A DNA stretch of 64,000 bases from Streptomyces liliifuscus (lineage in GTDB: Bacteria; Actinomycetota; Actinomycetes; Streptomycetales; Streptomycetaceae), in the NCBI RefSeq assembly GCF_016598615.1, contig NZ_CP066831.1, positions 8,556,001 through 8,620,000 on the forward strand, read 5' to 3'. The notes beneath the pieces are model-generated. The model did not search any database. It was not told where the DNA came from and worked only from the letters and a program-made list of their open reading frames with translations. Positions 1 through 64,000 of the stretch are shown here, piece after piece (position 1 is the stretch's first letter; the number at the start of each line of letters is the position of its first letter). The translations under genes and the position numbers were made by a program.

Positions 1-2
1 GC

Positions 3-3000
3 GCCGAGACCCTGCCCGTGGTGATCCCGCGCGGCGCGCAGAGCCACAGCGTGCCCGCGTCGGCCGACGAGGAGTCGCAGACCTTCGAGACGAGCCGCGA
101 TCTGACGGCCCGCTGGGACTGGAACGAGCTGAAGGTCCGGCGCCGCCGCCCCTCCCTCGTCACCCCGGCCGACCTGGAGCGCCGTTCGGAGCTTTTCGTC
201 GAGGGCACGGCCAATTCCCTCCAGGCTGGCGACCAGTTGCTCTTCGTGTTCGGCGAACAGGCGGCCTCCGAGCCGAAGTTGCTGCCCGTCGCGAAGGTGC
301 GGATCGACCGGGACGACGAGATCACCGCGATCGGCCTGGCCCGGTCGGCCCCGCCCACGCTCCGGGAACTCGTCGACGAGGTACGGCGCTGGACCTCCGA
401 GCCCGAGGCGCCGGGCGACCCCGGCGACGAACCTCCCACCCCGGAGGTCCCCAACCCACGCCCGGTCAGCCGCCTCATCGAGGACTTCGACGACCAGGTC
501 CTCGCCCCGCTGCGCACCGACCTGGACGGGATCAAGACCCCGGAGAGCCTCGCGTCCCGTCTCACCGAGCCGGTGGCGCGCCTCGGTGAGGCCCAGGTCC
601 TCGCGACGCCGTACGAGGATGTCGCGGCGTGGTTCGAGCAGCTGGAGGCGGTACTCGCCGAACTGGCCGAGCGCGCATTGGAGTTGGCGCCCTCCCAGCC
701 GGTGCCGCCGACGGAGGGGCAGACCTCGACGGCGGCCTCGGTCGGCCAGGGCCAGGCGGGAGCCATCGACCACAGCCCGGCGGGAGTCATCGGCCAGGGC
801 CAGGCGGGAGCCGTCGGCCAGGTCCCGCCATCAGCCGCCGCCCCGAGTCCTTCGGCCCTCTCCGCCCCAAGCCCGACAGCCGTCGCTACCCCCGGCCCGG
901 CAGCCCCGGCCGCCGCTCCGAGCCCTACGGCCTCCGCCACCCCAGCCCTCCTGGGCCACCACGAAGCCGCCCTCCAAGCACTCGGCTCCGTCCTCCCCGC
1001 CCTCCGCGGCAAAGCCCCGGCCCCGACCACCGGCGCCGAACAGCCCCGCCGGCCGGGCGCGGACACGGCCCGGCTGCTCTCCGCCCTGAACCCCGGGCTG
1101 AGCGGCCTCTACCCGGCCTGGCGGACGGCCGCCGCCCCCGGTACCCCGGGGCTCCTGCGGGAACTCCTCGCGATGCGCGTGACCACGGCCCCCTTCGGAG
1201 CGATGGCCCCGCTCAAGCCGGTCCAGGACGACCGGGGCCGCGTCATCCGCACCGCGGACTGGCCCCTCACCGGTGCCGCCCTGGTCAGCATGCGCGTCGT
1301 GTTCGACACGGCGGGCAAGGTCCCGGTGCGCGCGGAGTTCCAGTACGTCGAGGGCAGCAGCTCCGACCAGCGCGCGGAGAACCTGCCGGTCGCGATGCCG
1401 GTCACCTTCCGCCTCGGCGCGGGCGAGGTGGACCTGTCCACCCGCGCCGGCCAGGACCGCGAGCTGAGCTGGCTCAACCGACGCCCCACCGACTCCCAGG
1501 AGCCCGGCGTCACCGCGGTCCTCCGCGAAGGCCTGCCCAACCGCACCCTCTTCGTGTCCCGCCCGGACGACGACGGCCTCGTCCACGTGGGCGTGCACAA
1601 CGGCACGTCCGAGCAGGTCGCCCTGCGGCCGGGCGTCCCGGAGCGGTTCACGCACGGCGAGTACGAGGTGAGCCTCACGTACACCGTGGGCAGTGCCGCG
1701 CCGAACGTGGAGGTGGTCATCGCGTCGAAGCCGGAGCCCACCAACCGCCGTGTTCTGCAGCTGGACCGCGTGCACGACGGCATCACGGTCGGCAGCTGGG
1801 TCGCGATCCAGCGGCCCGGCAAGGGAGTTGAGGGCGGCGTCCCGGGCGACAAGAAGCTCGCGTTCGTCACCACGAAGGTCGTGTCCGCGCGGACGGCGGC
1901 GTACACCAACTACGGCATCACCGGACGCGGCACCGAACTCGTCCTGGCCGAACCGTGGTTGGACGAGTTCGACGTCCTGCTCTCGCACATTCGCGACACC
2001 ACCGTCCACGCGGACGGCGAACCGCTGCGCCCGGCCGACGAGCCACTGGGCGAGGACGTGCACGGCAACGAGATCGAACTCGCCGAGCTGTACGACGGGT
2101 TGCGGCCGGGCCGCACACTGATCGTCGCCGGCGAGCGCAGCGACATCCCCGGCACGGCAGCCGTCCGGGCCACGGAGGTCGTCACCATCGCGGCCGCCGA
2201 CCCCGCGGTCGACCCCCAACTCCCGGGCGACCACGTCCACACGAGGCTGACGCTCACCGCGGACCTCGCGTACCGCTACCGCCGGGAGACCGTGCGGATC
2301 CTCGGCAACGTGGTCGAGGCGACCCACGGTGAGGGCCGGGACGAGCCGATCGGCAGCGGTGACTCGGACCGTACGAACCAGACGTTCGCGCTCTGGCAGT
2401 CCCCGCTCACCTGGCTCGCCGACGACAACCCCCTCGGTGCCACCCCCGTCCTGGAGGTGAGGGTCGACGGAGTGCTCTGGCACGAGGTCGACAGCCTCGC
2501 CGGGCGGGGGCCGCGCGAGCGCGTCTTCATCACCGGGACCACGGCCGACGGCCGCACCACCGTGACCTTCGGCGACGGCGTCCACGGCGCCCGTCTGCCC
2601 AGCGGCCACGAGAACATCCGCGCCCGCTACCGCTTCGGCACCGGCAGGGCCGCCAACGTGGCGGCCGGCCGCATCACCCAGGCGCTCACCCGCCCCCTCG
2701 GAGTCACTGCGGTCACCAACCCGCGCCCCGCCACGGGCGGCGCCGACGCCGACGGTCCGGGACTCACCCGGCGCACGGTCCCGCTGGCCGTCTCGGCTCT
2801 GGACCGTCTGGTCTCGGAGACCGACTACGAGGACTTCGCCCGCTCCCGGGCCGGCATCGGCCGGGCCGCCGCACGCGAACTCTTCGACGGACGGCGGCGC
2901 GTACTGCATGTGACGGTCGCGGGCACGGACGACGTGCCGATCGCCGACGACTCGGACCTCCTGCGTGCCCTGCGCGGCGCGCTCACCGAGTACGGCGACC

Positions 3001-3563
3001 CGAACCTCCCGGTCCGCGTGGACGTCCGCGAACTCGTCGCGCTTCTCGTCGCCGCGAAGGTGAAATTGGCGCCCGACCACAGCTGGCAGGTCGTCGAACC
3101 CCGCCTGCGCCAAGCACTCCTGCGCCGACTCGGCTACGAGGGAAGGGAGTTGGGGCAGCCCGCCCGCCTCTCCGACATCCTGGCCACGGCCCACCAGGTC
3201 CCCGGCGTCGACTACATGGACGTCGACGTCTTCACCGGCGTCCCCGCCTCCGCGACCGCCGAGGAACTCACCGAGCTCCTCGCGAACCCCGGCCTGCCGA
3301 AGGCATCGGTCCCGGCGCGCGGAGCCACGTACGACGAGAAGACGTACACAGTCCGCGCGAAGGACGGCGAGACGCTGTCGGCGATCTGTGCCCGGCACGG
3401 TGTCCCGCTCGCCGAACTCCTGCGCCTGAACCCCGACATCACCGACACCCGCCGCCTGGCGAAGGGCCGTTCGGTGTACGTCTTCCGCGGCATCCGCCCG
3501 GCCCAGCTCGCACTGCTGTCGCCGAAGGCCGCGGACACCCTGATTCTGACGGAGGTCAAGTGA
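3..3563 (+). CDS. Baseplate J-like assembly protein of a contractile injection / tail-like system, 5' partial
   Basis: The reading frame is open to the left edge, so the true start lies upstream; the GTG at 18 is only the first possible start inside the window. About 1,187 codons are visible. The segment around nt 2660-3060 has the look of the phage gpJ / putative baseplate assembly family, which forms the wedge of contractile tails. The C-terminus (about nt 3340-3490) carries a LysM-like peptidoglycan-binding module with the signature YTVRAKDGETLSAICARHG. Between the N-terminal part and the baseplate part lies a Pro/Ala/Ser/Gly-rich linker (about nt 680-950) that includes tandem repeats. Downstream come a tail-protein-I-like gene, a DUF6519 gene and an amidase, all +, as in Streptomyces extracellular contractile injection clusters. 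Family assignment is by recognition, not search. Confidence 0.8.
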   Translation, partial: AETLPVVIPRGAQSHSVPASADEESQTFETSRDLTARWDWNELKVRRRRPSLVTPADLERRSELFVEGTANSLQAGDQLLFVFGEQAASEPKLLPVAKVRIDRDDEITAIGLARSAPPTLRELVDEVRRWTSEPEAPGDPGDEPPTPEVPNPRPVSRLIEDFDDQVLAPLRTDLDGIKTPESLASRLTEPVARLGEAQVLATPYEDVAAWFEQLEAVLAELAERALELAPSQPVPPTEGQTSTAASVGQGQAGAIDHSPAGVIGQGQAGAVGQVPPSAAAPSPSALSAPSPTAVATPGPAAPAAAPSPTASATPALLGHHEAALQALGSVLPALRGKAPAPTTGAEQPRRPGADTARLLSALNPGLSGLYPAWRTAAAPGTPGLLRELLAMRVTTAPFGAMAPLKPVQDDRGRVIRTADWPLTGAALVSMRVVFDTAGKVPVRAEFQYVEGSSSDQRAENLPVAMPVTFRLGAGEVDLSTRAGQDRELSWLNRRPTDSQEPGVTAVLREGLPNRTLFVSRPDDDGLVHVGVHNGTSEQVALRPGVPERFTHGEYEVSLTYTVGSAAPNVEVVIASKPEPTNRRVLQLDRVHDGITVGSWVAIQRPGKGVEGGVPGDKKLAFVTTKVVSARTAAYTNYGITGRGTELVLAEPWLDEFDVLLSHIRDTTVHADGEPLRPADEPLGEDVHGNEIELAELYDGLRPGRTLIVAGERSDIPGTAAVRATEVVTIAAADPAVDPQLPGDHVHTRLTLTADLAYRYRRETVRILGNVVEATHGEGRDEPIGSGDSDRTNQTFALWQSPLTWLADDNPLGATPVLEVRVDGVLWHEVDSLAGRGPRERVFITGTTADGRTTVTFGDGVHGARLPSGHENIRARYRFGTGRAANVAAGRITQALTRPLGVTAVTNPRPATGGADADGPGLTRRTVPLAVSALDRLVSETDYEDFARSRAGIGRAAARELFDGRRRVLHVTVAGTDDVPIADDSDLLRALRGALTEYGDPNLPVRVDVRELVALLVAAKVKLAPDHSWQVVEPRLRQALLRRLGYEGRELGQPARLSDILATAHQVPGVDYMDVDVFTGVPASATAEELTELLANPGLPKASVPARGATYDEKTYTVRAKDGETLSAICARHGVPLAELLRLNPDITDTRRLAKGRSVYVFRGIRPAQLALLSPKAADTLILTEVK
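742..831 (+). repeat. 24-bp tandem repeat inside the baseplate J-like gene
   Basis: About three and a half units of 24 bp. A 23-bp stretch beginning TCGGCCAGGGCCAGGCGGG is exact at 742-764 and 790-812. The repeat encodes 8-residue units (GQGQAGAI, DHSPAGVI, GQGQAGAV) in a flexible linker, so unit gain or loss would keep the frame. Confidence 0.8.
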
Positions 3564-3601
3564 TGTCCCGGGACACCCAGTTCGAAACGGAGGCCGTGTG
3601 A
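3563..3601 (+). other. 12-codon minicistron wedged between two tail genes
   Basis: ATG at 3563 overlaps the stop of the upstream gene (TGATG), and the TGA at 3599-3601 overlaps the ATG of the next gene in the same way. A GGAGG lies 7 nt before each ATG. The 12 codons read MSRDTQFETEAV. The two junctions are near-copies of each other (acggagg, 5 nt, tgatgtcc, 1 nt, ggga), so this looks like a duplicated start region or the remnant of a deleted gene. It may still pass ribosomes from one gene to the next. No function can be assigned. Confidence 0.5.
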
Positions 3602-5742
3602 TGTCCAGGGAACCGGACGGACTCGCCGAGCTGCTGCCCCAGTGGCACCGGCTGCGCGACGCCCAGGAGGGCGAACCGCTGCGCGCCCTGCTCGCCGTCA
3701 TGGCCGAGCAACTCGACCTCGTACGCGACGGAGTCGAGCAGGGCTACGAGGACCTGTTCGTCGAGACGGCGGCCCCCTGGGTGCTGCCGTACCTCGGCGA
3801 CCTCGTGGGCTACCGAACCCTGCCGGGCTACGAGCGCGTTCTCACCACCGGTCTGCGGGGCGGGAGTTCGGCCGCGCTCACCGAGGCCGTCGCACCGCGC
3901 CGCGATGTCGCCGCGACCGTCGCCAACCGCCGCCGCAAGGGCACCCTCCACCTCCTCGAAGAACTCTCCGAGCGGGTCGCGGACTGGCCCGCACGCGCCG
4001 TCGAACTCTCCCGACACGTCTCCCACCACCAGCCCGTGAAGCTGTACGGGACCGGCGGCGCCGAGCGAGGGACCCGCGGCCGTACGGTCGACCTCAGGGA
4101 CAACTCGGCACTCGACCTGGCGGGCGGCCCCTTCGGCGCGGTGGCCCGCTCGGTCGACGTACGCCGGGCCGACTCCCGTCACCGACAAGGGGGTTGGACC
4201 CCGGCGGGCGTCGGGCTCTTCGTATGGCGGCTGAAGGCGTACTCGCTGACGTCCTCACCGGCGTACTGCGTCGACCGGGCCCGCAACCTCTACACCTTCT
4301 CGATCCTGGGCAGCGACACCCCGCTGGTCACCAAGCCGGTCCCGGAGCCGTCGCCCACCCACATCGCGACCATCGACAACGTCCCGGCCCTCATCCGCCG
4401 CCGTCAGCTCCACGACCGCCTCGCCGACTACTACGGCCCCGGCAAGAGCTTCGTCATCCGGCGCGACGGCGAGGACCGGCCCGTACCGCCCTCCGACATC
4501 GTGGTCGCCGACCTGTCGGACTGGCGCTACCGGCCCAAGCGCGGCCAGGTCGCCGTCGACCCGGAGCTCGGCCGGATCGCCTTCGGCGCCCGCACCGCGC
4601 CCCGCAAGGGCGTCTGGGTCGACTACCACTACGCGTTCGGCGCCGACATGGGCGGCGGCGAGTACGTACGGGACCGCGAACCGCGTCCGGACGCCACCGT
4701 GTTCCGGGTCGGCCCCGGCGAGACGTACCGGCAGATCATGGACGCCTACCGGGCCTGGCAGAACGACCGCCGGGCGGGCCGCTGCGGTCCCGAGGGCGTC
4801 ATCGAGATCACCCACAGCGGTGCCTACCAGGAGCAGTTGGACTTCGACCTCGACCCGGGCGACCGCTTGGAACTGCGCGCGGCCGAGGGCACCCGGCCCG
4901 TGATCCGTCTCCTCGACTGGTACAGCAACCGCCCCGACGCCCTCAACATCCGTGCGGTGTCGGAGGATTGCGCCCCCGGCGAGCGCCCGCGGATCGTGCT
5001 CGACGGGCTGCTCGTGGCGGGCCGCGGCATCAACGTCACGGGTCCGATGGGCGCCGTCGTCGTACGCCACTCGACGCTGGTGCCCGGCTGGTCGCTGGAG
5101 CCGGAGTGCGACCCGCACTCGCCCGAGGAGCCGAGCATCGTCCTGGAGCGCACCACCGCGTGCCTCCAGGTCGAGCACAGCATCCTTGGCACGATCGAGG
5201 TCATCGGCGACGAGGTCTCCGAGGAACCCCTCGACATCCACCTCCGCGACAGCGTCCTCGACGCCACCGCCGACGACCGCGAGGCCCTCTCCGCCCCCGA
5301 CTGCCGGCACGCCCACGCCGTCCTGCACCTGCACCGCACGACCGTCATCGGCGAGATCCACACACACGCGGTCCGGATCGCCGAGAACTCCGTCTTCACC
5401 GGACGCCTCCACGTGGCCCGCCGAGGCATCGGCTGCATCCGCTTCTCGTACGTGCCCACCGGGTCCCGTACGCCACGCCGCTTCCGCTGCCAGCCGGACC
5501 TGGTCGGCCCCGAACAGGCCGACCGCGTAAGGCCGTTGTTCACCTCCCAGCGCTACGGGACGCCCTGGTACGCGCTGTTGGCCGACAGTTGCGCCGAGGA
5601 GATCAGGCGCGGCGCGGAGGACGGGGCCGAACTGGGCGCCTTCCACGACCTGTACCGGCCGCAGCGCGAGGACAGCCTGCGGGCACGGCTCGCGGAGTAC
5701 ACGCCCGCGGGGACGGACGCGGGGATCTTCTTCGTGACCTGA
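3601..5742 (+). CDS. Tail protein I-like baseplate protein with beta-helix-like C-terminal half
   Basis: 713 aa from ATG 3601, which has an AACGGAGG ribosome site 7 nt upstream; an in-frame GTG at 3598 would add one residue. Residues 1-110 resemble the phage P2 gpI / tail protein I family (PWVLPYLGDLVGYRTLPGY), which joins the baseplate J-like protein in contractile tails. Residues about 400-640 contain repeated short strands around VLDGLLVAGRGINVTG, VVVRHSTLVPGW and RIAENSVFTGRLHVAR, reminiscent of right-handed beta-helix folds used in fibre or spike proteins; that reading is an inference. The gene overlaps the preceding minicistron by 1 nt and lies directly after the J-like gene, which fits a baseplate operon. 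No signal peptide is visible, as expected for a cytoplasmically assembled particle. Confidence 0.72.
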   Translation: MSREPDGLAELLPQWHRLRDAQEGEPLRALLAVMAEQLDLVRDGVEQGYEDLFVETAAPWVLPYLGDLVGYRTLPGYERVLTTGLRGGSSAALTEAVAPRRDVAATVANRRRKGTLHLLEELSERVADWPARAVELSRHVSHHQPVKLYGTGGAERGTRGRTVDLRDNSALDLAGGPFGAVARSVDVRRADSRHRQGGWTPAGVGLFVWRLKAYSLTSSPAYCVDRARNLYTFSILGSDTPLVTKPVPEPSPTHIATIDNVPALIRRRQLHDRLADYYGPGKSFVIRRDGEDRPVPPSDIVVADLSDWRYRPKRGQVAVDPELGRIAFGARTAPRKGVWVDYHYAFGADMGGGEYVRDREPRPDATVFRVGPGETYRQIMDAYRAWQNDRRAGRCGPEGVIEITHSGAYQEQLDFDLDPGDRLELRAAEGTRPVIRLLDWYSNRPDALNIRAVSEDCAPGERPRIVLDGLLVAGRGINVTGPMGAVVVRHSTLVPGWSLEPECDPHSPEEPSIVLERTTACLQVEHSILGTIEVIGDEVSEEPLDIHLRDSVLDATADDREALSAPDCRHAHAVLHLHRTTVIGEIHTHAVRIAENSVFTGRLHVARRGIGCIRFSYVPTGSRTPRRFRCQPDLVGPEQADRVRPLFTSQRYGTPWYALLADSCAEEIRRGAEDGAELGAFHDLYRPQREDSLRARLAEYTPAGTDAGIFFVT

Positions 5743-5754
5743 CCTGACCTGACC
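5735..5754 (+). repeat. Pentanucleotide (TGACC)4 repeat across a stop codon
   Basis: Four perfect TGACC units. The stop codon of the tail-I-like gene (5740-5742) is in the second unit. Because a stop already lies at the start of the run, slippage would not change the protein. Confidence 0.8.
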
Positions 5755-5832
5755 TGGCCCCCTCCCGGCCCCACGCGCACCCGACGCGCCCCAGAACCCG
5801 CACGCAATTCCTGAACCAGGGGGATCCCCTTC

Positions 5833-7428
5833 ATGCACGCAGACCTCTCCCGCTCCACGTTCCGCCCGGAGCGGCACTACTCCGCGGTCATCGCCCAGCA
5901 GGGCCGCGTCCAGCTCGACGCCGACGCCAACGAGCAGACCGCGATCCAACTCCACCAGGCCCGCGCGCTCACCGCCGACCTGATCGGCCCGCACGGCGGC
6001 CCGCGCGACGCCGCCGGCTTCCGTATCGAGTACGTCGGCGGCAGGCACGACATCGACACCCTCCACATCCACGGCGGCCGCTACTACGTCGACGGCATCC
6101 TGTGCGACGCGAACCGCCCGGCCCCCGGCGTCCCCGTACCGGACGAGGACGACGACGAGCAGGAGAAGGAGAGGGCGCAGGACACCGCGCAACCACCCGC
6201 CCACTGGACCTACTGGGACCAGCCCGACGGTCACCGGGACCCCGAGAAGCCCGGCGACCGGCTGCCCTCGCCCGCCCAGGCCCCGTTCGTCGTCTACCTC
6301 CAGGTGTGGGAACGCTCGGTCACCGCGGCCGAGGACCCGGCGCTGCGCGAGGTCGCGCTCGGCGCGGCCATGCCGGACACCGCCGCCCGCGCCAAGGTCG
6401 TCTGGCAGGTCCTGCCGCTGGCCCTCGACGAGTTGGAGATCGAGGAGAGCGAGCCGTCCAGGGAGGTGGTCCGCGCGGCCTTCGCGCGCTGGGCGCAGAA
6501 GCAGGCCGCGCCCTCGGCCCGCCTCGCCGCCCGCGCCGAACGGCCCGACCACGCCGACGAGGACCCCTGCCTGGTCAAGCCGGACTCCCGCTACCGCGGC
6601 CCCGAGAACCAGCTGTACCGCGTGGAGGTCCACGAGGGCGGCACGGCGGGCGAGGGGACCAGGGGCAGCGAGCCGAAGGGCGCCACCTTCAAGTGGTCCC
6701 GCGAGAACGGCTCCGTGGTCTTCCCGGTCGACGAACTCGACGGCACCTGGGTCCAGTTGGCGTCCCTCGGTCATGACGACAAGCTCGACCTGGACGTCGG
6801 CGACCGGGTGGAGTTCACCGACACCGCGTACGCCTCCCGCCTCGAACCCCTCCCGCTGCTGAGGGTCGAGGAACTGGACCTGCCCGGCCGCCGCGTACGC
6901 CTGTCCGCCGAGCCGGAGCCGGGCGTCGGACGTCTGCCGCACCTGCACCCGTTCCTGCGCCGCTGGGACCACCACGAGGGCCCGAGGCGCAAGGGCCGCT
7001 CAACCGCCCTGCGGGGAGGGGCGGTTCCCGTCACCGAGGGGGAGTGGCTGCCCCTGGAGGACGGTGTCAAGGTCTACTTCGCCAAGGGCGGCACGTACCG
7101 CACCGGCGACCACTGGATCGTCCCCGCCCGGACGGCCACCGGCAGCGTCGAGTGGCCGGTCGACCCGGCGCGCCGCCCGCTGCTGCAGGGCCCGGCGGGC
7201 ATCGCCCGCCACTTCGCGCCGCTCGCCCTGGTGAAGGGCGAGGGGGAGGCCCTGGACCTGCGGCTCGCCTTCGGCCCGCTCGCCAGCAGCATCCCGGCGG
7301 CGGACGAGGCGACGCTCGCGGCGGAGACCCGGGCGCGACAGGAGGAACAGGCGGCCGAGGCCGACCCCTCCGGCGGGAGGTCGCAGACCACCGCCGAGGC
7401 GGAGGCAGCCGTGGAAGGAGACAAGTAA
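5833..7428 (+). CDS. DUF6519 domain protein of the injection-system cluster
   Basis: 531 aa. The N-terminus (STFRPERHYSAVIAQQGRVQ then LDADANEQ) is the hallmark of DUF6519 proteins, which recur in Streptomyces contractile-injection and tail-like clusters; their biochemical role is not established. Residues about 100-114 form an acidic stretch (PDEDDDEQEKE) and the last 40 residues are Glu/Ala-rich, both likely disordered. The central part has many short beta-type segments (YRVEVHEGG, ATFKWSRENGSVVF), suggesting a structural or fibre-associated protein. A G-rich run (AGGGGGA) lies about 10 nt upstream of the ATG. The stop TAA overlaps the ATG of the amidase gene by one base, implying coupled translation. 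No signal peptide. Confidence 0.7.
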   Translation: MHADLSRSTFRPERHYSAVIAQQGRVQLDADANEQTAIQLHQARALTADLIGPHGGPRDAAGFRIEYVGGRHDIDTLHIHGGRYYVDGILCDANRPAPGVPVPDEDDDEQEKERAQDTAQPPAHWTYWDQPDGHRDPEKPGDRLPSPAQAPFVVYLQVWERSVTAAEDPALREVALGAAMPDTAARAKVVWQVLPLALDELEIEESEPSREVVRAAFARWAQKQAAPSARLAARAERPDHADEDPCLVKPDSRYRGPENQLYRVEVHEGGTAGEGTRGSEPKGATFKWSRENGSVVFPVDELDGTWVQLASLGHDDKLDLDVGDRVEFTDTAYASRLEPLPLLRVEELDLPGRRVRLSAEPEPGVGRLPHLHPFLRRWDHHEGPRRKGRSTALRGGAVPVTEGEWLPLEDGVKVYFAKGGTYRTGDHWIVPARTATGSVEWPVDPARRPLLQGPAGIARHFAPLALVKGEGEALDLRLAFGPLASSIPAADEATLAAETRARQEEQAAEADPSGGRSQTTAEAEAAVEGDK

Positions 7429-8321
7429 TGGCGAAGCCCCTGACCGCGTCCAAGCTGGTGGAGATCCTGCGCGCTGAGGGCCTCACGGTCCACGAGGTGC
7501 GCAACTGGCGCCGCCACAACCGCAATTCGAAGGGGCCCTGGGGTCCGATGAACGGTGTGATGATCCACCACACCGTCACCTCCGGCACCGCCGCCTCCGT
7601 CGACATCTGCTACGACGGCTACTCGGGCCTGCCCGGACCCCTGTGCCACGGAGTCATCGACAAGAAGGGCCAGGTCCACCTCGTCGGCAACGGCCGCGCC
7701 AACCACGCGGGCCTCGGCGACGGCGACGTCCTGCGCGCGGTGGTCAACGAGACGAGACTGCCGTCCGACAACGAGGCCGACACCGACGGCAACCGCCACT
7801 TCTACGGCTTCGAGTGCATCAACCTCGGCAACGGCAGGGACCCCTGGCCCGAGGCCCAGAAGGAGGCCATCGAGAAGGTCTCCGCCGCGATCTGCCGCGC
7901 CCACGGCTGGACCGAGCGCTCCGTCATCGGCCACAAGGAGTGGCAGCCGGGCAAGACGGACCCGCGCGGCTTCACGATGGACGGCATGCGCAAGCGCATA
8001 GCCGAACGGCTGCGCGGCAAGGGCGACAGCGGCAAGCCCGCCCCCGACCCGAAGCCCGCGCCCAGGCCCTCGTACGAGCCCTTCCCGGGCGGCGGCTTCT
8101 TCCACATCGGCCAGAAGTCCGCCGTCATCACGGCCATGGGCCGCCGTCTCGTCGCCGAGGGCTGCGGTCGCTACGAGTCCGGCCCCAGCCCCGACTGGAC
8201 CGAGGCCGACCGCAAGTCCTACGCGGCCTGGCAACAGAAACAAGGCTTCAAGGGCAAGGACGCGGACGGCATCCCCGGCAAGGTCACCTGGGACGCCCTG
8301 AAGGTACCCGCGCCCCGTTAG
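7428..8321 (+). CDS. N-acetylmuramoyl-L-alanine amidase with C-terminal peptidoglycan-binding domain, no signal peptide
   Basis: 297 aa from ATG 7428, with GAAGGAG 7 nt upstream and a TAATG overlap with the previous gene; longer upstream frames lack support. Residues 30-195 match the amidase_2 / PGRP fold: MIHHTV with a Zn-ligand His, a central GNGRANHAG loop and the late GHKEWQPGKTDP segment holding the second His and catalytic Lys/Asp. This enzyme class cuts the amide bond between muramic acid and the stem peptide. A Pro/Lys linker (about 205-225) leads to a peptidoglycan-binding-like domain ending in FKGKDADGIPGKVTWDALK. There is no export signal, so the enzyme should stay in the cytoplasm unless released by lysis or loaded on the particle. 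It is the last + gene of the cluster. Confidence 0.82.
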   Translation: MAKPLTASKLVEILRAEGLTVHEVRNWRRHNRNSKGPWGPMNGVMIHHTVTSGTAASVDICYDGYSGLPGPLCHGVIDKKGQVHLVGNGRANHAGLGDGDVLRAVVNETRLPSDNEADTDGNRHFYGFECINLGNGRDPWPEAQKEAIEKVSAAICRAHGWTERSVIGHKEWQPGKTDPRGFTMDGMRKRIAERLRGKGDSGKPAPDPKPAPRPSYEPFPGGGFFHIGQKSAVITAMGRRLVAEGCGRYESGPSPDWTEADRKSYAAWQQKQGFKGKDADGIPGKVTWDALKVPAPR

Positions 8322-8331
8322 GGGCGCCCTC

Positions 8332-8353
8332 CAGGGGCGCGGGGAACTGCGCG
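8332..8353 (+). repeat. Dispersed Streptomyces intergenic repeat, single arm
   Basis: Contains GGGGCGCGGGGAACTGCG, the same core as both arms of the large inverted repeat at 43093-43172. Here only one arm is present, just after the amidase stop. Confidence 0.7.
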
Positions 8354-8372
8354 ATCAGCCACATCCGACCCG

Positions 8373-8430
8373 CGGCCGCCGTACGACCCCAGCGGAGTGC
8401 TCACGCTCCGCTGGGCGGATACGGCGGCCG
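8373..8430. terminator. Bidirectional stem-loop between convergent amidase and M1 peptidase genes
   Basis: An 11-bp outer stem (8373-8383 with 8420-8430) and a 10-bp inner stem (8388-8397 with 8406-8415) are separated by a symmetric 4x4 internal loop. The structure overlaps the last codons of the M1 gene. No U-tract, as is common in Streptomyces. Confidence 0.65.
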
Positions 8431-9855
8431 AGCCGGAATCACCGCGGACCGCGACGGCAACGCAGGCAACGCCGTCTCATGCAGCCACGACCGGAACAGG
8501 TCGTCCAACGGCTCGGTCGCGAACCGAGCCACATGCGTGGTGAAGGCGGCGGTGGTGACCGTGCCACCCCGGTGCACCGACGCCCACCCCCGCAGCATGC
8601 GGAAGAACGCGTCGTCGCCCAGCGCACACCGCACCGCGTGCAGCAGCAGCCCGCCGCGCTCGTAGAGCCGGTCGTCGAACATCAGCTTGCGGCCAGGGTC
8701 GGACAGCCTCAGGTCCTGCGGCAGCGCGGACAGCTTGCGGTGCGAGAGGCTCGCGAGCGCCTGGGCATTGCGCCCACCGGACCGCTCCGACCACAGCCAC
8801 TCCGCGTACTTCGCGAACCCCTCGTTCAGCCAGATGTGCCGCCAGTCGGCGATGCTCACACTGTTGCCGAACCACTGGTGGGCCAGCTCGTGCGCCACCA
8901 GCCGCTCCGAACTCCGCGCCCCGTCCACGTGGTTGGCGCCGAACAGGGAGAGCCCCTGCGCCTCCACCGGGACGTCCAGCTCCTCCTCGGTGACGACCAC
9001 CGCGTACTCGCCGAACGGGTACGGGCCGAAGAGCTCCTCGAACAGCTGCATCATCGAAGGCTGCCGCGCGAAGTCCCGGGAGAACTCGGTGAGCAGGTGC
9101 GCCGGAATGTGCCCGGCCTGCGGGACACCGCCGAGACCCGGATCGCCGAGCAGCACGGTCTGGTACTTCCCGACGGACAGCCCGACCAGATAGCTGGACG
9201 TGGGCGCCGACTGCTCGTACACCCAGGTCGTGGTGGACGCCTTGGTCGTACGGGTCAGCAGCCGGCCGCCCGCGACCACCGAGTACGCCGAGGGCGTGGT
9301 GATCGAGATCTGGTACGAGGCCTTGTCGGCCGGGCGGTCGTTGCAGGGGTACCAGGACGGCGCCCCGACCGGCTGGCTGGCCACCAGCGCCCCGTCCTCC
9401 AGCTCCTCCCAGCCGAGCCCGCCCCAGGGGCTGCGCACCGGCTTGGGGTTGCCCGACCAGTGGACCTCCACGGTGAACGCGGCGCCGGCCCGAATCGGCT
9501 TCGGCGGGCGGATCCGCAGCCTGCCGCCGCGGTGCGTGTAGTGCGTCGCCCGCCCGTCGACCCTGACCCGGCCGATCCTGAAGTCGGCCAGGTTCAGCTG
9601 GAATTCGGCGACCGGCGACCGCCCCGCTATGGCGTTCAGGCGTGCGGTGCCGGACAGCCGGTTGGGTCCCGGACGGTAGTCCAGGGCGAGTTCGTACCGA
9701 TGGACCCGGTAACGGGGATCACCGTTCGCCGGGAAGTACGGATCCGCTCCCACTGTCTGCTGAACCACTGAAGTGTCTGCTCCCTGCGCTGTGCTCGTAC
9801 GGCGTGCCGGTGTTCCCTCCCCGGGCGCCGTACGGGCCGCGCCTAGGGACGCCAT
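8401..9855 (-). CDS. M1 family zinc metallopeptidase (aminopeptidase)
   Basis: 484 aa from the ATG at 9855, which overlaps the stop of the upstream synthetase by 13 nt; an ATG eight codons earlier is also possible. Residues about 320-330 carry HELAHQWFG (HExxH zinc site) and about 20 residues later WLNEGFAKYAEW supplies the third ligand Glu, the classic M1 arrangement. The N-terminal 200 residues form the beta-sandwich seen in short M1 enzymes; the C-terminal helical domain of full-length aminopeptidase N is missing, as in other ~480-aa bacterial members. No convincing signal peptide is seen. The overlap with a Pls-like synthetase suggests co-expression. The poly-lysine-degrading enzyme of S. 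albulus is, as I recall, a Zn aminopeptidase, so a role in trimming the synthetase product or in self-protection is possible but inferred. Confidence 0.85.
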   Translation of the reverse strand: MASLGAARTAPGEGTPARRTSTAQGADTSVVQQTVGADPYFPANGDPRYRVHRYELALDYRPGPNRLSGTARLNAIAGRSPVAEFQLNLADFRIGRVRVDGRATHYTHRGGRLRIRPPKPIRAGAAFTVEVHWSGNPKPVRSPWGGLGWEELEDGALVASQPVGAPSWYPCNDRPADKASYQISITTPSAYSVVAGGRLLTRTTKASTTTWVYEQSAPTSSYLVGLSVGKYQTVLLGDPGLGGVPQAGHIPAHLLTEFSRDFARQPSMMQLFEELFGPYPFGEYAVVVTEEELDVPVEAQGLSLFGANHVDGARSSERLVAHELAHQWFGNSVSIADWRHIWLNEGFAKYAEWLWSERSGGRNAQALASLSHRKLSALPQDLRLSDPGRKLMFDDRLYERGGLLLHAVRCALGDDAFFRMLRGWASVHRGGTVTTAAFTTHVARFATEPLDDLFRSWLHETALPALPSRSAVIPARPPYPPSGA

Positions 9856-12800
9856 GCCTCGATCGGGTTGCCCAGCCAACGGGTGTCGTCGGGAACGGAT
9901 TCCGCCGCCATGACGAGGGACGCGGGTCCCAGTGTGCTGCGCGCCCCGACGGTGCTGCCGGGCAGAACGATTCCGCCCGGGCCCAGCGTGGCGCCCTCAC
10001 GGAGGACCACAGTATCCGTCCGCAAGATCCGGTCGTGGAAGAGGTGGGTCTGCAGCACACAGCCTCGGTTCACCGTCGCCGCGTCCTCGAGCGTCACCAG
10101 ATCCGTCTCGGGCAGCCAGTAGCTCTCCACCCAGACGCCCTTGCCGATACGGGCACCGAGGCCGCGGAGCCACAGGTTCATGACGGGAGTACCCGGCACG
10201 GACCCGGCCAACCACGGCACGGCGACGACCTCGACGAAGGTGTCGGCCAGCTCGTTGCGCCACACGAAACCGCTCCACAGCGGGTGCTCACCGGTGCGGT
10301 GGCGCCCCACGAGCACCCACTTGGCGATCACGGACAGCAGCCCGGCGGCGGCACCGGCGCCCAGCAGCACGATCCCGGCGAGTGCCCAGGCCCAGGCCCC
10401 GAGCGCGCTCAGCGCCGCCACCGTCAGCACGGCCAGCGCGGCCGAGCAGAAGACGGGCACGATCCGGCACAGCTCGACCAGACCGCGCGCCCACAGCAGC
10501 CGCGCGGGCGGGTCGTACGTACGGCTCTGGTCGCCGCCCTGCGTGGAGCGGGGCAGCTTGACCGGCGGCAGGCCCAGGTAGGAACTGCCCTTCTTGGCCT
10601 TCTTCGGCGTCGCGGACAGCACCCCGACCAGGCCGCCGTCCGGCACGGAACGGCCCGGCGCGGTCATCCCGGAGTTCCCGAGGAAGGCGCGGCGCCCGAT
10701 CTCCGCCCGCCCGATCCGCATCCAGCCGCCGCCGAGCTCGTACGGCGCGGTCAGTGTGTCGTCGGCCAGGAACGCGCCCTCGCCGACCGTCGTCAGACTC
10801 GGCAGTGCGAGCACCGTCGACACCTCGGCACCCCGCCCGATCCGCATGCCCAGCAGCCGCAGCCACACCGGCGTGGCCAGCCCGGCGTACAGCGGGAACA
10901 GCGTGTCGCGGGAGCGGTCCATCAGCTGCGTGACCGTCCACGCCTGCCAGCCGATCCTGCTGTGCGTCGGATGCGTACCGGGCCGCAGCCCGAGACTGAG
11001 CAGCCGTACGTTGACCAGCAGGATCAGCGCGTAGGTGAGACCGAAGGCCAGCGTCGCCGGCACCAGCGCGACCGCGGCACCCCGCAGCGCCTCGCCGAGA
11101 CCGGCGTCCGGCGAGACGAAGACGCTCGCCACGAGCAGCGCGGCCAGACCCGCGACCAGCGGCAACGCGGAGAGCGCGAAGCCGGTGGCGCCGTACATCA
11201 CGCGCCAGTACGTACCCCGCTGCGGGCGCTCCTTGGGCCAGTCCCGCTTGGCCTTGCCGAGCTTGGCCGCGGGAGCCCCGGCCCACCGCTGACCGGTCGT
11301 GATGTGTCCGGACACGGCCGAACCGGGGGCCACCTCGGACCGCTTGCCCACCCGGGCGCCCGGGAAGAGGATGCTGCGGGTGCCGACCACGGCGTGCGCG
11401 CCGACCTTGACCGGGCCGATCTCCAGGCGGTCGCCGTCCAGCCAGTGGCCCGACAGGTCCACCTCGGACTCCACGGCGGCACCCCGGCCGAGCTTGAGCA
11501 TGCCGGTGACCGGCGGCAGCGAGTGCAGATCCACGTCGGACCCGACCTTCGCGCCCAGCGCACGGGCGTACCGCTCCAGCCACGACCCCGTCAGCGAGGT
11601 CGCCCCGCTGAACTCGGCGAGCCGCTCGGCCGTCCACAGCCGCAGATGCACGCTTCCGCCCCGCGGATACCGCCCGGGCTTCAGACCGCGCAGCAGCAGC
11701 CGCGCACCGCCGGCCGCGATCGCGAGCCGCCCCGGCGGGCTGAAGAGCAGCCCGGCCCCCGCCGCGACGACCCACCACGAGGCGGTCGGCACCCACGGAT
11801 ACGGACCGAACCAGTGCAGTACGTTGCCCAGCGCGGCCAGCGCCACGGTCCAGCGCAGCCCGAGCAGGGTGAACAGCGGGACGAGCACCAGCAGTTGAAC
11901 GACCTTGGCGCGCAGGGGCACCGGCGGGATCTCGCGGGTGGCCCCGTCACCCTGAACGGACTTCTCCAGATGCCGGGCCAGCTTGCGCAGCACGGGCTGC
12001 TGGTAGATGTCGACGACGGCGGCGCTGGGGTAGCGGGTGCGCAGCCGGGTGGTGAGCTGGGCGGCGGCGAGACTGCTGCCGCCGATCGCGAAGAAGTCGT
12101 CCCGCGCCGAACCGACGGGGATGCCGAGCACCTCGCTCCACTGCTCGGCGAGCCATGCCTCGGTGCCGTACAGCTGCTCGGCGGGTCCGCCGGTCTCCAG
12201 GCCCTCCAGGGGCCACGGGAGGGCGTTCCGGTCGACCTTGCCCGAGGTGCGGGTCGGCAGGTCGGCGACCGGCGCGAGCAGCGGGACCAGGGCGGCGGGC
12301 AACTCGGCGCGCAGCTTCTCGACGGCCGTCGAGTGGTCCCAGCCCTCCTGGGTGACCACATAGCCGACGAGCAGCTGGTTGCCGCTGCGGGCGGTACGGA
12401 CCGCGGCCGCGGCACCCGCTACCCCGGGCAGCGCCTGGAGAGCGGCGTCGACCTCGCCGAGTTCGATGCGGCGCCCGCCGAGTTTGATCTGCTCGTCGGC
12501 CCGCCCGAGGAAGACCAGCCCCTCCGGCTCGGCCTTGACCAGGTCACCGCTGCGGTAGGCGCGCTCCCAGCCGAGCGACTCCAGCGGGGCGTACTTCTCG
12601 GCGTCCTTCTCGGGGTCGAGATAGCGGGCCAGGCCCACTCCGCCGATCACGAGCTGACCGCTGCCGCCCATGGGCACCGGCTCGCCGGACTCGTCGACGA
12701 CGGCCAGCTCCCAGCCGTTGAGCGGCAGCCCGATACGGATCGGCTCCTCGCCGGTCATCAGGGACGCGCAGGCGACGACGGTGGCCTCGGTCGGCCCGTA

Positions 12801-13718
12801 GGTGTTCCAGACCTCGCGGCCCTCGGTGACCAGCCGCTGCACCAGCTCGGGCGGGCAGGCCTCACCGCCGAAGATCAGCAGCCGGACCTCGTTGAGAGCC
12901 TCCGGCTCCCACAGGGAGGCCAGCGTCGGCACGGTGGAGACGACGGTGATCTCCTGCTCGACCAGCCAGGACCCCAGATCGGCGCCGCTGCGCACCTGGG
13001 AGCGCGGCACGGGCACCAGACAGGCCCCGTACCGCCAGGCCAGCCACATCTCCTCGCAGGACGCGTCGAAGGCGACGGAGAGACCCGCCATGACCCTGTC
13101 ACCCGGGCCGATCGGGTCGTCGGTCAGGAACAGCTCTGCCTCGGCGTCCACGAAGGCGGCGGCGCTGCGGTGGCTGACGGCCACGCCCTTGGGCCTGCCG
13201 GTCGAACCTGAGGTGAAGATGATCCAGGCGTCGTGCTCGACACCGGGCCGCGTGGCCGGCGTCTCGCTGCGTCCGTTGACGGTCAGCTCGTGCCCGGCGC
13301 CGACGACGGCCCGCACCCCGGCCTCGCCGAAGACCAGCTCGGCCCGCTCGTCCGGGTCCTCGGCGTCCACCGGCACATAGGCGGCGCCCGCCGCGAGGAC
13401 GGCCAGGATCGCCACGTACAGCTCGTTGGTCCCCGACGGGACCCGGACGCCCACGCGGTCCCCGAGGCCCACCCCGGCGGCGCTCAGCCGCCGCCTCAGG
13501 GCCTCGACCTCGACGGCCAGGGCGCGGTAGCTGAGGCAGCGATGACCGTCGTCCAGCGCGGGCTCGTCGGGGTGGGCCCGTACGGACGCGTCGAGGATGT
13601 CGACGAGGGTGCGGGGCGAGGCGGCGGAAGCGGCGGTGAAGCGCGCCGGGTCGCCGAACTCCGCGCGCACCTCTTCGTCGAACAGCGCGAGTGCGGGTCC
13701 TTGCTCGAGGGCTGCCAT
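9843..13718 (-). CDS. Pls/PosA-type non-ribosomal peptide synthetase (poly-amino-acid synthetase-like)
   Basis: 1,291 aa from ATG 13718, which has GAGGA 4 nt upstream; an ATG 29 codons earlier lacks a ribosome site. Residues ~25-500 are an adenylation domain: TSGSTGRPKGV (~167), FDAS (~214), NTYGPTEAT (~304) and TSGKVDRNALP (~488). Residues ~520-590 are a carrier domain with FFAIGGSSLAAAQ, whose Ser carries phosphopantetheine. The remaining ~700 residues alternate hydrophobic membrane segments with left-handed beta-helix acyltransferase-like repeats (EIGPVKVGAHAVVGTRSIL, RAEIGRRAFLGNSG, ATLGPGGIVLPGSTVGARS). This A-T-(TM/C-like) layout and length match epsilon-poly-L-lysine synthetase (about 1,319 aa), which polymerises lysine at the membrane. 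My alignment to GrsA gives the specificity code DAETIGTVVK, close to the lysine code of bacitracin synthetase. It overlaps the M1 gene. Confidence 0.87.
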   Translation of the reverse strand: MAALEQGPALALFDEEVRAEFGDPARFTAASAASPRTLVDILDASVRAHPDEPALDDGHRCLSYRALAVEVEALRRRLSAAGVGLGDRVGVRVPSGTNELYVAILAVLAAGAAYVPVDAEDPDERAELVFGEAGVRAVVGAGHELTVNGRSETPATRPGVEHDAWIIFTSGSTGRPKGVAVSHRSAAAFVDAEAELFLTDDPIGPGDRVMAGLSVAFDASCEEMWLAWRYGACLVPVPRSQVRSGADLGSWLVEQEITVVSTVPTLASLWEPEALNEVRLLIFGGEACPPELVQRLVTEGREVWNTYGPTEATVVACASLMTGEEPIRIGLPLNGWELAVVDESGEPVPMGGSGQLVIGGVGLARYLDPEKDAEKYAPLESLGWERAYRSGDLVKAEPEGLVFLGRADEQIKLGGRRIELGEVDAALQALPGVAGAAAAVRTARSGNQLLVGYVVTQEGWDHSTAVEKLRAELPAALVPLLAPVADLPTRTSGKVDRNALPWPLEGLETGGPAEQLYGTEAWLAEQWSEVLGIPVGSARDDFFAIGGSSLAAAQLTTRLRTRYPSAAVVDIYQQPVLRKLARHLEKSVQGDGATREIPPVPLRAKVVQLLVLVPLFTLLGLRWTVALAALGNVLHWFGPYPWVPTASWWVVAAGAGLLFSPPGRLAIAAGGARLLLRGLKPGRYPRGGSVHLRLWTAERLAEFSGATSLTGSWLERYARALGAKVGSDVDLHSLPPVTGMLKLGRGAAVESEVDLSGHWLDGDRLEIGPVKVGAHAVVGTRSILFPGARVGKRSEVAPGSAVSGHITTGQRWAGAPAAKLGKAKRDWPKERPQRGTYWRVMYGATGFALSALPLVAGLAALLVASVFVSPDAGLGEALRGAAVALVPATLAFGLTYALILLVNVRLLSLGLRPGTHPTHSRIGWQAWTVTQLMDRSRDTLFPLYAGLATPVWLRLLGMRIGRGAEVSTVLALPSLTTVGEGAFLADDTLTAPYELGGGWMRIGRAEIGRRAFLGNSGMTAPGRSVPDGGLVGVLSATPKKAKKGSSYLGLPPVKLPRSTQGGDQSRTYDPPARLLWARGLVELCRIVPVFCSAALAVLTVAALSALGAWAWALAGIVLLGAGAAAGLLSVIAKWVLVGRHRTGEHPLWSGFVWRNELADTFVEVVAVPWLAGSVPGTPVMNLWLRGLGARIGKGVWVESYWLPETDLVTLEDAATVNRGCVLQTHLFHDRILRTDTVVLREGATLGPGGIVLPGSTVGARSTLGPASLVMAAESVPDDTRWLGNPIEAWRP

Positions 13719-13812
13719 CGGGTCCTCACGTGTCGTTCCCGGACGTCCGGGGGAGCCGGCGGGCCCGCAGGTATGCCTGGGGATGTTCCGGTCAGCTCCG
13801 AACAAGCGTGTA

Positions 13813-13818
13813 ATTTTA
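13813..13818 (-). promoter_or_regulatory. Candidate -10 element (TAAAAT) for the Pls-like operon
   Basis: TAAAAT on the - strand inside a short AT-rich island in otherwise GC-rich DNA, about 95 nt upstream of the synthetase ATG. No good -35 was recognised. Confidence 0.3.
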
Positions 13819-13978
13819 GTACGACGCTAGCTCCGGACCTGCGGCTCAGCCATGCGAGGAGGCCCCGGGAGGGGCTGAAGGGCCTCTGTTCCAACGCTCT
13901 GACGTGGGGGTATGTCATCCTGACGAGATCTGCCCCACACATGGCCGTAACACCGCTGAGCCAGGGGTCGTAGACAAT

Positions 13979-14015
13979 GAGTGAGGGCCGCGACCAGTGG
14001 TCGCGGCCCTCACTC
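13979..14015 (-). terminator. Terminator downstream of tRNA-Leu
   Basis: A perfect 18-bp inverted repeat (13979-13996 with 13998-14015) begins 9 nt past the tRNA 3' end. It could also terminate transcripts arriving from the + side. Confidence 0.75.
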
Positions 14016-14023
14016 GTGCGATG

Positions 14024-14108
14024 TGTCCGAGGGGGGACTTGAACCCCCACGCCCGATAAAGGGCACTAGCACCTCAAGCTAGCGCGTCTGCCATTCCGCC
14101 ACCCGGAC
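14024..14108 (-). tRNA. tRNA-Leu (anticodon GAG)
   Basis: 85 nt on the - strand. The acceptor stem GTCCGGG pairs with CTCGGAC. The anticodon arm is CTAGC-TTGAGGT-GCTAG, giving anticodon GAG. A long variable arm, typical of tRNA-Leu, and a GGGGGTTCAAGTCCCCC T-arm follow. The discriminator base is A and CCA is not encoded. Confidence 0.95.
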
Positions 14109-14307
14109 AAGGTGTCTGTCGCGCGGGTTTCCCTCGCGGCGACGGAGGAAACATTACCAGGCTTTCGAGGGCCCCCGATCACGGGCCGGCGGGCGTGAAC
14201 GACGTGTGACGGGCCTGGTCCGCCCTTGGGGTGGGCAGGGTCGGAGAGAGAGGATGGAGGCACCGCCGACGGGAACACCGCCGGCAGGCAGCGTGGGAGG
14301 AAGCAGC

Positions 14308-15633
14308 GTGAGTGAGCCGGACAGGACCAGGAGCGTCACGGGTGAGGACGAGGTCGTCGACCTCTGCCGCGAGCTGATCCAGATCGACACCAGCAACTAC
14401 GGCGACCACTCGGGCCCGGGTGAACGCAAGGCCGCCGAGTACGTCGCGGAGAAGCTCGCCGAGGTGGGACTCGAACCGCAGATCTTCGAGTCCCACCAGG
14501 GCCGCGCCTCCACGGTGGTCAGGATCGAGGGGGAGGACCGCTCCCGGCCCGGGCTGCTCATCCACGGCCACACCGACGTCGTACCGGCCAACGCCCAGGA
14601 CTGGACGCACCACCCGTTCTCCGGCGAGATCGCCGACGGCTGCGTGTGGGGCCGTGGCGCGGTCGACATGAAGGACATGGACGCGATGACCCTCGCGGTC
14701 GTACGCGACCGGGTGCGCAGCGGCCGCAAACCGCCCCGGGACCTCGTGCTGGCCTTCCTGGCGGACGAGGAGGCGGGCGGCAAGTTCGGCGCCAAGCACC
14801 TCGTCACCAAGCACCCGGACCTCTTCGAGGGCGTGACGGAGGCGATCGGCGAGGTCGGCGGGTTCTCCTTCACGGTCAACGAGAAGCTGCGGCTGTATCT
14901 CGTCGAGACCGCCCAGAAGGGCATGCACTGGATGAAGCTGACCGTGGACGGCACCGCCGGACACGGTTCGATGATCCACCGGGACAACGCGATCACCGAA
15001 CTGTCCGAGGCCGTCGGGCGGCTCGGCCGGCACAAGTTCCCGGTGAGGGTGACGAAGACGCTGCGGCACTTCCTCGACGAACTCGGCGACGCGCTGGGCA
15101 CCGAGCTCGACCCGGAGAACATGGACGCGACGCTCGCCAAGCTCGGCGGTATCGCCAAGCTCATCGGCGCCTCGCTCCAGAACACCGCCAACCCGACCCA
15201 GCTGGGCGCCGGCTACAAGGTGAACGTGATCCCCGGCCAGGCGACCGCCCACGTCGACGCCCGCTACCTGCCGGGCTACGAGGAGGAGTTCCTCGCCGAC
15301 CTGGACCGGATCCTCGGCCCGAACGTGAAGCGCGAGGACGTGCACGCCGACAAGGCGCTGGAGACCACCTTCGACGGGGCCCTCGTGGACGCCATGCAGA
15401 CCGCGCTGTCCGCCGAGGACCCGATCGCCCGGGCCGTCCCGTACATGCTCTCCGCCGGCACCGACGCCAAGTCCTTCGACGATCTCGGCATCCGCTGCTT
15501 CGGCTTCGCCCCGCTGAAGCTGCCGCCGGAGCTGGACTTCGCCGGCATGTTCCACGGTGTCGACGAGCGGGTCCCGGTCGACGCCCTCAAGTTCGGAGTG
15601 CGGGTCCTGGACCGCTTCATCGAGGCGTCCTGA
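14308..15633 (+). CDS. M20 family metallopeptidase (DapE/ArgE/CPG2-type)
   Basis: 441 aa from GTG 14308, preceded by GGGAGGAAG; in-frame upstream starts would add a low-complexity tail and lack a ribosome site. Dinuclear-zinc M20 motifs are in order: LLIHGHTDVVP (first His), GRGAVDMKDMDAM (bridging Asp), FLADEEAGGKFGAK (general-base Glu and metal Glu) and a late FAGMFHGVDERVP His. A central dimerisation lid (about residues 185-300) contains TAGHGSMIH. These cytoplasmic enzymes hydrolyse amide bonds of small peptides or N-acyl amino acids; the exact substrate cannot be told. It stands alone between the tRNA and the chaplin genes. Confidence 0.88.
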   Translation: MSEPDRTRSVTGEDEVVDLCRELIQIDTSNYGDHSGPGERKAAEYVAEKLAEVGLEPQIFESHQGRASTVVRIEGEDRSRPGLLIHGHTDVVPANAQDWTHHPFSGEIADGCVWGRGAVDMKDMDAMTLAVVRDRVRSGRKPPRDLVLAFLADEEAGGKFGAKHLVTKHPDLFEGVTEAIGEVGGFSFTVNEKLRLYLVETAQKGMHWMKLTVDGTAGHGSMIHRDNAITELSEAVGRLGRHKFPVRVTKTLRHFLDELGDALGTELDPENMDATLAKLGGIAKLIGASLQNTANPTQLGAGYKVNVIPGQATAHVDARYLPGYEEEFLADLDRILGPNVKREDVHADKALETTFDGALVDAMQTALSAEDPIARAVPYMLSAGTDAKSFDDLGIRCFGFAPLKLPPELDFAGMFHGVDERVPVDALKFGVRVLDRFIEAS

Positions 15634-15732
15634 ACCCCCGCTTCCTCGAAGCGTCCTGAATTAACCCGCTGAAACGACACTCCAATAATCGCCAGCGCGT
15701 ACGGGGCCGACTGAGAAGAGTGAATGCGCTCA

Positions 15733-15738
15733 TAGGCT
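15733..15738 (+). promoter_or_regulatory. Candidate -10 box (TAGGCT) for the short chaplin gene
   Basis: TAGGCT fits the Streptomyces TAGGNT -10 pattern and would start transcription near 15745, leaving a leader of about 70 nt that contains a hairpin. The -35 is poor. Confidence 0.35.
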
Positions 15739-15771
15739 CGTAGCCCTATTACTCCCTCCTCGTTACAGGTG

Positions 15772-15796
15772 ATGCGATCCGCGGCTGGGATCGCAT
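15772..15796 (+). promoter_or_regulatory. 5' leader hairpin just upstream of the chaplin ribosome site
   Basis: Perfect 9-bp stem ATGCGATCC / GGATCGCAT with a 7-nt loop. It ends 7 nt before the strong AAGGAGGAA ribosome site of the short chaplin gene, so it could protect the mRNA or gate ribosome loading. Confidence 0.5.
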
Positions 15797-15814
15797 TGCC
15801 AACAAGGAGGAATA

Positions 15815-16048
15815 ATGATCAAGAAGATCGTCGCCGCTGCTGCTGCCACTGGTGGCATCGTTCTCGCCGGTGCGGGTATCGCGGCTGCCGACTCCGGTGC
15901 TCAGGGTGCTGCCGTGCACTCTCCCGGTGTGCTCTCGGGCAACGTCATCCAGGCGCCCATCCACGTGCCGGTGAACGTCTGCGGCAACACGGTCTCCGTG
16001 ATCGGGCTGCTGAACCCTGCCTTCGGCAACACCTGCACCAACGTCTGA
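15815..16048 (+). CDS. chpH: Short chaplin (ChpH-like), secreted amyloid surface protein
   Basis: 77 aa. A Sec signal peptide (MIKK, then an Ala/Gly/Val-rich core ending GIAAA) is followed by one chaplin domain: SPGVLSGNVIQAPIHVPVNV, CGNTVSVIGLLNPAFGNTC. The two Cys residues form the conserved disulfide. Mature chaplins assemble into amyloid fibrils that lower surface tension and coat aerial hyphae and spores. The start has a near-consensus AAGGAGG 5 nt upstream. The next gene is a long chaplin, the same pairing as S. coelicolor chpH/chpC, which is the basis for the symbol; chpE/F/G are similar, so the paralogue identity is less certain than the family. Confidence 0.92.
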   Translation: MIKKIVAAAAATGGIVLAGAGIAAADSGAQGAAVHSPGVLSGNVIQAPIHVPVNVCGNTVSVIGLLNPAFGNTCTNV

Positions 16049-16116
16049 CGTTGTGCCCACCTCATGAGGGCCTGCACCCCATGAAGGCCTGAAAACCCAT
16101 GAGGGTCTTAAGTCCG

Positions 16117-16151
16117 CGGCCCCGGAGCGCACGCCATGCGCTCCGGGGCCG
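16117..16151 (+). terminator. Terminator after the short chaplin gene
   Basis: Perfect 15-bp stem (16117-16131 with 16137-16151) and a 5-nt loop, 68 nt past the stop codon. It separates the two chaplin transcripts. Confidence 0.8.
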
Positions 16152-16256
16152 CCGACATTCCGTGTTCGGCATTCCGAATTCCGCGCTCGCGCATCCCGGC
16201 GCGTGCGCGTTCCTGAAGCCGCAGGGCTCACAAGGATCACAAGGCAGGGAAAAGCT

Positions 16257-17066
16257 ATGCGACAGGTCACCCGCAAAGGCCTGATGACGGTGGCGGCCGC
16301 GACCGGCGTTCTCGCCGCCACCGGCGGTTACGCGCAGGCCGACTCGGGGGCGCACGGCAGCGCCTCGGACTCCCCGGGCGTGCTCTCGGGCAACTCGGTG
16401 CAGGCGCCGGTGCACGCGCCGGTCAACGTCTGCGGCAACACCGTGAACGTGGTCGGGGTGCTCAACCCGGCGGTGGGCAACAAGTGCGCCAACAAGGGCG
16501 GCGGCTCCGGGCACCACCACTCCGGCGGCGGATCGCACGCCGGGGGGCACACGAGCAACTCACCCGGCGTGGGCTCGGGCAACCACGTCCAGGTTCCGGT
16601 GGACGTGCCGGTCAACGTCTGCGGCAACAGCGTCTCCGTCGGCGGTGTCGGCAACGCGGCCACGGGCAACGACTGCTCGAACACCGGCGGCGGGCACGGG
16701 TCGACGCCGCCCGGCTACGGGGAGCCCAACCCGCCGGGCAAGCCCGGTCAGCCGGGGGACCCCGGGGACCCGGGTCAGCCGGGGCAGCCCGGGGACCCGG
16801 GCAACCCTGGTGACCCGGGCCGGCCCGGTGGACCCGACGGTTCCAACGGCTCCGACGGTCCTGGTGGACCGGGCCGGAACGGTGGCGTGGATCTTGGCGC
16901 GTGGAACCCGAACTACCCGGGCGCCCAGGCCGTCTCGCAGCCCAAGGGTTCCGAGCAGCTGGCGCAGACCGGCAGTGAGCTGCCGCTCGGTCTCGCGCTG
17001 CCGGTGGGCGCGGGTGCGCTGCTGACGGGAGCCGTGCTCTACCGCAAGGCACGCGCCTCCGCGTGA
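16257..17066 (+). CDS. chpC: Long chaplin with two chaplin domains, collagen-like linker and sortase signal
   Basis: 269 aa from ATG 16257 (CAGGGA upstream). A signal peptide (RQVTRKGLMTVAAATGVLAA) is followed by chaplin domain 1 (SPGVLSGNSVQAPVHAPVNV, CGN...C), a Gly/His/Ser linker, and chaplin domain 2 (SPGVGSGNHVQVPVDVPVNV, CGN...C). Next comes a Gly-Pro-rich stretch of collagen-like GXY triplets (GKPGQPGDPGDPGQPGQPGD and on) at about residues 159-210. It ends with LAQTG, a hydrophobic segment and a basic tail, the signal for sortase anchoring to peptidoglycan. Long chaplins tether the amyloid layer to the wall. The ChpA/B/C choice rests on the pairing with a ChpH-like gene. Confidence 0.9.
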   Translation: MRQVTRKGLMTVAAATGVLAATGGYAQADSGAHGSASDSPGVLSGNSVQAPVHAPVNVCGNTVNVVGVLNPAVGNKCANKGGGSGHHHSGGGSHAGGHTSNSPGVGSGNHVQVPVDVPVNVCGNSVSVGGVGNAATGNDCSNTGGGHGSTPPGYGEPNPPGKPGQPGDPGDPGQPGQPGDPGNPGDPGRPGGPDGSNGSDGPGGPGRNGGVDLGAWNPNYPGAQAVSQPKGSEQLAQTGSELPLGLALPVGAGALLTGAVLYRKARASA

Positions 17067-17072
17067 CACGAG

Positions 17073-17100
17073 GCCATGACACGGCAAACGGTGTCATGGC
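17073..17100 (+). terminator. First terminator after the long chaplin gene
   Basis: 10-bp perfect stem GCCATGACAC / GTGTCATGGC with an 8-nt loop, starting 7 nt past the stop codon. Confidence 0.6.
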
Positions 17101-17149
17101 ACCACAAAAGCCCCCAGGGGCAGGTGGACACGCCCCCGCGGGGGTCGAC

Positions 17150-17181
17150 GGAGCGGGCCCCGCACGCGCGGGGCCCGCTCC
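17150..17181. terminator. Bidirectional terminator between convergent chaplin and DUF5703 genes
   Basis: Perfect 14-bp GC-rich stem (17150-17163 with 17168-17181), 4-nt loop, followed on + by GTTTCAG. It serves genes arriving from both sides. Confidence 0.8.
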
Positions 17182-17198
17182 GTTTCAGCCGTCCCTCG

Positions 17199-17387
17199 TC
17201 ACCACGTGGCTCGCACCTGGCGGATGATCCGTCGGCGCAACCGCACCCTGCGGCTGCCGTCCGGGTGGAGGCTGAGGCGGTCCAACTCCCAGTGTCCGTA
17301 CTCGGCATGGTCCGTCAGCAGTCGTGTCGCTTCCTTGCGGGTGACCCCGCGCGGCACGTACACGTCGACAAATTCGTATTCCGGCAT
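17199..17387 (-). CDS. DUF5703 family small protein
   Basis: 62 aa, beginning MPEYEFVDVYVPRGVTRKEA and ending in an Arg-rich strand (RRVRLRRRIIRQ). This small conserved actinobacterial family sits beside the chaplin pair in other Streptomyces as I recall. Its function is unknown. The protein is short, basic at the C-terminus and has no signal peptide or membrane segment. It is divergent from the next gene, with only 47 nt between the starts. Confidence 0.75.
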   Translation of the reverse strand: MPEYEFVDVYVPRGVTRKEATRLLTDHAEYGHWELDRLSLHPDGSRRVRLRRRIIRQVRATW

Positions 17388-17434
17388 CGCATCTATTGTG
17401 CGTGCGGAGGCCGTGTACGGATAGCGTCTGCACT

Positions 17435-18139
17435 ATGTCTGATGCTGCGCAGCCCACCGCTGCCGAGGTACGCGCCGCCGCCGAGGCGGTCAAGGCCGCG
17501 CTCGACCGTCACCTGGCGGCGGTCGAGCGCAGGTCGGGTGAGGACGACCCGGCCGTCTACGAGGCGTTCAACGAGCTGGCCGCGGCCGCCGAGGAGTACG
17601 ACGAGCTCCTCTACGACCGCTATGACGAGGTCACTCCCTTCGAGATCCCCGGCACCGAGGACGCGCTGCCGTACACCGGGCCGGAGGAGCCCAACGCGCT
17701 GAGCGTGCTGATCCGCCGGGACTACACGGTGGTGGAGCCGCAGCGGCTGCTGGCGCAGGCGCAGCGGGTGGAGGCCGTGGAGGAGTCCGGGGCCGCGGCC
17801 GCGGGCTTCGACGCCGCTTCGGGGACCGTGCACGGTGCTCTGGGCGTCCTCTTCGGCGAGTTCGAGCCCGACGAGATCGCCTCGCGGCACAAGGAGTTCG
17901 GTCTGGAGGAGGCCGACTCCACGCTGTGGGTCACCGCCGCGGACGAACCCGCCGAGCCGGGCGAGTGGCTGGAGGCGCCGTTCGACCACGCCGATCCGCA
18001 TCAGGTGGTGTGCCGCTTCGACGTCAGCGCCGTCTTCGACGAGGAGACCGGGGCCGACCTCGACGACGACATCGAGGACGCCGTCGAGCCGGAGCTCGAC
18101 GAGGACGAGGACTTGGAGCCACTCGACGCGGACCGCTGA
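17435..18139 (+). CDS. Conserved actinobacterial protein of unknown function, acidic
   Basis: 234 aa from ATG 17435. A TAGCGT -10-like box lies 7 nt upstream, so the mRNA may be leaderless; the longer frame to 17396 would overlap the promoter. The N-terminal 70 residues are helical and Ala/Glu-rich (AAEVRAAAEAVKAAL), possibly coiled coil. A middle segment ALSVLIRRDYTVVEP and a late WLEAPFDHADPHQVVCRFDV look like a compact fold. The last 40 residues are strongly acidic (LDDDIEDAVEPELDEDEDLE). No domain of known function is recognised. Confidence 0.75.
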   Translation: MSDAAQPTAAEVRAAAEAVKAALDRHLAAVERRSGEDDPAVYEAFNELAAAAEEYDELLYDRYDEVTPFEIPGTEDALPYTGPEEPNALSVLIRRDYTVVEPQRLLAQAQRVEAVEESGAAAAGFDAASGTVHGALGVLFGEFEPDEIASRHKEFGLEEADSTLWVTAADEPAEPGEWLEAPFDHADPHQVVCRFDVSAVFDEETGADLDDDIEDAVEPELDEDEDLEPLDADR

Positions 18140-18156
18140 GGCCCCGCCGGTTCTTA

Positions 18157-18197
18157 CGGTGGCGGTCACCGGGCGAGGAGCCCGGTGACCGCCACCG
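18157..18197 (+). terminator. Strong terminator after the acidic conserved protein
   Basis: Perfect 18-bp stem (18157-18174 with 18180-18197) with a 5-nt loop, 17 nt past the stop. Confidence 0.85.
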
Positions 18198-18259
18198 GTG
18201 CGTCTGGGGCCCGGAGGCCGGGTCCGAGGCGGGCGCCCCGGACCCGTGGGCCCGGGGCG

Positions 18260-18347
18260 GGCGTCAGCCGATGGCTGGGCCCTGGGTCCTGAGCAGGGCA
18301 AGACAGCCGGTGGTACGCGGCTTGGTGGTGACCTCGGCCACCGCGCG
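18260..18347 (-). repeat. Decayed duplicate of the 3' end of the RecD2-like gene
   Basis: About 80% identical by eye to 18418-18506, the true 3' end of the - strand gene, including its stop codon. On the - strand it still reads TKPRTTGCLALLRTQGPAIG then stop, against AKPRTTRLPTLLRTQVPATG then stop in the intact gene. It is offset by 158 nt and lies in a different frame from the gene. Confidence 0.8.
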
Positions 18348-18421
18348 GTGGCCGGGCCCGTTGGCCGGGTTCGAAGCTGGGGCCCCGGACCCCGGCCCCC
18401 CGGGGCCGGGGGCGGAGGGCG

Positions 18422-20827
18422 TCAGCCGGTGGCCGGGACCTGGGTTCTGAGCAGGGTCGGCAGTCGGGTCGTACGCGGCTTTGCGGCGGCCTCGGACACC
18501 GCGCGCGGCAGGGCCTGGTCCACGCCGTGGACCACGGAGAGGTGCTGTTCGGCGCGGCCGAAGGCGGTGTAGATCCAGGGGCGCGTGAGCGCCTGGGCGG
18601 CGTCCCCCGGCAGGACCACGACCGCGGCGGGCCAGCGGGCGCCGACCGCCTGGTGCGCGGTGAGCGCCCAGCCGTGTCGCACGGCCTGCTCGACCCGCTC
18701 CTTCGGTACGACGACGGGAGCGCCCGCGCATTCCAGGTGCAGCCCGTCGGCGTCGGCCTTCACCACATGGCCCGGGACCGTGCGGCCCGGCGCGGGGGAG
18801 TACGCGATCCGGTCACCCGGGTCGAAGCCGCCGAAGCGGCCGGGGCCGGGGTTGAGCCGCTCCTTCAGCGCGATGTTGAGCGCGCGGGTGCCCGCCGCAC
18901 CGCCGTGGCCCGGGGTGATCACCTGGGTCTGCTCGGCCGGGATGCCGATGGCCCGCGGCACCGAGTCCGCGATCAGCTGCACGGTCCGGTGGACCGCCTC
19001 TCCGGCGTCGCGCACCGGGACGATCACGACTTCCTTGCCGGGGGCCGCCACCTGGTTCAGCTCGCCGATGCCGATGCCCGAGACCAGTTCGCCGACGGGG
19101 CCGGGGTCCGGGGTCCGCGAGGCGACCTGCGGGCACGCGCGCGCGGCGAGCAGATCCGCGAAGACCCGGCCGGGGCCCGCCGACCACAGCACCCCGGGGT
19201 CCCCGCTCAGCACCAGCCGGGCCCCGTCGGGCAGCGACTCCGCCAGCATCGCCGCGCTCTCCACGTCGAGCTGCGGCGCGTCGAGCACGATCAGGAGGTC
19301 GGTCCGCAGCATGCCGTCCGTGTCCCGCCCTGGGCCCTCGCCCCCGGAGAGCAGACCGGCGACCGTGGTCACGGCCTCGGCGGTCACGGCTTCGTGCGGT
19401 TCGGCCCCGCCGGGCGTCCCAGCCGTGCTGCCGGGCGTCCCGGCCGGGCTGTCCTGCCGCTCGTCCGGTGCGGTCGTGCCTCGCGCTCCCTCCGCGGTGG
19501 CGAGCAGCGCGCCGAAGCGGCGGCGGCCGTCCGGAGTGTGGGCGGCCGCGCACACCCGCAGGCCGAGGGACCGGGCGACCGCGGCCAGGGCCGCCGGTTC
19601 CGCACGGGACGCCTCACCGCCGGTGTGCAGGACGAGACCGTGGCCCGCGACCGCACGGATCAGCTCGGCGGCGGAGCCGGTCGCGGCCGACTCCCAGTCC
19701 GCGGCCGAACCGTCCTCCTTGGGCAGTGAGTTGACCACCCGGGCGAGACCGTCGGCGAGGCTCTCCTCGGCGAGCGCGTACCGCTCAAGACCGATGAGGA
19801 CGCGGACCGGACGCTCCGCCTCGCCCTCTTCGTCCTCGCTCTCGCCCTCGTCCGCGGAGGGCGCGGGAGCCGGCGGTGCGCCGGGCTCGTCCAGCGCGTC
19901 CTGGAAGACCAGGACGTCCCCCTCGGCGAGTGCGCTCTGCACGGCGGCATCGGGATCCGGCACCGAGCGCTGGGCGAGCGCCGTGTGGAGCGCCTGGGCC
20001 TCCAGGGCCGTGTGCCCGGCGAGGGCCGCCTGCTCCAGGAGCCATACCGTGACCGCCCGGCCCCGCCGCTCGTCGTCGGGACCGCACTCCGCGCCGAGCA
20101 GTGCCCGGGCGAACCCGTCGGTCTGCTCGGGCCTGACCCCGGCCACACGCAGCAACTGCCAGGGGTCCTCGCGGAGTTGCGTGTCGGCCCCCTCGCCGAG
20201 GACGGCGGCGACCTGCGCCGCCAGCGCCTCCGGGGCGCCGCCCTCGACGAGCACGGCCCGTACGGTGTCGACGGCCTCGGCGGCCACCGGCGCGGGTGCG
20301 GCGGAGGGCATGGCCTGCGGCTGCCGCACCGGCTCCGGCGCGGACCTGCGCGGCGCGGGCTCCGGCTCGGTGAAGACGCTCGCCGGGGGCTTCTCCCCGC
20401 TCTCCACCGCCCGCACTGCGGCAAGCAGATCGGCGGCCTTTCCGCTCAGGCGTGCCCCGGCCTGGATCGGCCCCTCCTTCTCCGCCTTCCGCCGCTCGAT
20501 CCGCTCCCGCAACTCCCGCTGCGCGGCCAACTCGGCCTCGGCCTCGGACAACTGGGCCGCGGTGTCGGTGTCGGCGGTGCCGTCGCCGGAACCGCCGTCC
20601 GCGGCGGGACCTCCCGCCTCCGACGGCCCGCCTTCACCGCTGCCGGTGTCCGTCGAGTCCGTCGTGTCCGTCGCGGCTGCGGCCGCTTCGTCGCCGGGGT
20701 CGGCAGGCGCGCCGCTCCCGTCCGCGGAACCCCTGTCGTCGTCGGCCCCCGGCCCGGCTCCGGGCCCCCCGGGCTCCGGGCCGGTCACCGGCTCGGTTTC
20801 CTCCGCGGCAGCGGGATCCGTGGTCAC
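18422..20827 (-). CDS. RecD2-like helix-hairpin-helix protein with degenerate ATPase motifs (predicted pseudo-helicase)
   Basis: 801 aa from a GTG that overlaps the aldo/keto reductase stop by 4 nt. The first ~90 residues are acidic and low-complexity, then a coiled-coil-like Glu/Arg stretch. A helix-hairpin-helix / winged-helix region (LLRVAGVRPEQTDGFARALL; LEAQALHTALAQRSV) and the C-terminal UvrD/RecD-type domain (ALTAHQAVGARWPAAVVVLP; YTAFGRAEQHLSVV) match RecD2. The motor motifs are altered: the expected TGGPGTGKT reads TGGEASRAEP, the Walker B DE reads DA (LIVLDAPQLD), GDPxQL reads GDPGVL, and HKxQGxE reads HQAVGAR. ATP hydrolysis is therefore doubtful. DNA binding or regulation of a partner is possible; nothing in the context says which. 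Confidence 0.75.
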   Translation of the reverse strand: MTTDPAAAEETEPVTGPEPGGPGAGPGADDDRGSADGSGAPADPGDEAAAAATDTTDSTDTGSGEGGPSEAGGPAADGGSGDGTADTDTAAQLSEAEAELAAQRELRERIERRKAEKEGPIQAGARLSGKAADLLAAVRAVESGEKPPASVFTEPEPAPRRSAPEPVRQPQAMPSAAPAPVAAEAVDTVRAVLVEGGAPEALAAQVAAVLGEGADTQLREDPWQLLRVAGVRPEQTDGFARALLGAECGPDDERRGRAVTVWLLEQAALAGHTALEAQALHTALAQRSVPDPDAAVQSALAEGDVLVFQDALDEPGAPPAPAPSADEGESEDEEGEAERPVRVLIGLERYALAEESLADGLARVVNSLPKEDGSAADWESAATGSAAELIRAVAGHGLVLHTGGEASRAEPAALAAVARSLGLRVCAAAHTPDGRRRFGALLATAEGARGTTAPDERQDSPAGTPGSTAGTPGGAEPHEAVTAEAVTTVAGLLSGGEGPGRDTDGMLRTDLLIVLDAPQLDVESAAMLAESLPDGARLVLSGDPGVLWSAGPGRVFADLLAARACPQVASRTPDPGPVGELVSGIGIGELNQVAAPGKEVVIVPVRDAGEAVHRTVQLIADSVPRAIGIPAEQTQVITPGHGGAAGTRALNIALKERLNPGPGRFGGFDPGDRIAYSPAPGRTVPGHVVKADADGLHLECAGAPVVVPKERVEQAVRHGWALTAHQAVGARWPAAVVVLPGDAAQALTRPWIYTAFGRAEQHLSVVHGVDQALPRAVSEAAAKPRTTRLPTLLRTQVPATG

Positions 20828-21807
20828 AGCGTGCTCCAGTCGTGATCGGGATAGTGGTGCACGGGCGCTGACACATCGTCGAGCGCTCGGCAGATCTCGT
20901 CAGGAAGACTAAGGGTCTCCACTGACAACGCGGCCGTGAGCTGCAGCGCGTTGCGCGCGCCTATGATCGGGGCGGCCACGCCCGGCCGGTCGCGGACCCA
21001 GGCGAGGGCCACCTGGAGCGGGGTCACTGCGAGGCCGTCCGCGGCCGTCGCCACCGCGTCCACGATGCGGCTGGCCGCGTCGTCCAGGTACGGCGCGACG
21101 AACGGCGCCAGCTGTTCCGACGCGCCCCGCGAGTCCGCGGGTGTGGCGTGCCGGTACTTGGCCGTCAGCACTCCCCGGCCCAGCGGAGAGGACGGCAGCA
21201 GACCGATGCCCAGGTCCAGCGCCGCGGGCAGCACCTCGCGCTCGACACCGCGCTGCAGCAGCGAGTACTCCATCTGCGTACTGGCCAGTCGCGTGCGTGT
21301 TCCGGGCGCCGCGAGCTGCCAGGTGGCCGCCTTGGCGAGCTGCCAGCCGCAGAAGTTGGAGACCCCGGCATAGCGCGCGCGGCCGCTGCTGACAGCGATG
21401 TCGAGAGCCTGGAGGGTCTCCTCCAGCGGCGCCTCGGGGTCGAAGGCGTGGATCTGCCAGAGGTCCACGTAGTCCGTGCCGAGCCGGGCCAGCGAGGCGT
21501 CGAGCGCGGACAGCAGATGGCCCCGCGAACCGTCGAAGCGCCGGTCCGGATCGGGCACGCTGCCCGCCTTCGTCGAGATCACCAGATCCCGGCGAGGCAC
21601 CAGACCCTCCATGAGCTGCCCGAGGAGGTACTCGGCCTCCCCGTCCCCGTACACATCGGCCGTGTCGACGAGGGTCCCGCCCGCCTCCCAGAACCCCTTC
21701 AACAGGTCCGCGGCGTCGTGCTCGTCGGTGTCCCTGCCCCAGGTGAGGGTGCCGAGTCCGATGCGGGACACGCGAAGGCCGGTACGGCCGAGATGCCTCT
21801 GCTCCAT
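20824..21807 (-). CDS. Aldo/keto reductase
   Basis: 327 aa from ATG 21807 (MEQRHLGRTGLRVSRIGLG); a 20-residue upstream extension is unlike the family. Residues about 47-60 read LVDTADVYGDGEAEYLLG with the catalytic Asp and Tyr, then VISTKAG with the Lys, and later YVDLWQIHAFDP with the His: the complete AKR tetrad. YAGVSNFCGWQ and the C-terminal PIIGARNALQL fit NADPH binding in the YajO/Tas-type group. It reduces an unknown carbonyl in the cytoplasm. Its stop overlaps the start of the downstream RecD2-like gene, so the two are probably co-translated, though no functional link is evident. Confidence 0.88.
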   Translation of the reverse strand: MEQRHLGRTGLRVSRIGLGTLTWGRDTDEHDAADLLKGFWEAGGTLVDTADVYGDGEAEYLLGQLMEGLVPRRDLVISTKAGSVPDPDRRFDGSRGHLLSALDASLARLGTDYVDLWQIHAFDPEAPLEETLQALDIAVSSGRARYAGVSNFCGWQLAKAATWQLAAPGTRTRLASTQMEYSLLQRGVEREVLPAALDLGIGLLPSSPLGRGVLTAKYRHATPADSRGASEQLAPFVAPYLDDAASRIVDAVATAADGLAVTPLQVALAWVRDRPGVAAPIIGARNALQLTAALSVETLSLPDEICRALDDVSAPVHHYPDHDWSTL

Positions 21808-21910
21808 GTGGGCTGAGATTACTGGCCACAAGTCGGTGTGTGGGCCCCTGTGGACAACCAGGATCACATGATCCCCAACCCGGTCCCTGCCGCTGCGCCC
21901 ACCGGCGCGC

Positions 21911-21945
21911 TAGGGTGCCGCACAAGGGACGTTACTGATCAGTAA
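21911..21945 (+). promoter_or_regulatory. LLM oxidoreductase promoter -10 (TAGGGT) and 14-bp palindromic operator
   Basis: TAGGGT at 21911-21916 fits the TAGGNT -10 consensus and would start transcription near 21923. A perfect palindrome TTACTGATCAGTAA lies at 21932-21945, about 10 nt into the transcript and 12 nt before the ATG. TTACT...AGTAA palindromes are typical of TetR-family operators, so a repressor could block elongation or ribosome access; no regulator gene is adjacent. Confidence 0.5.
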
Positions 21946-21957
21946 GGGGAATCGGCC

Positions 21958-23013
21958 ATGCAGCTCGGGATCAACCTCGGCTACTGGGGTGCCGGAATGG
22001 ACGCGGACAACCTCGCCGTGGCCAAGGAGGCCGACCGGCTGGGCTACGCGGTCTGCTGGGCCGCCGAGGCGTACGGATCGGACGCGGCCACCGTGCTCAC
22101 CTGGGTCGCCGCCCAGACCGAGCGCATCGACGTCGGCTCGGCCATCTTCCAGATCCCGGCCCGCCAGCCCGCGATGACGGCGATGACCGCCGCCACCCTC
22201 GACTCGCTCTCCGGCGGCCGCTTCCGCCTGGGCCTCGGCGTCTCGGGACCGCAGGTCTCGGAGGGCTGGTACGGCGTCAAGTTCGACAAGCCGCTGGCCC
22301 GCACCCGCGAGTACGTCGAGATCATCCGCAAGGCGATGACCCGCGAGCGCCTGTCGTACGAGGGCACGCACTGGACCCTCCCGCTGCCGGGCGGCCCCGG
22401 CAAGCCGCTGAAGCTGACCGTGCACCCGGAGCGCGAGCACATCCCGCTCTACATCGCCGCGATCGGCCCGAAGAACCTTGAGCAGACCGGCGAGATCGCC
22501 GACGGCGCCCTGCTGATCTTCCCGTCCGCCGAGCACCTGGAGGACACCGCGATCAAGCACCTGCGCGCGGGCCGCGAGAAGGCCGGGCTGACCATGGACG
22601 GCTTCGACGTCTGCCCGACGCTGCCGCTGGCACTGGGCGAGGACAAGGACGTACCGGCGCTGGCCGACATGTTCCGCCCGTACACCGCGCTCTACGTGGG
22701 TGGCATGGGCAGCCGCAAGCAGAACTTCTACAACCAGCTCGCGCAGCGCATGGGCTACGAGAAGGAGGCCGCCGAGATCCAGGACAAGTACCTGGCCGGC
22801 GACAAGGAGGGCGCGGCCGCCGCCATTCCGCAGCAGCTCATCGACCAGACCACGCTGCTCGGCTCCGTGGACCGCATCGCGGACCGCATGAAGGCCTACG
22901 CGGCCGCCGGGGTCACCACGCTCACGCTGGCCCCCGCGGGCTTCACACTGGACGAGCGGATCGCCTCGCTCCGGGCCGGGACGGACGCCCTGGAGCGGGC
23001 CGGACTCGCATAA
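21958..23013 (+). CDS. LLM class F420-dependent oxidoreductase
   Basis: 351 aa, with AAGGGGA 8 nt before the ATG. The luciferase-like TIM-barrel signatures are LGINLGYWGAGMDADNLAVA at the N-terminus, SGGRFRLGLGVSGPQVSEGW (cofactor-binding loop) and PLYIAAIGPKNLEQTGEIAD in the middle, plus VDRIADRMKAYAAAGVTTLT near the end. Actinobacterial members of this form use reduced F420 for hydride transfer to diverse substrates; the substrate here is unknown. Monocistronic, with its own promoter, a palindromic site in the leader and a terminator behind. Confidence 0.88.
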   Translation: MQLGINLGYWGAGMDADNLAVAKEADRLGYAVCWAAEAYGSDAATVLTWVAAQTERIDVGSAIFQIPARQPAMTAMTAATLDSLSGGRFRLGLGVSGPQVSEGWYGVKFDKPLARTREYVEIIRKAMTRERLSYEGTHWTLPLPGGPGKPLKLTVHPEREHIPLYIAAIGPKNLEQTGEIADGALLIFPSAEHLEDTAIKHLRAGREKAGLTMDGFDVCPTLPLALGEDKDVPALADMFRPYTALYVGGMGSRKQNFYNQLAQRMGYEKEAAEIQDKYLAGDKEGAAAAIPQQLIDQTTLLGSVDRIADRMKAYAAAGVTTLTLAPAGFTLDERIASLRAGTDALERAGLA

Positions 23014-23044
23014 CACCGCCCGCGGCGGGACGGGAGAGGTTCAG

Positions 23045-23086
23045 CGGCCGTGGTGGGGGCTCGGGGGGTCTTCCCCGCCACGGCCG
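23045..23086 (+). terminator. Terminator after the LLM oxidoreductase gene
   Basis: 14-bp stem with one G-U pair (23045-23058 with 23073-23086) and a 14-nt loop. Confidence 0.65.
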
Positions 23087-23258
23087 TCACGGAGAACAAC
23101 GCGCCAGGGCCCGCTCGGTTACGCGCCTCTCATGCCCCTCGCGTCCACCGTTCGGCGGAATTGTCCGACACAGGTGTTGCCGCACCCCTGGCTGCCCATT
23201 TGACTCTTTCTTTGCGGAGTCCCGCATGGAGGCGGGAGCCCGCATGGAGGTGGCACAC

Positions 23259-24047
23259 ATGCTTTCGGCCAAGAGTCTTTTCCAGGAGATCGTCGACAAC
23301 GACGAGTCGTTCCGGCTCTTCTGTTCCATCGCCGCCAGCGGGGAGACCCAGGGAGGCTGGGAGAACGCGCGGATCGCGGCCCTCGTCCCGGAGAGCGAAC
23401 GCGCCCTCGCACCCAAGATCACCCGGCACGGTGCCGACGAGGACAAGCACGGGCGGATCTTCAACGCGCTGATGAGGAAGCGGGGTGTCACACCCGTCGA
23501 GATCCCGCCCGAGACGGACTACACGATGCTCCTGGAGAAGCACGGCATCGGCCTCGCGCACGACAAGCTCAAGCGCGACGAGCCGCTCACCGTGCAGGAC
23601 ATCGTCACCTACCTCTCCCACAGCAGGGTCACCGAGCAGCGCGCCGCGGACCAGATGGTGATGCTGCGCAAGGACTTCGGCGACCACCCGGAGATCGGCA
23701 AGGCCGTGCGGATGATCTCCAACGACGAGGACAACCACCTCGCGTACTGCCACGAGGAACTGCTGCGCTTCGCGGCCGCGGGCCACGGCCGGGCCATCCA
23801 GCGGACCCTGCGCGAGTGCGCGCTCGCCGAGATCGGCATCTACCGGGACGTCAGCCTCGCCGTGATGGGCCACATGGGGCGCATCCTCGGCTGGTCCAAG
23901 CCCAAGGCGGCGCTGCTCGCCGCGGGCATCCATGCCATGTACCTGTACGAGCGGGTCCTCGGCTGGCGGCGCATGGTCTCGCTGACCGTGCCGGAGCGCC
24001 GCGACGCCCTGGGCGGCCCGGCGTCGGCGGCACCCGAGTTCGCGTGA
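23259..24047 (+). CDS. Ferritin-like domain protein
   Basis: 262 aa from ATG 23259, which has GGAGGTGG 7 nt upstream; ATGs at 23226 and 23244 are possible because CGCATGGAGG occurs twice there. The four-helix-bundle metal motifs are visible: Glu in the first helix (SIAASGETQGGWEN), a D/E-D-x-H pair (HGADEDKHGR), Glu in the third helix (SRVTEQRAADQ) and DEDNH in the fourth (MISNDEDNHLAYCHEEL). This is the pattern of diiron-binding ferritin-like proteins. The C-terminal 70 residues include a hydrophobic stretch and a Tyr-rich segment (AMYLYERVLGWRR). The role, whether iron or oxidative chemistry, is not determined; no operon partner. Confidence 0.75.
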   Translation: MLSAKSLFQEIVDNDESFRLFCSIAASGETQGGWENARIAALVPESERALAPKITRHGADEDKHGRIFNALMRKRGVTPVEIPPETDYTMLLEKHGIGLAHDKLKRDEPLTVQDIVTYLSHSRVTEQRAADQMVMLRKDFGDHPEIGKAVRMISNDEDNHLAYCHEELLRFAAAGHGRAIQRTLRECALAEIGIYRDVSLAVMGHMGRILGWSKPKAALLAAGIHAMYLYERVLGWRRMVSLTVPERRDALGGPASAAPEFA

Positions 24048-24111
24048 GCGTGGCCCACGCGCGCGTGCTGCCTCGTACGCGGCACGCGCGCGTGGAGCTC
24101 GTCGGGCGCGG

Positions 24112-25110
24112 CTACAGCCAGCCGCGCCGCTTGAACAGCCGGAACAGGAGCACCTCGAGCACCGCCATCAGCAGGATGACCGCCGGATAGGCCCACACCC
24201 AGTGCAGCTCCGGCATGTGGTCGAAGTTCATGCCGTAGATCCCCGCGATCATCGTGGGGACCGCGGCCATGGCCGCCCACGCGGAGATCTTCCGCATGTC
24301 GTCGTTCTGCCGGACGCTCATCTGCGCGAGATGTGCCGACAGGACGTCCGAGACCAGCCGGTCCAGGCCCTCCACGGACTCGTTCACCCGGGTCAGATGG
24401 TCACTGACGTCACGGAAGAAGGGCTGCGCCTTGTCGTGGACGAACGGCACCCCCGGACCGGAGACGCCCGAGCCCGCGAGGCGGGACAGCGGCACGGCCA
24501 GCGGTCCGGTGGCCCTGCGGAACTCCAGGATCTGCCGCTTGAAGGTGTAGATCCTGGACGCGGTGTGCCGGGAGCCGCCGTCGTTCGGCGAGAACACCTC
24601 CGCCTCGACCTCCTCCAGGTCGGTCTGCAGCTCGGTCGCCACCTCCAGATAGTGGTCGACGGTGTCGTCGGCGATGGAGTAGAGCACCGCCGTCGGGCCC
24701 AGGCGCATCATGTCCGGGTCCTGCTCAAGACGGCGTCGTACGGCCTTGAGCGGCGAGCCCTCGCCGTGCCGCACGGTCACCACGAAGGAGTCGCCCAGGA
24801 AGAGCATGAGCTCCCCGGAGGAGACGGCGTCGCTGTCCGGCTCGTACGTCACCGGCTTGAGCACCACGAACAGGGAGTCGTCGTACACCTCCAGCTTGGG
24901 CCGCTGGTGCGCCTTCAGGGCGTCCTCCACCGCCAGCGGATGCAGTCCGAACTCCTCGGTGACGAGATCGAACTCGCGCTCGGTCGGCTCGTACAGCCCG
25001 ATCCACACGAACGCGTTTCCCGAGGCACGCGCGGCGTCCAGGGCGTCCGAGAGGTCCTCCGGGCCCTCCGTCCGGTGCCCGTCGCGATAGATGGCACAGT
25101 CGACGATCAC
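24112..25110 (-). CDS. corA: CorA family Mg2+/Co2+ transporter
   Basis: 332 aa from GTG 25110; a longer frame to 25146 adds 12 residues without support. The signature loop YGMNFDHMPE between two C-terminal membrane helices (WAAMAAVPTMIAGI and AVILLMAVLEVLLFRLF) defines the family; the preceding ~270 residues form the cytoplasmic funnel, with the long stalk helix before the first membrane segment. CorA pentamers conduct Mg2+ and other divalent cations inward, gated by cytoplasmic Mg2+. It is divergent from the phosphatase gene, with 62 nt between starts. Confidence 0.93.
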   Translation of the reverse strand: MIVDCAIYRDGHRTEGPEDLSDALDAARASGNAFVWIGLYEPTEREFDLVTEEFGLHPLAVEDALKAHQRPKLEVYDDSLFVVLKPVTYEPDSDAVSSGELMLFLGDSFVVTVRHGEGSPLKAVRRRLEQDPDMMRLGPTAVLYSIADDTVDHYLEVATELQTDLEEVEAEVFSPNDGGSRHTASRIYTFKRQILEFRRATGPLAVPLSRLAGSGVSGPGVPFVHDKAQPFFRDVSDHLTRVNESVEGLDRLVSDVLSAHLAQMSVRQNDDMRKISAWAAMAAVPTMIAGIYGMNFDHMPELHWVWAYPAVILLMAVLEVLLFRLFKRRGWL

Positions 25111-25159
25111 GGAGCGTATTCTCCCGTCGCCGGGGACCCGGCGCACTCGGGCCGCGGCC

Positions 25160-25165
25160 TAGGCT
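25160..25165 (+). promoter_or_regulatory. -10 box (TAGGCT) giving a probably leaderless phosphatase mRNA
   Basis: TAGGCT ends 7 nt before the ATG at 25173, so transcription would start at or next to the initiation codon. No ribosome-binding site is visible, consistent with leaderless translation. Confidence 0.5.
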
Positions 25166-25172
25166 GGGCCGC

Positions 25173-25859
25173 ATGCCCACCTTGATCCTCGTACGGCACG
25201 GACGTTCCACCGCCAACACCGCGGGGCTGCTCGCCGGGTGGACGCCCGGCGTGGCCCTCGACGAGCGAGGGGCCGCACAGGCCGCCGCGCTGCCCGGGCG
25301 TCTCGCGGAACTGCCGATCGCCGAGGTCGTCAGCAGCCCCCTGCAACGCTGCCAGGAAACGATTCGGCCGCTCCTCGACGCGCGCCCCGAACTGCGGGTC
25401 CACTCCGACGACCGGATCGGGGAGGCCCACTACGGCGACTGGTCCGGGCGCAAGCTCGCCGAGCTGTCGGGCGAGCCGCTGATGGAGGTCGTGCAGAGTC
25501 ACCCCTCCGCCGCCGCGTTCCCGGGCGGCGAGTCGATGCGCGCCATGCAGACCCGGGCCGCCGAGGCCGTACGGGAATGGAACGCGCGTGTGGAGCGCGA
25601 TCACGGCGGTGACGCGGTATACCTCATGTGCTCGCACGGCGACATCATCAAGTCTCTTGTCGCGGACGCCCTCGGTCTTCATCTGGACCTCTTCCAACGG
25701 ATCTCCGTAGAACCGTGTTCCATCACCGCGATCCGTTACACACGACTGCGGCCATTTCTCGTTCGCCTCGGCGACACCGGCGATTTCACGTCGCTCGCGC
25801 CGCGCGAGGAACCCCCGGCCGGTGACGCCACGGTCGGGGGCGGTGCGGGCGCACCGTGA
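25173..25859 (+). CDS. Histidine phosphatase family protein (phosphoglycerate mutase-like)
   Basis: 228 aa. The catalytic RHG motif is at the N-terminus (LILVRHGRSTAN), the second Arg in SSPLQRCQETI, the Glu in GEAHYGDWSGR and the second His in YLMCSHGDIIKSL. This set defines the 2H phosphatase superfamily, in which the first His becomes phosphorylated. A mutase role in glycolysis is unlikely given the short insert; a phosphatase for a small phospho-metabolite is more likely. It heads a + run with the DUF3090, SCO1664-family and mshC genes, the conserved order in Streptomyces, so a link to that set is possible. Confidence 0.85.
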   Translation: MPTLILVRHGRSTANTAGLLAGWTPGVALDERGAAQAAALPGRLAELPIAEVVSSPLQRCQETIRPLLDARPELRVHSDDRIGEAHYGDWSGRKLAELSGEPLMEVVQSHPSAAAFPGGESMRAMQTRAAEAVREWNARVERDHGGDAVYLMCSHGDIIKSLVADALGLHLDLFQRISVEPCSITAIRYTRLRPFLVRLGDTGDFTSLAPREEPPAGDATVGGGAGAP

Positions 25860-25962
25860 TCGTCGGCCGCAGTAGGGTGAAGCGGTCGAAGCAGCGCAGC
25901 AGTTGTCAGCAGCAGACGCAGTCGACGGCAGAAGCAGTCGATCGATCCAATGGAGACAGGAC

Positions 25963-26553
25963 GTGTCCCGTCAGGTGTTCCTCTACGACCCGCCGGACCG
26001 TTTCGTAGCCGGCACGGTCGGGCTGCCAGGGCGCCGTACCTTCTTCCTGCAGGCCTCCTCAGGACCCCGGGTGACCAGTGTGGCCCTGGAGAAGACGCAG
26101 GTCGCGGCGCTCGCCGAACGGATGGACGAGCTTCTCGACGAGGTCGTACGCCGTACCGGGGGCAGCGCTCCCGTCCCGGCGATGGCCCCGACGGAGGTCT
26201 CCGACACCGCCCCGCTCGAAGCTCCTGTCGAGGAGGAGTTCCGGGTCGGCACCATGGCGCTGGCCTGGGACGGTGACGAGCAGCGCATGATCGTCGAGGC
26301 TCAGGCGCTCGTGGAGCTGGACGCCGATTCGGAGGAGGACCTCGCCGAGGCGGAGGAAAGGCTCCTGCAGGACGAGGAGAACGGTCCGCCGATGCTGCGG
26401 GTCCGCCTCACCGGTGCCCAGGCCCGTGCCTTCGCCAAGCGCGCCCTCGACGTCGTGAACGCCGGCCGGCCGCCCTGTCCGCTGTGCAGTCTCCCGCTAG
26501 ACCCGGAAGGACACGTATGTCCGCGCCAGAACGGATACCGCCGCGAAGCGTGA
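25963..26553 (+). CDS. DUF3090 family protein
   Basis: 196 aa from GTG 25963, which follows GGAGACAGG; the frame upstream to 25903 adds a Ser/Arg-rich tail not expected in the family. It begins SRQVFLYDPPDRFVAGTVG, typical of DUF3090, and ends with a CPLCSLPLDPEGHVCP segment whose three Cys and His resemble a zinc site. The middle is acidic. The function is unknown; the family is restricted to actinobacteria and sits with the SCO1664-family gene and mshC. Its 3' end overlaps the next gene by 37 nt, so the two are translationally coupled. Confidence 0.82.
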   Translation: MSRQVFLYDPPDRFVAGTVGLPGRRTFFLQASSGPRVTSVALEKTQVAALAERMDELLDEVVRRTGGSAPVPAMAPTEVSDTAPLEAPVEEEFRVGTMALAWDGDEQRMIVEAQALVELDADSEEDLAEAEERLLQDEENGPPMLRVRLTGAQARAFAKRALDVVNAGRPPCPLCSLPLDPEGHVCPRQNGYRREA

Positions 26554-27332
26554 CCACGGCCGAGCTGCTCGCCGAGGGCGAGCTTTCCGTGCGCGGACGC
26601 ATCCGTGAGGCCTCCAACGCGGTGCTGCTGTGCGACGTGACGTACGAGGGACAGAAAGCTTCCTGCGTCTACAAGCCGGTCGCCGGCGAGCGTCCGCTGT
26701 GGGACTTCCCCGACGGGAACCTCGCACAGCGTGAGGCCGCCGCCTACGAGGTGTCCGAGGCGACCGGCTGGGGGCTCGTCCCGACCACGATCCTGCGCGA
26801 CGGGCCGTACGGCGAGGGCATGTGCCAGCTGTGGATCGACCAGGTGTCCGAGGGCGCGGAGCTGCTCGCGCTGGTCGACGGCGAGGAGCCCGGCGAGGGC
26901 TGGAAGGCCGTCGGGTTCGCCGAGGTCGGCGAGGGGCGCACCGCGCTGCTCGTGCACGCCGACGACGAGCGGCTGCGCAGGCTGGCCGTCCTCGACGTGG
27001 TGATCAACAACGGCGACCGCAAGGGCGGGCATTTGCTGCCCGCGCCCGAGGGCAGGCTGTTCGGGATCGACCACGGGGTCACCTTCAACGCCGAGAACAA
27101 GCTGCGGACGCTGCTGTGGGGCTGGGCGGGGGAGAAGCTCACCCCCGAGGCCGTGGAGGTCCTGGAGCGGCTCAGGGGTGCCCTGGACGGGACGCTGGGC
27201 GTGCGCCTGGGGGAGCTGATCACCGTGGCCGAACTGGACGCCACGCGCGCGCGTGTGGCCGGCCTGCTCGCCTCCGGACGGCACCCGCAACCCTCGGGGG
27301 ACTGGCCCGCGATCCCCTGGCCCCCCGTTTAG
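26517..27332 (+). CDS. SCO1664 family protein (PI3/4-kinase-like fold)
   Basis: 271 aa from ATG 26517 with GGAAGGA upstream, inside the end of the DUF3090 gene. The protein resembles the SCO1664 family, related to phosphatidylinositol 3/4-kinase-like enzymes: the CVYKPVAGERPLWDFP region could hold the nucleotide-binding Lys, and VLDVVINNGDRKGGHLL with GIDHGVTFN resembles the catalytic and metal-binding loops. Substrate and physiological role are unknown. It is coupled with DUF3090 and lies 100 nt upstream of mshC. Confidence 0.8.
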   Translation: MSAPERIPPRSVTTAELLAEGELSVRGRIREASNAVLLCDVTYEGQKASCVYKPVAGERPLWDFPDGNLAQREAAAYEVSEATGWGLVPTTILRDGPYGEGMCQLWIDQVSEGAELLALVDGEEPGEGWKAVGFAEVGEGRTALLVHADDERLRRLAVLDVVINNGDRKGGHLLPAPEGRLFGIDHGVTFNAENKLRTLLWGWAGEKLTPEAVEVLERLRGALDGTLGVRLGELITVAELDATRARVAGLLASGRHPQPSGDWPAIPWPPV

Positions 27333-27420
27333 CCGAGAACGCACACCCCGGCTCCGTACGCAAGAACGCCTTCCCGGCCATCTGGCCTGGTCCGGTTCGT
27401 ATACGGAACATCCGTCCGGT

Positions 27421-27426
27421 TAGGCT
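27421..27426 (+). promoter_or_regulatory. -10 box (TAGGCT) for mshC, probably leaderless
   Basis: TAGGCT ends 6 nt before the ATG at 27433, so the transcript probably starts at the initiation codon. CGTATACG, an 8-bp palindrome flanked by GTT and GAAC, lies at 27398-27405 in the -35 area. Confidence 0.5.
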
Positions 27427-27432
27427 CAAGAC

Positions 27433-28662
27433 ATGCATGCCTGGCCCGCTTCCGACGTCCCTGCCCTGCCCGGCAAGGGCCGCGACCTCCGGATCCACGA
27501 CACCGCGACCGGTGGTCCTGTGACCCTCGACCCCGGTCCCGTCGCCCGTATCTACGTCTGCGGCATCACTCCGTACGACGCGACCCATCTGGGTCACGCG
27601 GCGACCTACAACGCGTTCGACCTCGTTCAGCGCGTGTGGCTCGACACCAAGCGGCAGGTTCACTACGTCCAGAACGTGACGGACGTCGACGATCCACTGC
27701 TGGAGCGCGCCGCACGTGACAACGTCGACTGGGTCTCCCTCGCCGAGAAGGAGACCACCCTCTTCCGCGAGGACATGACCGCCCTGCGGATGCTGCCCCC
27801 GAAGCACTACATCGGCGCCGTCGAGGCCATACCCGGGATCGTCCCGCTGGTCGAGCGGCTGCGGGACGCGGGTGCGGCGTACGAACTCGAAGGGGACGTC
27901 TACTTCTCCGTCGAGTCCGACCCGCACTTCGGCCGGGTGTCCAACCTGGACGCGGCGGCGATGCGGCTGCTGTCCGCCGAGCGCGGCGGCGACCCGGACC
28001 GTCCGGGCAAGAAGAACCCCCTCGACCCGATGCTGTGGACGGCCGCCCGCGAGGGCGAGCCGAGCTGGGACGGCGCCTCGCTCGGGCAGGGCAGGCCCGG
28101 CTGGCACATCGAGTGCGTCGCGATCGCCCTCGACCACCTGGGCATGGGCTTCGACGTACAGGGTGGCGGCTCCGACCTCGCCTTCCCGCACCACGAGATG
28201 GGCGCCTCCCACGCGCAGGCGCTGACCGGCGAGTTCCCGATGGCCAAGGCGTACGTGCACGCCGGCATGGTCGCGCTCGACGGCGAGAAGATGTCCAAGT
28301 CCAAGGGCAATCTCGTCTTCGTGTCGGCGCTCCGCCGGGACGGCGTCGACCCGGCGGCCATCCGGCTCGCCCTGCTCTCGCACCACTACCGGGCCGACTG
28401 GGAGTGGACCGACCAGGTGCTCCAGGACGCCCTCGCGCGCCTGGAGCGCTGGCGGGCCGCCGTTTCGCGACCCGACGGCCCGTCCGCCGAGGCACTCGTC
28501 GAGGAGATCCGCGAGGCCCTCGCGAACGACCTGGACGCGCCGGCCGCGCTCGCGGCCGTCGACCGCTGGGCCGTGCTCCAGGCCGAGAAGGGCGGCACGG
28601 ACGAGGGCGCCCCCGGCGTCGTCTCCCGTGCCGTGGACGCCCTGTTGGGCGTGGCCCTCTAG
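27433..28662 (+). CDS. mshC: Mycothiol ligase: cysteine--1-D-myo-inosityl 2-amino-2-deoxy-alpha-D-glucopyranoside ligase
   Basis: 409 aa. It is a cysteinyl-tRNA-synthetase-like enzyme with the HIGH-type motif ([11 protein letters not shown]), the zinc-binding Cys/His set ([25 protein letters not shown]) and the KMSKS loop (EKMSKSKGN). The short length and the absence of the tRNA anticodon-binding domain distinguish MshC from CysS. It activates cysteine with ATP and joins it to GlcN-Ins, the penultimate step of mycothiol synthesis in the cytoplasm. It follows DUF3090 and the SCO1664-family gene and has its own -10 box right before the ATG. Confidence 0.97.
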
Positions 28663-28669
28663 CAACGCC

Positions 28670-28703
28670 GGGCGCCGGACGGGTCGTTGCCCGTCCGGCG
28701 CCC
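28670..28703. terminator. Bidirectional terminator between mshC and the glutamine-rich gene
   Basis: Perfect 14-bp stem (28670-28683 with 28690-28703), 6-nt loop. Confidence 0.82.
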
Positions 28704-28759
28704 TCCGTGCGGTGGGTCGTCCGTCCTGCTGCTCGGTGCTACTTGCCCACGACGACGGC

Positions 28760-29419
28760 CTACTTGTTCACGATGACGGCCTGGAGCGTGTTGCTCGTGG
28801 AGTCGTAGATCCCGATGACCTGCTGGCCGAAGGCGAAGGCCTCCTGGACCTCGTCGTGCGTCACCTGGTTCGGGTTGACCAGCGGACGCCAGCCCTGGTT
28901 GATGTACAGGTAGAGGATCGACGGCTGGCCCGGCAGCGGTGTGACGACGTCCCAGAAATGCTCCGCCACACCGCTCGTCAGCGCCGCGGCCTCGACCGCG
29001 CTGCGCACGATCAACGGCTGGCCCTGGCCCTGTTCCTGCCCCTGCTGTTGCTGCTGCCCGCCGAGCTGGTGAAGCAGCTGCTGGAACGGCTGCTGCTGGC
29101 CGAGCTGCTGGAGCTGCTGCTGCAGGTGCTGCGGAATCTGGTGCTGACCGATGCCCTGCTGGCCGTAGCCCTGCTGACTGATGCCCTGCTGTCCGAAGGG
29201 CTGCTGCTGGCCCATGCCCTGTTGCCCGAACGGCTGCTGCATCTGCTGTCCGAACGGCTGCTGTTGCTGCTGCCCGAACGGCATCTGCTGGCCGTAGCCC
29301 TGCTGTTGGCCCTGCCCCTGCTGCGGGGGAGCCGTGCTCGGGCCCTGCTGCTGACCTTGCCGGCCCTGGTGCTGGCCTTGGTACTGGCCCTGCTGGCTCA
29401 TCTGCGGGGTGGTGCTCAT
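28760..29419 (-). CDS. Glutamine-rich prion-like protein with a C-terminal domain shared with the neighbouring protease
   Basis: 219 aa from ATG 29419 (GGAAGGTGG upstream). By my count 62 of residues 1-135 are Gln, in imperfect repeats such as QQPFGQQ, QQGYGQQ and GQQQPF; charged residues are nearly absent, as in prion-like low-complexity domains. Residues about 136-219 form a compact domain containing EHFWDVVTPLPGQPS, YINQGWRPLVNP and QEAFAFGQQ. The last 65 residues of the upstream protease align with this domain at the Trp-Asp, Gly-Trp-Arg, Asn-Pro and Ala-Phe positions. The gene lies 97 nt after the protease on the same strand, so co-transcription is likely. No signal peptide or membrane segment. 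No known family was recognised; function unknown. Confidence 0.75.
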   Translation of the reverse strand: MSTTPQMSQQGQYQGQHQGRQGQQQGPSTAPPQQGQGQQQGYGQQMPFGQQQQQPFGQQMQQPFGQQGMGQQQPFGQQGISQQGYGQQGIGQHQIPQHLQQQLQQLGQQQPFQQLLHQLGGQQQQQGQEQGQGQPLIVRSAVEAAALTSGVAEHFWDVVTPLPGQPSILYLYINQGWRPLVNPNQVTHDEVQEAFAFGQQVIGIYDSTSNTLQAVIVNK

Positions 29420-29516
29420 GCGGGTGCCACCTTCCCTCAATGGTTGAGCGACGGTTGGTCGTTGAGCGATGGTCGGTCTCGTGCGGGAGGCTGGTCCGGG
29501 GAAACGGCGGGTCGCG

Positions 29517-31265
29517 TCAGCCCGTGACGACCAGGCCGACGATCTCGTCGTCCGAGAACCAGACACGTACGTCGGGCCGTCCGCCCGCGAAGGCGGAGTG
29601 CACCGCCTGGCGGATCTCGGCGGACGGGTTGTTCAGGCTCCGCCAGCCGCCGGCCACGAACAGCCGGAGCCTGGGCGGGAGTTCACGGGGATACGGCAGC
29701 AGCTCGTCCCAGTACCGCTCGGCCTGGCCCGAGCCGACCGCCTCCGGCAGCAGATGGGCGACCGCCGCCTTGATGTCGGGCCGGTTGCCGATCCGCTGCG
29801 ACGCGGGCCGGCCCGGCGCGTCCTGCTGCGGGGAGCCCGTGGCCCGCAGCAGCCCGCGCGCCCGCTCCGGGTCCATCGGTTCCTGGCCGACCGCCCTGAG
29901 CATGCCCTGCAGCGCGGCCAGGGCGCCCACCACCACCGGAGAGGCGGAGGAGGTCCCGGAGAACGTGTCGGTGAACCAGGCGATCTCCTCGGCGCCGCCC
30001 TGCAGATCACCGGGCTTGTCCCAGAAGCCGCCGGTCGTGGTGACCTCGCGGCCCCAGCCCTGTGCGTCCACCCGCGCCCCGTAGTTGGAGAACGCGAGAC
30101 GCGAGCGGTCCGGGCCGTGGTCGCGGCCGTGGGTGCCGGGCGGCGGCGCGCCCGCGCCGACCACGATCGCGCCGGAGGACTGGTTGGACGGGTTGAACGG
30201 ATTGCGCCACCACTCGGGGAACTCGTCGGGCCGACGCTCGTACACCGCGTCGTCCAGGGACTCCCCGCCGTTGCCCGCGGCCTCCACCACCAGGACGCCC
30301 TTGGCGGTCGCGTACCGGATGGCCGCGAAGTCGTCCGGCCACCATTCCAGGGCGATGTAGCCGCGCTGGTCGTCGCGCACCGCGAAGTCCAACCGCGGTC
30401 CCGGGCTGTGCAGTTCGATCAGGATGATGTCCCCGGCGCCGAGCCGGTCGGCCGCCGCGTGGATCGCGGCCGCGGAGCCGATGCCGTGGAACGACGCGGC
30501 GGCGGTCACCGTGTCCGGCACGATGCCGGTGATCCCGTACTCGTTGCGGTCGCCGCCGATCACACCGATGACGGCGGTGCCGTGGTTGCGCCAGGCCAGG
30601 TCCTGGATCGGGGTGCCGACCACGACACCCGCGAGTTTCGCGGCCAGGTCCTCGTGGCCGAGCTGCCAGGCGCCCTCCACGTCGATCACGGTGACGCCCT
30701 GGCCGGAACCGCCGGGCCGCTGCCAGGCCCAGTACGCGTCCACGCCCTCGGGCGCCGGGCGCAGATAGCCCTGGCGGCTGGTGAAGTCGGGGGTGACGGG
30801 GGCGCCTTCCTTGCGCCGCCGGCTCTCGTCGGTGCTGTGTCCCACGGATCCCAGCGAGGCCGGTACGGCACCCGGCTTCACGTACGCCGTGGCGATCTCG
30901 GGCAGTGCCGCGATCCGCGAACGCAGCTCCTGGGCCCGGCTCTCGACGCCGCGCACCCGGTAGAAGAGCCCGAGATCGGGCAGTGTCTCGGCGCCCGGGG
31001 CCGAGGGCTGGGCCGCCGACTGCAGGCGTTCCTCGTTGCCGAACAGCGGTTGGAGGGCGAGCTGTTCGTCGCTGAGGAACATGTTCAGTGCCGACACGTC
31101 GGCGCCGGCCGCCGAACGTACCCCTTCGGCCTCGGCGCGCAGCCGGGCCTCGGGCCGTGCGACGACGATCAGTTCCTGCTCGGCTCCTCGGTAGGTGAAT
31201 CCGGCTCCGTCGGGCCCTGGCCCGGACGCTCCCGGGCCCTGCGCGGGCTGTGCCTGGTCGGTCAT
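29517..31265 (-). CDS. Leaderless S8 (subtilisin-like) serine peptidase with novel C-terminal domain
   Basis: 582 aa. The catalytic triad is in S8 order: Asp in GVTVIDVEGAW (~190), His in NHGTAVIGVIGG (~228) and Ser in FSGTSSASPVVVG (~436), with the oxyanion Asn in VEAAGNGGES. The N-terminal ~150 residues (ELIVVARPEARL; MFLSDEQLALQPLFGNEERL; RVRGVESRAQEL) may be a propeptide-like or sensor domain. The C-terminal ~65 residues (ERYWDELLPYPRELPP; VAGGWRSLNNPSAE) match the C-terminal domain of the adjacent glutamine-rich protein. No signal peptide is visible, unusual for a subtilase, so the enzyme may act inside the cell. Its substrate is unknown; the shared domain suggests the neighbour as partner or target. 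Confidence 0.85.
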   Translation of the reverse strand: MTDQAQPAQGPGASGPGPDGAGFTYRGAEQELIVVARPEARLRAEAEGVRSAAGADVSALNMFLSDEQLALQPLFGNEERLQSAAQPSAPGAETLPDLGLFYRVRGVESRAQELRSRIAALPEIATAYVKPGAVPASLGSVGHSTDESRRRKEGAPVTPDFTSRQGYLRPAPEGVDAYWAWQRPGGSGQGVTVIDVEGAWQLGHEDLAAKLAGVVVGTPIQDLAWRNHGTAVIGVIGGDRNEYGITGIVPDTVTAAASFHGIGSAAAIHAAADRLGAGDIILIELHSPGPRLDFAVRDDQRGYIALEWWPDDFAAIRYATAKGVLVVEAAGNGGESLDDAVYERRPDEFPEWWRNPFNPSNQSSGAIVVGAGAPPPGTHGRDHGPDRSRLAFSNYGARVDAQGWGREVTTTGGFWDKPGDLQGGAEEIAWFTDTFSGTSSASPVVVGALAALQGMLRAVGQEPMDPERARGLLRATGSPQQDAPGRPASQRIGNRPDIKAAVAHLLPEAVGSGQAERYWDELLPYPRELPPRLRLFVAGGWRSLNNPSAEIRQAVHSAFAGGRPDVRVWFSDDEIVGLVVTG

Positions 31266-31648
31266 CGCGTGCCGCTCCCTTCGGTCCGTGCGGGTGCAGG
31301 TGCGGGTGCAGGTGCAGTGCAGGTGCTGGAGTTGTCGAGCGTTGTGACCTCGGTTCGGGTCCTAGGGGCGTGAGCTCTGGGCGTGTGCTGGGCGTGCGCT
31401 CGATTCGTTCCTCGGGCCGTTTCCTCCGGGGCACACCTTGCTCCTCCCGGACCGACTCGTCCACCCCCGAGTTCGCCAACTGCGTTTGAAAACAAGTTGA
31501 ATTGGGTACCGTGCGCAATCCGTCCTGAAAGAGATGTCACGCCACAATCCGGCCAAAGACAGCGGAGGCGGTTGTCATGTGATGGGGTGACAGCGTCTGT
31601 TGACCGTCGGGCCGGCCCCGCGTCGGCCCTCTCGCGGAAGGACGCACA
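31266..31648. other. Divergent promoter region between the S8 peptidase and a Tat-exported protein
   Basis: 383 nt with no convincing gene. It holds the repeat at 31288-31329, a short AT-rich island at about 31486-31512 (TTGAAA, 15 nt, TACCGT, a weak + promoter candidate) and the GGAAGGA ribosome site of the + gene. Short ORFs on both strands here have no coding character. Confidence 0.5.
31288..31329 (+). repeat. Short tandem repeat upstream of the S8 peptidase gene
   Basis: Units of GTGCGGGTGCAG occur twice, followed by two degenerate partial units. The run begins 23 nt before the peptidase start, in its untranslated leader. Confidence 0.7.
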
Positions 31649-32635
31649 GTGACACTCGCAGACCGTTCCTTCGCACGTCGAAGACTCCTCACCACGGCCG
31701 CCGCCCTGGGAGGAGCGGCACTCCTGGGCGGCACGGCGCACGCGGCCGAAACGCCGGGGCAGGGACCGCAGAAGGGATCGAAGGATCCGCAGAAGCACTG
31801 GCCGGACCGGTTCCCGCTGCCGAACGGCTTCCAGCCGGAGGGCATAGCCATCGGCTCCGCTCCGTTCGCGTACTTCGGGTCGCTGGCCAACGGCGACATC
31901 TACCGCGCGAGCCTCGCCACCGGGCGCGGCTCCGTCATCAGCAAGGGCCCCGGCGCCGGACACCCCAGCGTGGGACTGAAGATCGACCGGCACGGCCGCC
32001 TGTTCGTCAGCGGCGGCTCCGGCGGCGATCTGCGTACCGTCGACGTCCGTACGGGAAAGATCGAGAAGACGTACGCCGTCGGGGGCACGTTCGTGAACGA
32101 CGTGATCCTCACGCCGGGCGCCGCGTGGTTCACCGACTCCTTCGCGCCCCGGCTCTACCGGCTCGCGCTCGACCGGCATGGCAAGCCCGGCGCCGTCAGC
32201 ACCGTACCGCTAGGGGGTGACTGGCAGCAGGGTGCGGACTTCACCGCCAACGGGATCGAGCGCACACCGGACGGCAGCGCGCTGTTGGTGGTGAACGCCT
32301 TCGCCGACGGCGGCACACTGATGCGGGTCGACCCGCGCACCGGAGCCGCCACCGCGGTCGACCTCGGCGCAGCCAGGATCCCCAACGGCGATGGGCTGTT
32401 GCTCCTGGGGCGGACTCTCTACGTCGTCCAGCAACAGCAGAACGCGATCGATGTGTTCCGGCTGAACTCCGCCGGTACCAAGGGCACGGTGATCACCCGG
32501 ATCACCGACCCCCGCTTCCGGATCCCGACGACGGCCGCGGCGTGGGGCGACCGTCTCTATCTGCCGAACGCGCGCTTCGACGTCGAGCCGACGCCCGACA
32601 CGGAGTACGACGCGGTGGCCGTGCGCCAGGTCTGA
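31649..32635 (+). CDS. Tat-exported SMP-30/gluconolactonase-like beta-propeller protein
   Basis: 328 aa from GTG 31649 with GGAAGGA 7 nt upstream. A twin-arginine signal (SFARRRLLTTAAALGGAALL, cleavage near HAAE) directs folded export. The mature part has propeller-blade repeats: HPSVGLKIDRHGRLFVSGGS, TFVNDVILTPGAAWFTDSFA, NGIERTPDGSALLVVNAF and IPNGDGLLLLGRTLYVVQQ. The spacing and the Asn/Asp residues resemble SMP-30/gluconolactonase/LRE folds, which bind a divalent cation in the central pore, but the catalytic role is unproven. Monocistronic, divergent from the S8 peptidase, with a terminator 6 nt past the stop. Confidence 0.8.
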   Translation: MTLADRSFARRRLLTTAAALGGAALLGGTAHAAETPGQGPQKGSKDPQKHWPDRFPLPNGFQPEGIAIGSAPFAYFGSLANGDIYRASLATGRGSVISKGPGAGHPSVGLKIDRHGRLFVSGGSGGDLRTVDVRTGKIEKTYAVGGTFVNDVILTPGAAWFTDSFAPRLYRLALDRHGKPGAVSTVPLGGDWQQGADFTANGIERTPDGSALLVVNAFADGGTLMRVDPRTGAATAVDLGAARIPNGDGLLLLGRTLYVVQQQQNAIDVFRLNSAGTKGTVITRITDPRFRIPTTAAAWGDRLYLPNARFDVEPTPDTEYDAVAVRQV

Positions 32636-32641
32636 CGCGCG

Positions 32642-32672
32642 AGGGGCGGCGCGCCCGACGCGCGCCGCCCCT
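32642..32672. terminator. Bidirectional terminator between the propeller and PAC2 genes
   Basis: Perfect 13-bp stem AGGGGCGGCGCGC / GCGCGCCGCCCCT with a 5-nt loop, followed on + by TTCG. Confidence 0.8.
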
Positions 32673-32707
32673 TCGCCCGGTCGTTCCTCCCGGGCAGTCT
32701 CGCTCGG

Positions 32708-33898
32708 TCAGTCCTCCGAGGAATCCGACGAACCGGAGTCCGAGGAGCCGGAGGACTCGGAGGGTTCGGAGCCCGAGGATCCGGCGTCCGAAGAGTCCGA
32801 AGCCTCCGAGGGACCGGATGTCCCCGTCGTGCCGGACGAACCCGTTGCGCCCGCCGCCCCCGACGCGTCGCCGTCCGAGGAGTCGGAAGGGTCGGCGGTG
32901 TCGGAGGTGCCGTCATCGACGGCCCCGTCCGTGGCGTCCGTGCCCTCCGGCCGCTGCGGCTTCGGTGGCCGGACACGGCCGCCCGGGCCGTCCCTGAGAT
33001 ACGAGGCGGGATCGCCGCTCTCCGTGGCGTGGCCGCCGGGCGGCGAACCCGGACCGCCCCCGTCCCGTCTGCGCAGATACCGCTCGAACTCGCGGGCGAT
33101 CGCCTCGCCCGACGCCTCCGGCAGCTCGGCGGTGTCCCGGGCCTCCTCCAGCGTCTGTACGTACTCCGCGACCTCACTGTCCTCGGCGGCCAGCTGGTCC
33201 ACGCCCAGCTGCCAGGCCCGCGCGTCCTCGGGCAGTTCGCCCAGCGGGATCCGCATGTCGATGAGGTCCTCGAGGCGGTTGAGGAGGGCCAGCGTCGCCT
33301 TCGGGTTCGGCGGCTGGGACACGTAGTGCGGTACGGCCGCCCACAGTGACACGGCCGGTACGCCCGCGTGCGTGCACGCCTCCTGGAGGATGCCGACGAT
33401 GCCCGTGGGGCCCTCGTACTTGGTCTCCTCCAGGTCCATCGTGCGGGCCAGGTCCGCGTCGGACGTGACACCGCTGACCGGGACCGGACGGGTGTGCGGG
33501 GTGTCGCCCAGCAGGGCGCCCAGGATGACGACCAGCTCGACGCCCAGTTCATGGGCGAAGCCGAGCAGTTCGTTGCAGAACGAGCGCCAGCGCATCGACG
33601 GCTCGATTCCCCTCACCAGCACCAGGTCCCGCGGCTTGTCACCGCCGACCCGGACCACCGACAACCTTGTCGTCGGCCAGGTGATCTTGCGGACACCGCC
33701 GTCCAGCCACACGGTCGGGCGGTTCACCTGGAAGTCGTAGTAGTCCTCGGCGTCGAGCGCCGCGAACACCTCGCCCTTCCACTCCCTGTCCAGATGCGCG
33801 ACCGCGGTGGAGGCGGCGTCGCCGGCGTCGTTCCAGCCCTCGAACGCGGCCACCATGACCGGGTCGACCAGCTCGGGAACCCCCTCGAGCTCGATCAC
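32708..33898 (-). CDS. PAC2 family protein with long Ser/Asp-rich tail
   Basis: 396 aa from GTG 33898, with AAGGAGG 8 nt upstream; the frame runs open to 34150 but has no start signal there. Residues 1-300 are the PAC2 (proteasome-assembly-chaperone-like) domain: PVMVAAFEGWNDAGDAAS, VLVRGIEPSMRWRSF and HTRPVPVSGVTSD are typical of actinobacterial members. The last ~85 residues are low-complexity (Ser, Asp, Gly, Glu, Thr) and strongly acidic, likely disordered. Actinobacterial PAC2 proteins are conserved, but their function is unsettled; a proteasome link is suspected by homology only. In S. coelicolor, as I recall, the PAC2 gene is next to mshC. Confidence 0.87.
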   Translation of the reverse strand: MIELEGVPELVDPVMVAAFEGWNDAGDAASTAVAHLDREWKGEVFAALDAEDYYDFQVNRPTVWLDGGVRKITWPTTRLSVVRVGGDKPRDLVLVRGIEPSMRWRSFCNELLGFAHELGVELVVILGALLGDTPHTRPVPVSGVTSDADLARTMDLEETKYEGPTGIVGILQEACTHAGVPAVSLWAAVPHYVSQPPNPKATLALLNRLEDLIDMRIPLGELPEDARAWQLGVDQLAAEDSEVAEYVQTLEEARDTAELPEASGEAIAREFERYLRRRDGGGPGSPPGGHATESGDPASYLRDGPGGRVRPPKPQRPEGTDATDGAVDDGTSDTADPSDSSDGDASGAAGATGSSGTTGTSGPSEASDSSDAGSSGSEPSESSGSSDSGSSDSSED

Positions 33899-34171
33899 CC
33901 AGCGCCTCCTTCCGACGTGCCCTCGCGTACGCCCCAACCTTACGGCTTGCGTGGGGAGCGCCCGCAGCCCCCTTGCATGGGGGAGTGACCGCATCACTGC
34001 CCCGTTCGTCACTTCCGAACACCCCGCAGTCGTCCGAGCTGTCCCCGGCCAACTTCCACCGCGGGCCCGGACGTTGTTTCGAGGTGGCGCCATACGTCGG
34101 ACGATCGCCAGAGGTCGGATGTCCCAACCGTTCCTGGGCAGAGTGATCATCCGAACGCCGCGCCGGGCCGG

Positions 34172-34843
34172 TCACAGCGTCGAGCGCAGCCACTGCTCCA
34201 CGCTCGCGATGTGCACGGTCGCCCAGGAGCGGGCGGCCTCCGCGTCGCGGTCGCGGAGCGCGCTGAGGATCGCGCGGTGCTCATGGAGCGTGCGGCTGAC
34301 CGCGTCCTCCTGGGTCAGGCCGCGCCAGATACGGGCGCGGGTCGTGGGACCGGACAGGCCGTCGAGGAGGGAGCAGAGCACCGAGTTGCCGGAGGACTGG
34401 ACGATGCCCCGGTGGAACTCCAGGTCGCAGGCGACGAGCTCCTCCACCGAGGGCGCGGCGCCCAGCGCGTTCAACTGGGCGCTGAGCGCGTCCAGCTGCT
34501 GCTCGCTGATCCGCAGAGCCGCCATCGCCGTCGCGGCCGGCTCCAGGATGCGGCGTACCGCGAGGAACTCCAGGACCGTGTCGTCGCGGTGGAAGTCCAC
34601 GACGAAACTCAGCGCCTCCAGAAGGAGCTGCGGGTCCAGGCTCGTGACGTATGTGCCGTCGCCCTGCCGTACGTCCAGGATGCGGATGAGGGACAGCGCC
34701 CGCACCGCCTCGCGCAGGGAGTTGCGGGACAGGCCCAGATCGGCGGCGAGCTCGCTCTCCTTGGGGAGACGGTCGCCGGGGCGCAGTGCGCCGGAGACGA
34801 TCATTCCCTTGATCTTCTCGATCGCCTCATCGGTGACTGCCAT
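34172..34843 (-). CDS. FadR-type GntR family transcriptional regulator
   Basis: 223 aa. An N-terminal winged helix (LRPGDRLPKESELAADLGLS, RNSLREAVRALS) is followed by an all-helical FCD effector domain with the metal/ligand-binding residues in EFLAVRRILEPAA, ACDLEFHRGIV and LHEHRAILSALRDRD. The FadR/FCD subgroup responds to small carboxylates or sugar acids. It lies 97 nt downstream of the nucleoside-salvage operon on the same strand, with an inverted repeat in its own promoter region, so autoregulation is likely and control of that operon possible. Confidence 0.88.
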   Translation of the reverse strand: MAVTDEAIEKIKGMIVSGALRPGDRLPKESELAADLGLSRNSLREAVRALSLIRILDVRQGDGTYVTSLDPQLLLEALSFVVDFHRDDTVLEFLAVRRILEPAATAMAALRISEQQLDALSAQLNALGAAPSVEELVACDLEFHRGIVQSSGNSVLCSLLDGLSGPTTRARIWRGLTQEDAVSRTLHEHRAILSALRDRDAEAARSWATVHIASVEQWLRSTL

Positions 34844-34876
34844 GGCGGGCCTCCCTGTCGATCAGATATGTCGCTC

Positions 34877-34891
34877 AGACATCCGATGTCT
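34877..34891. promoter_or_regulatory. Inverted repeat AGACAT-CCG-ATGTCT, candidate GntR operator
   Basis: A perfect 6-3-6 inverted repeat 34-48 nt upstream of the GntR start codon, in an AT-rich patch. Spacing and symmetry suit a winged-helix dimer of the FadR group. A half-related AGATATGTCG lies next to it. Confidence 0.5.
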
Positions 34892-34940
34892 TATTATGCG
34901 GCTTCCGTCGCCCCGAAGAGCCCGTCCGTGGCGATCACGA

Positions 34941-36275
34941 TCACACAAGGTCGGACGGTGACACGAGGGCCCCCAGGTCCGCAAGCGCGGCGGCCTCGTC
35001 GAGCGTCGTGAGCGTACGGCCGCGCATCAGGATCCGCCCGTCGACGACCGTGTCCCGTACGTCCGAGGCCCGCGCCGAGTACGCAAGGGTCGACCACGGA
35101 TCGTGGCGGGGCGCCAGATGCGGACCGCCCAGGTCCAGGACGATCAGGTCGGCCCGCTTGCCCGCCTCCAGCGAGCCCAGGTGGGCGTCGAGACCCAGCG
35201 CGCGGGCGCCCTCGACGGTGGCCATCCGCACGGCCTGCTCGGCGCCGACGGCGGTCGGGTCCCCGGCCGCCTTGTGCACCAGGGCGGCCGTGCCCAGCGC
35301 CCGCAGGACGTCCAGCGTGTTGGAGCTGACCGCGCCGTCCGTGCCGAGACCGACGGTCACGCCCGCGTCCAGCAGCTGTGGCACCGGGGCGATGCCGCAG
35401 CCCAGCTTGAGGTTGGACACCGGGCAGTGGGCGACCGAGGTGCCGGTCCGGGCGAGCGCCGCGATCTCGGGGCCGGTCAGGTCCACGGCGTGCGCCAGCA
35501 GCAGATCGGGGCCGAGCAGCCCGAGCGAGTCGAGCAGTTCCACCGGGCGTTTGCCGTAGCGCTCCTCGACGGTCGCGACCTCGGCGGCGTTCTCCGCGGC
35601 GTGGATGTGCAGCAGCGCGCCGAACTCCCTTGCCAGCGCGGCGATTTCGGTCAGCTGGGCGGGGGAGAGGGTGTAGGCGGAGTGCGCGAAGAGCACGGGA
35701 CGCGTGCCGGGCCGCGGGGCGCGGCCGGCCAGGTCCCGGCGCGCCCACTCCAGCCGGTCCCCGTACGCCATGCCGTCGGGCGGGGTCGGTACGTCCATGA
35801 AGGTCGGCCCCGTGTGCAGCCGCCAGCCCGCCTCGCGCGCGACCTGCTCGGCAGCCTCGTGGAACCAGTACATGTCGAGCGCCGAGGTCACCCCGGCCCG
35901 TACGCTCTCGGCGATCGCGATCCGGATCGCCGCCGCGACGTTCTCCGCCGACAGCAGTTCGCTCTCCCAGCGGATCACCCGCTCCAGGAAGCCCTGCAGC
36001 GTCACGTCGTCGGCGCGGCCGCGCAGCAGCGTCATCGCCAGATGGGTGTGCGCGTTGACCAGGCCGGGCAGCACCAGGCAGCCGGTCGCGTCGACGTCGT
36101 CGGCGGCCGTGTAGCGCGCCCGCAGTTCGGCGGCCGGTCCGACCGCGAGGATCTCGCCGTCGCGGACGGCCACGGCTCCGGCGGGTACGACCGTGCCGGC
36201 CGCGTCGACGGTGAGGATGTCGCCGCCGTGGACCAACAGGTCGGCGGGGGCGGTCCGTTGGGCGGGAATGCTCAC
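34941..36275 (-). CDS. Amidohydrolase: MTA/SAH-type nucleoside deaminase
   Basis: 444 aa from a GTG that overlaps the phosphorylase stop by 4 nt (the frame continues upstream but only as a shadow). Metal and active-site motifs of the amidohydrolase deaminases appear in order: LVNAHTHLAMTLLRG (H76, H78), LLHIHAAENAAEV, LLLAHAVDLTGPE and GLGTDGAVSSNTLDVL (metal Asp). The set resembles the MtaD/SsnA group, which deaminates S-adenosylhomocysteine, 5'-methylthioadenosine or related nucleosides. As last gene of an importer-phosphorylase operon beside mtnA, methylthioadenosine or adenosine-type substrates are favoured. Guanine or 8-oxoguanine deaminase is the main alternative. Confidence 0.8.
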   Translation of the reverse strand: MSIPAQRTAPADLLVHGGDILTVDAAGTVVPAGAVAVRDGEILAVGPAAELRARYTAADDVDATGCLVLPGLVNAHTHLAMTLLRGRADDVTLQGFLERVIRWESELLSAENVAAAIRIAIAESVRAGVTSALDMYWFHEAAEQVAREAGWRLHTGPTFMDVPTPPDGMAYGDRLEWARRDLAGRAPRPGTRPVLFAHSAYTLSPAQLTEIAALAREFGALLHIHAAENAAEVATVEERYGKRPVELLDSLGLLGPDLLLAHAVDLTGPEIAALARTGTSVAHCPVSNLKLGCGIAPVPQLLDAGVTVGLGTDGAVSSNTLDVLRALGTAALVHKAAGDPTAVGAEQAVRMATVEGARALGLDAHLGSLEAGKRADLIVLDLGGPHLAPRHDPWSTLAYSARASDVRDTVVDGRILMRGRTLTTLDEAAALADLGALVSPSDLV

Positions 36276-37024
36276 AGCGCTTCCCCTTCCGCGAGCAGGC
36301 GCAGGGCTTCGAGGGAGACCACACTGCCGCGCTCCACACCCGCGGCGACGACCTCGCGGTGCGGGTTGTAGCCACCCGTGGCCTTCTCGTCGACGAGTTC
36401 GTCGGCGTTCGCGCCGTCGATCACGAGGACACCGCCCGCGGTCAGCCCGCGCAGCGAGGCCGTGACGAGCAGTGCCGACAGCTCCATCTCGATGGCGGCG
36501 AGCCCCGCCCCGTCGTACGAGGGCAGGGGTATCAGCCCCGGCTGGAAGGCGGCCCGCGTCCAGACGAAGCCCCGGTGGTGCGGGGCGCCCTGCTCGCGCG
36601 CCGCGCGCTGGAGCGCGAGCACCGCCTCGGGCGCGGCCACCGCCGGATACTCGGGCGGCAGCAGCTGCTGGGTCACCCCGTCGTCGCGTACGGCCGCCTC
36701 CGCTATCACCAGATCGCCGTCCCGGATCCCGGGCCGCATCGCACCCGCCGTGCCGAACCGCAGGATCGTGCGCACCCCGGCGTCGGCCAGCTCCTGGAAG
36801 AGCAGGATCGCGCCGGGCCCGCCGACGCCGTGCGAGGCGACGACGACCGGCAGCCCCTTCCAACTCCCGCTGAACACACGGTATTCGCGGTGGTACGACA
36901 CCTCCTCCGCGCCGTCCAGCAGCGCGGCGACGGCCGCGGCACGCGCCGGGTCGCCGACCACGACGGCGTGCGGGGGCAGCCCGGTCCGCGGTATCCGGGT
37001 GATGGGCAGCAGATCCTGCGTCAT
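36272..37024 (-). CDS. Nucleoside phosphorylase (NP-I family)
   Basis: 250 aa from an ATG overlapping the permease stop by 4 nt. PNP/uridine-phosphorylase motifs: PHAVVVGDPARAAAVAALL (phosphate site), GVGGPGAILLFQELADAGV, TILRFGTAGAMRPGIRDGD and AAIEMELSALLVTA, whose Glu-Met-Glu binds the ribose hydroxyls. These enzymes split nucleosides with phosphate to give the base and ribose-1-phosphate. With an importer upstream and a deaminase downstream, it may convert methylthioinosine to hypoxanthine and methylthioribose-1-phosphate, the substrate of the adjacent MtnA; an ordinary purine or pyrimidine nucleoside is the alternative. Confidence 0.85.
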   Translation of the reverse strand: MTQDLLPITRIPRTGLPPHAVVVGDPARAAAVAALLDGAEEVSYHREYRVFSGSWKGLPVVVASHGVGGPGAILLFQELADAGVRTILRFGTAGAMRPGIRDGDLVIAEAAVRDDGVTQQLLPPEYPAVAAPEAVLALQRAAREQGAPHHRGFVWTRAAFQPGLIPLPSYDGAGLAAIEMELSALLVTASLRGLTAGGVLVIDGANADELVDEKATGGYNPHREVVAAGVERGSVVSLEALRLLAEGEAL

Positions 37025-37890
37025 GAAACGACTCCAGTCGTACGGCCGGTGCGGCGGCGGCGCTGCGCCGTGCTGAGGAAGAGGGCGCCGAGCGTGACGA
37101 CGTACGGCGCGGCGTCGGTCGCCTGCTGGGGCAGGCCGAGGCCCTGCAGCCGGAAGCCCGCGGCCTCGGCGACACCGAAGAGCAGGGCGGCGAGCAGGAC
37201 ACCGAACGGCAGGGCACGCCCGAGCATGACCGCGACGACGGCGATCCAGCCGCGGCCCGCCGTCATGTTCTCGGAGAACAACGTGACGTTCCCCAGGGCC
37301 AGTTGGGCCCCGGCGAGCCCGCACAGGACACCGGAGACGAGCACGGCCGCGTACTTGTACCTGACCGGGCTCACCCCCAGTGTGGCCGCGGCCTCCGGTG
37401 CCTCACCGACCCCGCGCAGCCGCAGCCCCCACACATGCCGGGACAGCATCAGGGCGGCCACCACGACCGCGGCCCACGCCAGATACGCGAGCGGCGAGAA
37501 GCCACCGACCAACGGGAGCCCGGCGAGTGACGGATCGTCAAAGGTGCCCTGCACACCGAAGATCGTACGCAGCAGGAAGCTGGTCAGTCCCACCGCGAGG
37601 AGGTTCATCGCGACGCCGAGCACCACCGCGTCGCCGCGCAGGGTGACCGTGCCGACGGCCAGGATCAGCGAGTACGCGGCGGCGGCGAGCGCTGCCGCCA
37701 GGACGCCGAGCCATGGGCTGCCGGTGAACCAGCTGGTGGCCACGGCCGTGAAGCAGCCCATCAGCATCATGCCTTCGAGGCCGATGTTGAAGACGCCCGC
37801 CCGCTCGCACACGGCGCCGCCGAGCGCGGCGAGCAGGATGGGGGTCAGCGCGCGCAGCGCCGACATGAGGAGATCGGAGTCGAAGAACAT
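37021..37890 (-). CDS. Nucleoside-type ABC transporter permease (second permease)
   Basis: 289 aa, mostly membrane helices. ALGGAVCERAGVFNIGLEGM and MLMGCFTAVATSW are typical of the branched-chain/ribose permease-like component of BMP-dependent nucleoside importers; VLGVAMNLLAVGLTSF and YKYAAVLVSGVLCGLAGAQL are further family signatures. It forms the channel with the other permease. The start overlaps the upstream permease stop by 1 nt and its stop overlaps the phosphorylase start by 4 nt, so the six-gene operon is tightly coupled. Confidence 0.88.
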   Translation of the reverse strand: MFFDSDLLMSALRALTPILLAALGGAVCERAGVFNIGLEGMMLMGCFTAVATSWFTGSPWLGVLAAALAAAAYSLILAVGTVTLRGDAVVLGVAMNLLAVGLTSFLLRTIFGVQGTFDDPSLAGLPLVGGFSPLAYLAWAAVVVAALMLSRHVWGLRLRGVGEAPEAAATLGVSPVRYKYAAVLVSGVLCGLAGAQLALGNVTLFSENMTAGRGWIAVVAVMLGRALPFGVLLAALLFGVAEAAGFRLQGLGLPQQATDAAPYVVTLGALFLSTAQRRRRTGRTTGVVS

Positions 37891-38960
37891 CAGGCGAACT
37901 CCCCCTGGGCGATGGGCTCCTGGGCCGTCTTCCGTCGTCTGCGCGGGAAGCTCAGGCGCGCCGCGAGGAACACGATGACGATGGCCTGCAACACCTGAGT
38001 CAGCTCGCGCGGGACCTCCGTGGTGCGCTCCATGGAGAGCCCGCCGACCTGCAGCACGGCGAAGAAGAACGACGCCAGCACGGTGCCCAGCGGGGCCGCC
38101 GCCGCGAGCAGCGCCGCGGTAAGACCCGTCCAGGTGTAGCCGGGCGCCGTCAGCGAACCGTCGAGGAAGCGGTACGGGAAGCTCAGTACGCCGATCGCGC
38201 CGACCAGTCCGGCGAGCGCGCCGGAAGTGGCCATCAACCGGAGGGTGAGCCCCTTGCGTTCCACGCCCGCGTACGCGGCGAAGCGGGGATTGAGGCCGGT
38301 CATGCGGATCTCGTACCCGATGGCCGTGCGCCGGTCGGCGAACCAGTAGGCGGCCGCCGCGAGCACGACGAGAACCAGCCCGAACGTCACGGTCGACGTA
38401 CCGAAGGCGGGCAGCGCCACGCCGTCGGGGAGCCGCCGCGTCTGGGGCAGGCTGGATCCGGGCTCCTTGAGCGGATACCGCACCAGATAGGAGGCGAACG
38501 AGGTCGCCGGATAGCTGAGCAACAGGCTGCTCACCAGCAGCGGCACCCCGAACCGGTTCTCGCAGAGCGCGGCCAGCGCGGCGTACGCGGCACCCGCCGT
38601 GATCCCGGCGAGGAGCGCGAGCACGACGGTGAGCGGCGCGGGCAGCGGCGAGTACAGCCCGGTGACGGCGGCCGCGATGCCGCCGAGCACCATCTGGCCG
38701 TCCCCGCCGAGGTTGATGAGCCCGGCGCGCAGCGGAATCGCCAGCGCGAGCGCCATCCCCAGCACACTGGTCCCGGTGCTGAGCGTCGCTCCGATCCCGT
38801 CGGCCCCGAGCGAGCCGGTGACGACGGCCCCGTACGCGGCGAACGGATCGGCGCCCGTGCCGACCAGGAACAGCGCGCCGATGACGAGCCCGGCGAGCAC
38901 GGAGAAGGTGACGGGGGAGCGGAGCGCCCCCGCGATGCGGTCCGTCGATGGGCGGGCCAT
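37890..38960 (-). CDS. Nucleoside-type ABC transporter permease (first permease)
   Basis: 356 aa with about 9-10 membrane helices. It contains ALAIPLRAGLINLGGDGQMV and LGGIAAAVTGLYSPL, the N-terminal signature of the larger BMP-type permease, and AAYAGVERKGLTLRLMATSG near the cytoplasmic coupling region. A short cytoplasmic N-terminus and a basic C-terminus (ARLSFPRRRRKTAQE) flank the helices. It begins 1 nt after the stop of the ATPase gene. Partners are the ATPase, the second permease and the lipoprotein upstream. Confidence 0.88.
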   Translation of the reverse strand: MARPSTDRIAGALRSPVTFSVLAGLVIGALFLVGTGADPFAAYGAVVTGSLGADGIGATLSTGTSVLGMALALAIPLRAGLINLGGDGQMVLGGIAAAVTGLYSPLPAPLTVVLALLAGITAGAAYAALAALCENRFGVPLLVSSLLLSYPATSFASYLVRYPLKEPGSSLPQTRRLPDGVALPAFGTSTVTFGLVLVVLAAAAYWFADRRTAIGYEIRMTGLNPRFAAYAGVERKGLTLRLMATSGALAGLVGAIGVLSFPYRFLDGSLTAPGYTWTGLTAALLAAAAPLGTVLASFFFAVLQVGGLSMERTTEVPRELTQVLQAIVIVFLAARLSFPRRRRKTAQEPIAQGEFA

Positions 38961-38961
38961 G

Positions 38962-40629
38962 TCAGTCTCCGTCCGGCGCGGGGGTGTTGGGCGCGGCGGC
39001 CGTCGGGGCCGGTGTCGCGACGGCGGCTGCTGTGGCTGCTGTTGCGGATACGGGCTCGGCCGTGCCGCCCGCCATCGCCAGGCCTAGCGTCGCCTCGTCC
39101 GCGTCCGACTTGGTGTACGAAGCCGTCACCCGGCCCTCGTACATCACCAGGACCCGGTCGGCGAGGCCGCGGATCTCGCTGAGTTCGGCGGAGACGAGGA
39201 GGACGGCGTGGCCCGCGTCGCGGTAGGCGACGAGCTCGTCGTGGATGGCCTGGATCGCGCCGATGTCCACTCCCCGGGTGGGCTGTTCGACCAGCAACAG
39301 CGGTGCCCCGTGGGCGAGTTCGCGGCCGATCAGGAGCTTCTGGAGGTTGCCGCCGGACAGTGCGGAGGCCGGTACGTCGGGTGTGGACGCCTTGATGCCG
39401 AAGCGTTCGACGAGTGCGCGCGCGTGGGCACGTACCGCCGAGGGCGGCAGCAGTCCGTGCCGTGAGGAGAGTGTGGTGCGGTGGTGGCCCATCGCGAGGT
39501 TGTCCGCGACGGTCGCCGCGGGCGCGGTGCCGACCGCGTGGCGGTCCTCCGGCACGTACGCGAGGCCCTTCGAGCGCCGCTCGGTCGCCGAGGCGTGCGT
39601 GATGTCCTCGCCCCGAAGACCGACCCGCCCGGCCGTGACCGGCCGCAGTCCGGCGAGCGCCTCGACGAGTTCGCTCTGGCCGTTGCCCGCGACCCCTGCG
39701 ATACCGACGATCTCCCCGGCACGGACGGCCAGTTGGACCTCCCGCACACCCGCTGTGCTCAGCCCCTCGACGTCCAGCACGACCTCACCGGGGCTGCCCT
39801 CGGGGTGGACCCGGTCCAGGTCGACCGCGCGGCCGGTCATCGCGGTCGCGATCTCGGCGGCGGTCGTGTCGGCGGTGCGCAGCCGCGCGACCACCCTGCC
39901 GTCCCGCAGGACCGTGACGTTGTCGCTGCCTTCGAGCACCTCACGCAGTTTGTGCGTGACAAGGATCACCGTGCGGCCCTGCGCGGTCAGCGACCGTAGG
40001 ACCGCGAACAGGGCGTCGGCCTCGGCGGGCGTGAGCACGGCCGTCGGCTCGTCGAGGATGAGCGTACGGGCGCCGCGGTGCAGCAGTTTCAGGATCTCGA
40101 CGCGCTGCCGCAGTCCGACCGGCAGGTCGCCGACCCTGGCGTCCGGATCGACGGCGAGGCCGTGCTCCTCGGCGAGTTCACGCACCCGGCGCCGCGCCGC
40201 CGCCCGGTCCAGCAGGCCGAAACGGCGCGGCTCGGCCCGGTAGACGACGTTCTCGGCGACCGTCAGCGAGTCGAACAGCTTGAAGCTCTGGTGGACCATG
40301 CCGAGCCCGGCGGCCATCGCGGCGCCCGGGCTCCCGAAGGACACCTCGTGCCCCTCGATCCGTATCGACCCCGCGTCAGGCCGCTCCATCCCGTACAGGA
40401 CGGACATCAGCGTGGACTTGCCCGCGCCGTTCTCGCCCATCAGGGCGTGGATCTCGCCGCGCCGGACGGTCAGGTCGACCGAGTCGTTGGCGAGGGTGCC
40501 GGGGAAGCGCTTGGTGATGCCGCGCAGCTCGACGACCGCGGGTGCGCCAACTGCGGGAGCGTCGGCCGCGAGCGCGTCACCGGAGGTGTCGACGCCCGCG
40601 GCCGGTCCGTCACTTGGTCGCCGGGTCAT
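38962..40629 (-). CDS. Nucleoside-type ABC transporter ATPase with two nucleotide-binding domains
   Basis: 555 aa, a tandem ATPase as in RbsA/YufO-type importers. The first half has a canonical Walker A (GENGAGKST), a signature region LPVGLRQRVEILKLL and Walker B LILDEPTAVLTPAE. The second half has a degenerate Walker A (VAGNGQSELVEALAGL) with a conserved signature (LSGGNLQKLLIGREL), the usual asymmetry of this subfamily. An Ala/Pro-rich N-terminal extension of about 30 residues and an Ala/Thr-rich C-terminal tail are likely disordered. The start lies inside the end of the lipoprotein gene (20-nt overlap). Confidence 0.9.
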   Translation of the reverse strand: MTRRPSDGPAAGVDTSGDALAADAPAVGAPAVVELRGITKRFPGTLANDSVDLTVRRGEIHALMGENGAGKSTLMSVLYGMERPDAGSIRIEGHEVSFGSPGAAMAAGLGMVHQSFKLFDSLTVAENVVYRAEPRRFGLLDRAAARRRVRELAEEHGLAVDPDARVGDLPVGLRQRVEILKLLHRGARTLILDEPTAVLTPAEADALFAVLRSLTAQGRTVILVTHKLREVLEGSDNVTVLRDGRVVARLRTADTTAAEIATAMTGRAVDLDRVHPEGSPGEVVLDVEGLSTAGVREVQLAVRAGEIVGIAGVAGNGQSELVEALAGLRPVTAGRVGLRGEDITHASATERRSKGLAYVPEDRHAVGTAPAATVADNLAMGHHRTTLSSRHGLLPPSAVRAHARALVERFGIKASTPDVPASALSGGNLQKLLIGRELAHGAPLLLVEQPTRGVDIGAIQAIHDELVAYRDAGHAVLLVSAELSEIRGLADRVLVMYEGRVTASYTKSDADEATLGLAMAGGTAEPVSATAATAAAVATPAPTAAAPNTPAPDGD

Positions 40630-41665
40630 CGACCGTCAGCTCTCCGGACACGATCCGGTCGCGCAGTGCCTCGACCTTCTTCAGTACGTCCTCGTGCTCG
40701 GCGATCACGCACTTGGAGGACTCCACGCCGTCCTCCAGGCCCGTGAGGCTGATGCCGCCCTCCTTGAGGCCGTACGAGACGGTCTTGCCGCCCTTGCCGG
40801 CGAGGACCTGCTCGACGCCCTCCCGCACGGCGACGTCCGTCTTCTTGATCACGTTGTCGACGACCGTGCCGGGCGCGGCCGTGCACTGGTTGACGTCCAC
40901 GCCGTACGCGTACGCGCCCTTCGCCTTGGCCGCTTCGAAGACCCCGTAGTTGCTGGCCGCGGCCGCCGCCATGATCTGGTCGGCGCCCTTGGCGAGCAGC
41001 GAGTTCGCCTGCTCCTTGGCGCGCGCCGAGTCGTCGAACGGCGACTGGCCGCCGACGAACCGGGTGCTCGCGGACGTCTTCGCGGAGACCTTCTTCGCGC
41101 CGGCCGCGAACGGGTCGCTGTAGCGCCGGAACTGCGGGGTGTCGAGGACGTCGACCGCGCCGACCTTGCCGCTCTTGCTCAGCAGTCCGGCCTCGGCACC
41201 CGCCAGATAGACGCCCTCGTGCTCACGGAAGACGGCGCAGCTGACGTTCTCGAACGTCTTCGTCGTGCACGCGTCGATCACCAGGAACTGCTGCTTGGGG
41301 TGGGCCTCGGCCTGCTGCGCGACCACGTCGGCGAACTCGAAGCCGACCAGCACGATGACGTCCGGCGCGGCGTCGACCGCCGCCTGCACGTTCTGCTGCT
41401 GCGAGGCGGTGTCGGAGGACTGGTAGACCTTCTGCGTCCCGTCGTGCGCCTTGGCCGCGGCCTTCACTCCGTCGACCGCCAGCTTGAGGAACTCGTTCTG
41501 CCCGACCGGGTCCGGCGTCACCAGGGTGAAGGTCTTGCCGCCGCTCTTGGCAGTCGTGGAATCGTCGTTCTTCGCGGCCGCGTTGCAGCCGGTGGCCGCG
41601 GTGGCGAGAAGCACCGTGCCGGTCGCGACGGCGGCGAGATGGAGCGAACGGGGTCTACGAGGCAT
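40610..41665 (-). CDS. BMP family substrate-binding lipoprotein of a nucleoside-type importer
   Basis: 351 aa from ATG 41665 (GGAAGG 8 nt upstream). A lipoprotein signal peptide (LHLAAVATGTVLLATAATGC) places Cys at about residue 27. The mature part is a BmpA/PnrA-like periplasmic-binding fold: FTLVTPDPVGQNEFLKLAVD, AAPDVIVLVGFEFADVVAQQ, FREHEGVYLAGAEAGLLSKS and KGADQIMAAAAASNYGVFEA. BMP proteins bind purine nucleosides and related compounds. It is the first structural gene of an operon with ATPase, two permeases, phosphorylase and deaminase, and is preceded by a cysteine-containing leader peptide. Confidence 0.9.
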   Translation of the reverse strand: MPRRPRSLHLAAVATGTVLLATAATGCNAAAKNDDSTTAKSGGKTFTLVTPDPVGQNEFLKLAVDGVKAAAKAHDGTQKVYQSSDTASQQQNVQAAVDAAPDVIVLVGFEFADVVAQQAEAHPKQQFLVIDACTTKTFENVSCAVFREHEGVYLAGAEAGLLSKSGKVGAVDVLDTPQFRRYSDPFAAGAKKVSAKTSASTRFVGGQSPFDDSARAKEQANSLLAKGADQIMAAAAASNYGVFEAAKAKGAYAYGVDVNQCTAAPGTVVDNVIKKTDVAVREGVEQVLAGKGGKTVSYGLKEGGISLTGLEDGVESSKCVIAEHEDVLKKVEALRDRIVSGELTVDDPATK

Positions 41666-41805
41666 GGGAGTGCCCTTCCGGGAAGGTGCGTGCGGCGGCG
41701 CGCGCTCAGGCGGGAAACGCTGAGAGGTGAAGGCTCGGAGCAGAGGGTGGAGCGAGGGGGGGGAGAACACGGCGGACGCCCGGTGGGGGACAGGCGTCGC
41801 GGCTG

Positions 41806-41871
41806 TCAGCGCCGACAGCAGTCGCTGGCGCACCGGCCGTAGTCGAGGAAGCGGCGCATCGTCAGCAGCAC
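41806..41871 (-). CDS. Cysteine-rich leader peptide of the nucleoside importer operon
   Basis: 21 codons from GTG 41871, with a perfect AAGGAGG 5 nt upstream, ending MRRFLDYGRCASDCCRR then TGA; three Cys codons lie in the last eight. The layout (hydrophobic start, Arg-Arg, Asp, Arg, then Cys/Arg at the stop) resembles the putative leader peptides that precede sulfur-metabolism operons in Streptomyces. It lies 140 nt upstream of the lipoprotein start. By analogy with Cys-codon leader ORFs in mycobacteria, ribosome stalling when Cys-tRNA is short could raise downstream expression; the mechanism here is inferred. This ORF is too short for ordinary gene finders. Confidence 0.65.
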   Translation of the reverse strand: MLLTMRRFLDYGRCASDCCRR

Positions 41872-42015
41872 ACGTCCTCCTTCGCGTAGGCCTTCCGGCT
41901 GCGGGTGCTGGACTGTAACACCGGTTTCCGGACACCTGCTCGACTGTCTCGAACTGTGGTTCTCCGAGGTCATGTACGGTGTCGCGCATCTTCGGAACAT
42001 CAGGAGTGTCCCGCT

Positions 42016-43047
42016 ATGCCCCAGGAACTGCGCGCTGTCGACTGGACCGGAAACAGCCTCGCGCTCATAGACCAGACCGTCCTCCCGCACCGGACCGAGA
42101 CCCGCCGGATCCGCGATGTGGACGACCTGGTGGACGCGATCCGGCGGCTCGTGGTGCGCGGGGCGCCCGCGATCGGTGCCGCCGGGGCGTACGGGGTCGC
42201 GCTCGCGATGCTCCAGGGGCAGCGCGAGGGGTGGTCGCGGGAGGAAGTACTCGCGGCCGTCGCGCGGATCCGTGCCGCGCGGCCCACCGCGGTCAACCTC
42301 ATGGTGTGCGTCGACCGGGTGCTGACGCGGTTCGACGACGGGCTCGACGCGGTGCTCGCCGAGGCGGCGGAGGTGCAGCGTGAGGATGTCGCGGCCAACC
42401 GGGCCATGGGCGCGTTCGGGGCGGACTGGCTGCTCAAGAGGGTCGGCGCGGACCGGCCGTTGCGGGTGCTGACCCACTGCAACACCGGGGCGTTGGCCAC
42501 GGCGGGGTGGGGCACCGCGCTCGGGGTCATCCGCGAACTGCACGCCCGGGGGCGGCTTGAGGTCGTGTACGCCGATGAGACGCGGCCTCTGCTGCAGGGA
42601 TCGCGGTTGACCGCCTGGGAGTTGGTGCAGGAGGGGATTCCGCACTTCGTCCAGGCGGACGGGGCTGCCCCGGGCACGATTCTGCGGGGTTCGGTCGACG
42701 CGGCGATCGTTGGCGCCGATCGGATCGCCGCCAATGGGGATACGGCCAACAAGGTGGGCACGGTGGGGGTCGCACTGGCGTGCGCCGACGTGGGGGTGCC
42801 GTTTCTGGTGGCTGCGCCTACTACGACGGTCGATCTTTCCACGGCCACGGGTGCTGACATTCACATTGAACTGCGGGGTGAGGACGAGGTGTTGGAGTGG
42901 GCCGGGGTTCGGACTGCTCCTGCCGGGTCCCGCGGGCACAACCCGGCTTTCGATGTCACCCCGGGACGGTTGGTGACGGGGCTGGTGACTGAGCGGGGTG
43001 TGTTGGAGGTGTCTGCGGGGGAGTTGCCGGGGGATCAGTTGAAGTAG
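42016..43047 (+). CDS. mtnA: S-methyl-5-thioribose-1-phosphate isomerase
   Basis: 343 aa from ATG 42016 with CAGGAGTG upstream. The MtnA signatures are LVVRGAPAIGAAGAYGVALA at the N-terminus, THCNTGALATAGWGTALGVI with the catalytic Cys, and IVGADRIAANGDTANKVGT with the catalytic Asp; length matches the family. It isomerises methylthioribose-1-phosphate to methylthioribulose-1-phosphate in the methionine salvage pathway. It is divergent from the nucleoside importer operon (about 350 nt apart) and convergent with mtnB, the next pathway enzyme. The eIF-2B-alpha-like family also contains ribose-1,5-bisphosphate isomerases, but the context makes MtnA clear. Confidence 0.95.
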   Translation: MPQELRAVDWTGNSLALIDQTVLPHRTETRRIRDVDDLVDAIRRLVVRGAPAIGAAGAYGVALAMLQGQREGWSREEVLAAVARIRAARPTAVNLMVCVDRVLTRFDDGLDAVLAEAAEVQREDVAANRAMGAFGADWLLKRVGADRPLRVLTHCNTGALATAGWGTALGVIRELHARGRLEVVYADETRPLLQGSRLTAWELVQEGIPHFVQADGAAPGTILRGSVDAAIVGADRIAANGDTANKVGTVGVALACADVGVPFLVAAPTTTVDLSTATGADIHIELRGEDEVLEWAGVRTAPAGSRGHNPAFDVTPGRLVTGLVTERGVLEVSAGELPGDQLK

Positions 43048-43092
43048 GCGCGGTAGGGACGGTTTGTTGGCCGCGGGTGTGTGGGGGCCGGT

Positions 43093-43172
43093 CGCGCAGT
43101 TCCCCGCGCCCCTGAAAGACAAAAGCGCTGGGGCACAGCCCCGCTGCTTTCAGGGGCGCGGGGAACTGCGCG
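43093..43172. terminator. 26-bp perfect inverted repeat of the dispersed Streptomyces type, probable terminator
   Basis: Arms at 43093-43118 and 43147-43172 are perfect complements, containing GGGGCGCGGGGAACTGCG. The 28-nt insert can itself fold (GGGG/CCCC). Related single arms occur at 8332 and near 59956. It lies between the convergent mtnA and mtnB genes. Confidence 0.8.
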
Positions 43173-43215
43173 CTCAGCCCTCACACACCCGCAGGCGACG
43201 AACGGGCGAACTCCC

Positions 43216-43824
43216 TCAGTGACCCGAAAGCTCCAGTTCAAGCAGCCACTCCACAACCTCCGTGTGGTGGCGCGCCTGCCGAGGCGTGTCGCCCCACACA
43301 TAGAGACCGTGGCCCGCCACGACCACCGCGGGCATGCGTGGGTCGCGGGCCGCCTCCAGGCGGTCGCCGAGGACCAACATGTCCTGGCTGTTGGTGATGA
43401 CGGGGAGGGTGACCTCGACGTCGTGGGCGGGCTGGCCGATGCCCTTGAGCATCTCCAAATCCTTGAAGAGGATGCCGCCCGGCAGACGGCGGCCCATCGC
43501 CACGGACGCCACCGTGTGGACGTGCACCACGGCACCGGCGCCGGTCAACGCGGCCACACGCGCGTGCAGTTCGGCCTCGGCGGACGGCTTGCCGCCGTTC
43601 ACCGCGGCACCCCGACCGTCGACCAGCACGACGTCCGAGGGCGTCAGTTCGCCCTTGTCGTGGCCGCTGGCGGTGACCGCGAGCCGCAGGGGATCGCGGG
43701 AGACCACCACGGAAAGGTTTCCGGAGGTGCCCCGCATCCAGCCGAAGGAGGCGAAGCGGGCGGACTCGGCGGCGAGGACGGCCCCCGCCTCCTCCAGGTC
43801 GAGTGTGCTGATGTCGGTGCTCAC
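43216..43824 (-). CDS. mtnB: Methylthioribulose-1-phosphate dehydratase
   Basis: 202 aa from a GTG overlapping the mtnC stop by 4 nt. It is a class II aldolase/adducin fold with the zinc His pair in VVHVHTVASVAMG and the third His in VAGHGLYVWGD; MRGTSGNLSVV and TASGHDKGELTPSDVVLVD form the phosphate/substrate loops. It dehydrates methylthioribulose-1-phosphate to the diketone phosphate used by MtnC. Last gene of the mtnD-mtnC-mtnB operon. Other class II aldolases are excluded mainly by context and by the MtnB-like N-terminus. Confidence 0.93.
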   Translation of the reverse strand: MSTDISTLDLEEAGAVLAAESARFASFGWMRGTSGNLSVVVSRDPLRLAVTASGHDKGELTPSDVVLVDGRGAAVNGGKPSAEAELHARVAALTGAGAVVHVHTVASVAMGRRLPGGILFKDLEMLKGIGQPAHDVEVTLPVITNSQDMLVLGDRLEAARDPRMPAVVVAGHGLYVWGDTPRQARHHTEVVEWLLELELSGH

Positions 43825-44546
43825 GTGATGCTCCCGGAAGTGCTGATGGTGATCTCGTCGAACGTCCCCGCCTGCGCGTGGTCGCCGACGCCCTGCTCGT
43901 AGTACGGCTCCCCGGGCCGCCGGATCCCGACCGCGTGCCAGCCGGCCGCACGGGCCGCGTCCAGCTCGCCCGGCCGGTCGGAGAGGAAGAGGAGCCGGTC
44001 GGCCTCCACACCGGTCGACCCGGCGATACGGCGGTAGGAGTCCGGTTCCTGCTTGGGCCCCGCGTTCTCGGTGTCGTACAGGCCCGAGACGAGCGGCAGC
44101 AGATCGCCGTCCGGGCTGCTCGTGAACCACGCGCGCTGCGCGGCCACGGACCCGGACGAGTACACGTACAGCCGTACGCCGTCGCCGTGCCAGCGGCGCA
44201 GCACCGGCAGCACGTCGTCGTAGAAGTGGGAGACCAGGTCGCCGCGGGCGAACCCCTCGGACCAGATGAGGCCCTGAAGGGTCTTCAGCGGGGTGGCCTT
44301 CACGTCCTCGTCGAGCCACTCGTGCAGCGCCTTCTCCACGCGTACGGCGTCGGCGTCGGGCTCGCCGAGCAGGTCCCGTACCTGGGAGACCGCCCGTACG
44401 ACGTCGGGATCGGTGCTCCGCTCCGAGAGCACCGCTCCGAAACGGGAGCGCGAGTACGGGTACAGCACGTCGACGACGAACCCCGTGGCGCTCGTGGTGC
44501 CCTCGATGTCGAGCACCACGGCGTCCACGTCGAACCGGAGGCTCAC
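43821..44546 (-). CDS. mtnC: Acireductone synthase (enolase-phosphatase E1)
   Basis: 241 aa from a GTG that overlaps the mtnD stop by 4 nt. HAD-superfamily motifs: the nucleophile Asp in [15 protein letters not shown], the Ser in [12 protein letters not shown], the Lys in [11 protein letters not shown] and the acidic loop [15 protein letters not shown]. The EGTTS variant of motif 1 is diagnostic for the bifunctional MtnC, which enolises and dephosphorylates the diketo phosphate to acireductone. The middle gene of mtnDCB. Confidence 0.95.
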
Positions 44547-45142
44547 GCCGCGGCCCGGTCCCGCTCGTACCCCGCCGCGATGGTGTCGTAGTCGGGGAAG
44601 CGCCCGGCGATGGTGGAACCGGTGAACGAGCCGATCCAGCCGTCCTCCTCGTGGAAGAACCGGATGGCGGTGAAGCCCGGCGTCGTCCCCATGTCGAACC
44701 AGTGCGTCGTCCCGCGCGGCACGCCCAGCAGGTCGCCCTTCTCGCAGAACACGGCGTGCACCTCGCCGTTCACGTGCAGATAGAAGATCCCGGAGCCCGA
44801 GACGAAGAACCGCACCTCGTCATCGTCGTCGTGGGTGTGCTCCTGGAGGAACTTCTCCCGCGCGGCCTTCGCCTTCACGGGGTACTCCGGGTCGTCGCTC
44901 GGGTGCAGACCGAGGACGTCGACGGTGGTGAAGCCCTCTTCGGCGTTGAGCCGCTTGATCTCCGGCCCGTACGCGGCGAAGACGGTGTCGCTGTCGGCGT
45001 CAGCCGGGACGTCCTCACGGACGGGCCACTGCTCGTAGCGCACGCCGAGCGGCGCGAGCGCGGCGGCGATCTCGGCGGGGTCGGAGGTACGACGCACGGT
45101 GGTCTCGGGACCGGACTCCGGCCACGTCGTCAACAGGGTCAT
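44543..45142 (-). CDS. mtnD: Acireductone dioxygenase
   Basis: 199 aa from ATG 45142 with a GGAGTT site. The frame continues upstream to 45310, but that stretch is unlike the family. Cupin metal ligands are visible: the two His and Glu in [18 protein letters not shown] and the later His in GTTHWFDMG. With Fe2+ the enzyme gives the ketoacid precursor of methionine plus formate; with Ni2+ it gives an off-pathway product and CO. The active-site metal cannot be told from sequence. First gene of the mtnDCB operon; a short Cys-containing ORF precedes it. Confidence 0.95.
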
Positions 45143-45261
45143 GGGAGCAACTCCAGTGAGTGAAAGGGGAGTCCGGATACCGAGACGGGCATCGGGACCG
45201 GGTGTCGAGCCGGGGGAGAGAGGCGGCGCCCACGGGGCGCGGAAGGCGGGAGAAGCTGCGG

Positions 45262-45321
45262 TCAGCCGCGACACGCCGCGCCGGTACAGCGTCGTGTCGC
45301 TGTCGCGCATGGTGTCGTCAT
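45262..45321 (-). CDS. Candidate cysteine-containing leader peptide of mtnDCB
   Basis: 19 codons, [19 protein letters not shown] then TGA, ending 119 nt before mtnD. Three Cys, an Arg-Arg pair and Cys-Arg near the stop echo the leaders of the two importer operons, but the central pattern is not conserved and the ribosome site (GAGG, 6 nt) is weak. The same DNA is open in the frame of mtnD. Confidence 0.35.
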
Positions 45322-45429
45322 CGGAAGCCTCGCTGTCCCGGGTCGTTCGCTGATGGTAACTCCAGGCCGGTGATCGGCCGAGTGTGACGAAGTCGTTGTC
45401 TCAACCCCTGAGAAACCGCTTCCCCTGCT

Positions 45430-45459
45430 TTGACGGCTGGCTGAAATCGTTCTCATGAT
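45430..45459 (+). promoter_or_regulatory. Promoter of the methylthioribose-type importer operon, with an inverted repeat between -35 and -10
   Basis: -35 TTGACG (45430-45435), 18-nt spacer and -10 CATGAT (45454-45459) place the start near 45466, exactly at the ATG of the leader peptide. Between them lies TGAAATCGTTCTCA (45442-45455), a 7+7 imperfect inverted repeat with half-site TGA(A/G)A(A/T)C, in a classical repressor position. It faintly resembles Fur-family boxes but lacks the usual central base. Confidence 0.5.
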
Positions 45460-45465
45460 CTGCGT

Positions 45466-45537
45466 ATGAAGACGCTGCTGCTCGTTCGGCGGCTGTACGT
45501 GGACTTGCTCCGGTCGACCACAGCCCGCTGTCGCTGA
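45466..45537 (+). CDS. Leader peptide of the methylthioribose-type importer operon
   Basis: 23 codons starting MKTLLL and ending VRRLYVDLLRSTTARCR then TGA. The RR-x(2)-VDL-x-R...A-x-CR pattern matches the putative leader peptides found upstream of sulfur-assimilation operons in Streptomyces. No ribosome site is seen; the promoter at 45430-45459 would start transcription at the ATG, so the leader is probably translated from a leaderless end. It ends 170 nt before the lipoprotein gene. The single Cys codon followed by Arg and stop is where Cys-dependent stalling would act (inference). Confidence 0.65.
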   Translation: MKTLLLVRRLYVDLLRSTTARCR

Positions 45538-45707
45538 CCTGACCCGGAGTGCCCTCCGCGCCCGCGCCCACCGCGAGTTCCCCAGGAACCGGTGAGGCGT
45601 ACCCCCGCGCGACCATGGCCTGATTCATGCCCCGGCGCTCCGGGCTCCGCACGCCCTCCTCACCCCTCTCCTTCCTGCCCCTTCCTGCGCCATCCCTGGA
45701 GCCCCTC

Positions 45708-46805
45708 ATGTCCCGTGCCCGTCTGCCCCTGGCCGCGCTCTCGCTGGCCTCCGCCTCCGCGCTCCTCCTCGCGGGCTGCTCGCAGTCCTCGGACGCCTCC
45801 GAGACCGCGGGCGACAAGGCGGCCCCGGCCGCCGCGGCCACCGGCACGAAGCCCGCGCCCTTCAGCAAGGGCAAGGTGAAGGTCGCCCTGGTCCGGCAGA
45901 GCGGCGCCGGCGACTACTTCGAGCAGTGGGGCAACGGCGCGAAGGCGCAGGCGAAGGCCCTTGGCATCGACCTGACCGTGTACGACGCCCAGGCGGACAA
46001 CGCCAAGCAGGCCACCGACCTGTCCTCGGCCATCAACTCCGGCGCGCAGGCGATCATCGTCGACCACGGCTTCCCGGCCACGATCCAGCCGGAGATCGAC
46101 AAGGCCGTGAAGAAGGGCATCAAGGTCGTCGTCTACGACATCGAGACGACGAACAAGTCGGTGATCAGCACCAAGCAGGACGACGCCAGCATGGCCCAGG
46201 CCGTCCTCGACGTGATGGGCGACGAACTCGGCAAGGACGCGAAGGTCGGCTACGTCAACGTCGCCGGGTACGCCGCCCTCGACAAGCGCGACAGCGTCTG
46301 GAAGAAGACGGCCGACGCCAACGGCTGGAAGCAGGAGTTCAAGGTCGGCAAGGTGACCGACTCCACGGCCACCGACAACGTGCCCCTGGTCAGCGCCGCG
46401 CTCACCCAGCACTCGGACGTGGCCGGCGTCTTCGCCCCGTACGACGAACTCGCCAAGGGCACCGTCCTCGCCGTCCAGAACAAGAAGCTCCAGGACAAGG
46501 TGAAGGTCTTCGGCGCGGACGTCTCCAACGCCGACATCCAGAACATGACCGCGAAGGGCAGCCCGTGGGTCGCCACGGCGGGCACGGACCCGTCCGCGGT
46601 CGGCGCCGCCGTCGTCCGTACGACGGCCCTGGAGCTGGCCGGGCAGCTGAACAAGTCCTCGGTGGAGTTCCCGGCCGTCGCCATCACCCAGGACTTCCTG
46701 AAGAGCAAGGGCATCGAGAACATGGACCAGCTGCGGACGGCCCTGCCCGCGCTCAACCTCTCCAAGGTCAGCACCGCGGACTGGATCCCGAATGTCGCCC
46801 ACTGA
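45708..46805 (+). CDS. CUT2-type sugar ABC transporter substrate-binding lipoprotein
   Basis: 365 aa from ATG 45708; the earlier in-frame ATG 45627 precedes the lipoprotein signal and is less likely. The signal peptide ends LASASALLLAGC with the lipid-anchored Cys. The mature protein is a ribose-binding-protein-like fold: VKVALVRQSGAGDYFEQWGN, INSGAQAIIVDHGFPATIQP, YVNVAGYAALDKRDSVWKKT and VAGVFAPYDELAKGTVLAVQ. It starts an operon with an RbsA-like ATPase, an RbsC-like permease and mtnK, so methylthioribose is the favoured ligand; ribose-like sugars are the alternative. Overlaps the ATPase gene by 14 nt. Confidence 0.88.
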   Translation: MSRARLPLAALSLASASALLLAGCSQSSDASETAGDKAAPAAAATGTKPAPFSKGKVKVALVRQSGAGDYFEQWGNGAKAQAKALGIDLTVYDAQADNAKQATDLSSAINSGAQAIIVDHGFPATIQPEIDKAVKKGIKVVVYDIETTNKSVISTKQDDASMAQAVLDVMGDELGKDAKVGYVNVAGYAALDKRDSVWKKTADANGWKQEFKVGKVTDSTATDNVPLVSAALTQHSDVAGVFAPYDELAKGTVLAVQNKKLQDKVKVFGADVSNADIQNMTAKGSPWVATAGTDPSAVGAAVVRTTALELAGQLNKSSVEFPAVAITQDFLKSKGIENMDQLRTALPALNLSKVSTADWIPNVAH

Positions 46806-48405
46806 GCCGGCTGCCGCGGCGGGTCAGCCCGAACCTGCTCCCGCGGCGGATCTGCCCGAACCTGCTCCCGCGGTGAGTCCGCCCGAACCGGCTCCCGCGG
46901 TAGGTCTGCGGGACGTCAGCATGGCCTTCGGCGGGAAGACGGTGCTCGCCTCCGTCGACCTGGACATCGCCGCGGGCAGTGTCGTCGCGCTGCTCGGTGC
47001 GAACGGCGCCGGCAAGTCCACGCTGATCAAGATCCTGTCCGGGGTGCACACTGACCACGGCGGGGAGGTCCGGGTGAACGGCTCGCCCGCCGCGCTCCAG
47101 TCGCCCCTCGCCGCCCGCCAGTTGGGCATCCAAACGGTCCACCAGCGCATCGGCGAGGGCATCGTGCCCGGCCTCACCGTCGCCGAGAACCTCGTGTTCG
47201 AGGAACTGGCCCAGGCGCGCGGCAACCCCTTCCTGAACGGGCGCCGCCTCCTCGCCAGGGCCCGCGAGATCCAGTCGGCGCTCGACCTCGGCTGGAGCGA
47301 CGCCGTGCTCAGGCGCGATGTCACCGAACTCGGCATCTCCGACCGGCAGTTGCTGATCCTGGCGCGCGCCCTGGCGACCCGCCCCCGGCTGCTGGTGCTC
47401 GACGAACCGACCTCGGCACTCTCCGCCGCCGAGGCCAAGCGCCTGTTCGCGCTCGTCGAGCGGATGCGGGACGACGGCATAGCCGTCCTGTACGTCTCCC
47501 ACCGGCTCGGCGAGATCGACGCGCTCGCCGACCGGCTGGTCGTCCTGCGGGACGGCCTTCTCACCGAGGACCAGGCCAGGCCCTTCGACTGGGACAGCGC
47601 CCTGCGCGCGATGCTCGCCCAGGCTCAGGAGGCCACGGCCGCACGGCCGCAACGGGCAGGAGACCAGGGCGAGATCGCGCTCTCCCTGCGAGGAGTGCCG
47701 CTGTTCGACGGCCGTCCCCCGCAGGACCTCGACATCCGGGCGGGCGAAGTCACCGGCGTCGTGGGCCTGTTGGGCGCGGGCAAGACCGAGCTCGCCCGTG
47801 GCCTCTTCGGCGCCGAGCCGTTCCCGGCCGGCGCCCTCGAACTGGACGGGGGGCCCTACGCGCCGCGCCGCCCCGCCGACGCCATCCGCAGCGGCGTCCA
47901 CCTGGTGCCCGAGGACCGGCACGCGGACGCCCTCGTCCCCGGCTGGTCGCTGGCCCGGAACATCTCACTGCCGTTCCTCAAGTCCCTCGCCCCCTTGTCC
48001 GCGGCCGGGCTGGTGAACCGCTCCAAGGAGGACGCTCTCGGCCGCGCCACCATCGAACGGCTGGGCGTGGTCGCCCGCGACGAGCACAGCACCGTCGAGG
48101 AACTGTCCGGCGGCAACCAGCAGAAGGTCGTCGTCGGCCGCTGGCTCGCCGAGAGCCCCCGCGTCCTCATCCTGGACGAGCCGTTCCGGGGCGTGGACAT
48201 CGGCGCCCGTCGCGACATCGGCCGCCGGGCCCGCGCCCTGGCCGCCGAAGGTGCCGCGGTCCTCGTCCTGTCCGCCGACGTGGACGAGGTCCTGGAGGTC
48301 GCCGACCGGGTCCTCGTCCTCACCGCGGGCGAGATCCGCCTCGACGCGTACGGCGACGACGCGGAGCGCGACCGCGTGATCCAGTCCATCTCGGCGTCCG
48401 TCTGA
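46792..48405 (+). CDS. CUT2-type ABC transporter ATPase (RbsA-like, two domains)
   Basis: 537 aa from ATG 46792, inside the end of the lipoprotein gene. The first domain has a canonical Walker A (GANGAGKST), a reduced signature region (TELGISDRQLLILARAL) and Walker B LLVLDEPTSALSAAE. The second has a Walker A variant (GLLGAGKTELARG), ELSGGNQQKVVVGRWL and LILDEPFRGVDIGARR. This arrangement is standard for ribose/xylose-type importers. The first ~38 residues are a repeat of PEPAPA units encoded by 27-bp tandem repeats and are not part of the fold. It energises uptake with the permease 160 nt downstream. Confidence 0.9.
   Translation: MSPTEPAAAAGQPEPAPAADLPEPAPAVSPPEPAPAVGLRDVSMAFGGKTVLASVDLDIAAGSVVALLGANGAGKSTLIKILSGVHTDHGGEVRVNGSPAALQSPLAARQLGIQTVHQRIGEGIVPGLTVAENLVFEELAQARGNPFLNGRRLLARAREIQSALDLGWSDAVLRRDVTELGISDRQLLILARALATRPRLLVLDEPTSALSAAEAKRLFALVERMRDDGIAVLYVSHRLGEIDALADRLVVLRDGLLTEDQARPFDWDSALRAMLAQAQEATAARPQRAGDQGEIALSLRGVPLFDGRPPQDLDIRAGEVTGVVGLLGAGKTELARGLFGAEPFPAGALELDGGPYAPRRPADAIRSGVHLVPEDRHADALVPGWSLARNISLPFLKSLAPLSAAGLVNRSKEDALGRATIERLGVVARDEHSTVEELSGGNQQKVVVGRWLAESPRVLILDEPFRGVDIGARRDIGRRARALAAEGAAVLVLSADVDEVLEVADRVLVLTAGEIRLDAYGDDAERDRVIQSISASV
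46827..46907 (+). repeat. 27-bp tandem repeat in the ATPase N-terminus
   Basis: Three units (46827-46853, 46854-46880, 46881-46907) sharing GCCCGAACC, then GGCTCCCGCGG or TGCTCCCGCGG, preceded by a diverged fourth. They encode 9-residue units containing PEPAPA; copy number can change without shifting the frame. Confidence 0.8.
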
Positions 48406-48565
48406 TGAGGGGCGCTCCGCGGGGCGGGCGGTTCTTCGGCCGCGGGCCGGTCGGGGCTGGTCGCGCCCCGCTGCGAAACCGCAGTCCGGCACCGCCCCGT
48501 GTCCCTTCCGGGGCGCCCGCCCATCTCACGCCGGCCACACCGCACACCTCACCAGGAAGCACGCC

Positions 48566-49612
48566 ATGACCACCACCCGGAGCACCGAGGTGCCGACCAA
48601 GGCGGCGGTCCCACCCGCGACCTCCACCGGCCCGCGCGTCCAGAGCGCCGTCATCAAGTACGGCTTCATCTTCGTCACCGTCACGCTCTTCACGTACTTC
48701 GCGCTGAGCGAGCCGTCCTTCCGCGACTCGGCGACCCTCCTCGACACCCTTCGGTACGTGTCGGTCGCCGCGATCCTCGGCCTCGGTGTCACCCTCACCA
48801 TGGCCGTCGGCGGAATGGACATGTCCGTCGGCGCGGTGGCCGGGCTCGGCGTGACGGTCGCCGCCAAGACGATGGTCACGTACAACCAGGTCGGCGTGGT
48901 CGCGATCCTCGCCGTCATCGCGGCGGGCGCTCTCGCGGGCCTTCTCAACGCCCTGCTGATCGTCGTCCTGAAGATCCCCGACATGCTGGCCACGCTCGGC
49001 ACCATGTTCGTCATCCAGGGCACCAAACTCATCCTGGTCGACGGCCAGTCCATCACCCCGGGCATGACCCAGTCCGACGGCAGCACCGCGCCCGGCAAGT
49101 TCACGGAGGGCTTTCTGCGCATCGACCGCGGCACGGTCCTCGGTGTGCCCGTGTCGGTGCTGATCTTCGGCGCGCTCACCGTCGTCGCCTGGGTGTTCCT
49201 CGCCCGCACCCGCTGGGGCCGCGTCCTCTACGCCATCGGCGCCAACCCCGAGGCCTCCAGACTGGCCGGCATCCGCGTCGGCGCGTACCGGGCCCTGGCG
49301 TACGTCCTGTCCGGCGTCCTCGCGTCGATCGGCGGGCTGATCCTGGCGTCCCGCATCGGCCAGGGCGACGTCTCGGCCGGTACGTCCCAGCTCCTTGAGG
49401 CGGTCGCGGTGGCACTGGTCGGCACCTCCGTCCTCGGCCGCGGCCGCCCGAACGTGTGGGGCACCGCCCTGGGCGCCGTCCTGATCGGCATCATCACCAC
49501 CGGTCTGACCATCAAGGGCCTGCCCTACTACACCCAGGACGTCGTCGAGGGCGCGGTCCTCATCCTCGCCCTGGTCTTCAGCTTCACCCTGTCCAAGCGC
49601 CGCACCGCATAA
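48566..49612 (+). CDS. CUT2-type ABC transporter permease (RbsC-like)
   Basis: 348 aa with about ten membrane helices. Family landmarks are SVAAILGLGVTLTMAVGGMD and MSVGAVAGLGVTVAA at the N-terminal half, and the cytoplasmic coupling segment ILYAIGANPEASRLAGIRVG-type loop, here VLYAIGANPEASRLAGIRVG, that docks on the ATPase. It ends with TLSKRRTA. The 160 nt upstream contain a G/C-rich stretch related to the dispersed Streptomyces repeat. Substrate is inferred from the adjacent mtnK. Confidence 0.9.
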   Translation: MTTTRSTEVPTKAAVPPATSTGPRVQSAVIKYGFIFVTVTLFTYFALSEPSFRDSATLLDTLRYVSVAAILGLGVTLTMAVGGMDMSVGAVAGLGVTVAAKTMVTYNQVGVVAILAVIAAGALAGLLNALLIVVLKIPDMLATLGTMFVIQGTKLILVDGQSITPGMTQSDGSTAPGKFTEGFLRIDRGTVLGVPVSVLIFGALTVVAWVFLARTRWGRVLYAIGANPEASRLAGIRVGAYRALAYVLSGVLASIGGLILASRIGQGDVSAGTSQLLEAVAVALVGTSVLGRGRPNVWGTALGAVLIGIITTGLTIKGLPYYTQDVVEGAVLILALVFSFTLSKRRTA

Positions 49613-49623
49613 GGGAGTTCACG

Positions 49624-50787
49624 ATGGGCTACCGCATTCTGGAGACCGAGGACGTGCCCGCGTACCTGCGCGAGCGCGGCCACTGGGACGACACGGGCGA
49701 CATCCGCGTCCGCGAGGTCTCCGACGGCAACATGAACCGTGTGTTCCTCGCCTCGAACGGTGACGGCACCCGCGGCCTCGCCGTCAAGCAGGCCCTGCCC
49801 TGGGTGCGGGTCGCGGGCCCCTCCTGGCCGATGAGCCCGGAACGCGCCGACGCCGAGGCCCGCGCCTACGAGCAGGTCGCCAGGGTCGCCCCGGACAAGA
49901 TCCCGACGGTCCACGGCTACGACGCCGAAAACTACGCCCTCGTCATGGAGGACATGTCCGACCTCCAGGTGCTGCGCACGGTCCTCAACGAGGGCGGCTC
50001 CTACGGCCCGGACACCTCTCGCCGCATCGGTGAGTTCGTCGCCCAACTCACCTTCGCCACCAGCGACTTCGGCATGCCGTCGGCCGAACGCAAGGCCCTG
50101 ATCGCGGCGTCCGTCAGCCCCGAGCTCTGCAGGATCACCGAGGACGTCGTCCTCTCCGAGCCGTACGTCGAGCACGAGCACAACCACTGGCACCCCGGAC
50201 TCGACGACCTGGCCGCCGAGTTCCGCGCCGACACCCGCCTGCGCACCGAGGTCGCCGACCTCCGCCACACCTTCATGACCTCCGCCCAGGCACTGCTCCA
50301 CGGCGACCTGCACACGGGCAGCGTCATGGTCGGCGAACGCGAAAGCGCCCTCGTCGTACGGGTCTTCGACCCCGAGTTCTCCTTCGTCGGCCCGATCGGC
50401 TACGACCTCGGCCTGTACTGGGCGAACGTCCTCGTCGCCCAGGCACGGGCGCAGGCCCTCGGCACGGTCACCGACCACGCGGCCCAACTCCGGCTCACCT
50501 GGGAGGGGTTCGAGACGGAGTTCCGCCGCCTGTGGCCGGCCCGCGTCGACTCCTTCTTCGACGACGCGTATCTCGACCGCTTCCTGGGCCGGGTCCGGAG
50601 CGACTCGGTGGGCTTCGCCGGCACCGAGATCGTCCGCCGCGTCATCGGCTTCGCCCACCTCACCGACCTGACGACCCTGCCGGACCCCGTGCCGGCCTCA
50701 CGCCGTGCGCTGCTGCTCGGGCGTGAACTCATCGTGCGCAGGGCCGAGTTGACCGGCACCGAGGACATCGAGGCGCTGGCCCGCTGA
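49624..50787 (+). CDS. mtnK: S-methyl-5-thioribose kinase
   Basis: 387 aa from ATG 49624 with AAGGGAG 8 nt upstream. It is an aminoglycoside-phosphotransferase-like kinase: VREVSDGNMNRVFLAS replaces the usual Gly-rich loop as in MTR kinases, GLAVKQALPWVRVAG holds the ATP Lys, LLHGDLHTGSVMV the catalytic Asp and VRVFDPEFSFVGPIGYDLG the metal Asp. It phosphorylates methylthioribose to methylthioribose-1-phosphate, the MtnA substrate. It is the last gene of the importer operon, only 11 nt after the permease. A strong terminator follows. Confidence 0.93.
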   Translation: MGYRILETEDVPAYLRERGHWDDTGDIRVREVSDGNMNRVFLASNGDGTRGLAVKQALPWVRVAGPSWPMSPERADAEARAYEQVARVAPDKIPTVHGYDAENYALVMEDMSDLQVLRTVLNEGGSYGPDTSRRIGEFVAQLTFATSDFGMPSAERKALIAASVSPELCRITEDVVLSEPYVEHEHNHWHPGLDDLAAEFRADTRLRTEVADLRHTFMTSAQALLHGDLHTGSVMVGERESALVVRVFDPEFSFVGPIGYDLGLYWANVLVAQARAQALGTVTDHAAQLRLTWEGFETEFRRLWPARVDSFFDDAYLDRFLGRVRSDSVGFAGTEIVRRVIGFAHLTDLTTLPDPVPASRRALLLGRELIVRRAELTGTEDIEALAR

Positions 50788-50815
50788 CCGGCGGGGCCGG
50801 GCCGGGACGGACACG

Positions 50816-50852
50816 CCGAAGGGCGGCTCCCCCCGTGGGAGCCGCCCTTCGG
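50816..50852. terminator. Bidirectional terminator between mtnK and glpD
   Basis: Perfect 16-bp stem CCGAAGGGCGGCTCCC / GGGAGCCGCCCTTCGG with a 5-nt loop. Confidence 0.9.
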
Positions 50853-50872
50853 ACGTGCGGTGGGCGTGCGGC

Positions 50873-52498
50873 TTACTTCTCGTCGAGCAGGCCCTGCACC
50901 TTGTTCCGTACCTCGTCCGTCGCGAGGCCGCGGATCGTCAGCGTCGTACGGCGGCGCAGCACGTCGTCCGCCGTCTCGGCCCACTCGTTGTCACGCGCGT
51001 ACACGACCTGCGCCCAGATCTCGGGAGCGTCCGGGTGGACGCGCTCGGCCAGCTCCGGGTTGTCGTTGGCCAGCCGCGCGATGTCGAAGGCCAGCGAACC
51101 GTAGTGCGTGGAGAGGTGCCTGGCCGTGTCGGCCGCCATGCGCGGGCCGGGCGCAGGACCGTCGACCAGCAGCCGGTGCGCGACCGCGCGCGGGTTGGCG
51201 ACACCCGGCAGCGGCAGCTTCTTCGGCAGCTCGGAGATCGGCTCGAAGTCCTCGCCGAGCGGACGGCCCGGCAGCGACTCCAGCTTCTTCATCACCGTAC
51301 GGCCGATGTGCCGGAAGGTCGTCCACTTGCCGCCCGCGACGGACAGCATCCCGCCACGGCCTTCCGTGACGACCGTCTCCCGCTTGGCCTTCGACGTGTC
51401 GCCCGGACCGCCGGGCAGCACGCGCAGACCCGCGAAGGAGTACGTGATCAGGTCACGGGACAACTGCTGGTCGCGGATGGAGAACGCGGCCTCGTCCAGG
51501 ATCTGGGATATGTCCTTTTCGTTGACCGCCACGTCCGCCGGGTCGCCCTCGTACGACTCGTCGGTCGTGCCGAGCAGCAGCATGTCCTCCCAGGGGAGGG
51601 CGAACGTGATGCGGTACTTGTCGATCGGGGTCGCCAGCGCGGCCTTCCAGGGGGAGGTGCGCTTGAGGACCAGGTGCGCGCCCTTCGACAGCCGGATGGA
51701 GGGCGCCGCGTGCTCGTCCTCCATCTTCCGCAGGTGGTCGACCCACGGCCCGGTCGCGTTCAGCACCAGGCGCGCCGACACGCCGAACTCGTCACCGGAG
51801 AGCGTGTCCTTCAGCTCCGCGCCGGTCACCCGGCCCCGGGTGAAGCGCAGGCCGGTGACCGTGGCGTGGTTGAGCACGGTGGCACCGGACTCGACGGCCC
51901 CGCGGACCGTCATCAGCGCCATCCGGGAGTCGTTCATCTGGTCGTCGCCGTACACGGCCACGGCCTTGAGGTTGTCCGTGCGCAGCTCGGGCACGTCCTG
52001 CGCGGCCTTCGACGGCGAGAGCAGGTGCCCCACGCCGTCACCGAAGGCCGACAGCGCCGAGTACGCGAAGACACCCGCGCCCAGCTTCGCCGCGCCGTGC
52101 GGCCCGCCCTTGTACACGGGGAGGTAGAACGTGAGCGGATTCGCCAGGTGGGGAGCCACCTGACGGGAGACCGCACGGCGCTCGAAGTGGTTCTCCGCCA
52201 CCAGCTTCACCGCGCCGGTCTGCAGATAGCGCAGACCGCCGTGGAGCAGCTTGGAGGAGGCGGAGGAGGTCGCGCCGGCGAAGTCGCCGGCGTCGACCAG
52301 GGCCACCCGCAGGCCCGACTGTGCGGCATGCCAGGCGGTGGAGATGCCCAGAATCCCGCCACCGATCACCAGGAGGTCGTATGTCGCCTTGGACAGCTGC
52401 TCCCGGGTCTCGGCACGGCTCACTGCCTTGAAACCGTAGGCGGCGGAGCCGTTGGCCGGGTGCGTCCCAAGAGCCGGGACACTCTGCAGGGTGGTCAT
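50873..52498 (-). CDS. glpD: Aerobic glycerol-3-phosphate dehydrogenase
   Basis: 541 aa. The N-terminal FAD-binding Rossmann motif LLVIGGGILGISTAWHAAQ is followed by GATSSASSKLLHGGLRYLQ, the FAD/substrate loop typical of GlpD, and later VAGGKWTTFRHIG. The C-terminal ~120 residues are the helical GlpD cap domain. It oxidises glycerol-3-phosphate to dihydroxyacetone phosphate, passing electrons to the membrane quinone pool. Third gene of the glpF-glpK-glpD (gyl) operon, 6 nt after glpK, with its ribosome site GAGGAGT in the glpK end. Confidence 0.96.
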   Translation of the reverse strand: MTTLQSVPALGTHPANGSAAYGFKAVSRAETREQLSKATYDLLVIGGGILGISTAWHAAQSGLRVALVDAGDFAGATSSASSKLLHGGLRYLQTGAVKLVAENHFERRAVSRQVAPHLANPLTFYLPVYKGGPHGAAKLGAGVFAYSALSAFGDGVGHLLSPSKAAQDVPELRTDNLKAVAVYGDDQMNDSRMALMTVRGAVESGATVLNHATVTGLRFTRGRVTGAELKDTLSGDEFGVSARLVLNATGPWVDHLRKMEDEHAAPSIRLSKGAHLVLKRTSPWKAALATPIDKYRITFALPWEDMLLLGTTDESYEGDPADVAVNEKDISQILDEAAFSIRDQQLSRDLITYSFAGLRVLPGGPGDTSKAKRETVVTEGRGGMLSVAGGKWTTFRHIGRTVMKKLESLPGRPLGEDFEPISELPKKLPLPGVANPRAVAHRLLVDGPAPGPRMAADTARHLSTHYGSLAFDIARLANDNPELAERVHPDAPEIWAQVVYARDNEWAETADDVLRRRTTLTIRGLATDEVRNKVQGLLDEK

Positions 52499-52504
52499 TG
52501 CGAA

Positions 52505-54073
<1,569 letters not shown>

Positions 54074-54188
54074 GGTGTGCTCCTGAAAGTCCGTGGATAA
54101 GGGGCTGGCTTACGGCGTATTGCTCTCGGCTCCGAGCCGGCGTACGTCCCGTACCGGACGTACGCCGACTCCGAGCGGTCGTACGGCT

Positions 54189-54977
54189 CTAAGCAAAAGC
54201 GACGTTGTAGAGGCCTGCGGCGATCGCTCCGCCGATCAGCGGACCGACGACCGGGATCCAGGCATAGCTCCAGTCGGACCCGCCCTTGTTGGGCAGGGGC
54301 AGGAGGGCGTGCACGATACGCGGGCCGAGGTCACGGGCCGGGTTGATGGCGTACCCCGTCGGACCACCGAGGGAGAGGCCGATGCTGACGACCACGAGGG
54401 CGGTGATCAGCGCGCCCAGGGTGCCGAGACCCTTGCCGCTGTCGTTGAGACCCTGTGTGAGGACCGCGAGCACCAGCACGACCGTGCCGATGATCTCCGT
54501 GGCGAGGTTCTGCCACGCGACCCGGACCTCCGGGCCGGTGGAGAAGATGCCGAGCACCGGGCCGGCCTTGGCCTCCCGGGCCTCCACGGACTTGGTGTCC
54601 TGCGCACCGGGACCGCCCACGATCTCGCGGTCGGTGAGGTGCGCGTGGAACTGCCCGTAGTAGGCGACCCACACCAGCGCCGCGCCGATCATGGCCCCGA
54701 GGAGCTGGCCCGACCAGTAGGTCAGGACATTGCTCCAGGCGTCGTCCTTGATGGCGATCGCGAGGGTCACGGCCGGGTTCAGATGGGCACCGGAGAGAGG
54801 CGCCGAGGTGTACACGGCGGTCAGTACCGCGAAGCCCCACCCGAAGGTGATGGCGAGCCACCCGGCGTTGCGTGCCTTGGAGGCCTTCAGCGTGACGGCG
54901 GCACAGACACCGCCGCCGAGCAGGATGAGTATGGCGGTACCGATGGTCTCGCCGATGAAGATGTCGGAGCTGGACAC
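54189..54977 (-). CDS. glpF: Glycerol uptake facilitator (aquaglyceroporin)
   Basis: 262 aa with six membrane helices and the two pore half-helices: [20 protein letters not shown] (first NPA) and [18 protein letters not shown] (second NPA with the Arg-Asp characteristic of glycerol channels). It lets glycerol diffuse in. First gene of the operon; the GylR-like operator at 55101-55117 lies about 125 nt upstream. The start is GTG 54977, with AAAGGAG 6 nt upstream. Confidence 0.95.
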
Positions 54978-55100
54978 CCGCGACTCCTTTGTCCTTCGTC
55001 CAGGGGAAGCCGAACCCCGGGTCCCTCCGGTGGTTCGCGACCTCAGGTGAGGTCGTTGCGGCCCTTGGCGTTGTCACACTCTAACGCGTATTGCCGGTAG

Positions 55101-55117
55101 GTGTTCGACAATGCCGA
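55101..55117 (+). promoter_or_regulatory. Candidate GylR operator upstream of glpF
   Basis: GTGTTCGACAATGCCGA matches, in inverted orientation and with one mismatch in 17, the site at 56149-56165 in the gylR promoter region. Shared sites before both the operon and its regulator point to GylR binding. Confidence 0.65.
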
Positions 55118-55273
55118 CCGATGGACGCGAGTCTCGCTCTCCCGTTACCAGCTCGTCAAGGCTTCCGTTGTCGAAAACGCGATCGTTATTCATTGCCGTG
55201 AAACATCGATCTTGGAACGGCCGCATACCGCGTGCGAGCTGGCACGTTCTGTTGCCGCGGGGGCATGTCAAAG

Positions 55274-55300
55274 GGCCGGTACGTCGTCGACGTACCGGCC
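55274..55300 (-). terminator. gylR terminator
   Basis: Perfect 13-bp stem GGCCGGTACGTCG / CGACGTACCGGCC; reading on -, a CCCTTTGAC tail follows. It insulates gylR from the glpF control region. Confidence 0.8.
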
Positions 55301-55328
55301 TTGTTTCCGTGCGAAGTGCCCGCGAACC

Positions 55329-56093
55329 TCAGAACCGCCCGGCGCCCAGATCCCGGGACACCGCGCGGGCGCAGTCACGGACGGCGGCGATCAGCTCGGG
55401 GCGCAGCTCGCCGTCCTTGCACACGCGCTCCACCGCCCCCGTGACGCCCACCGCGCCGACCGGCATCCGCCGCTGATTGTGAATGGGCGCGGCCACCGAG
55501 GCCACGCCCGTCCAGGTCTCCTCCACGTCGGCCGCGTACCCGCGCGCGCGGGTGAGGTCGAGGACGGTCTCGAACGCGTCCGCCGCGCTTATCGTGCGGA
55601 CCGTGAACGCCTTGCGCTCGGCCTCCAGGACCTCGCTGTGCGCCACCGGGTCGTAGGCAGACAGGACCTTGCCCAGCGCCGTGGAGTGCAGCGGCTGCAT
55701 GGCCCCGACCTCCAGCACCTGCCGGCTGTCGTCGGGCCGGAACACGTGGTGCACGATCAGCACGCCCTGCTGGTGCAGGACCCCGAGATAGACGCTCTCG
55801 CCGCTCGACCGGGCCAGGTCGTCGGTCCACACCAGGGCGCGCGCCCGCAGCTCGTGCACGTCGAGATACGTGGTGCCGAGGCGCAGCAGTTCGGCGCCCA
55901 GCTGGTAGCGCCCGGACGCCGCGTCCTGCTCGACGAAGCCCTCCTGCTGCAGCGTGCGCAGAATGCCGTGGGCCGTACCCTTGGCCAGGCCGAGCGACGA
56001 GGCGATGTCCGACAGGCCGAGCCGTCGCTCGCCGCCCGCGAGCAGCCGCAGCATCGCGGCCGCCCGTTCGAGCGACTGGATGTTCCGTGCCAT
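55329..56093 (-). CDS. gylR: IclR family regulator of the glycerol operon (GylR)
   Basis: 254 aa from ATG 56093, the length known for GylR of S. coelicolor as I recall. The N-terminal winged helix (IQSLERAAAMLRLLAGGERR; LGLAKGTAHGILRTLQQEGF) binds DNA; the C-terminal effector domain has LHSTALGKVLSAYDP and VASVAAPIHNQRRMPVGAVG typical of IclR ligand pockets. GylR represses the glycerol operon and itself, with glycerol-3-phosphate as the likely inducer. It is upstream of and co-directional with glpFKD but has its own terminator, and a matched pair of candidate operators flanks it. Confidence 0.93.
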   Translation of the reverse strand: MARNIQSLERAAAMLRLLAGGERRLGLSDIASSLGLAKGTAHGILRTLQQEGFVEQDAASGRYQLGAELLRLGTTYLDVHELRARALVWTDDLARSSGESVYLGVLHQQGVLIVHHVFRPDDSRQVLEVGAMQPLHSTALGKVLSAYDPVAHSEVLEAERKAFTVRTISAADAFETVLDLTRARGYAADVEETWTGVASVAAPIHNQRRMPVGAVGVTGAVERVCKDGELRPELIAAVRDCARAVSRDLGAGRF

Positions 56094-56148
56094 CGCCGTC
56101 CTGCCCTCCGTCCCCTTGGACCGTCGGTCGGCGCTTCGCTGCCACCGT

Positions 56149-56165
56149 TCGGCAATGTCGAACAC
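56149..56165 (-). promoter_or_regulatory. Candidate GylR operator in the gylR promoter region
   Basis: On - it reads GTGTTCGACATTGCCGA, and with its flank forms GTTCG-N7-CGAAC dyad symmetry. It lies about 56 nt upstream of the gylR start and matches the glpF site in 16 of 17 positions. Confidence 0.65.
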
Positions 56166-56219
56166 TACCGGTCGTCGTCGATGTCCCGCTAATGGGTGGC
56201 AGTGATGTGTTGCAGCGAA

Positions 56220-56237
56220 GTGTTGCGGCCGCAACAC
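56220..56237. promoter_or_regulatory. 18-bp perfect palindrome between gylR and metH
   Basis: GTGTTGCGGCCGCAACAC is self-complementary end to end. A direct copy of GTGTTGC occurs 16 nt to the left. It is positioned to control either divergent gene; the TTGC...GCAA form suits a LacI- or TetR-type dimer. Confidence 0.5.
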
Positions 56238-56326
56238 CCCGGTGCCGTCGGCCGCGTCCCCACCACGGATCACACAAGCCCCACCGCAGGTCGCGTGCGT
56301 GTCGCCCGTCCGCCCCGTGGACTCCA

Positions 56327-56371
56327 CTGACCAAGGCGCACGCCGCGGGCTACCCTTGCGGCGTGCGCCTT
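56327..56371 (+). promoter_or_regulatory. metH promoter candidate embedded in a 14-bp inverted repeat
   Basis: -35 CTGACC (56327-56332), 18 nt, -10 TACCCT (56351-56356). The -10 lies in the loop of a perfect inverted repeat AAGGCGCACGCCGC / GCGGCGTGCGCCTT (56333-56346 with 56358-56371). Either a repressor site over the promoter or, if transcription starts further up, a leader hairpin about 50 nt before the metH start. Confidence 0.5.
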
Positions 56372-56421
56372 CCATGAGAAGCGCAAAGCCGACAGCCGTC
56401 GCACTTCAGGGAGCATCTTCC

Positions 56422-59400
56422 ATGGCCTCGTCGCCTAACCCGTCCCTCTCGTCCTCCTCCGCCTACAGCAGGACCCGAACCGATGCCCTCCGCGAGGCGC
56501 TCGCCACCCGCGTGGTGGTGGCCGACGGTGCGATGGGCACGATGCTGCAGGCACAGGATCCGACGATGGAGGACTTCGAGAATCTCGAAGGCTGCAACGA
56601 GATCCTGAACCTCACGCGCCCGGACATCGTCCGATCCGTCCACGAGGAGTACTTCGCCGTCGGCGTCGACTGCGTGGAGACCAACACCTTCGGCGCCAAC
56701 CACGCGGCCCTCGCCGAGTACGACATCGCCGAGCGCGTCTTCGAGCTCTCCGAGTCGGGTGCCCGCATCGCCCGCGAGGTCGCCGACGAGTTCACCGCCT
56801 CGACCGGGCAGCAGCGCTGGGTGCTCGGCTCCATGGGCCCCGGCACCAAGCTGCCGACCCTCGGCCACGCCCCGTACACCCTGCTGCGCGACGCCTACCA
56901 GCGGAACGCGGAGGGCATGATCGCCGGCGGCGCCGACGCGCTGCTCGTGGAGACCACCCAGGACCTGCTGCAGACCAAGGCGTCGGTCATCGGCGCCCGC
57001 AAGGCCCTGGACACCCTCGGCGTCGACCTGCCGCTGATCGTCTCGGTGACCGTCGAGACCACCGGCACCATGCTGCTCGGCTCGGAGATCGGCGCCGCGC
57101 TCACCGCGCTGGAGCCGCTCGGCATCGACATGATCGGCCTGAACTGCGCCACGGGCCCCGCCGAGATGAGCGAGCACCTGCGCTATCTGGCCCGCCACTC
57201 CCGCATCCCGCTGTCCTGCATGCCGAACGCGGGCCTCCCCGTCCTCGGCAAGAACGGCGCCCACTACCCGCTCACGGCACCCGAGCTGGCCGACGCCCAG
57301 GAGACCTTCGTACGCGAGTACGGCCTCTCCCTGATCGGCGGCTGCTGCGGCACGACCCCCGAGCACCTGCGCCAGGTCGTCGAGCGCGTCCGGGACCTGA
57401 CGCCGACCGCGCGCGACCCGCGCCCCGAGCCCGGCGCCGCCTCGCTCTACCAGACCGTGCCGTTCCGCCAGGACACCGCGTACATGGCGATCGGCGAGCG
57501 GACGAACGCCAACGGCTCGAAGAAGTTCCGCGAGGCCATGCTGGACGGCCGCTGGGACGACTGTGTGGAGATGGCCCGCGACCAGATCCGCGAGGGCGCG
57601 CACATGCTCGACCTGTGCGTCGACTACGTGGGCCGCGACGGCGTCGCCGACATGGAGGAGCTGGCCGGCCGCTTCGCCACCGCCTCCACCCTGCCGATCG
57701 TGCTCGACTCCACCGAGGTCCCCGTCATCCGGGCCGGCCTGGAGAAGCTCGGCGGCCGCGCGGTCATCAACTCCGTCAACTACGAGGACGGCGACGGCCC
57801 CGAGTCGCGCTTCGCGAAGGTCACCGGGCTCGCGCAGGAGCACGGCGCCGCGCTGATCGCGCTGACCATCGACGAGGAGGGCCAGGCCCGCACCGTCGAG
57901 CACAAGGTCGCCATCGCCGAGCGCCTGATCGAGGACCTGACGGAGAACTGGGGCATCCACGAGTCGGACATCCTCATCGACACCCTGACCTTCACGATCT
58001 GCACCGGTCAGGAGGAGTCCCGCAAGGACGGCATCTCGACGATCGAGGCGATCCGCGAACTCAAGCGCCGCCGCCCGGACGTACAGACCACCCTCGGTCT
58101 GTCCAACATCTCCTTCGGCCTCAACCCGGCCGCCCGTGTCCTGCTCAACTCGGTCTTCCTCGACGAGTGCGTCAAGGCGGGCCTCGACTCGGCGATCGTG
58201 CACGCGTCGAAGATCCTGCCGATCGCCCGCTTCGACGACGAGCAGGTCAGCACGGCCCTCGACCTGATCTACGACCGTCGCGCCGAGGGTTACGACCCCC
58301 TCCAGAAGCTGATGGCGCTGTTCGAGGGCGCCACCACCAAGTCCCTGAAGGCGGGCCGGGCCGAGGAACTGGCCGCGCTGCCCCTGGACGAGCGGCTCAA
58401 GCGGCGCATCATCGACGGCGAGAAGAACGGACTGGAAGCCGATCTCGACGAGGCACTCCAGACCCGCCCCGCCCTCGACATCGTCAACGAGACGCTCCTC
58501 GACGGCATGAAGGTCGTCGGTGAGCTGTTCGGTTCCGGCCAGATGCAGCTGCCGTTCGTGCTCCAGTCGGCCGAGGTCATGAAGACCGCCGTGGCCCATC
58601 TCGAACCGCACATGGAGAAGACCGACGACGAGGGCAAGGGCACCATCGTGCTGGCCACCGTCCGCGGCGATGTCCACGACATCGGCAAGAACCTCGTCGA
58701 CATCATCCTGTCCAACAACGGCTACAACGTCGTCAACCTCGGCATCAAGCAGCCCGTCTCCGCGATCCTGGAGGCCGCCGAGGAGCACCGCGCCGACGTC
58801 ATCGGCATGTCGGGCCTGCTGGTCAAGTCCACGGTGATCATGAAGGAGAACCTGGAGGAGCTCAACCAGCGCAAGATGGCAGCCGACTACCCCGTGATCC
58901 TCGGCGGCGCGGCCCTCACCAGGGCGTACGTCGAGCAGGACCTGCACGAGATCTACGAGGGCGAAGTCCGCTACGCCCGGGACGCGTTCGAGGGCCTGCG
59001 CCTGATGGACGCGCTGATCGCGGTCAAGCGCGGTGTGCCCGGCGCGAGCCTGCCCGAGCTGAAGCAGCGCCGGGTCAGGGCCACCCCCCAGACGGTCGTC
59101 GAGGAGCGCCCCGAGGAGGGCTCGGTCCGCTCCGACGTGTCCATCGACAACCCGGTTCCCGAGCCGCCGTTCTGGGGCACCCGCGTCATCAAGGGCATCC
59201 AGCTCAAGGAGTACTCCTCCTGGCTCGACGAGGGCGCGCTCTTCAAGGGCCAGTGGGGCCTCAAGCAGGCGCGCAAGGGCGACGGGCCGACGTACGAGGA
59301 GCTGGTGGAGACCGAGGGCCGGCCGCGGCTGCGCGGTCTCCTCGACCAGCTGCAGACGGGGAACCTGCTGGAGGCGGCCGTCGTCTACGGCTACTTCCCG

Positions 59401-59949
59401 TGCGTGTCCAAGGACGACGACCTGATCCTCCTGGACGAGCAGGGCAACGAGCGCACCCGCTTCACCTTCCCGCGCCAGCGCCGTGGCCGCCGGCTCTGCC
59501 TGGCCGACTTCTTCCGGCCTGAGGAGTCCGGCGAGACGGACGTCGTCGGCCTCCAGGTCGTCACCGTCGGCTCCCGCATCGGCGAGGAGACTGCCAAGCT
59601 CTTCGAGGCGAACGCCTACCGCGACTACCTCGAACTGCACGGTCTGTCCGTGCAGTTGGCCGAGGCCCTCGCCGAGTACTGGCACGCGCGCGTGCGTTCC
59701 GAACTCGGCTTCGCGGGGGAGGACCCGGCCGACGTCGAGGACATGTTCGCGCTCAAGTACCGCGGCGCCCGCTTCTCCCTCGGCTACGGCGCCTGCCCCG
59801 ATCTGGAGGACCGCGCCAAGATCGCCCGCCTCCTGGAGCCCGAGCGGATCGGCGTCCACCTCTCCGAGGAGTTCCAGCTCCACCCGGAACAGTCCACGGA
59901 CGCGATCGTGATCCACCACCCGGAGGCGAAGTACTTCAACGCCAGGTAA
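56422..59949 (+). CDS. metH: Cobalamin-dependent methionine synthase
   Basis: 1,175 aa from ATG 56422 (CAGGGAG upstream); in-frame upstream ATGs run through the inverted repeat and are unlikely. Domains in order: homocysteine-binding barrel (VVVADGAMGTMLQ; zinc Cys in IGGCCGTTPEHL), methyl-THF-binding pterin domain (AIGERTNANGSKKFREAM), B12 cap and Rossmann domain with the axial His in GDVHDIGKNLVDIILSN, and the SAM-binding reactivation domain ending near YGACPDLEDRAKIARLL. It methylates homocysteine to methionine, complementing the nearby salvage island. Divergent from gylR. Confidence 0.97.
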   Translation: MASSPNPSLSSSSAYSRTRTDALREALATRVVVADGAMGTMLQAQDPTMEDFENLEGCNEILNLTRPDIVRSVHEEYFAVGVDCVETNTFGANHAALAEYDIAERVFELSESGARIAREVADEFTASTGQQRWVLGSMGPGTKLPTLGHAPYTLLRDAYQRNAEGMIAGGADALLVETTQDLLQTKASVIGARKALDTLGVDLPLIVSVTVETTGTMLLGSEIGAALTALEPLGIDMIGLNCATGPAEMSEHLRYLARHSRIPLSCMPNAGLPVLGKNGAHYPLTAPELADAQETFVREYGLSLIGGCCGTTPEHLRQVVERVRDLTPTARDPRPEPGAASLYQTVPFRQDTAYMAIGERTNANGSKKFREAMLDGRWDDCVEMARDQIREGAHMLDLCVDYVGRDGVADMEELAGRFATASTLPIVLDSTEVPVIRAGLEKLGGRAVINSVNYEDGDGPESRFAKVTGLAQEHGAALIALTIDEEGQARTVEHKVAIAERLIEDLTENWGIHESDILIDTLTFTICTGQEESRKDGISTIEAIRELKRRRPDVQTTLGLSNISFGLNPAARVLLNSVFLDECVKAGLDSAIVHASKILPIARFDDEQVSTALDLIYDRRAEGYDPLQKLMALFEGATTKSLKAGRAEELAALPLDERLKRRIIDGEKNGLEADLDEALQTRPALDIVNETLLDGMKVVGELFGSGQMQLPFVLQSAEVMKTAVAHLEPHMEKTDDEGKGTIVLATVRGDVHDIGKNLVDIILSNNGYNVVNLGIKQPVSAILEAAEEHRADVIGMSGLLVKSTVIMKENLEELNQRKMAADYPVILGGAALTRAYVEQDLHEIYEGEVRYARDAFEGLRLMDALIAVKRGVPGASLPELKQRRVRATPQTVVEERPEEGSVRSDVSIDNPVPEPPFWGTRVIKGIQLKEYSSWLDEGALFKGQWGLKQARKGDGPTYEELVETEGRPRLRGLLDQLQTGNLLEAAVVYGYFPCVSKDDDLILLDEQGNERTRFTFPRQRRGRRLCLADFFRPEESGETDVVGLQVVTVGSRIGEETAKLFEANAYRDYLELHGLSVQLAEALAEYWHARVRSELGFAGEDPADVEDMFALKYRGARFSLGYGACPDLEDRAKIARLLEPERIGVHLSEEFQLHPEQSTDAIVIHHPEAKYFNAR

Positions 59950-59955
59950 GCGCCC

Positions 59956-60016
59956 TGCAGGGGCGCGGGGCTGTGACATTCTGCGGCTCCGCCGCGTGGG
60001 CGCGAGCAACCACCAC
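59956..60016 (+). repeat. Dispersed Streptomyces intergenic repeat, variant
   Basis: CAGGGGCGCGGGGCTGTGAC followed by GGCTCCGCCGCGTGGGCGCG, just after the metH stop. The first part shares the core of the 43093-43172 element; the rest is a different arm seen in the same repeat class. Confidence 0.55.
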
Positions 60017-60047
60017 GGGCCCGCGGCCGCCAACGTGCCGCGGGCCC
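60017..60047 (+). terminator. metH terminator
   Basis: Perfect 10-bp stem GGGCCCGCGG / CCGCGGGCCC with an 11-nt loop, 67 nt past the metH stop. Confidence 0.65.
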
Positions 60048-60099
60048 CATTACAGGAGGCACTTCTCTCGACGGCGACGTACACTTGTCGGTCCAGTGC

Positions 60100-60128
60100 A
60101 GGCCGGTTCCCCGGGAGGGAACCGGCCT
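60100..60128 (+). promoter_or_regulatory. Hairpin upstream of the HAD phosphatase gene
   Basis: 12-bp perfect stem AGGCCGGTTCCC / GGGAACCGGCCT, 5-nt loop, then TCTCGTCC. It ends 26 nt before the HAD ATG: either a second terminator for metH or a leader structure for the HAD gene. Confidence 0.45.
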
Positions 60129-60154
60129 TCTCGTCCCTACACGGAGGTGCGCCT

Positions 60155-60856
60155 ATGACCAGTACGGTCCCCGCACTAGGTACCCAAACGGCCGAGGGCT
60201 CCGCCCTCCAGGCCGTACTCCTGGACATGGACGGCACCCTGGTGGACACCGAGGGCTTCTGGTGGGACGCCGAGGTGGAGGTGTTCGCCAGCCTCGGCCA
60301 CACCCTCGACGACTCCTGGCGCCACGTGGTCGTCGGCGGCCCCATGACCCGCAGCGCGGGCTTCCTCATCGAGGCCACCGGCGCGGACGTCACCCTCGCC
60401 GAGCTCACGGTGCTGCTGAACGACGGGTTCGAGGACCGGATCGGCCGCGCCCTGCCGCTGATGCCGGGCGCCGCGAGGCTCCTCGCCGAGCTGGCCGCGC
60501 ACCGGATCCCCACGGCCCTGGTCTCCGCCTCGCACCGGCGCATCATCGACCGCGTCGTGACCTCGCTGGGCCCTCAGAACTTCGCCCTGACGATCGCGGG
60601 CGACGAGGTCGAGCGCACCAAGCCGTTCCCCGACCCTTATCTGCTGGCGGCCGCCGGTCTGGGCGCGGATCCGGCCAGATGCGCGGTCATCGAGGACACG
60701 GCGACGGGCGTCGCCGCGGCCGAGGCGGCGGGCTGCCACGTCGTCGCCGTACCGTCCGTCGCGCCCATCGCTCCGGCGGTCCGGCGTACCGTTGTTCCGT
60801 CCCTCGAACAGGTTGACCTGTCTTTTCTACGGGGTCTGATGACGGAAAAGCGCTAA
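60155..60856 (+). CDS. HAD family hydrolase (beta-phosphoglucomutase-like)
   Basis: 233 aa from ATG 60155 with ACGGAGG 8 nt upstream. HAD motifs in order: LLDMDGTLVDTEGFWW (nucleophile Asp), TALVSASHR (Thr/Ser motif), ERTKPFPDPYLLA (Lys) and CAVIEDTATGVAAAEAAGC (acidic pair). A small helical cap lies between motif 1 and motif 2. This subgroup dephosphorylates sugar or small-metabolite phosphates in the cytoplasm; the substrate is not evident. It lies 205 nt after metH and may be separately transcribed. Confidence 0.88.
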   Translation: MTSTVPALGTQTAEGSALQAVLLDMDGTLVDTEGFWWDAEVEVFASLGHTLDDSWRHVVVGGPMTRSAGFLIEATGADVTLAELTVLLNDGFEDRIGRALPLMPGAARLLAELAAHRIPTALVSASHRRIIDRVVTSLGPQNFALTIAGDEVERTKPFPDPYLLAAAGLGADPARCAVIEDTATGVAAAEAAGCHVVAVPSVAPIAPAVRRTVVPSLEQVDLSFLRGLMTEKR

Positions 60857-61288
60857 TCCTTCACCCAGGGTGAATGATTGAATGCCGGAAAAACTACGTG
60901 GTCACGGCACCGGAGTAATTCGATCCTCTTCCGTGTGTCCCGGGTGGCCGAATTCGAGTGCTTCCTCACATAGTTGAGGATGTGACGTTCGACACGCCCC
61001 GGGCCGTCGACAAGCCGACTCGGTTGTGTTTCGGAAGCCCTTTCGGTCCGGTTCGACGCGTCCTTGTGTCCCGATTCATGGAACGCTGCACCAATCCTTC
61101 CGCTGTCGGGTTTTCGGTGCGTCCACACCCGGTTTCGCAGCGTGATGGGAGCTCAACTCCGGTACCTGCGAACGGTCCTGCTGGTGCGGACTAATCTCAT
61201 CGAGACATCGCCGTAACCCCCGTGACCCCCACCGCCGCAACCCGGCCTGCCGGGTTAGCGGGATCGACAGCTCTGGAGAACTTCGAGC
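60857..61288. other. Long intergenic region upstream of tandem substrate-binding lipoproteins
   Basis: 432 nt, AT-richer than its surroundings, with no ORF of coding character. Contains TCACAT-N8-ATGTGA (60966-60985), a possible regulator site, and a small hairpin AACCCGG/CCGGGTT (61239-61256) in the likely leader of the lipoprotein gene. No leader peptide of the sulfur type was found. Confidence 0.5.
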
Positions 61289-62893
61289 ATGAACCGTAAG
61301 ACTTTGGTGCTGCCGGCCGTGATCGGTCTGCTCGCCCCGGTCCTCGCCGCGTGCGGCGGTTCCGACAGCGGGGACAACGGCGGCGACGCCATCGTCGTCG
61401 GCACTACCGACCGGTTCACCGCCTCGAAGGAGGACCCGGCGCCGCTCGACCCGGCCTCCGCGTACGACGTGGGCACCTGGAACATCCTCCGCCAGACCGT
61501 CCAGACACTGATGGTCATGCCCAACGGCGGCGGCGACCCGGCTCCGGAGGCGGCCGAGGAGTGCGGCTTCACCGACTCGGGCAACGAGCGGTACGCCTGC
61601 ACCCTGCGCAAGGACCTCAAGTTCTCCAACGGTGAACCGATCACCGCCGAGGACGTGAAGTTCTCCATCGACCGCGCGATGCAGATCAAGGCGGACAGCG
61701 GTGTGTTCGCCCTGCTGTCCACCATCGACACCGTCGAGACCAAGGGCGACCGAGAGGTGATCTTCCACCTCAACAGCGCGGACGCCACCTTCCCGTTCAA
61801 GCTGTCCACGCCGGTCGCGGGCATCGTCAACCCCGACGACTACGACAAGAACAAGCTGCGGGACGGCTTCGAGGTGAACGGCTCCGGGGCGTACACCCTC
61901 AAGGCCGAGGTCAAGGACGACGTGATCGTCAAGGCCGTCTTCACCAAGAACCCCAACTACCAGGGGACTTCGGAGCTGAAGAACGACAAGGTCGAGCTGC
62001 GCTCCTTCGAGAGCGCCGACGCCATGGGCACCGCGCTCGACAAGGGCGACATCGACATGATGACCCGCACCATGTCGCCCGCGCAGATCAAGAAGCTCCA
62101 GAACGACAAGGGCACCGACGTCGACCTGATCGAGCAGCCCGGCCTGGAGATCCGCTACCTCGGCTTCAACACCAACGACCCGTCGGTGAAGACGAAGGCG
62201 GTCCGTCAGGCGATGGCCCAGGTCATCAACCGCGGCGAGCTCACCTCGCAGGTGTACGGCTCCGGCGCCGACCCGCTGTACTCGATGGTCCCGGCCACCG
62301 TCACCGGTCACGCCAACTCGTTCTTCAACAAGTACGGCGACCCGAGCATCCCCAAGGCCAAGGACCTGCTGGCCGCGGCGAACATCACCACACCGGTGAA
62401 GCTGACGCTGCACTACACGGACGACCACTACGGACCGGCCACCAAGGACGAGTTCGAGCTGCTGCAGAAGCAGCTGAACGACAGTGGCCTGTTCAAGGTG
62501 AGCATCAAGGGCGAGAACTGGTCGACCTTCCGCCCGAACGAGCAGAAGGGCGACTACGAGGTCTACGGCATGGGCTGGTTCCCGGACTTCCCCGACGCCG
62601 ACAACTACCTCGCGCCGTTCCTCGACAAGGACAACACCATCGGCTCGCCGTACGCGAACCCGGAGATCCGCACCAAGCTGATCCCCGAGTCCCGCCGCGA
62701 GGCCGACCGGCTCAGCGCCTCGAAGAGCATCGAGGAGATCCAGAGCATCGTCGCCGACGACGTCCCGGTTCTGCCGCTGTGGCAGGGCAAGCAGTACATC
62801 GCCACCCGGGACGACATCACCGGCGCCGAGTACGCGCTCAACTCCTCGGCGACGCTTCAGCTGTGGGAGCTCGGCCGCGGCGTCGGCGGCTGA
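61289..62893 (+). CDS. ABC transporter family-5 substrate-binding lipoprotein (peptide/nickel type), copy 1
   Basis: 534 aa (CTGGAGAA 9 nt before the ATG). The lipoprotein signal MNRKTLVLPAVIGLLAPVLA ends at ACG with the lipid Cys. The mature protein has family-5 hallmarks: ACTLRKDLKFSNGEPITAED, VKFSIDRAMQIKAD, VNGSGAYTLKAEVKDD and GLEIRYLGFNTNDPSVKTKA, VRQAMAQVINRGEL. Such proteins capture oligopeptides or similar solutes outside the membrane for an ABC importer; the ligand is unknown. A closely related second copy follows after 97 nt, and the permeases and ATPases are presumably beyond the window. Confidence 0.9.
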   Translation: MNRKTLVLPAVIGLLAPVLAACGGSDSGDNGGDAIVVGTTDRFTASKEDPAPLDPASAYDVGTWNILRQTVQTLMVMPNGGGDPAPEAAEECGFTDSGNERYACTLRKDLKFSNGEPITAEDVKFSIDRAMQIKADSGVFALLSTIDTVETKGDREVIFHLNSADATFPFKLSTPVAGIVNPDDYDKNKLRDGFEVNGSGAYTLKAEVKDDVIVKAVFTKNPNYQGTSELKNDKVELRSFESADAMGTALDKGDIDMMTRTMSPAQIKKLQNDKGTDVDLIEQPGLEIRYLGFNTNDPSVKTKAVRQAMAQVINRGELTSQVYGSGADPLYSMVPATVTGHANSFFNKYGDPSIPKAKDLLAAANITTPVKLTLHYTDDHYGPATKDEFELLQKQLNDSGLFKVSIKGENWSTFRPNEQKGDYEVYGMGWFPDFPDADNYLAPFLDKDNTIGSPYANPEIRTKLIPESRREADRLSASKSIEEIQSIVADDVPVLPLWQGKQYIATRDDITGAEYALNSSATLQLWELGRGVGG

Positions 62894-62990
62894 GCCCGAG
62901 GCGAGGGCGACCGACCGGACCGGGCGGCCCAGCCGGAAGCGACGGCTGCCGACCGGACCAGAGACAGACCAACGACAAGGCACAAGCTCG

Positions 62991-64000
62991 TGAACATGCG
63001 CACCAAGTGGCCGGTCCTGCCCGTCGTGGCGGGACTGTCCGCCGGCCTGCTGACGGGATGCGGCTCGGAGTCGGGAGGCTCCGGGGGAAGTGACTCCGAC
63101 GTCGTCATGGGAATGACGGACGACGTCCTGGCCACGGATCCCGCCTCCGGCTACGACCCCGGCTCCTGGCTCCTCTTCAACAACGTCTTCCAGTCCCTGC
63201 TCAGCTTCCCCAAGGGCGGCACCGAGCCGGAGCCGGAGGCCGCCAGAGAGTGCGGGTTCACGGACACCGAGGCCAGGGTCTACCGGTGCACCCTGCGCGA
63301 CGGGCTGAAGTTCAGCAACGGTGACGACCTCACCTCGCAGGACGTCAAGTTCTCCTTCGACCGCATGATGAAGATCGACGACGGCGCCGGGCCCGCGATC
63401 ATGTTCCCCATGCTGGACAAGGTGGAGGCGCCGAACGACAAGACGGTCGTCTTCAGGCTCAAGGTCTCCGACGCCACCTTCCCGAGCAAGATCGCCTCCG
63501 GTGCCGGTTCGATCGTCAACCGCCGGGAGTACTCGGCGGACGGGCTGCGCGAGGACGGCAAGGCCGTCGGCTCGGGCCCGTACAAGCTGGAGTCGTTCGG
63601 CGAGGACGAGGCCGTCTTCTCGGTGAACGAGAACTACAAGGGCAACGCCGAGACACAGAACGACGGCGTGACCCTCAAGCTGTTCCACGGCGACCAGGCC
63701 GGCCTGAAGAAAGCCGTCCTCGACGGCCGGGTCGACGTCGCCTACCGAGGTCTCGCCGCCGAGGACATCGCGGAGATCGAGGCGGACACCACCGGCAGCC
63801 AGGAGATCGACGTCGTCGAGGGCTCCAGCGCCGAGGTGCAGCACCTGGTCTTCAACATGAAGGACCCGGTGGCGGGCAAGCAGGGCGTCCGCAAGGCCAT
63901 CGCCCATCTGCTCGACCGCGACGCCCTCATCAAAGAGGTCTACGAGAACACGGCGACCCCGCTGTACTCGATCATCCCGGCCGGCATCACGGGCCACAAC
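62991..64000 (+). CDS. ABC transporter family-5 substrate-binding lipoprotein, copy 2, 3' partial
   Basis: Open from GTG 62991 (or ATG 62997) to the window edge, 336 codons with no stop. The signal peptide KWPVLPVVAGLSAGLLTGC has the lipobox Cys. CTLRDGLKFSNGDDLTSQD, VKFSFDRMMKIDDG, AVGSGPYKLESFGEDEAV and QGVRKAIAHLLDRDALIKEV parallel copy 1, including TPLYSIIPAGITGHN against DPLYSMVPATVTGHA, so this is a tandem paralogue. The ribosome site is weak (AAGG), suggesting dependence on translation of copy 1. Confidence 0.88.

Follow-up and report, generated by a model that had tools for sequence, protein, structure and literature searches.

Effector-associated domains (EADs) are small domains carried on adjacent genes, for which a coupling of enzymes through homotypic contact has been proposed (Kaur, Burroughs, Iyer and Aravind 2020, PMC7159879); the work on these was the sole description of such a pair found in a literature search of openly accessible papers. 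The Streptomyces locus described here resembles the EADs in that two adjacent genes, one of them for an enzyme, encode proteins that share a small non-enzymatic domain (PMC7159879), a second copy of the domain thus lying in the neighboring gene. It differs in that neither of its two copies is joined to any of the EAD core components (VMAP, iSTAND, Ubl or GAP1), one being carried by a protease and the other by a Gln-rich protein, and in that searches of Pfam, NCBIfam, PHROGs and PADLOC gave no model for the domain. Because core components, domain models and copy number all differ, we do not class the Streptomyces module as an EAD.

With regard to the enzyme, the closest described proteins are the S8 subtilases encoded by Haloferax mediterranei pHME505 and Nostoc commune plasmid 6, which have the same N-terminal domain and core. 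However, their tail is absent or unrelated, and only the Haloferax protease has a matching neighbor, with another domain. The mycosins (MycP) of type VII secretion are likewise actinobacterial subtilases and give a weak profile match, but their signal peptide and membrane anchor are not found in the Streptomyces protease. A mycosin identity (TIGR03921) was rejected, with a score of 35.6 compared with the equivalog cut-off of 278.75.

A C-terminal domain common to a subtilase and its Gln-rich neighbor

We analyzed a window of 64,000 nucleotides from the chromosome of Streptomyces liliifuscus (C1:8556001-8620000), in which a protease gene is followed on the same strand by a gene for a Gln-rich protein, separated by the 97-nt gap that an earlier sequence-only reading of this DNA had given (Table 1). 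The protease matches PF00082 with 44.7 bits, well above the curated cut-off of 21.8, and its triad (D195/H228/S439) and oxyanion residue N332 are invariant in a 41-row alignment. We therefore assign it to the S8 subtilase family (PF00082) as a predicted peptidase. Its N-terminal domain, modelled as strands alternating with helices (pLDDT mostly 70-87), is probably prodomain-like; its conservation extends to relatives from Haloferax and Nostoc. Neither of the two proteins has a hydrophobic N-terminal stretch (maximum 19-residue Kyte-Doolittle values near the N-terminus of -1.6 and 0.1), in line with the earlier statement that both lack a signal peptide.

Table 1. Coordinates of the features discussed in the text; rows that name another genome or locus refer to that sequence, all others to the window.
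Feature	Coordinates	Strand	Basis or remark
mshC, convergent neighbor marking the fixed site	27433..28662	+	neighborhood comparison
Gln-rich partner gene, 219 aa	28760..29419	-	homologous tail; partner in 77/80 loci
Shared C-terminal domain, Gln-rich copy	28763..28984	-	profile match; OB-type barrel predicted (AlphaFold2)
Gln-rich low-charge region	28985..29419	-	family median 43% Gln
Conserved motif LQQLGQQQPFQQLLHQLG within Gln-rich region	29060..29113	-	also in distant second pair of G988
Intergenic gap, protease to Gln-rich gene, 97 nt	29420..29516		RBS-like AAGGTGG before second gene
Protease gene (S8 subtilase), 582 aa, lacking a signal peptide	29517..31265	-	PF00082 E 1.4e-11
Shared C-terminal domain, protease copy, residues ~509-582	29520..29741	-	profile match, homology to Gln-rich copy
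Subtilase catalytic core, residues 158-505	29751..30794	-	PF00082 match and relatives
Protease N-terminal domain, residues ~29-130, alpha/beta	30876..31181	-	relatives match from residue 29
PAC2 gene, marker of the other side of the site	32708-34150		neighborhood comparison
Second protease/Gln-rich pair of G988 (L199, G988:C1:4568000-4580000)	5441-7944	minus	genome also with usual pair
Frame of G863 joining protease start to tail domain (L197)	6197-6598		catalytic core seemingly deleted
S8 protease of Haloferax mediterranei pHME505 with other tail domain (L124)	4962-7009		adjacent free copy
Actinobacterial frame ending in Haloferax-type domain (L167, G298:C444:68000-82000)	7023-10001	minus	87-aa free copy directly behind

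The last ~74 residues of the two proteins are homologous. Their local alignment scores 110 with BLOSUM62, compared with a mean of 25.3 (sd 4.8) and a maximum of 58 among 5000 shuffles, and hhalign aligned a profile built from protease tails only to one built from Gln-rich copies only with a probability of 98 and an E of 1.5e-13. A tblastn search of the whole genome with the Gln-rich domain returned the domain itself and the protease tail alone (E 8.6e-8, 35% identity); the domain profile matches the protease copy with E 3.8e-36 and the Gln-rich copy with E 2.4e-36. Based on these alignment, tblastn and profile matches, we conclude that the domain, whose presence on both proteins the sequence-only reading had claimed, is real, and that the genome contains exactly two detectable copies of it. 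The motifs named in that reading (E-x-F/Y-W-D, P-x-P, GWR-x-L-x-NP and AF-x-G) are present in both proteins, but they are only partly invariant across relatives: what is invariant are single G, A, D, P and R positions and AFA-x-G, and the W of GWR is absent from many Gln-rich copies. A search of PDB sequences with the domain gave no match. Judged by its sequence, the domain is a new, previously unclassified family.

Divergence is four times as fast among the Gln-rich copies as in the protease tail (mean distance 0.43 vs 0.11), and the distances in the two copies show a moderate correlation (r 0.41-0.49) that shared ancestry alone could yield. Because of this much faster divergence of the Gln-rich copies, any mutual interface must be tolerant.

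The Gln-rich gene starts with the ATG at 29419 (context AAGGTGGCACCCGC-ATG); at other loci, it lies 29-161 nt from the protease gene. Gln-rich proteins comprise 159-262 aa in total and contain 33-51% Gln before the domain (median 43%), with Gly and Pro next in abundance and almost no charge. This arm holds two conserved pieces, namely the protein start (MSTTPQMSQ in the window, MSTTPQMS across the family) and the motif LQQLGQQQPFQQLLQQLG. As a Gln/Asn-rich low-complexity region with few charges, it has the features by which bacterial prion-like regions are recognized, and we use the label "prion-like" as a description of composition only.

The fold of the domain was predicted with AlphaFold2. 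Given 54 Gln-rich copies as input, the Gln-rich copy was modelled as a five-stranded OB-type barrel with its helix between strands 3 and 4 (order E-E-E-H-E-E, pLDDT 87.5, pTM 0.75), as is characteristic of the OB-fold. Folds of the OB type often serve as modules for oligomerization or binding, and the predicted barrel accords with the earlier suggestion of an assembly module. The nearest solved structures were AB5 B subunits, SilF, a DUF2500 protein and PriB. The best match was AB5 B-subunit-like (Z 7.0, 2.4 A over 64 residues, 16% identity), with other OB proteins nearly equal, and the position of AB5 B subunits at the head of the list denotes an arrangement common to them and the model, that is, fold type and no more. 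The barrels of AB5 toxin B subunits, SilF and PriB resemble the model in strand order and size, and several known ones form rings or dimers; however, Z values of 7.0 or below and 3-16% identity provide no evidence of descent or common function. Since protease relatives are too alike, the full-length protease model was poor (pLDDT 46) and unfit for judging the core or the domain orientation. Thus, of the comparison of both folds that the sequence-only reading had called for, the Gln-rich half yielded a well-folded model, but the protease copy could be viewed only within the poor full-length model, where the last two strand pairs surround one helix in the same order as in the Gln-rich copy.

Gene pairing and proteases without a partner

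A scan of 84,980 genomes was performed with the domain profile. The best 80 loci, which were kept, are all from Streptomyces and all anchored on the protease, and in 77 of these best 80 the protease gene is directly followed, on the same strand, by a Gln-rich gene ending in the domain. A second sample of 329 evenly drawn Streptomyces genomes contained the domain in 56 cases, 51 of them with two or three matches representing both copies, and the adjacent pair occurs in about one in six Streptomyces species. Across the phylum (396 genomes), the domain was found in Streptomyces only. A Gln-rich protein without the protease was not seen in the genomes surveyed; neither did viral contigs searched with domain and core profiles, nor plasmids searched with the domain profile, give a match. 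The pairing upholds the co-conservation on which the sequence-only reading had staked its case, and its view of a protease dedicated to this pair is likewise supported.

In one genome (G988), a second pair lies elsewhere on the chromosome; here, a Gln-rich gene stands right behind the gene for a distant protease with the tail. The Gln-rich protein encoded there keeps the LGQQQPFQ motif and has a very divergent domain (E 1e-4). Because tail, neighbor and motif are all retained, the protease/Gln-rich pair must be older than the split of this second pair. Their conservation indicates that the arm motif and the domain of the Gln-rich protein both matter.

Seven genomes hold the protease or a remnant of it without the partner, and four of these proteases are damaged, although sequencing error may account for the damage in individual genomes. 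The catalytic Asp is replaced in G018 and the oxyanion Asn in L111; in G863, the whole core appears to be deleted between protease start and tail, and G947 carries a frameshift within the tail. In the remaining three (G011, L097 and G804), all four catalytic residues are intact, as they are in 78 of 78 paired proteases, not one of which has lost a catalytic residue. The difference in damage (4/7 vs 0/78) corresponds to a Fisher p of about 2e-5, a value that ignores shared ancestry and for which the paired tails were screened for frameshifts only via intact open frames. No partner elsewhere in the genome was found in the five protease-only genomes searched whole, G011 included. With a core divergence of 0.108, the G011 protease is ordinary compared with the paired mean of 0.091 +/- 0.032; that of L097 is divergent, as is, by eye, that of G804, and L111 and G018 are the most divergent among 82 proteases compared. 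In the tree, L097 and L111 group together inside a clade of paired loci, which implies that the partner was lost before or with the decay in these two.

Since the enzyme tends to decay without its partner, the protease and the Gln-rich protein probably act as one working unit, and we regard their functional coupling as well supported. The partner is not strictly needed, because three genomes keep a catalytically intact protease without it. Read from genome sequences, the partner-linked decay is our best evidence that the protease stays active because of its partner, and it would fit a partner that is substrate or scaffold. The link between partner loss and protease decay fits the earlier proposal of a substrate or scaffold with its dedicated protease. 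These seven genomes serve as natural knock-outs that point to functional dependence within what is a clean two-gene protease/partner module, with a new domain family, in a much-studied genus.

Relatives of the protease core and a docking model

Relatives with 56-57% identity to protease residues 29-506 are found on Nostoc commune plasmid 6 and Haloferax mediterranei pHME505, and further core relatives occur in Mycetohabitans, in Paenibacillus, in Bradyrhizobium and in several more genera of actinobacteria. The core is thus widespread, but the Streptomyces-type tail is absent from all these non-Streptomyces relatives, which have no tail, a DUF346 propeller (G294) or FN3-like or carbohydrate-binding-like pieces (the last two by eye). 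The Haloferax protease, with a core identity of 56%, ends in an unrelated domain of ~82 residues. The gene that follows after about 62 nt codes for an 84-aa free copy of that domain with 77-79% identity. Kinship between the Streptomyces and Haloferax tails was rejected, as profile comparison revealed none. Among 246 actinobacterial genomes, the Haloferax-type domain gave one strong case (L167), at the end of a large protein with a 904-residue open frame and, by eye, beta-propeller-type repeats. The Streptomyces and Haloferax-type cases imply that the plan of a tail domain with a free copy next door arose or persisted with two unrelated domains. The plan is not universal, as no matching neighbor was found for nine other tailed core relatives (Nostoc, Paraglaciecola, Paracoccus, Paraburkholderia, Bacillaceae, Serratia, G294, G732 and Paenibacillus phage). 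On a plasmid of Paenibacillus sp. 37 (L126, 4582-6080), the annotation places N-terminal domain and S8 core in two overlapping frames, either a natural split or a frameshift. On Serratia fonticola plasmid plas1 (L145, 3623-6487), a gene annotated as cytolethal distending toxin subunit B family protein adjoins that of a distant S8 relative whose tail is carbohydrate-binding-like.

As a working model, which we consider about as likely as not, we propose that the Gln-rich protein forms assemblies that act as scaffold or substrate of the protease, and that the protease is docked onto them by the shared domain. The pair would form a two-gene intracellular module of Streptomyces, with the OB-type tail domain as docking or assembly module. 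The Gln-rich protein would assemble via its domain and display a flexible Gln-rich arm with the conserved motif, and the protease would join the same assembly through its own copy by like-with-like contact. Because of these two steps, the Gln-rich protein would be a scaffold that concentrates the protease; it may be the main substrate as well, and the arm may be the substrate or the condensate-forming part. Docking, oligomer formation or aggregation, cleavage and biological purpose are the parts of this explanation that we infer. If docking is true, the module would represent a simple bacterial way of recruiting an enzyme to a Gln-rich assembly via a like-with-like domain, with a logic comparable to caspase recruitment and to that proposed for EADs, although enzyme (a subtilase) and fold differ. 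More tentatively, a general and hitherto undescribed plan may exist in archaea and bacteria, in which a large effector (subtilase or propeller) ends in a small assembly domain, free copies of which come from the gene behind it and build the scaffold that the effector plugs into; the domain would have been exchanged for an unrelated one at least once with the plan retained, and the Gln-rich arm in Streptomyces would make a protease-carrying condensate or fiber.

In the main rival reading, the two tails recognize not each other but a shared third ligand, such as a glycan, a nucleic acid or another protein, and constitute an ordinary targeting module duplicated onto a second protein. We consider this somewhat unlikely. 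It draws on the diverse tails of the protease core family, several of which are of binding type (the DUF346 propeller in G294 and, by eye, lectin/FN3-like or chitin-binding-like tails in Serratia and Paenibacillus phage), and on the OB-type barrels that bind ligands in many solved proteins, but by itself it leaves unexplained both the decay of the core upon partner loss and the free neighboring tail copies in unrelated cases.

The damage in four of seven partnerless proteases would also be expected if the Gln-rich protein were an inhibitor or restraining partner in a toxin-antitoxin-like manner, which could disappear only from genomes with an already disabled protease. This is unlikely, as G011 has an ordinary, catalytically intact protease with the partner nowhere in its genome, and L097 and G804 keep the four residues; moreover, the protease-first gene order and the lack of lone Gln-rich genes would be atypical. 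Slightly less probable again is that the protease tail acts as a built-in pseudosubstrate, the active site reading the partner domain and the enzyme's own copy occupying the site to regulate it. Such domain sharing between enzyme and substrate would yield pairing and catalytic decay without the substrate; however, a folded barrel is generally a poor subtilase substrate, the protease tail is the slowest-changing part and the partner changes fast, and no conserved cleavage-like site was identified. Finally, a chance or trivial duplication that left a neighboring tail copy without joint function, for which the short domain and the fast-evolving Gln-rich gene might speak, is highly improbable and was already disfavored by the pairing, the conserved arm motif and the second ancient pair elsewhere.

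A fixed chromosomal site

In 89 of 90 loci, the pair sits between a PAC2 gene and the convergent gene that we take to be mshC. In at least eight of 12 Streptomyces that lack the pair, a PAC2 gene and mshC are no more than about 1.3 kb apart. Given this constant position and the empty sites, the pair behaves like an ancient islet of the chromosome that has been acquired or lost at a single site, and we rejected an origin as a mobile element. An SMP-30/NHL-like gene, located at 31649-32635 in the window and divergent from the protease, is present in about half of the pair-bearing loci.

Follow-up and report, generated by a model that had tools for sequence, protein, structure and literature searches.

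The account of Cys-responsive attenuation in mycobacteria reportedly comes from Canestrari et al. (2020), who are said to have worked on Cys-rich leader peptides (Ms5788A). In excerpts of three papers (PMC9094748, PMC13236596, PMC4633059), leaders of this type (Ms5788A, NF042933) are described as upstream ORFs (uORFs) that precede sulfur genes, carry Cys codons near their ends and mediate attenuation in response to cysteine. Part of a study of Rhodobacterales (PMC8632094) describes conserved Cys codons in the uORF of cysS (uORFC-8-2), for which ribosome-mediated attenuation was proposed. For P. aeruginosa, an excerpt of PMC6302742 describes an MTA deaminase/MTI phosphorylase route, in which deamination of MTA is followed by phosphorolysis to methylthioribose-1-phosphate. 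Here, a 64,000-nt stretch of Streptomyces liliifuscus DNA (NZ_CP066831.1, positions 8,556,001 to 8,620,000; hereafter, the window) was analyzed, in which a short ORF precedes an operon that begins with a BMP/PnrA-like lipoprotein gene (Table 1). We judge it likely, with a probability of roughly 0.7, that this ORF acts in cis as a cysteine leader peptide (i.e., a uORF attenuator) of the BMP operon, and that the operon imports and salvages a sulfur nucleoside, most likely MTA. The BMP leader would thus be a known kind of leader with a new target.

Table 1. Features of the BMP locus and its surroundings in the window.
Feature	Coordinates	Strand	Basis or remark
GntR/FCD regulator	34172..34843	-	PF00392, PF07729
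Amidohydrolase, proposed MTA deaminase	34941..36275	-	PDB relatives, E ~1e-79
PNP_UDP_1 phosphorylase, proposed methylthioinosine phosphorylase	36272..37024	-	PF01048
Permease 2	37021..37890	-	Position, membrane-like sequence, conserved order
Permease 1	37890..38960	-	Position, membrane-like sequence, conserved order
ABC ATPase	38962..40629	-	NCBIfam B6/sugar-type ATPase families, below cut-off
BMP/PnrA-like lipoprotein, first operon gene	40610..41665	-	PF02608, 164 bits
C-rich, G-poor spacer from leader stop to BMP start, candidate Rho-loading region	41666..41805	-	
Weak hairpin copy	41702..41720	-	6 pairs, some G-U; counterpart of ortholog hairpins before BMP
Leader ORF, VLLTMRRFLDYGRCASDCCRR followed by stop	41871-41806	-	GTG start, 21 codons plus stop
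Codon 19, UGU (Cys), invariant, proposed sensor codon	41815..41817	-	TGT in 44/44 leaders
Codon 14, Cys, TGC in the window; residue invariant, codon free	41830..41832	-	TGC 25 : TGT 19
Shine-Dalgarno AAGGAGG of the BMP leader	41876..41882	-	4-nt spacer to GTG
TACAGT, probable extended -10 (TGtTACAGT; TGTTACAGT) of the leader/BMP transcript	41912..41917	-	By eye
Conserved box CACAGTTCGAGAC, 5′ to the -10 in the interval that separates the divergent mtnA and BMP transcripts	41946..41958	-	
mtnA, divergent, across the same intergenic region	42016..43047	+	TIGR00512, 427 bits, above cut-off
mtnB, mtnC, mtnD region	43216..45142	-	Named from sequence and order; block conserved in 34/34 genomes
Second leader, MKTLLLVRRLYVDLLRSTTARCR followed by stop, before the importer and mtnK operon	45466-45537	+	NF042934, 23.1 bits (cut-off 27)

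The preliminary description of this DNA reported a 21-codon ORF with a perfect AAGGAGG site at 41806-41871, which was confirmed, with a GTG start on the minus strand. The start of BMP (41665) lies 140 nt 3′ of the leader stop (41806), and a Shine-Dalgarno (SD)-like run precedes the leader in most orthologs. Within the window, SD-plus-start matches to RGGAGGNNNNRTG occurred at chance level (3 observed vs. 3.4 expected); therefore, the evidence for a leader must be comparative. No Rfam family was matched at the leader, and Rfam matches elsewhere in the window consisted of one metH-type RNA and one tRNA. The former, a Streptomyces-metH RNA (RF03076, 95.8 bits; 56305-56424, plus strand), lies where the ORF of a cobalamin-type methionine synthase begins. 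Genes of sulfur metabolism are abundant in the window as a whole.

BMP orthologs (E up to 1e-120) were found in 34 of 392 Streptomyces genomes, giving a set of 33 neighbourhoods with the window as the thirty-fourth. The order mtnD, mtnC, mtnB, mtnA, BMP was identical in 34/34, and at 29 of these loci the search recovered an RR..D leader preceded by an SD. The other five were read by eye: L115 holds a degenerate copy in the same frame, in which RR and D are lost, L118 has a leader of the known LTSRRHIDLCRCAAAGCC (RRHIDL) type, and the leaders of L119-L121 are unrelated. A second set of loci was assembled via the phosphorylase, for which a search of 293 genomes of the order gave 31 with the gene, including 20 that were absent from the first set. 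BMP adjoins mtnA in 15 of these 20 and all 15 have a leader (14 RRFLD and one of an unrelated kind). The five loci left out (L161, L166, L168, L169, and L172) are those where BMP does not adjoin mtnA. In the first four, the phosphorylase, deaminase and GntR genes, or part of this group, occur without BMP or mtnA-D beside an apparent glpD, with apparent permease remnants seen by eye in L161 and L166; L172 is missing BMP and the ATPase.

The preliminary description had named a leader missing from orthologous operons as one of two results that would speak against it; at the mtnA-BMP loci, window included, a short Cys-rich ORF was found at this place in 49 of 49. By type, 43 are the same as in the window, one is degenerate, one is RRHIDL, and four are unrelated and Cys-rich. 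The 49 loci share descent and the count does not stand for 49 independent events; kinship is addressed by the selection test described below. A degenerate pattern with an RRFLDxGRC core had matches in 26 of the 392 Streptomyces genomes, and 25 of the 27 matches lay just upstream of a BMP ortholog, whereas the reversed pattern, used as a control, had none. The unrelated leaders of L119, L120, L121, and L173 share the core CPAVS...RRMCRCRRC, with a UGU near the end, and the promoter box is kept at these loci. Since their frame is unrelated and yet Cys-rich with a UGU, it is as if the Cys codons, and not the peptide, need to be kept. A narrow pattern (RRMCRCRxC) for relatives of the CPAVS-type leader found none in 61 genomes.

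Codon and selection counts were made on 44 of the 49 leaders, namely those of the RRFLD type with L115 included and L118-L121 and L173 excluded. For the 43 unique sequences among them, pN/pS was 0.36 in frame, while the two alternative frames gave 1.2 and 1.8, indicating that the leader frame is under purifying selection. Residues L3, L9, Cys14, and Cys19 are invariant (44/44), R6 and D10 occur in 43 leaders each, and R7, G12, R13, and D17 are nearly invariant. The three Cys residues of the preliminary description held up in part: Cys14 and Cys19 are each present in 44/44, but the middle one (Cys18) occurs in only 8/44, with Gly at that position in 28. A three-Cys character was accordingly rejected as the defining feature. 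As for the pattern said to be common with the leader before the mtnK operon, D-x2-R-x5-C-R is indeed shared, although the spacing from RR to D is off by one residue. The register RR-x2-D-x2-R-x5-C is present in 42 of the 44 leaders when R or H is allowed at the second basic place.

Codon usage at the last invariant Cys (Table 1) stands against a background in which Cys codons were TGC in 20 cases and TGT in none among 14 window genes, and 842 TGC vs. 100 TGT in gene segments of all fetched loci (UGC, ~90%). Where Cys18 is present, its codon is TGC (8/8). When 14 leaders of the NF042934 type were read in the S. liliifuscus genome, the corresponding Cys was TGT in 13 and replaced by Tyr in the fourteenth. 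A pattern that accepts either Cys codon (RRH[VIM]D[LF]xR[VIM]x4C) gave 134 matches in 61 Streptomyces genomes, and by hand tally all of them (134/134) have TGT; in the same 61 genomes, a reversed control of this RRHVDL-type pattern and a TGC-only pattern each found none. Across the class (148 genomes), 74 RRHVDL-type leaders were matched, 71 with TGT and three with TGC (hand tally), the TGT:TGC split being 25:1 inside Streptomyces and 46:2 outside the genus (46/48 TGT). These counts point to UGU as the sensor codon of the leader family. The literature searched makes no mention of an invariant UGU in sulfur leaders; the primary mycobacterial study lies outside that search and priority is not claimed. 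The fixed UGU is probably the part most likely to surprise specialists. It offers a one-base test (UGU to UGC, with the same peptide) of how actinobacterial sulfur leaders work, and it sharpens the pattern with which unannotated leaders and their sulfur operons can be found.

The window peptide had no match to the NF042934 profile at E up to 10 (curated cut-off, 27 bits) and none to NF042933 (Ms5788A; cut-off, 45 bits). When four RRFLD-type ortholog peptides were compared with NF042933, the best reached 16.8 bits (cut-off, 45) and the others had no match. Against a profile made for this genome, with 12 of its leaders as input, the window peptide scored 10.0 bits, a value reached by 0 of 50 shuffles, and 42 of the 44 leaders scored above the 95% point of 2200 shuffles. 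On these scores, we regard the RRFLD leader as a divergent relative of the NF042934 leaders that shares their register and codon and would function as they do, and as a non-member by the curated cut-off.

Within the S. liliifuscus genome, NF042934 has 10 matches above the cut-off, of which nine precede genes of sulfur-metabolism families: NtaA/DmoA monooxygenase, rhodanese, SsuA (L003), cysteine synthase, sulfonate ABC ATPase, SfnG, sulfite/nitrite reductase, sulfite dehydrogenase, and mercaptopyruvate sulfurtransferase. The tenth, adjacent to the first, has no Cys at the invariant position. The targets of weaker matches include the mtnK operon, a 2OG-Fe(II) oxygenase, a ROK protein, and a peptide-type binding protein, the last two not being obvious sulfur genes. 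The link between leader and sulfur genes thus appears strong but, below the NF042934 cut-off, not perfect. Leader L011 (G000:C1:4913540-4913587), which has the UGU, is the one before the 2OG-Fe(II) oxygenase, possibly an organosulfur enzyme. Leader L010 (G000:C1:1874773-1874817) has Tyr in place of the invariant Cys, lies near the opposite-strand leader L001, and is possibly dead. No leader of the BMP-leader type was found at the two other Bmp importer genes of this genome.

The mtnK leader, counted in a search without an SD requirement, is present in 31 of 33 loci (two are without it), is near-invariant over 23 residues, and has TGT as its Cys codon in 31/31. It has no SD, and the spacing of a TTGACG and a CATGAT puts its ATG as a possible first codon of the transcript; the mtnK leader therefore looks leaderless.

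At the BMP locus, MTA deaminase-like and phosphorylase genes occur together with mtn genes; beyond mtnD, mtnC, and mtnB lie a second importer and then mtnK. The closest solved structures to the deaminase are 4dyk, 4gbd, and 4f0r, of which 4f0r is named as an MTA/SAH deaminase; 4dyk and 4gbd are presumably the P. aeruginosa enzyme. The best PDB relatives of the phosphorylase are purine nucleoside or putative uridine phosphorylases such as 3mb8 and 3fow, which we take to be apicomplexan enzymes, some of them accepting methylthioinosine. In profile searches, uridine and purine phosphorylase families scored best with this protein, all below cut-off. The nearest solved relatives of BMP are distant Bmp/PnrA-type lipoproteins. 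The best reading is that the importer substrate would be MTA (or MTI), because mtnA is next door and a sulfur leader stands in front. The argument of the preliminary description, that a sulfur leader favours MTA as the substrate, is supported by the leaders at 49/49 loci, by a leader family found mostly on sulfur genes, by the linkage to mtnA-D, and by the other Bmp genes being without such a leader. The S. liliifuscus genome also encodes a canonical MTA phosphorylase (MTAP) at another place, so that a further route for MTA would be redundant in part; the two could neatly divide the work, MTAP handling MTA made by the cell itself and the BMP operon external MTA. No BMP-type MTA importer is described in the literature searched. 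If correct, the present assignment adds an importer of the nucleoside (BMP) type to the sulfur regulon and provides a cheap route to assigning MTA import.

A consensus promoter scan found none at the leader. In 30 of 49 loci, the probable -10 was matched at a constant distance (24-25 nt) from the box upstream of it. The box itself, possibly an operator or a -35 element, was matched in 48 of 49 with a hand-made variant set, being absent in L118. As the probable -10 and the box precede the leader, leader and BMP operon are probably on one transcript. The spacer has a mean composition of 50.5% C and 23.2% G, with C exceeding G in 44/44, whereas the pre-leader region has 30.8% C and 30.6% G and the regions upstream of mtnA and GntR are likewise unlike the spacer. 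However, the region upstream of mtnD is also C-rich (C/G above 1.6 in 30/49) and an SD-requiring search found no conserved leader there, which makes for a weak Rho reading that is retained as one possibility. In most loci, a hairpin of the form CGCGCTC-loop-GAGCGCG lies ~41-65 nt 5′ of BMP, and base changes that preserve pairing are seen in L160 and L095; stems of four pairs or fewer are found in 7 of the 44 leader loci. In a stem search, the mean score was 8.60 vs. 6.20 for shuffled spacers (0 of 100 shuffles as high), whereas RNAalifold, run on an automatic alignment of the 44 spacers, returned no consensus structure and so disagrees with the stem search; our claim is confined to the hairpin. 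For the hairpin before the mtnK operon, 3 of 50 shuffles scored as high, so that it did not stand out clearly from them. An intrinsic terminator was looked for and none was found; no U tract follows the hairpin. The off-switch could therefore be Rho-dependent termination, termination at the hairpin, or control of translation.

Taken as a whole, the leader is a short ORF whose conserved Cys codons lie close to the stop, with an invariant UGU three codons before its end and a C-rich spacer behind it, translation being inferred from selection. With ample Cys-tRNA, the ribosome would pass the UGU and terminate at the leader stop, and the naked C-rich spacer and/or the hairpin would then stop transcription (or translation) before BMP. 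Under a shortage of cysteine or sulfur, the ribosome would wait on the UGU near the leader end and occupy the first part of the spacer, with expression of the operon as the outcome. The position of the UGU is such that a ribosome stalled there should cover the spacer start, which is the geometry expected if stalling means expression. The operon would then import MTA (or MTI), deaminate and phosphorolyse it, and pass methylthioribose-1-phosphate to MtnA and the adjoining methionine salvage pathway. A point against a Cys leader is that the end product of this salvage is Met and not Cys.

Alternatively, the leader could act via its nascent peptide (RR-x2-D-x2-R-x5-C), which would stall ribosomes alone or together with cysteine, SAM, or MTA, and not via the charging of Cys-tRNA. 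Such a mechanism would fit the strong conservation of residues other than Cys (L3, L9, R6, D10) and the almost invariant 23 residues of the mtnK leader, but we consider it unlikely, as an unrelated peptide occupies the same place in four loci and a signal held in the peptide only would leave the synonymous invariance of UGU unexplained. It is likewise improbable, in our view, that a sulfur leader controls an importer of another substrate, such as 5′-deoxyadenosine, S-adenosylhomocysteine, or plain purine nucleosides. The below-cut-off phosphorylase scores (best with uridine and purine families), the presence of MTAP elsewhere, and the promiscuity of related archaeal enzymes of the MTA route, described in part of PMC6302742, would agree with such a substrate, whereas the linkage to mtnA-D in 34/34 genomes argues against it, and there would be no ready explanation for a sulfur leader in front of an importer whose nucleoside contains no sulfur.

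That the short ORF has no sensing role, and serves only to hold ribosomes on the transcript or to couple translation, deserves little credence: any translated ORF shields RNA and the SD is strong, but the conservation of Cys and of UGU is position-specific and the family is tied to sulfur genes. An ORF arising by chance would be in keeping with the chance-level SD-to-start matches in the window, yet this explanation has a negligible likelihood and was rejected on conservation and in-frame selection, i.e., the pattern matches at BMP loci, the presence in 49/49, and the pN/pS of 0.36. The cysteine leader of an MTA-type import operon is the reading that we prefer.

tRNA-Cys has the anticodon GCA and carries a thiomethyl modification at A37. 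MiaB is encoded in the S. liliifuscus genome (483 bits; cut-off, 355). In Streptomyces, the reading of a U-ending codon through wobble by a G34 tRNA is inefficient, as was shown for GAU in an excerpt of PMC9262613, which mentions no modification other than thiomethylation at position 37; the ms2io6A37 modification is treated in part of PMC12772374. UGU may be fixed because G-U wobble by tRNA-Cys(GCA) is slow and probably dependent on the sulfur-containing A37 modification made by MiaB. It is a rather doubtful extension that actinobacterial sulfur leaders, the BMP leader included, sense the decoding of this one wobble codon, sulfur shortage being read twice, via uncharged and via under-thiomethylated tRNA-Cys. 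If this were true, the choice between synonymous codons would serve a whole bacterial class as a sensor of sulfur.

The BMP leader is like the NF042934 leaders in its register (RR-x2-D-x2-R-x5-C), in being a short ORF, set before sulfur genes in that family and before a putative sulfur-nucleoside operon here, and in having UGU at the invariant Cys. It differs from them in having RRFLD and GRC in place of RRHVDLxRV, an additional invariant Cys14, and no profile score. Like the mycobacterial leaders, it is a uORF in which Cys codons lie close to the end; those leaders are described as polycysteine and leaderless in excerpts of PMC9094748 and PMC13236596, whereas the BMP leader has two spaced invariant Cys residues, is led by an SD, and precedes a putative MTA-type importer. 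The uORF of cysS in Rhodobacterales also has conserved Cys codons, but UGC is dominant there and a U-tract terminator is described in the part of PMC8632094 compared here, whereas UGU is invariant in the BMP leader and no U-tract terminator was found behind it. Finally, the proposed sequence of deamination and phosphorolysis is that of the P. aeruginosa route as excerpted from PMC6302742, from which the BMP operon differs in that the predicted enzyme genes are joined to a BMP importer and a Cys leader beside mtnA-D.
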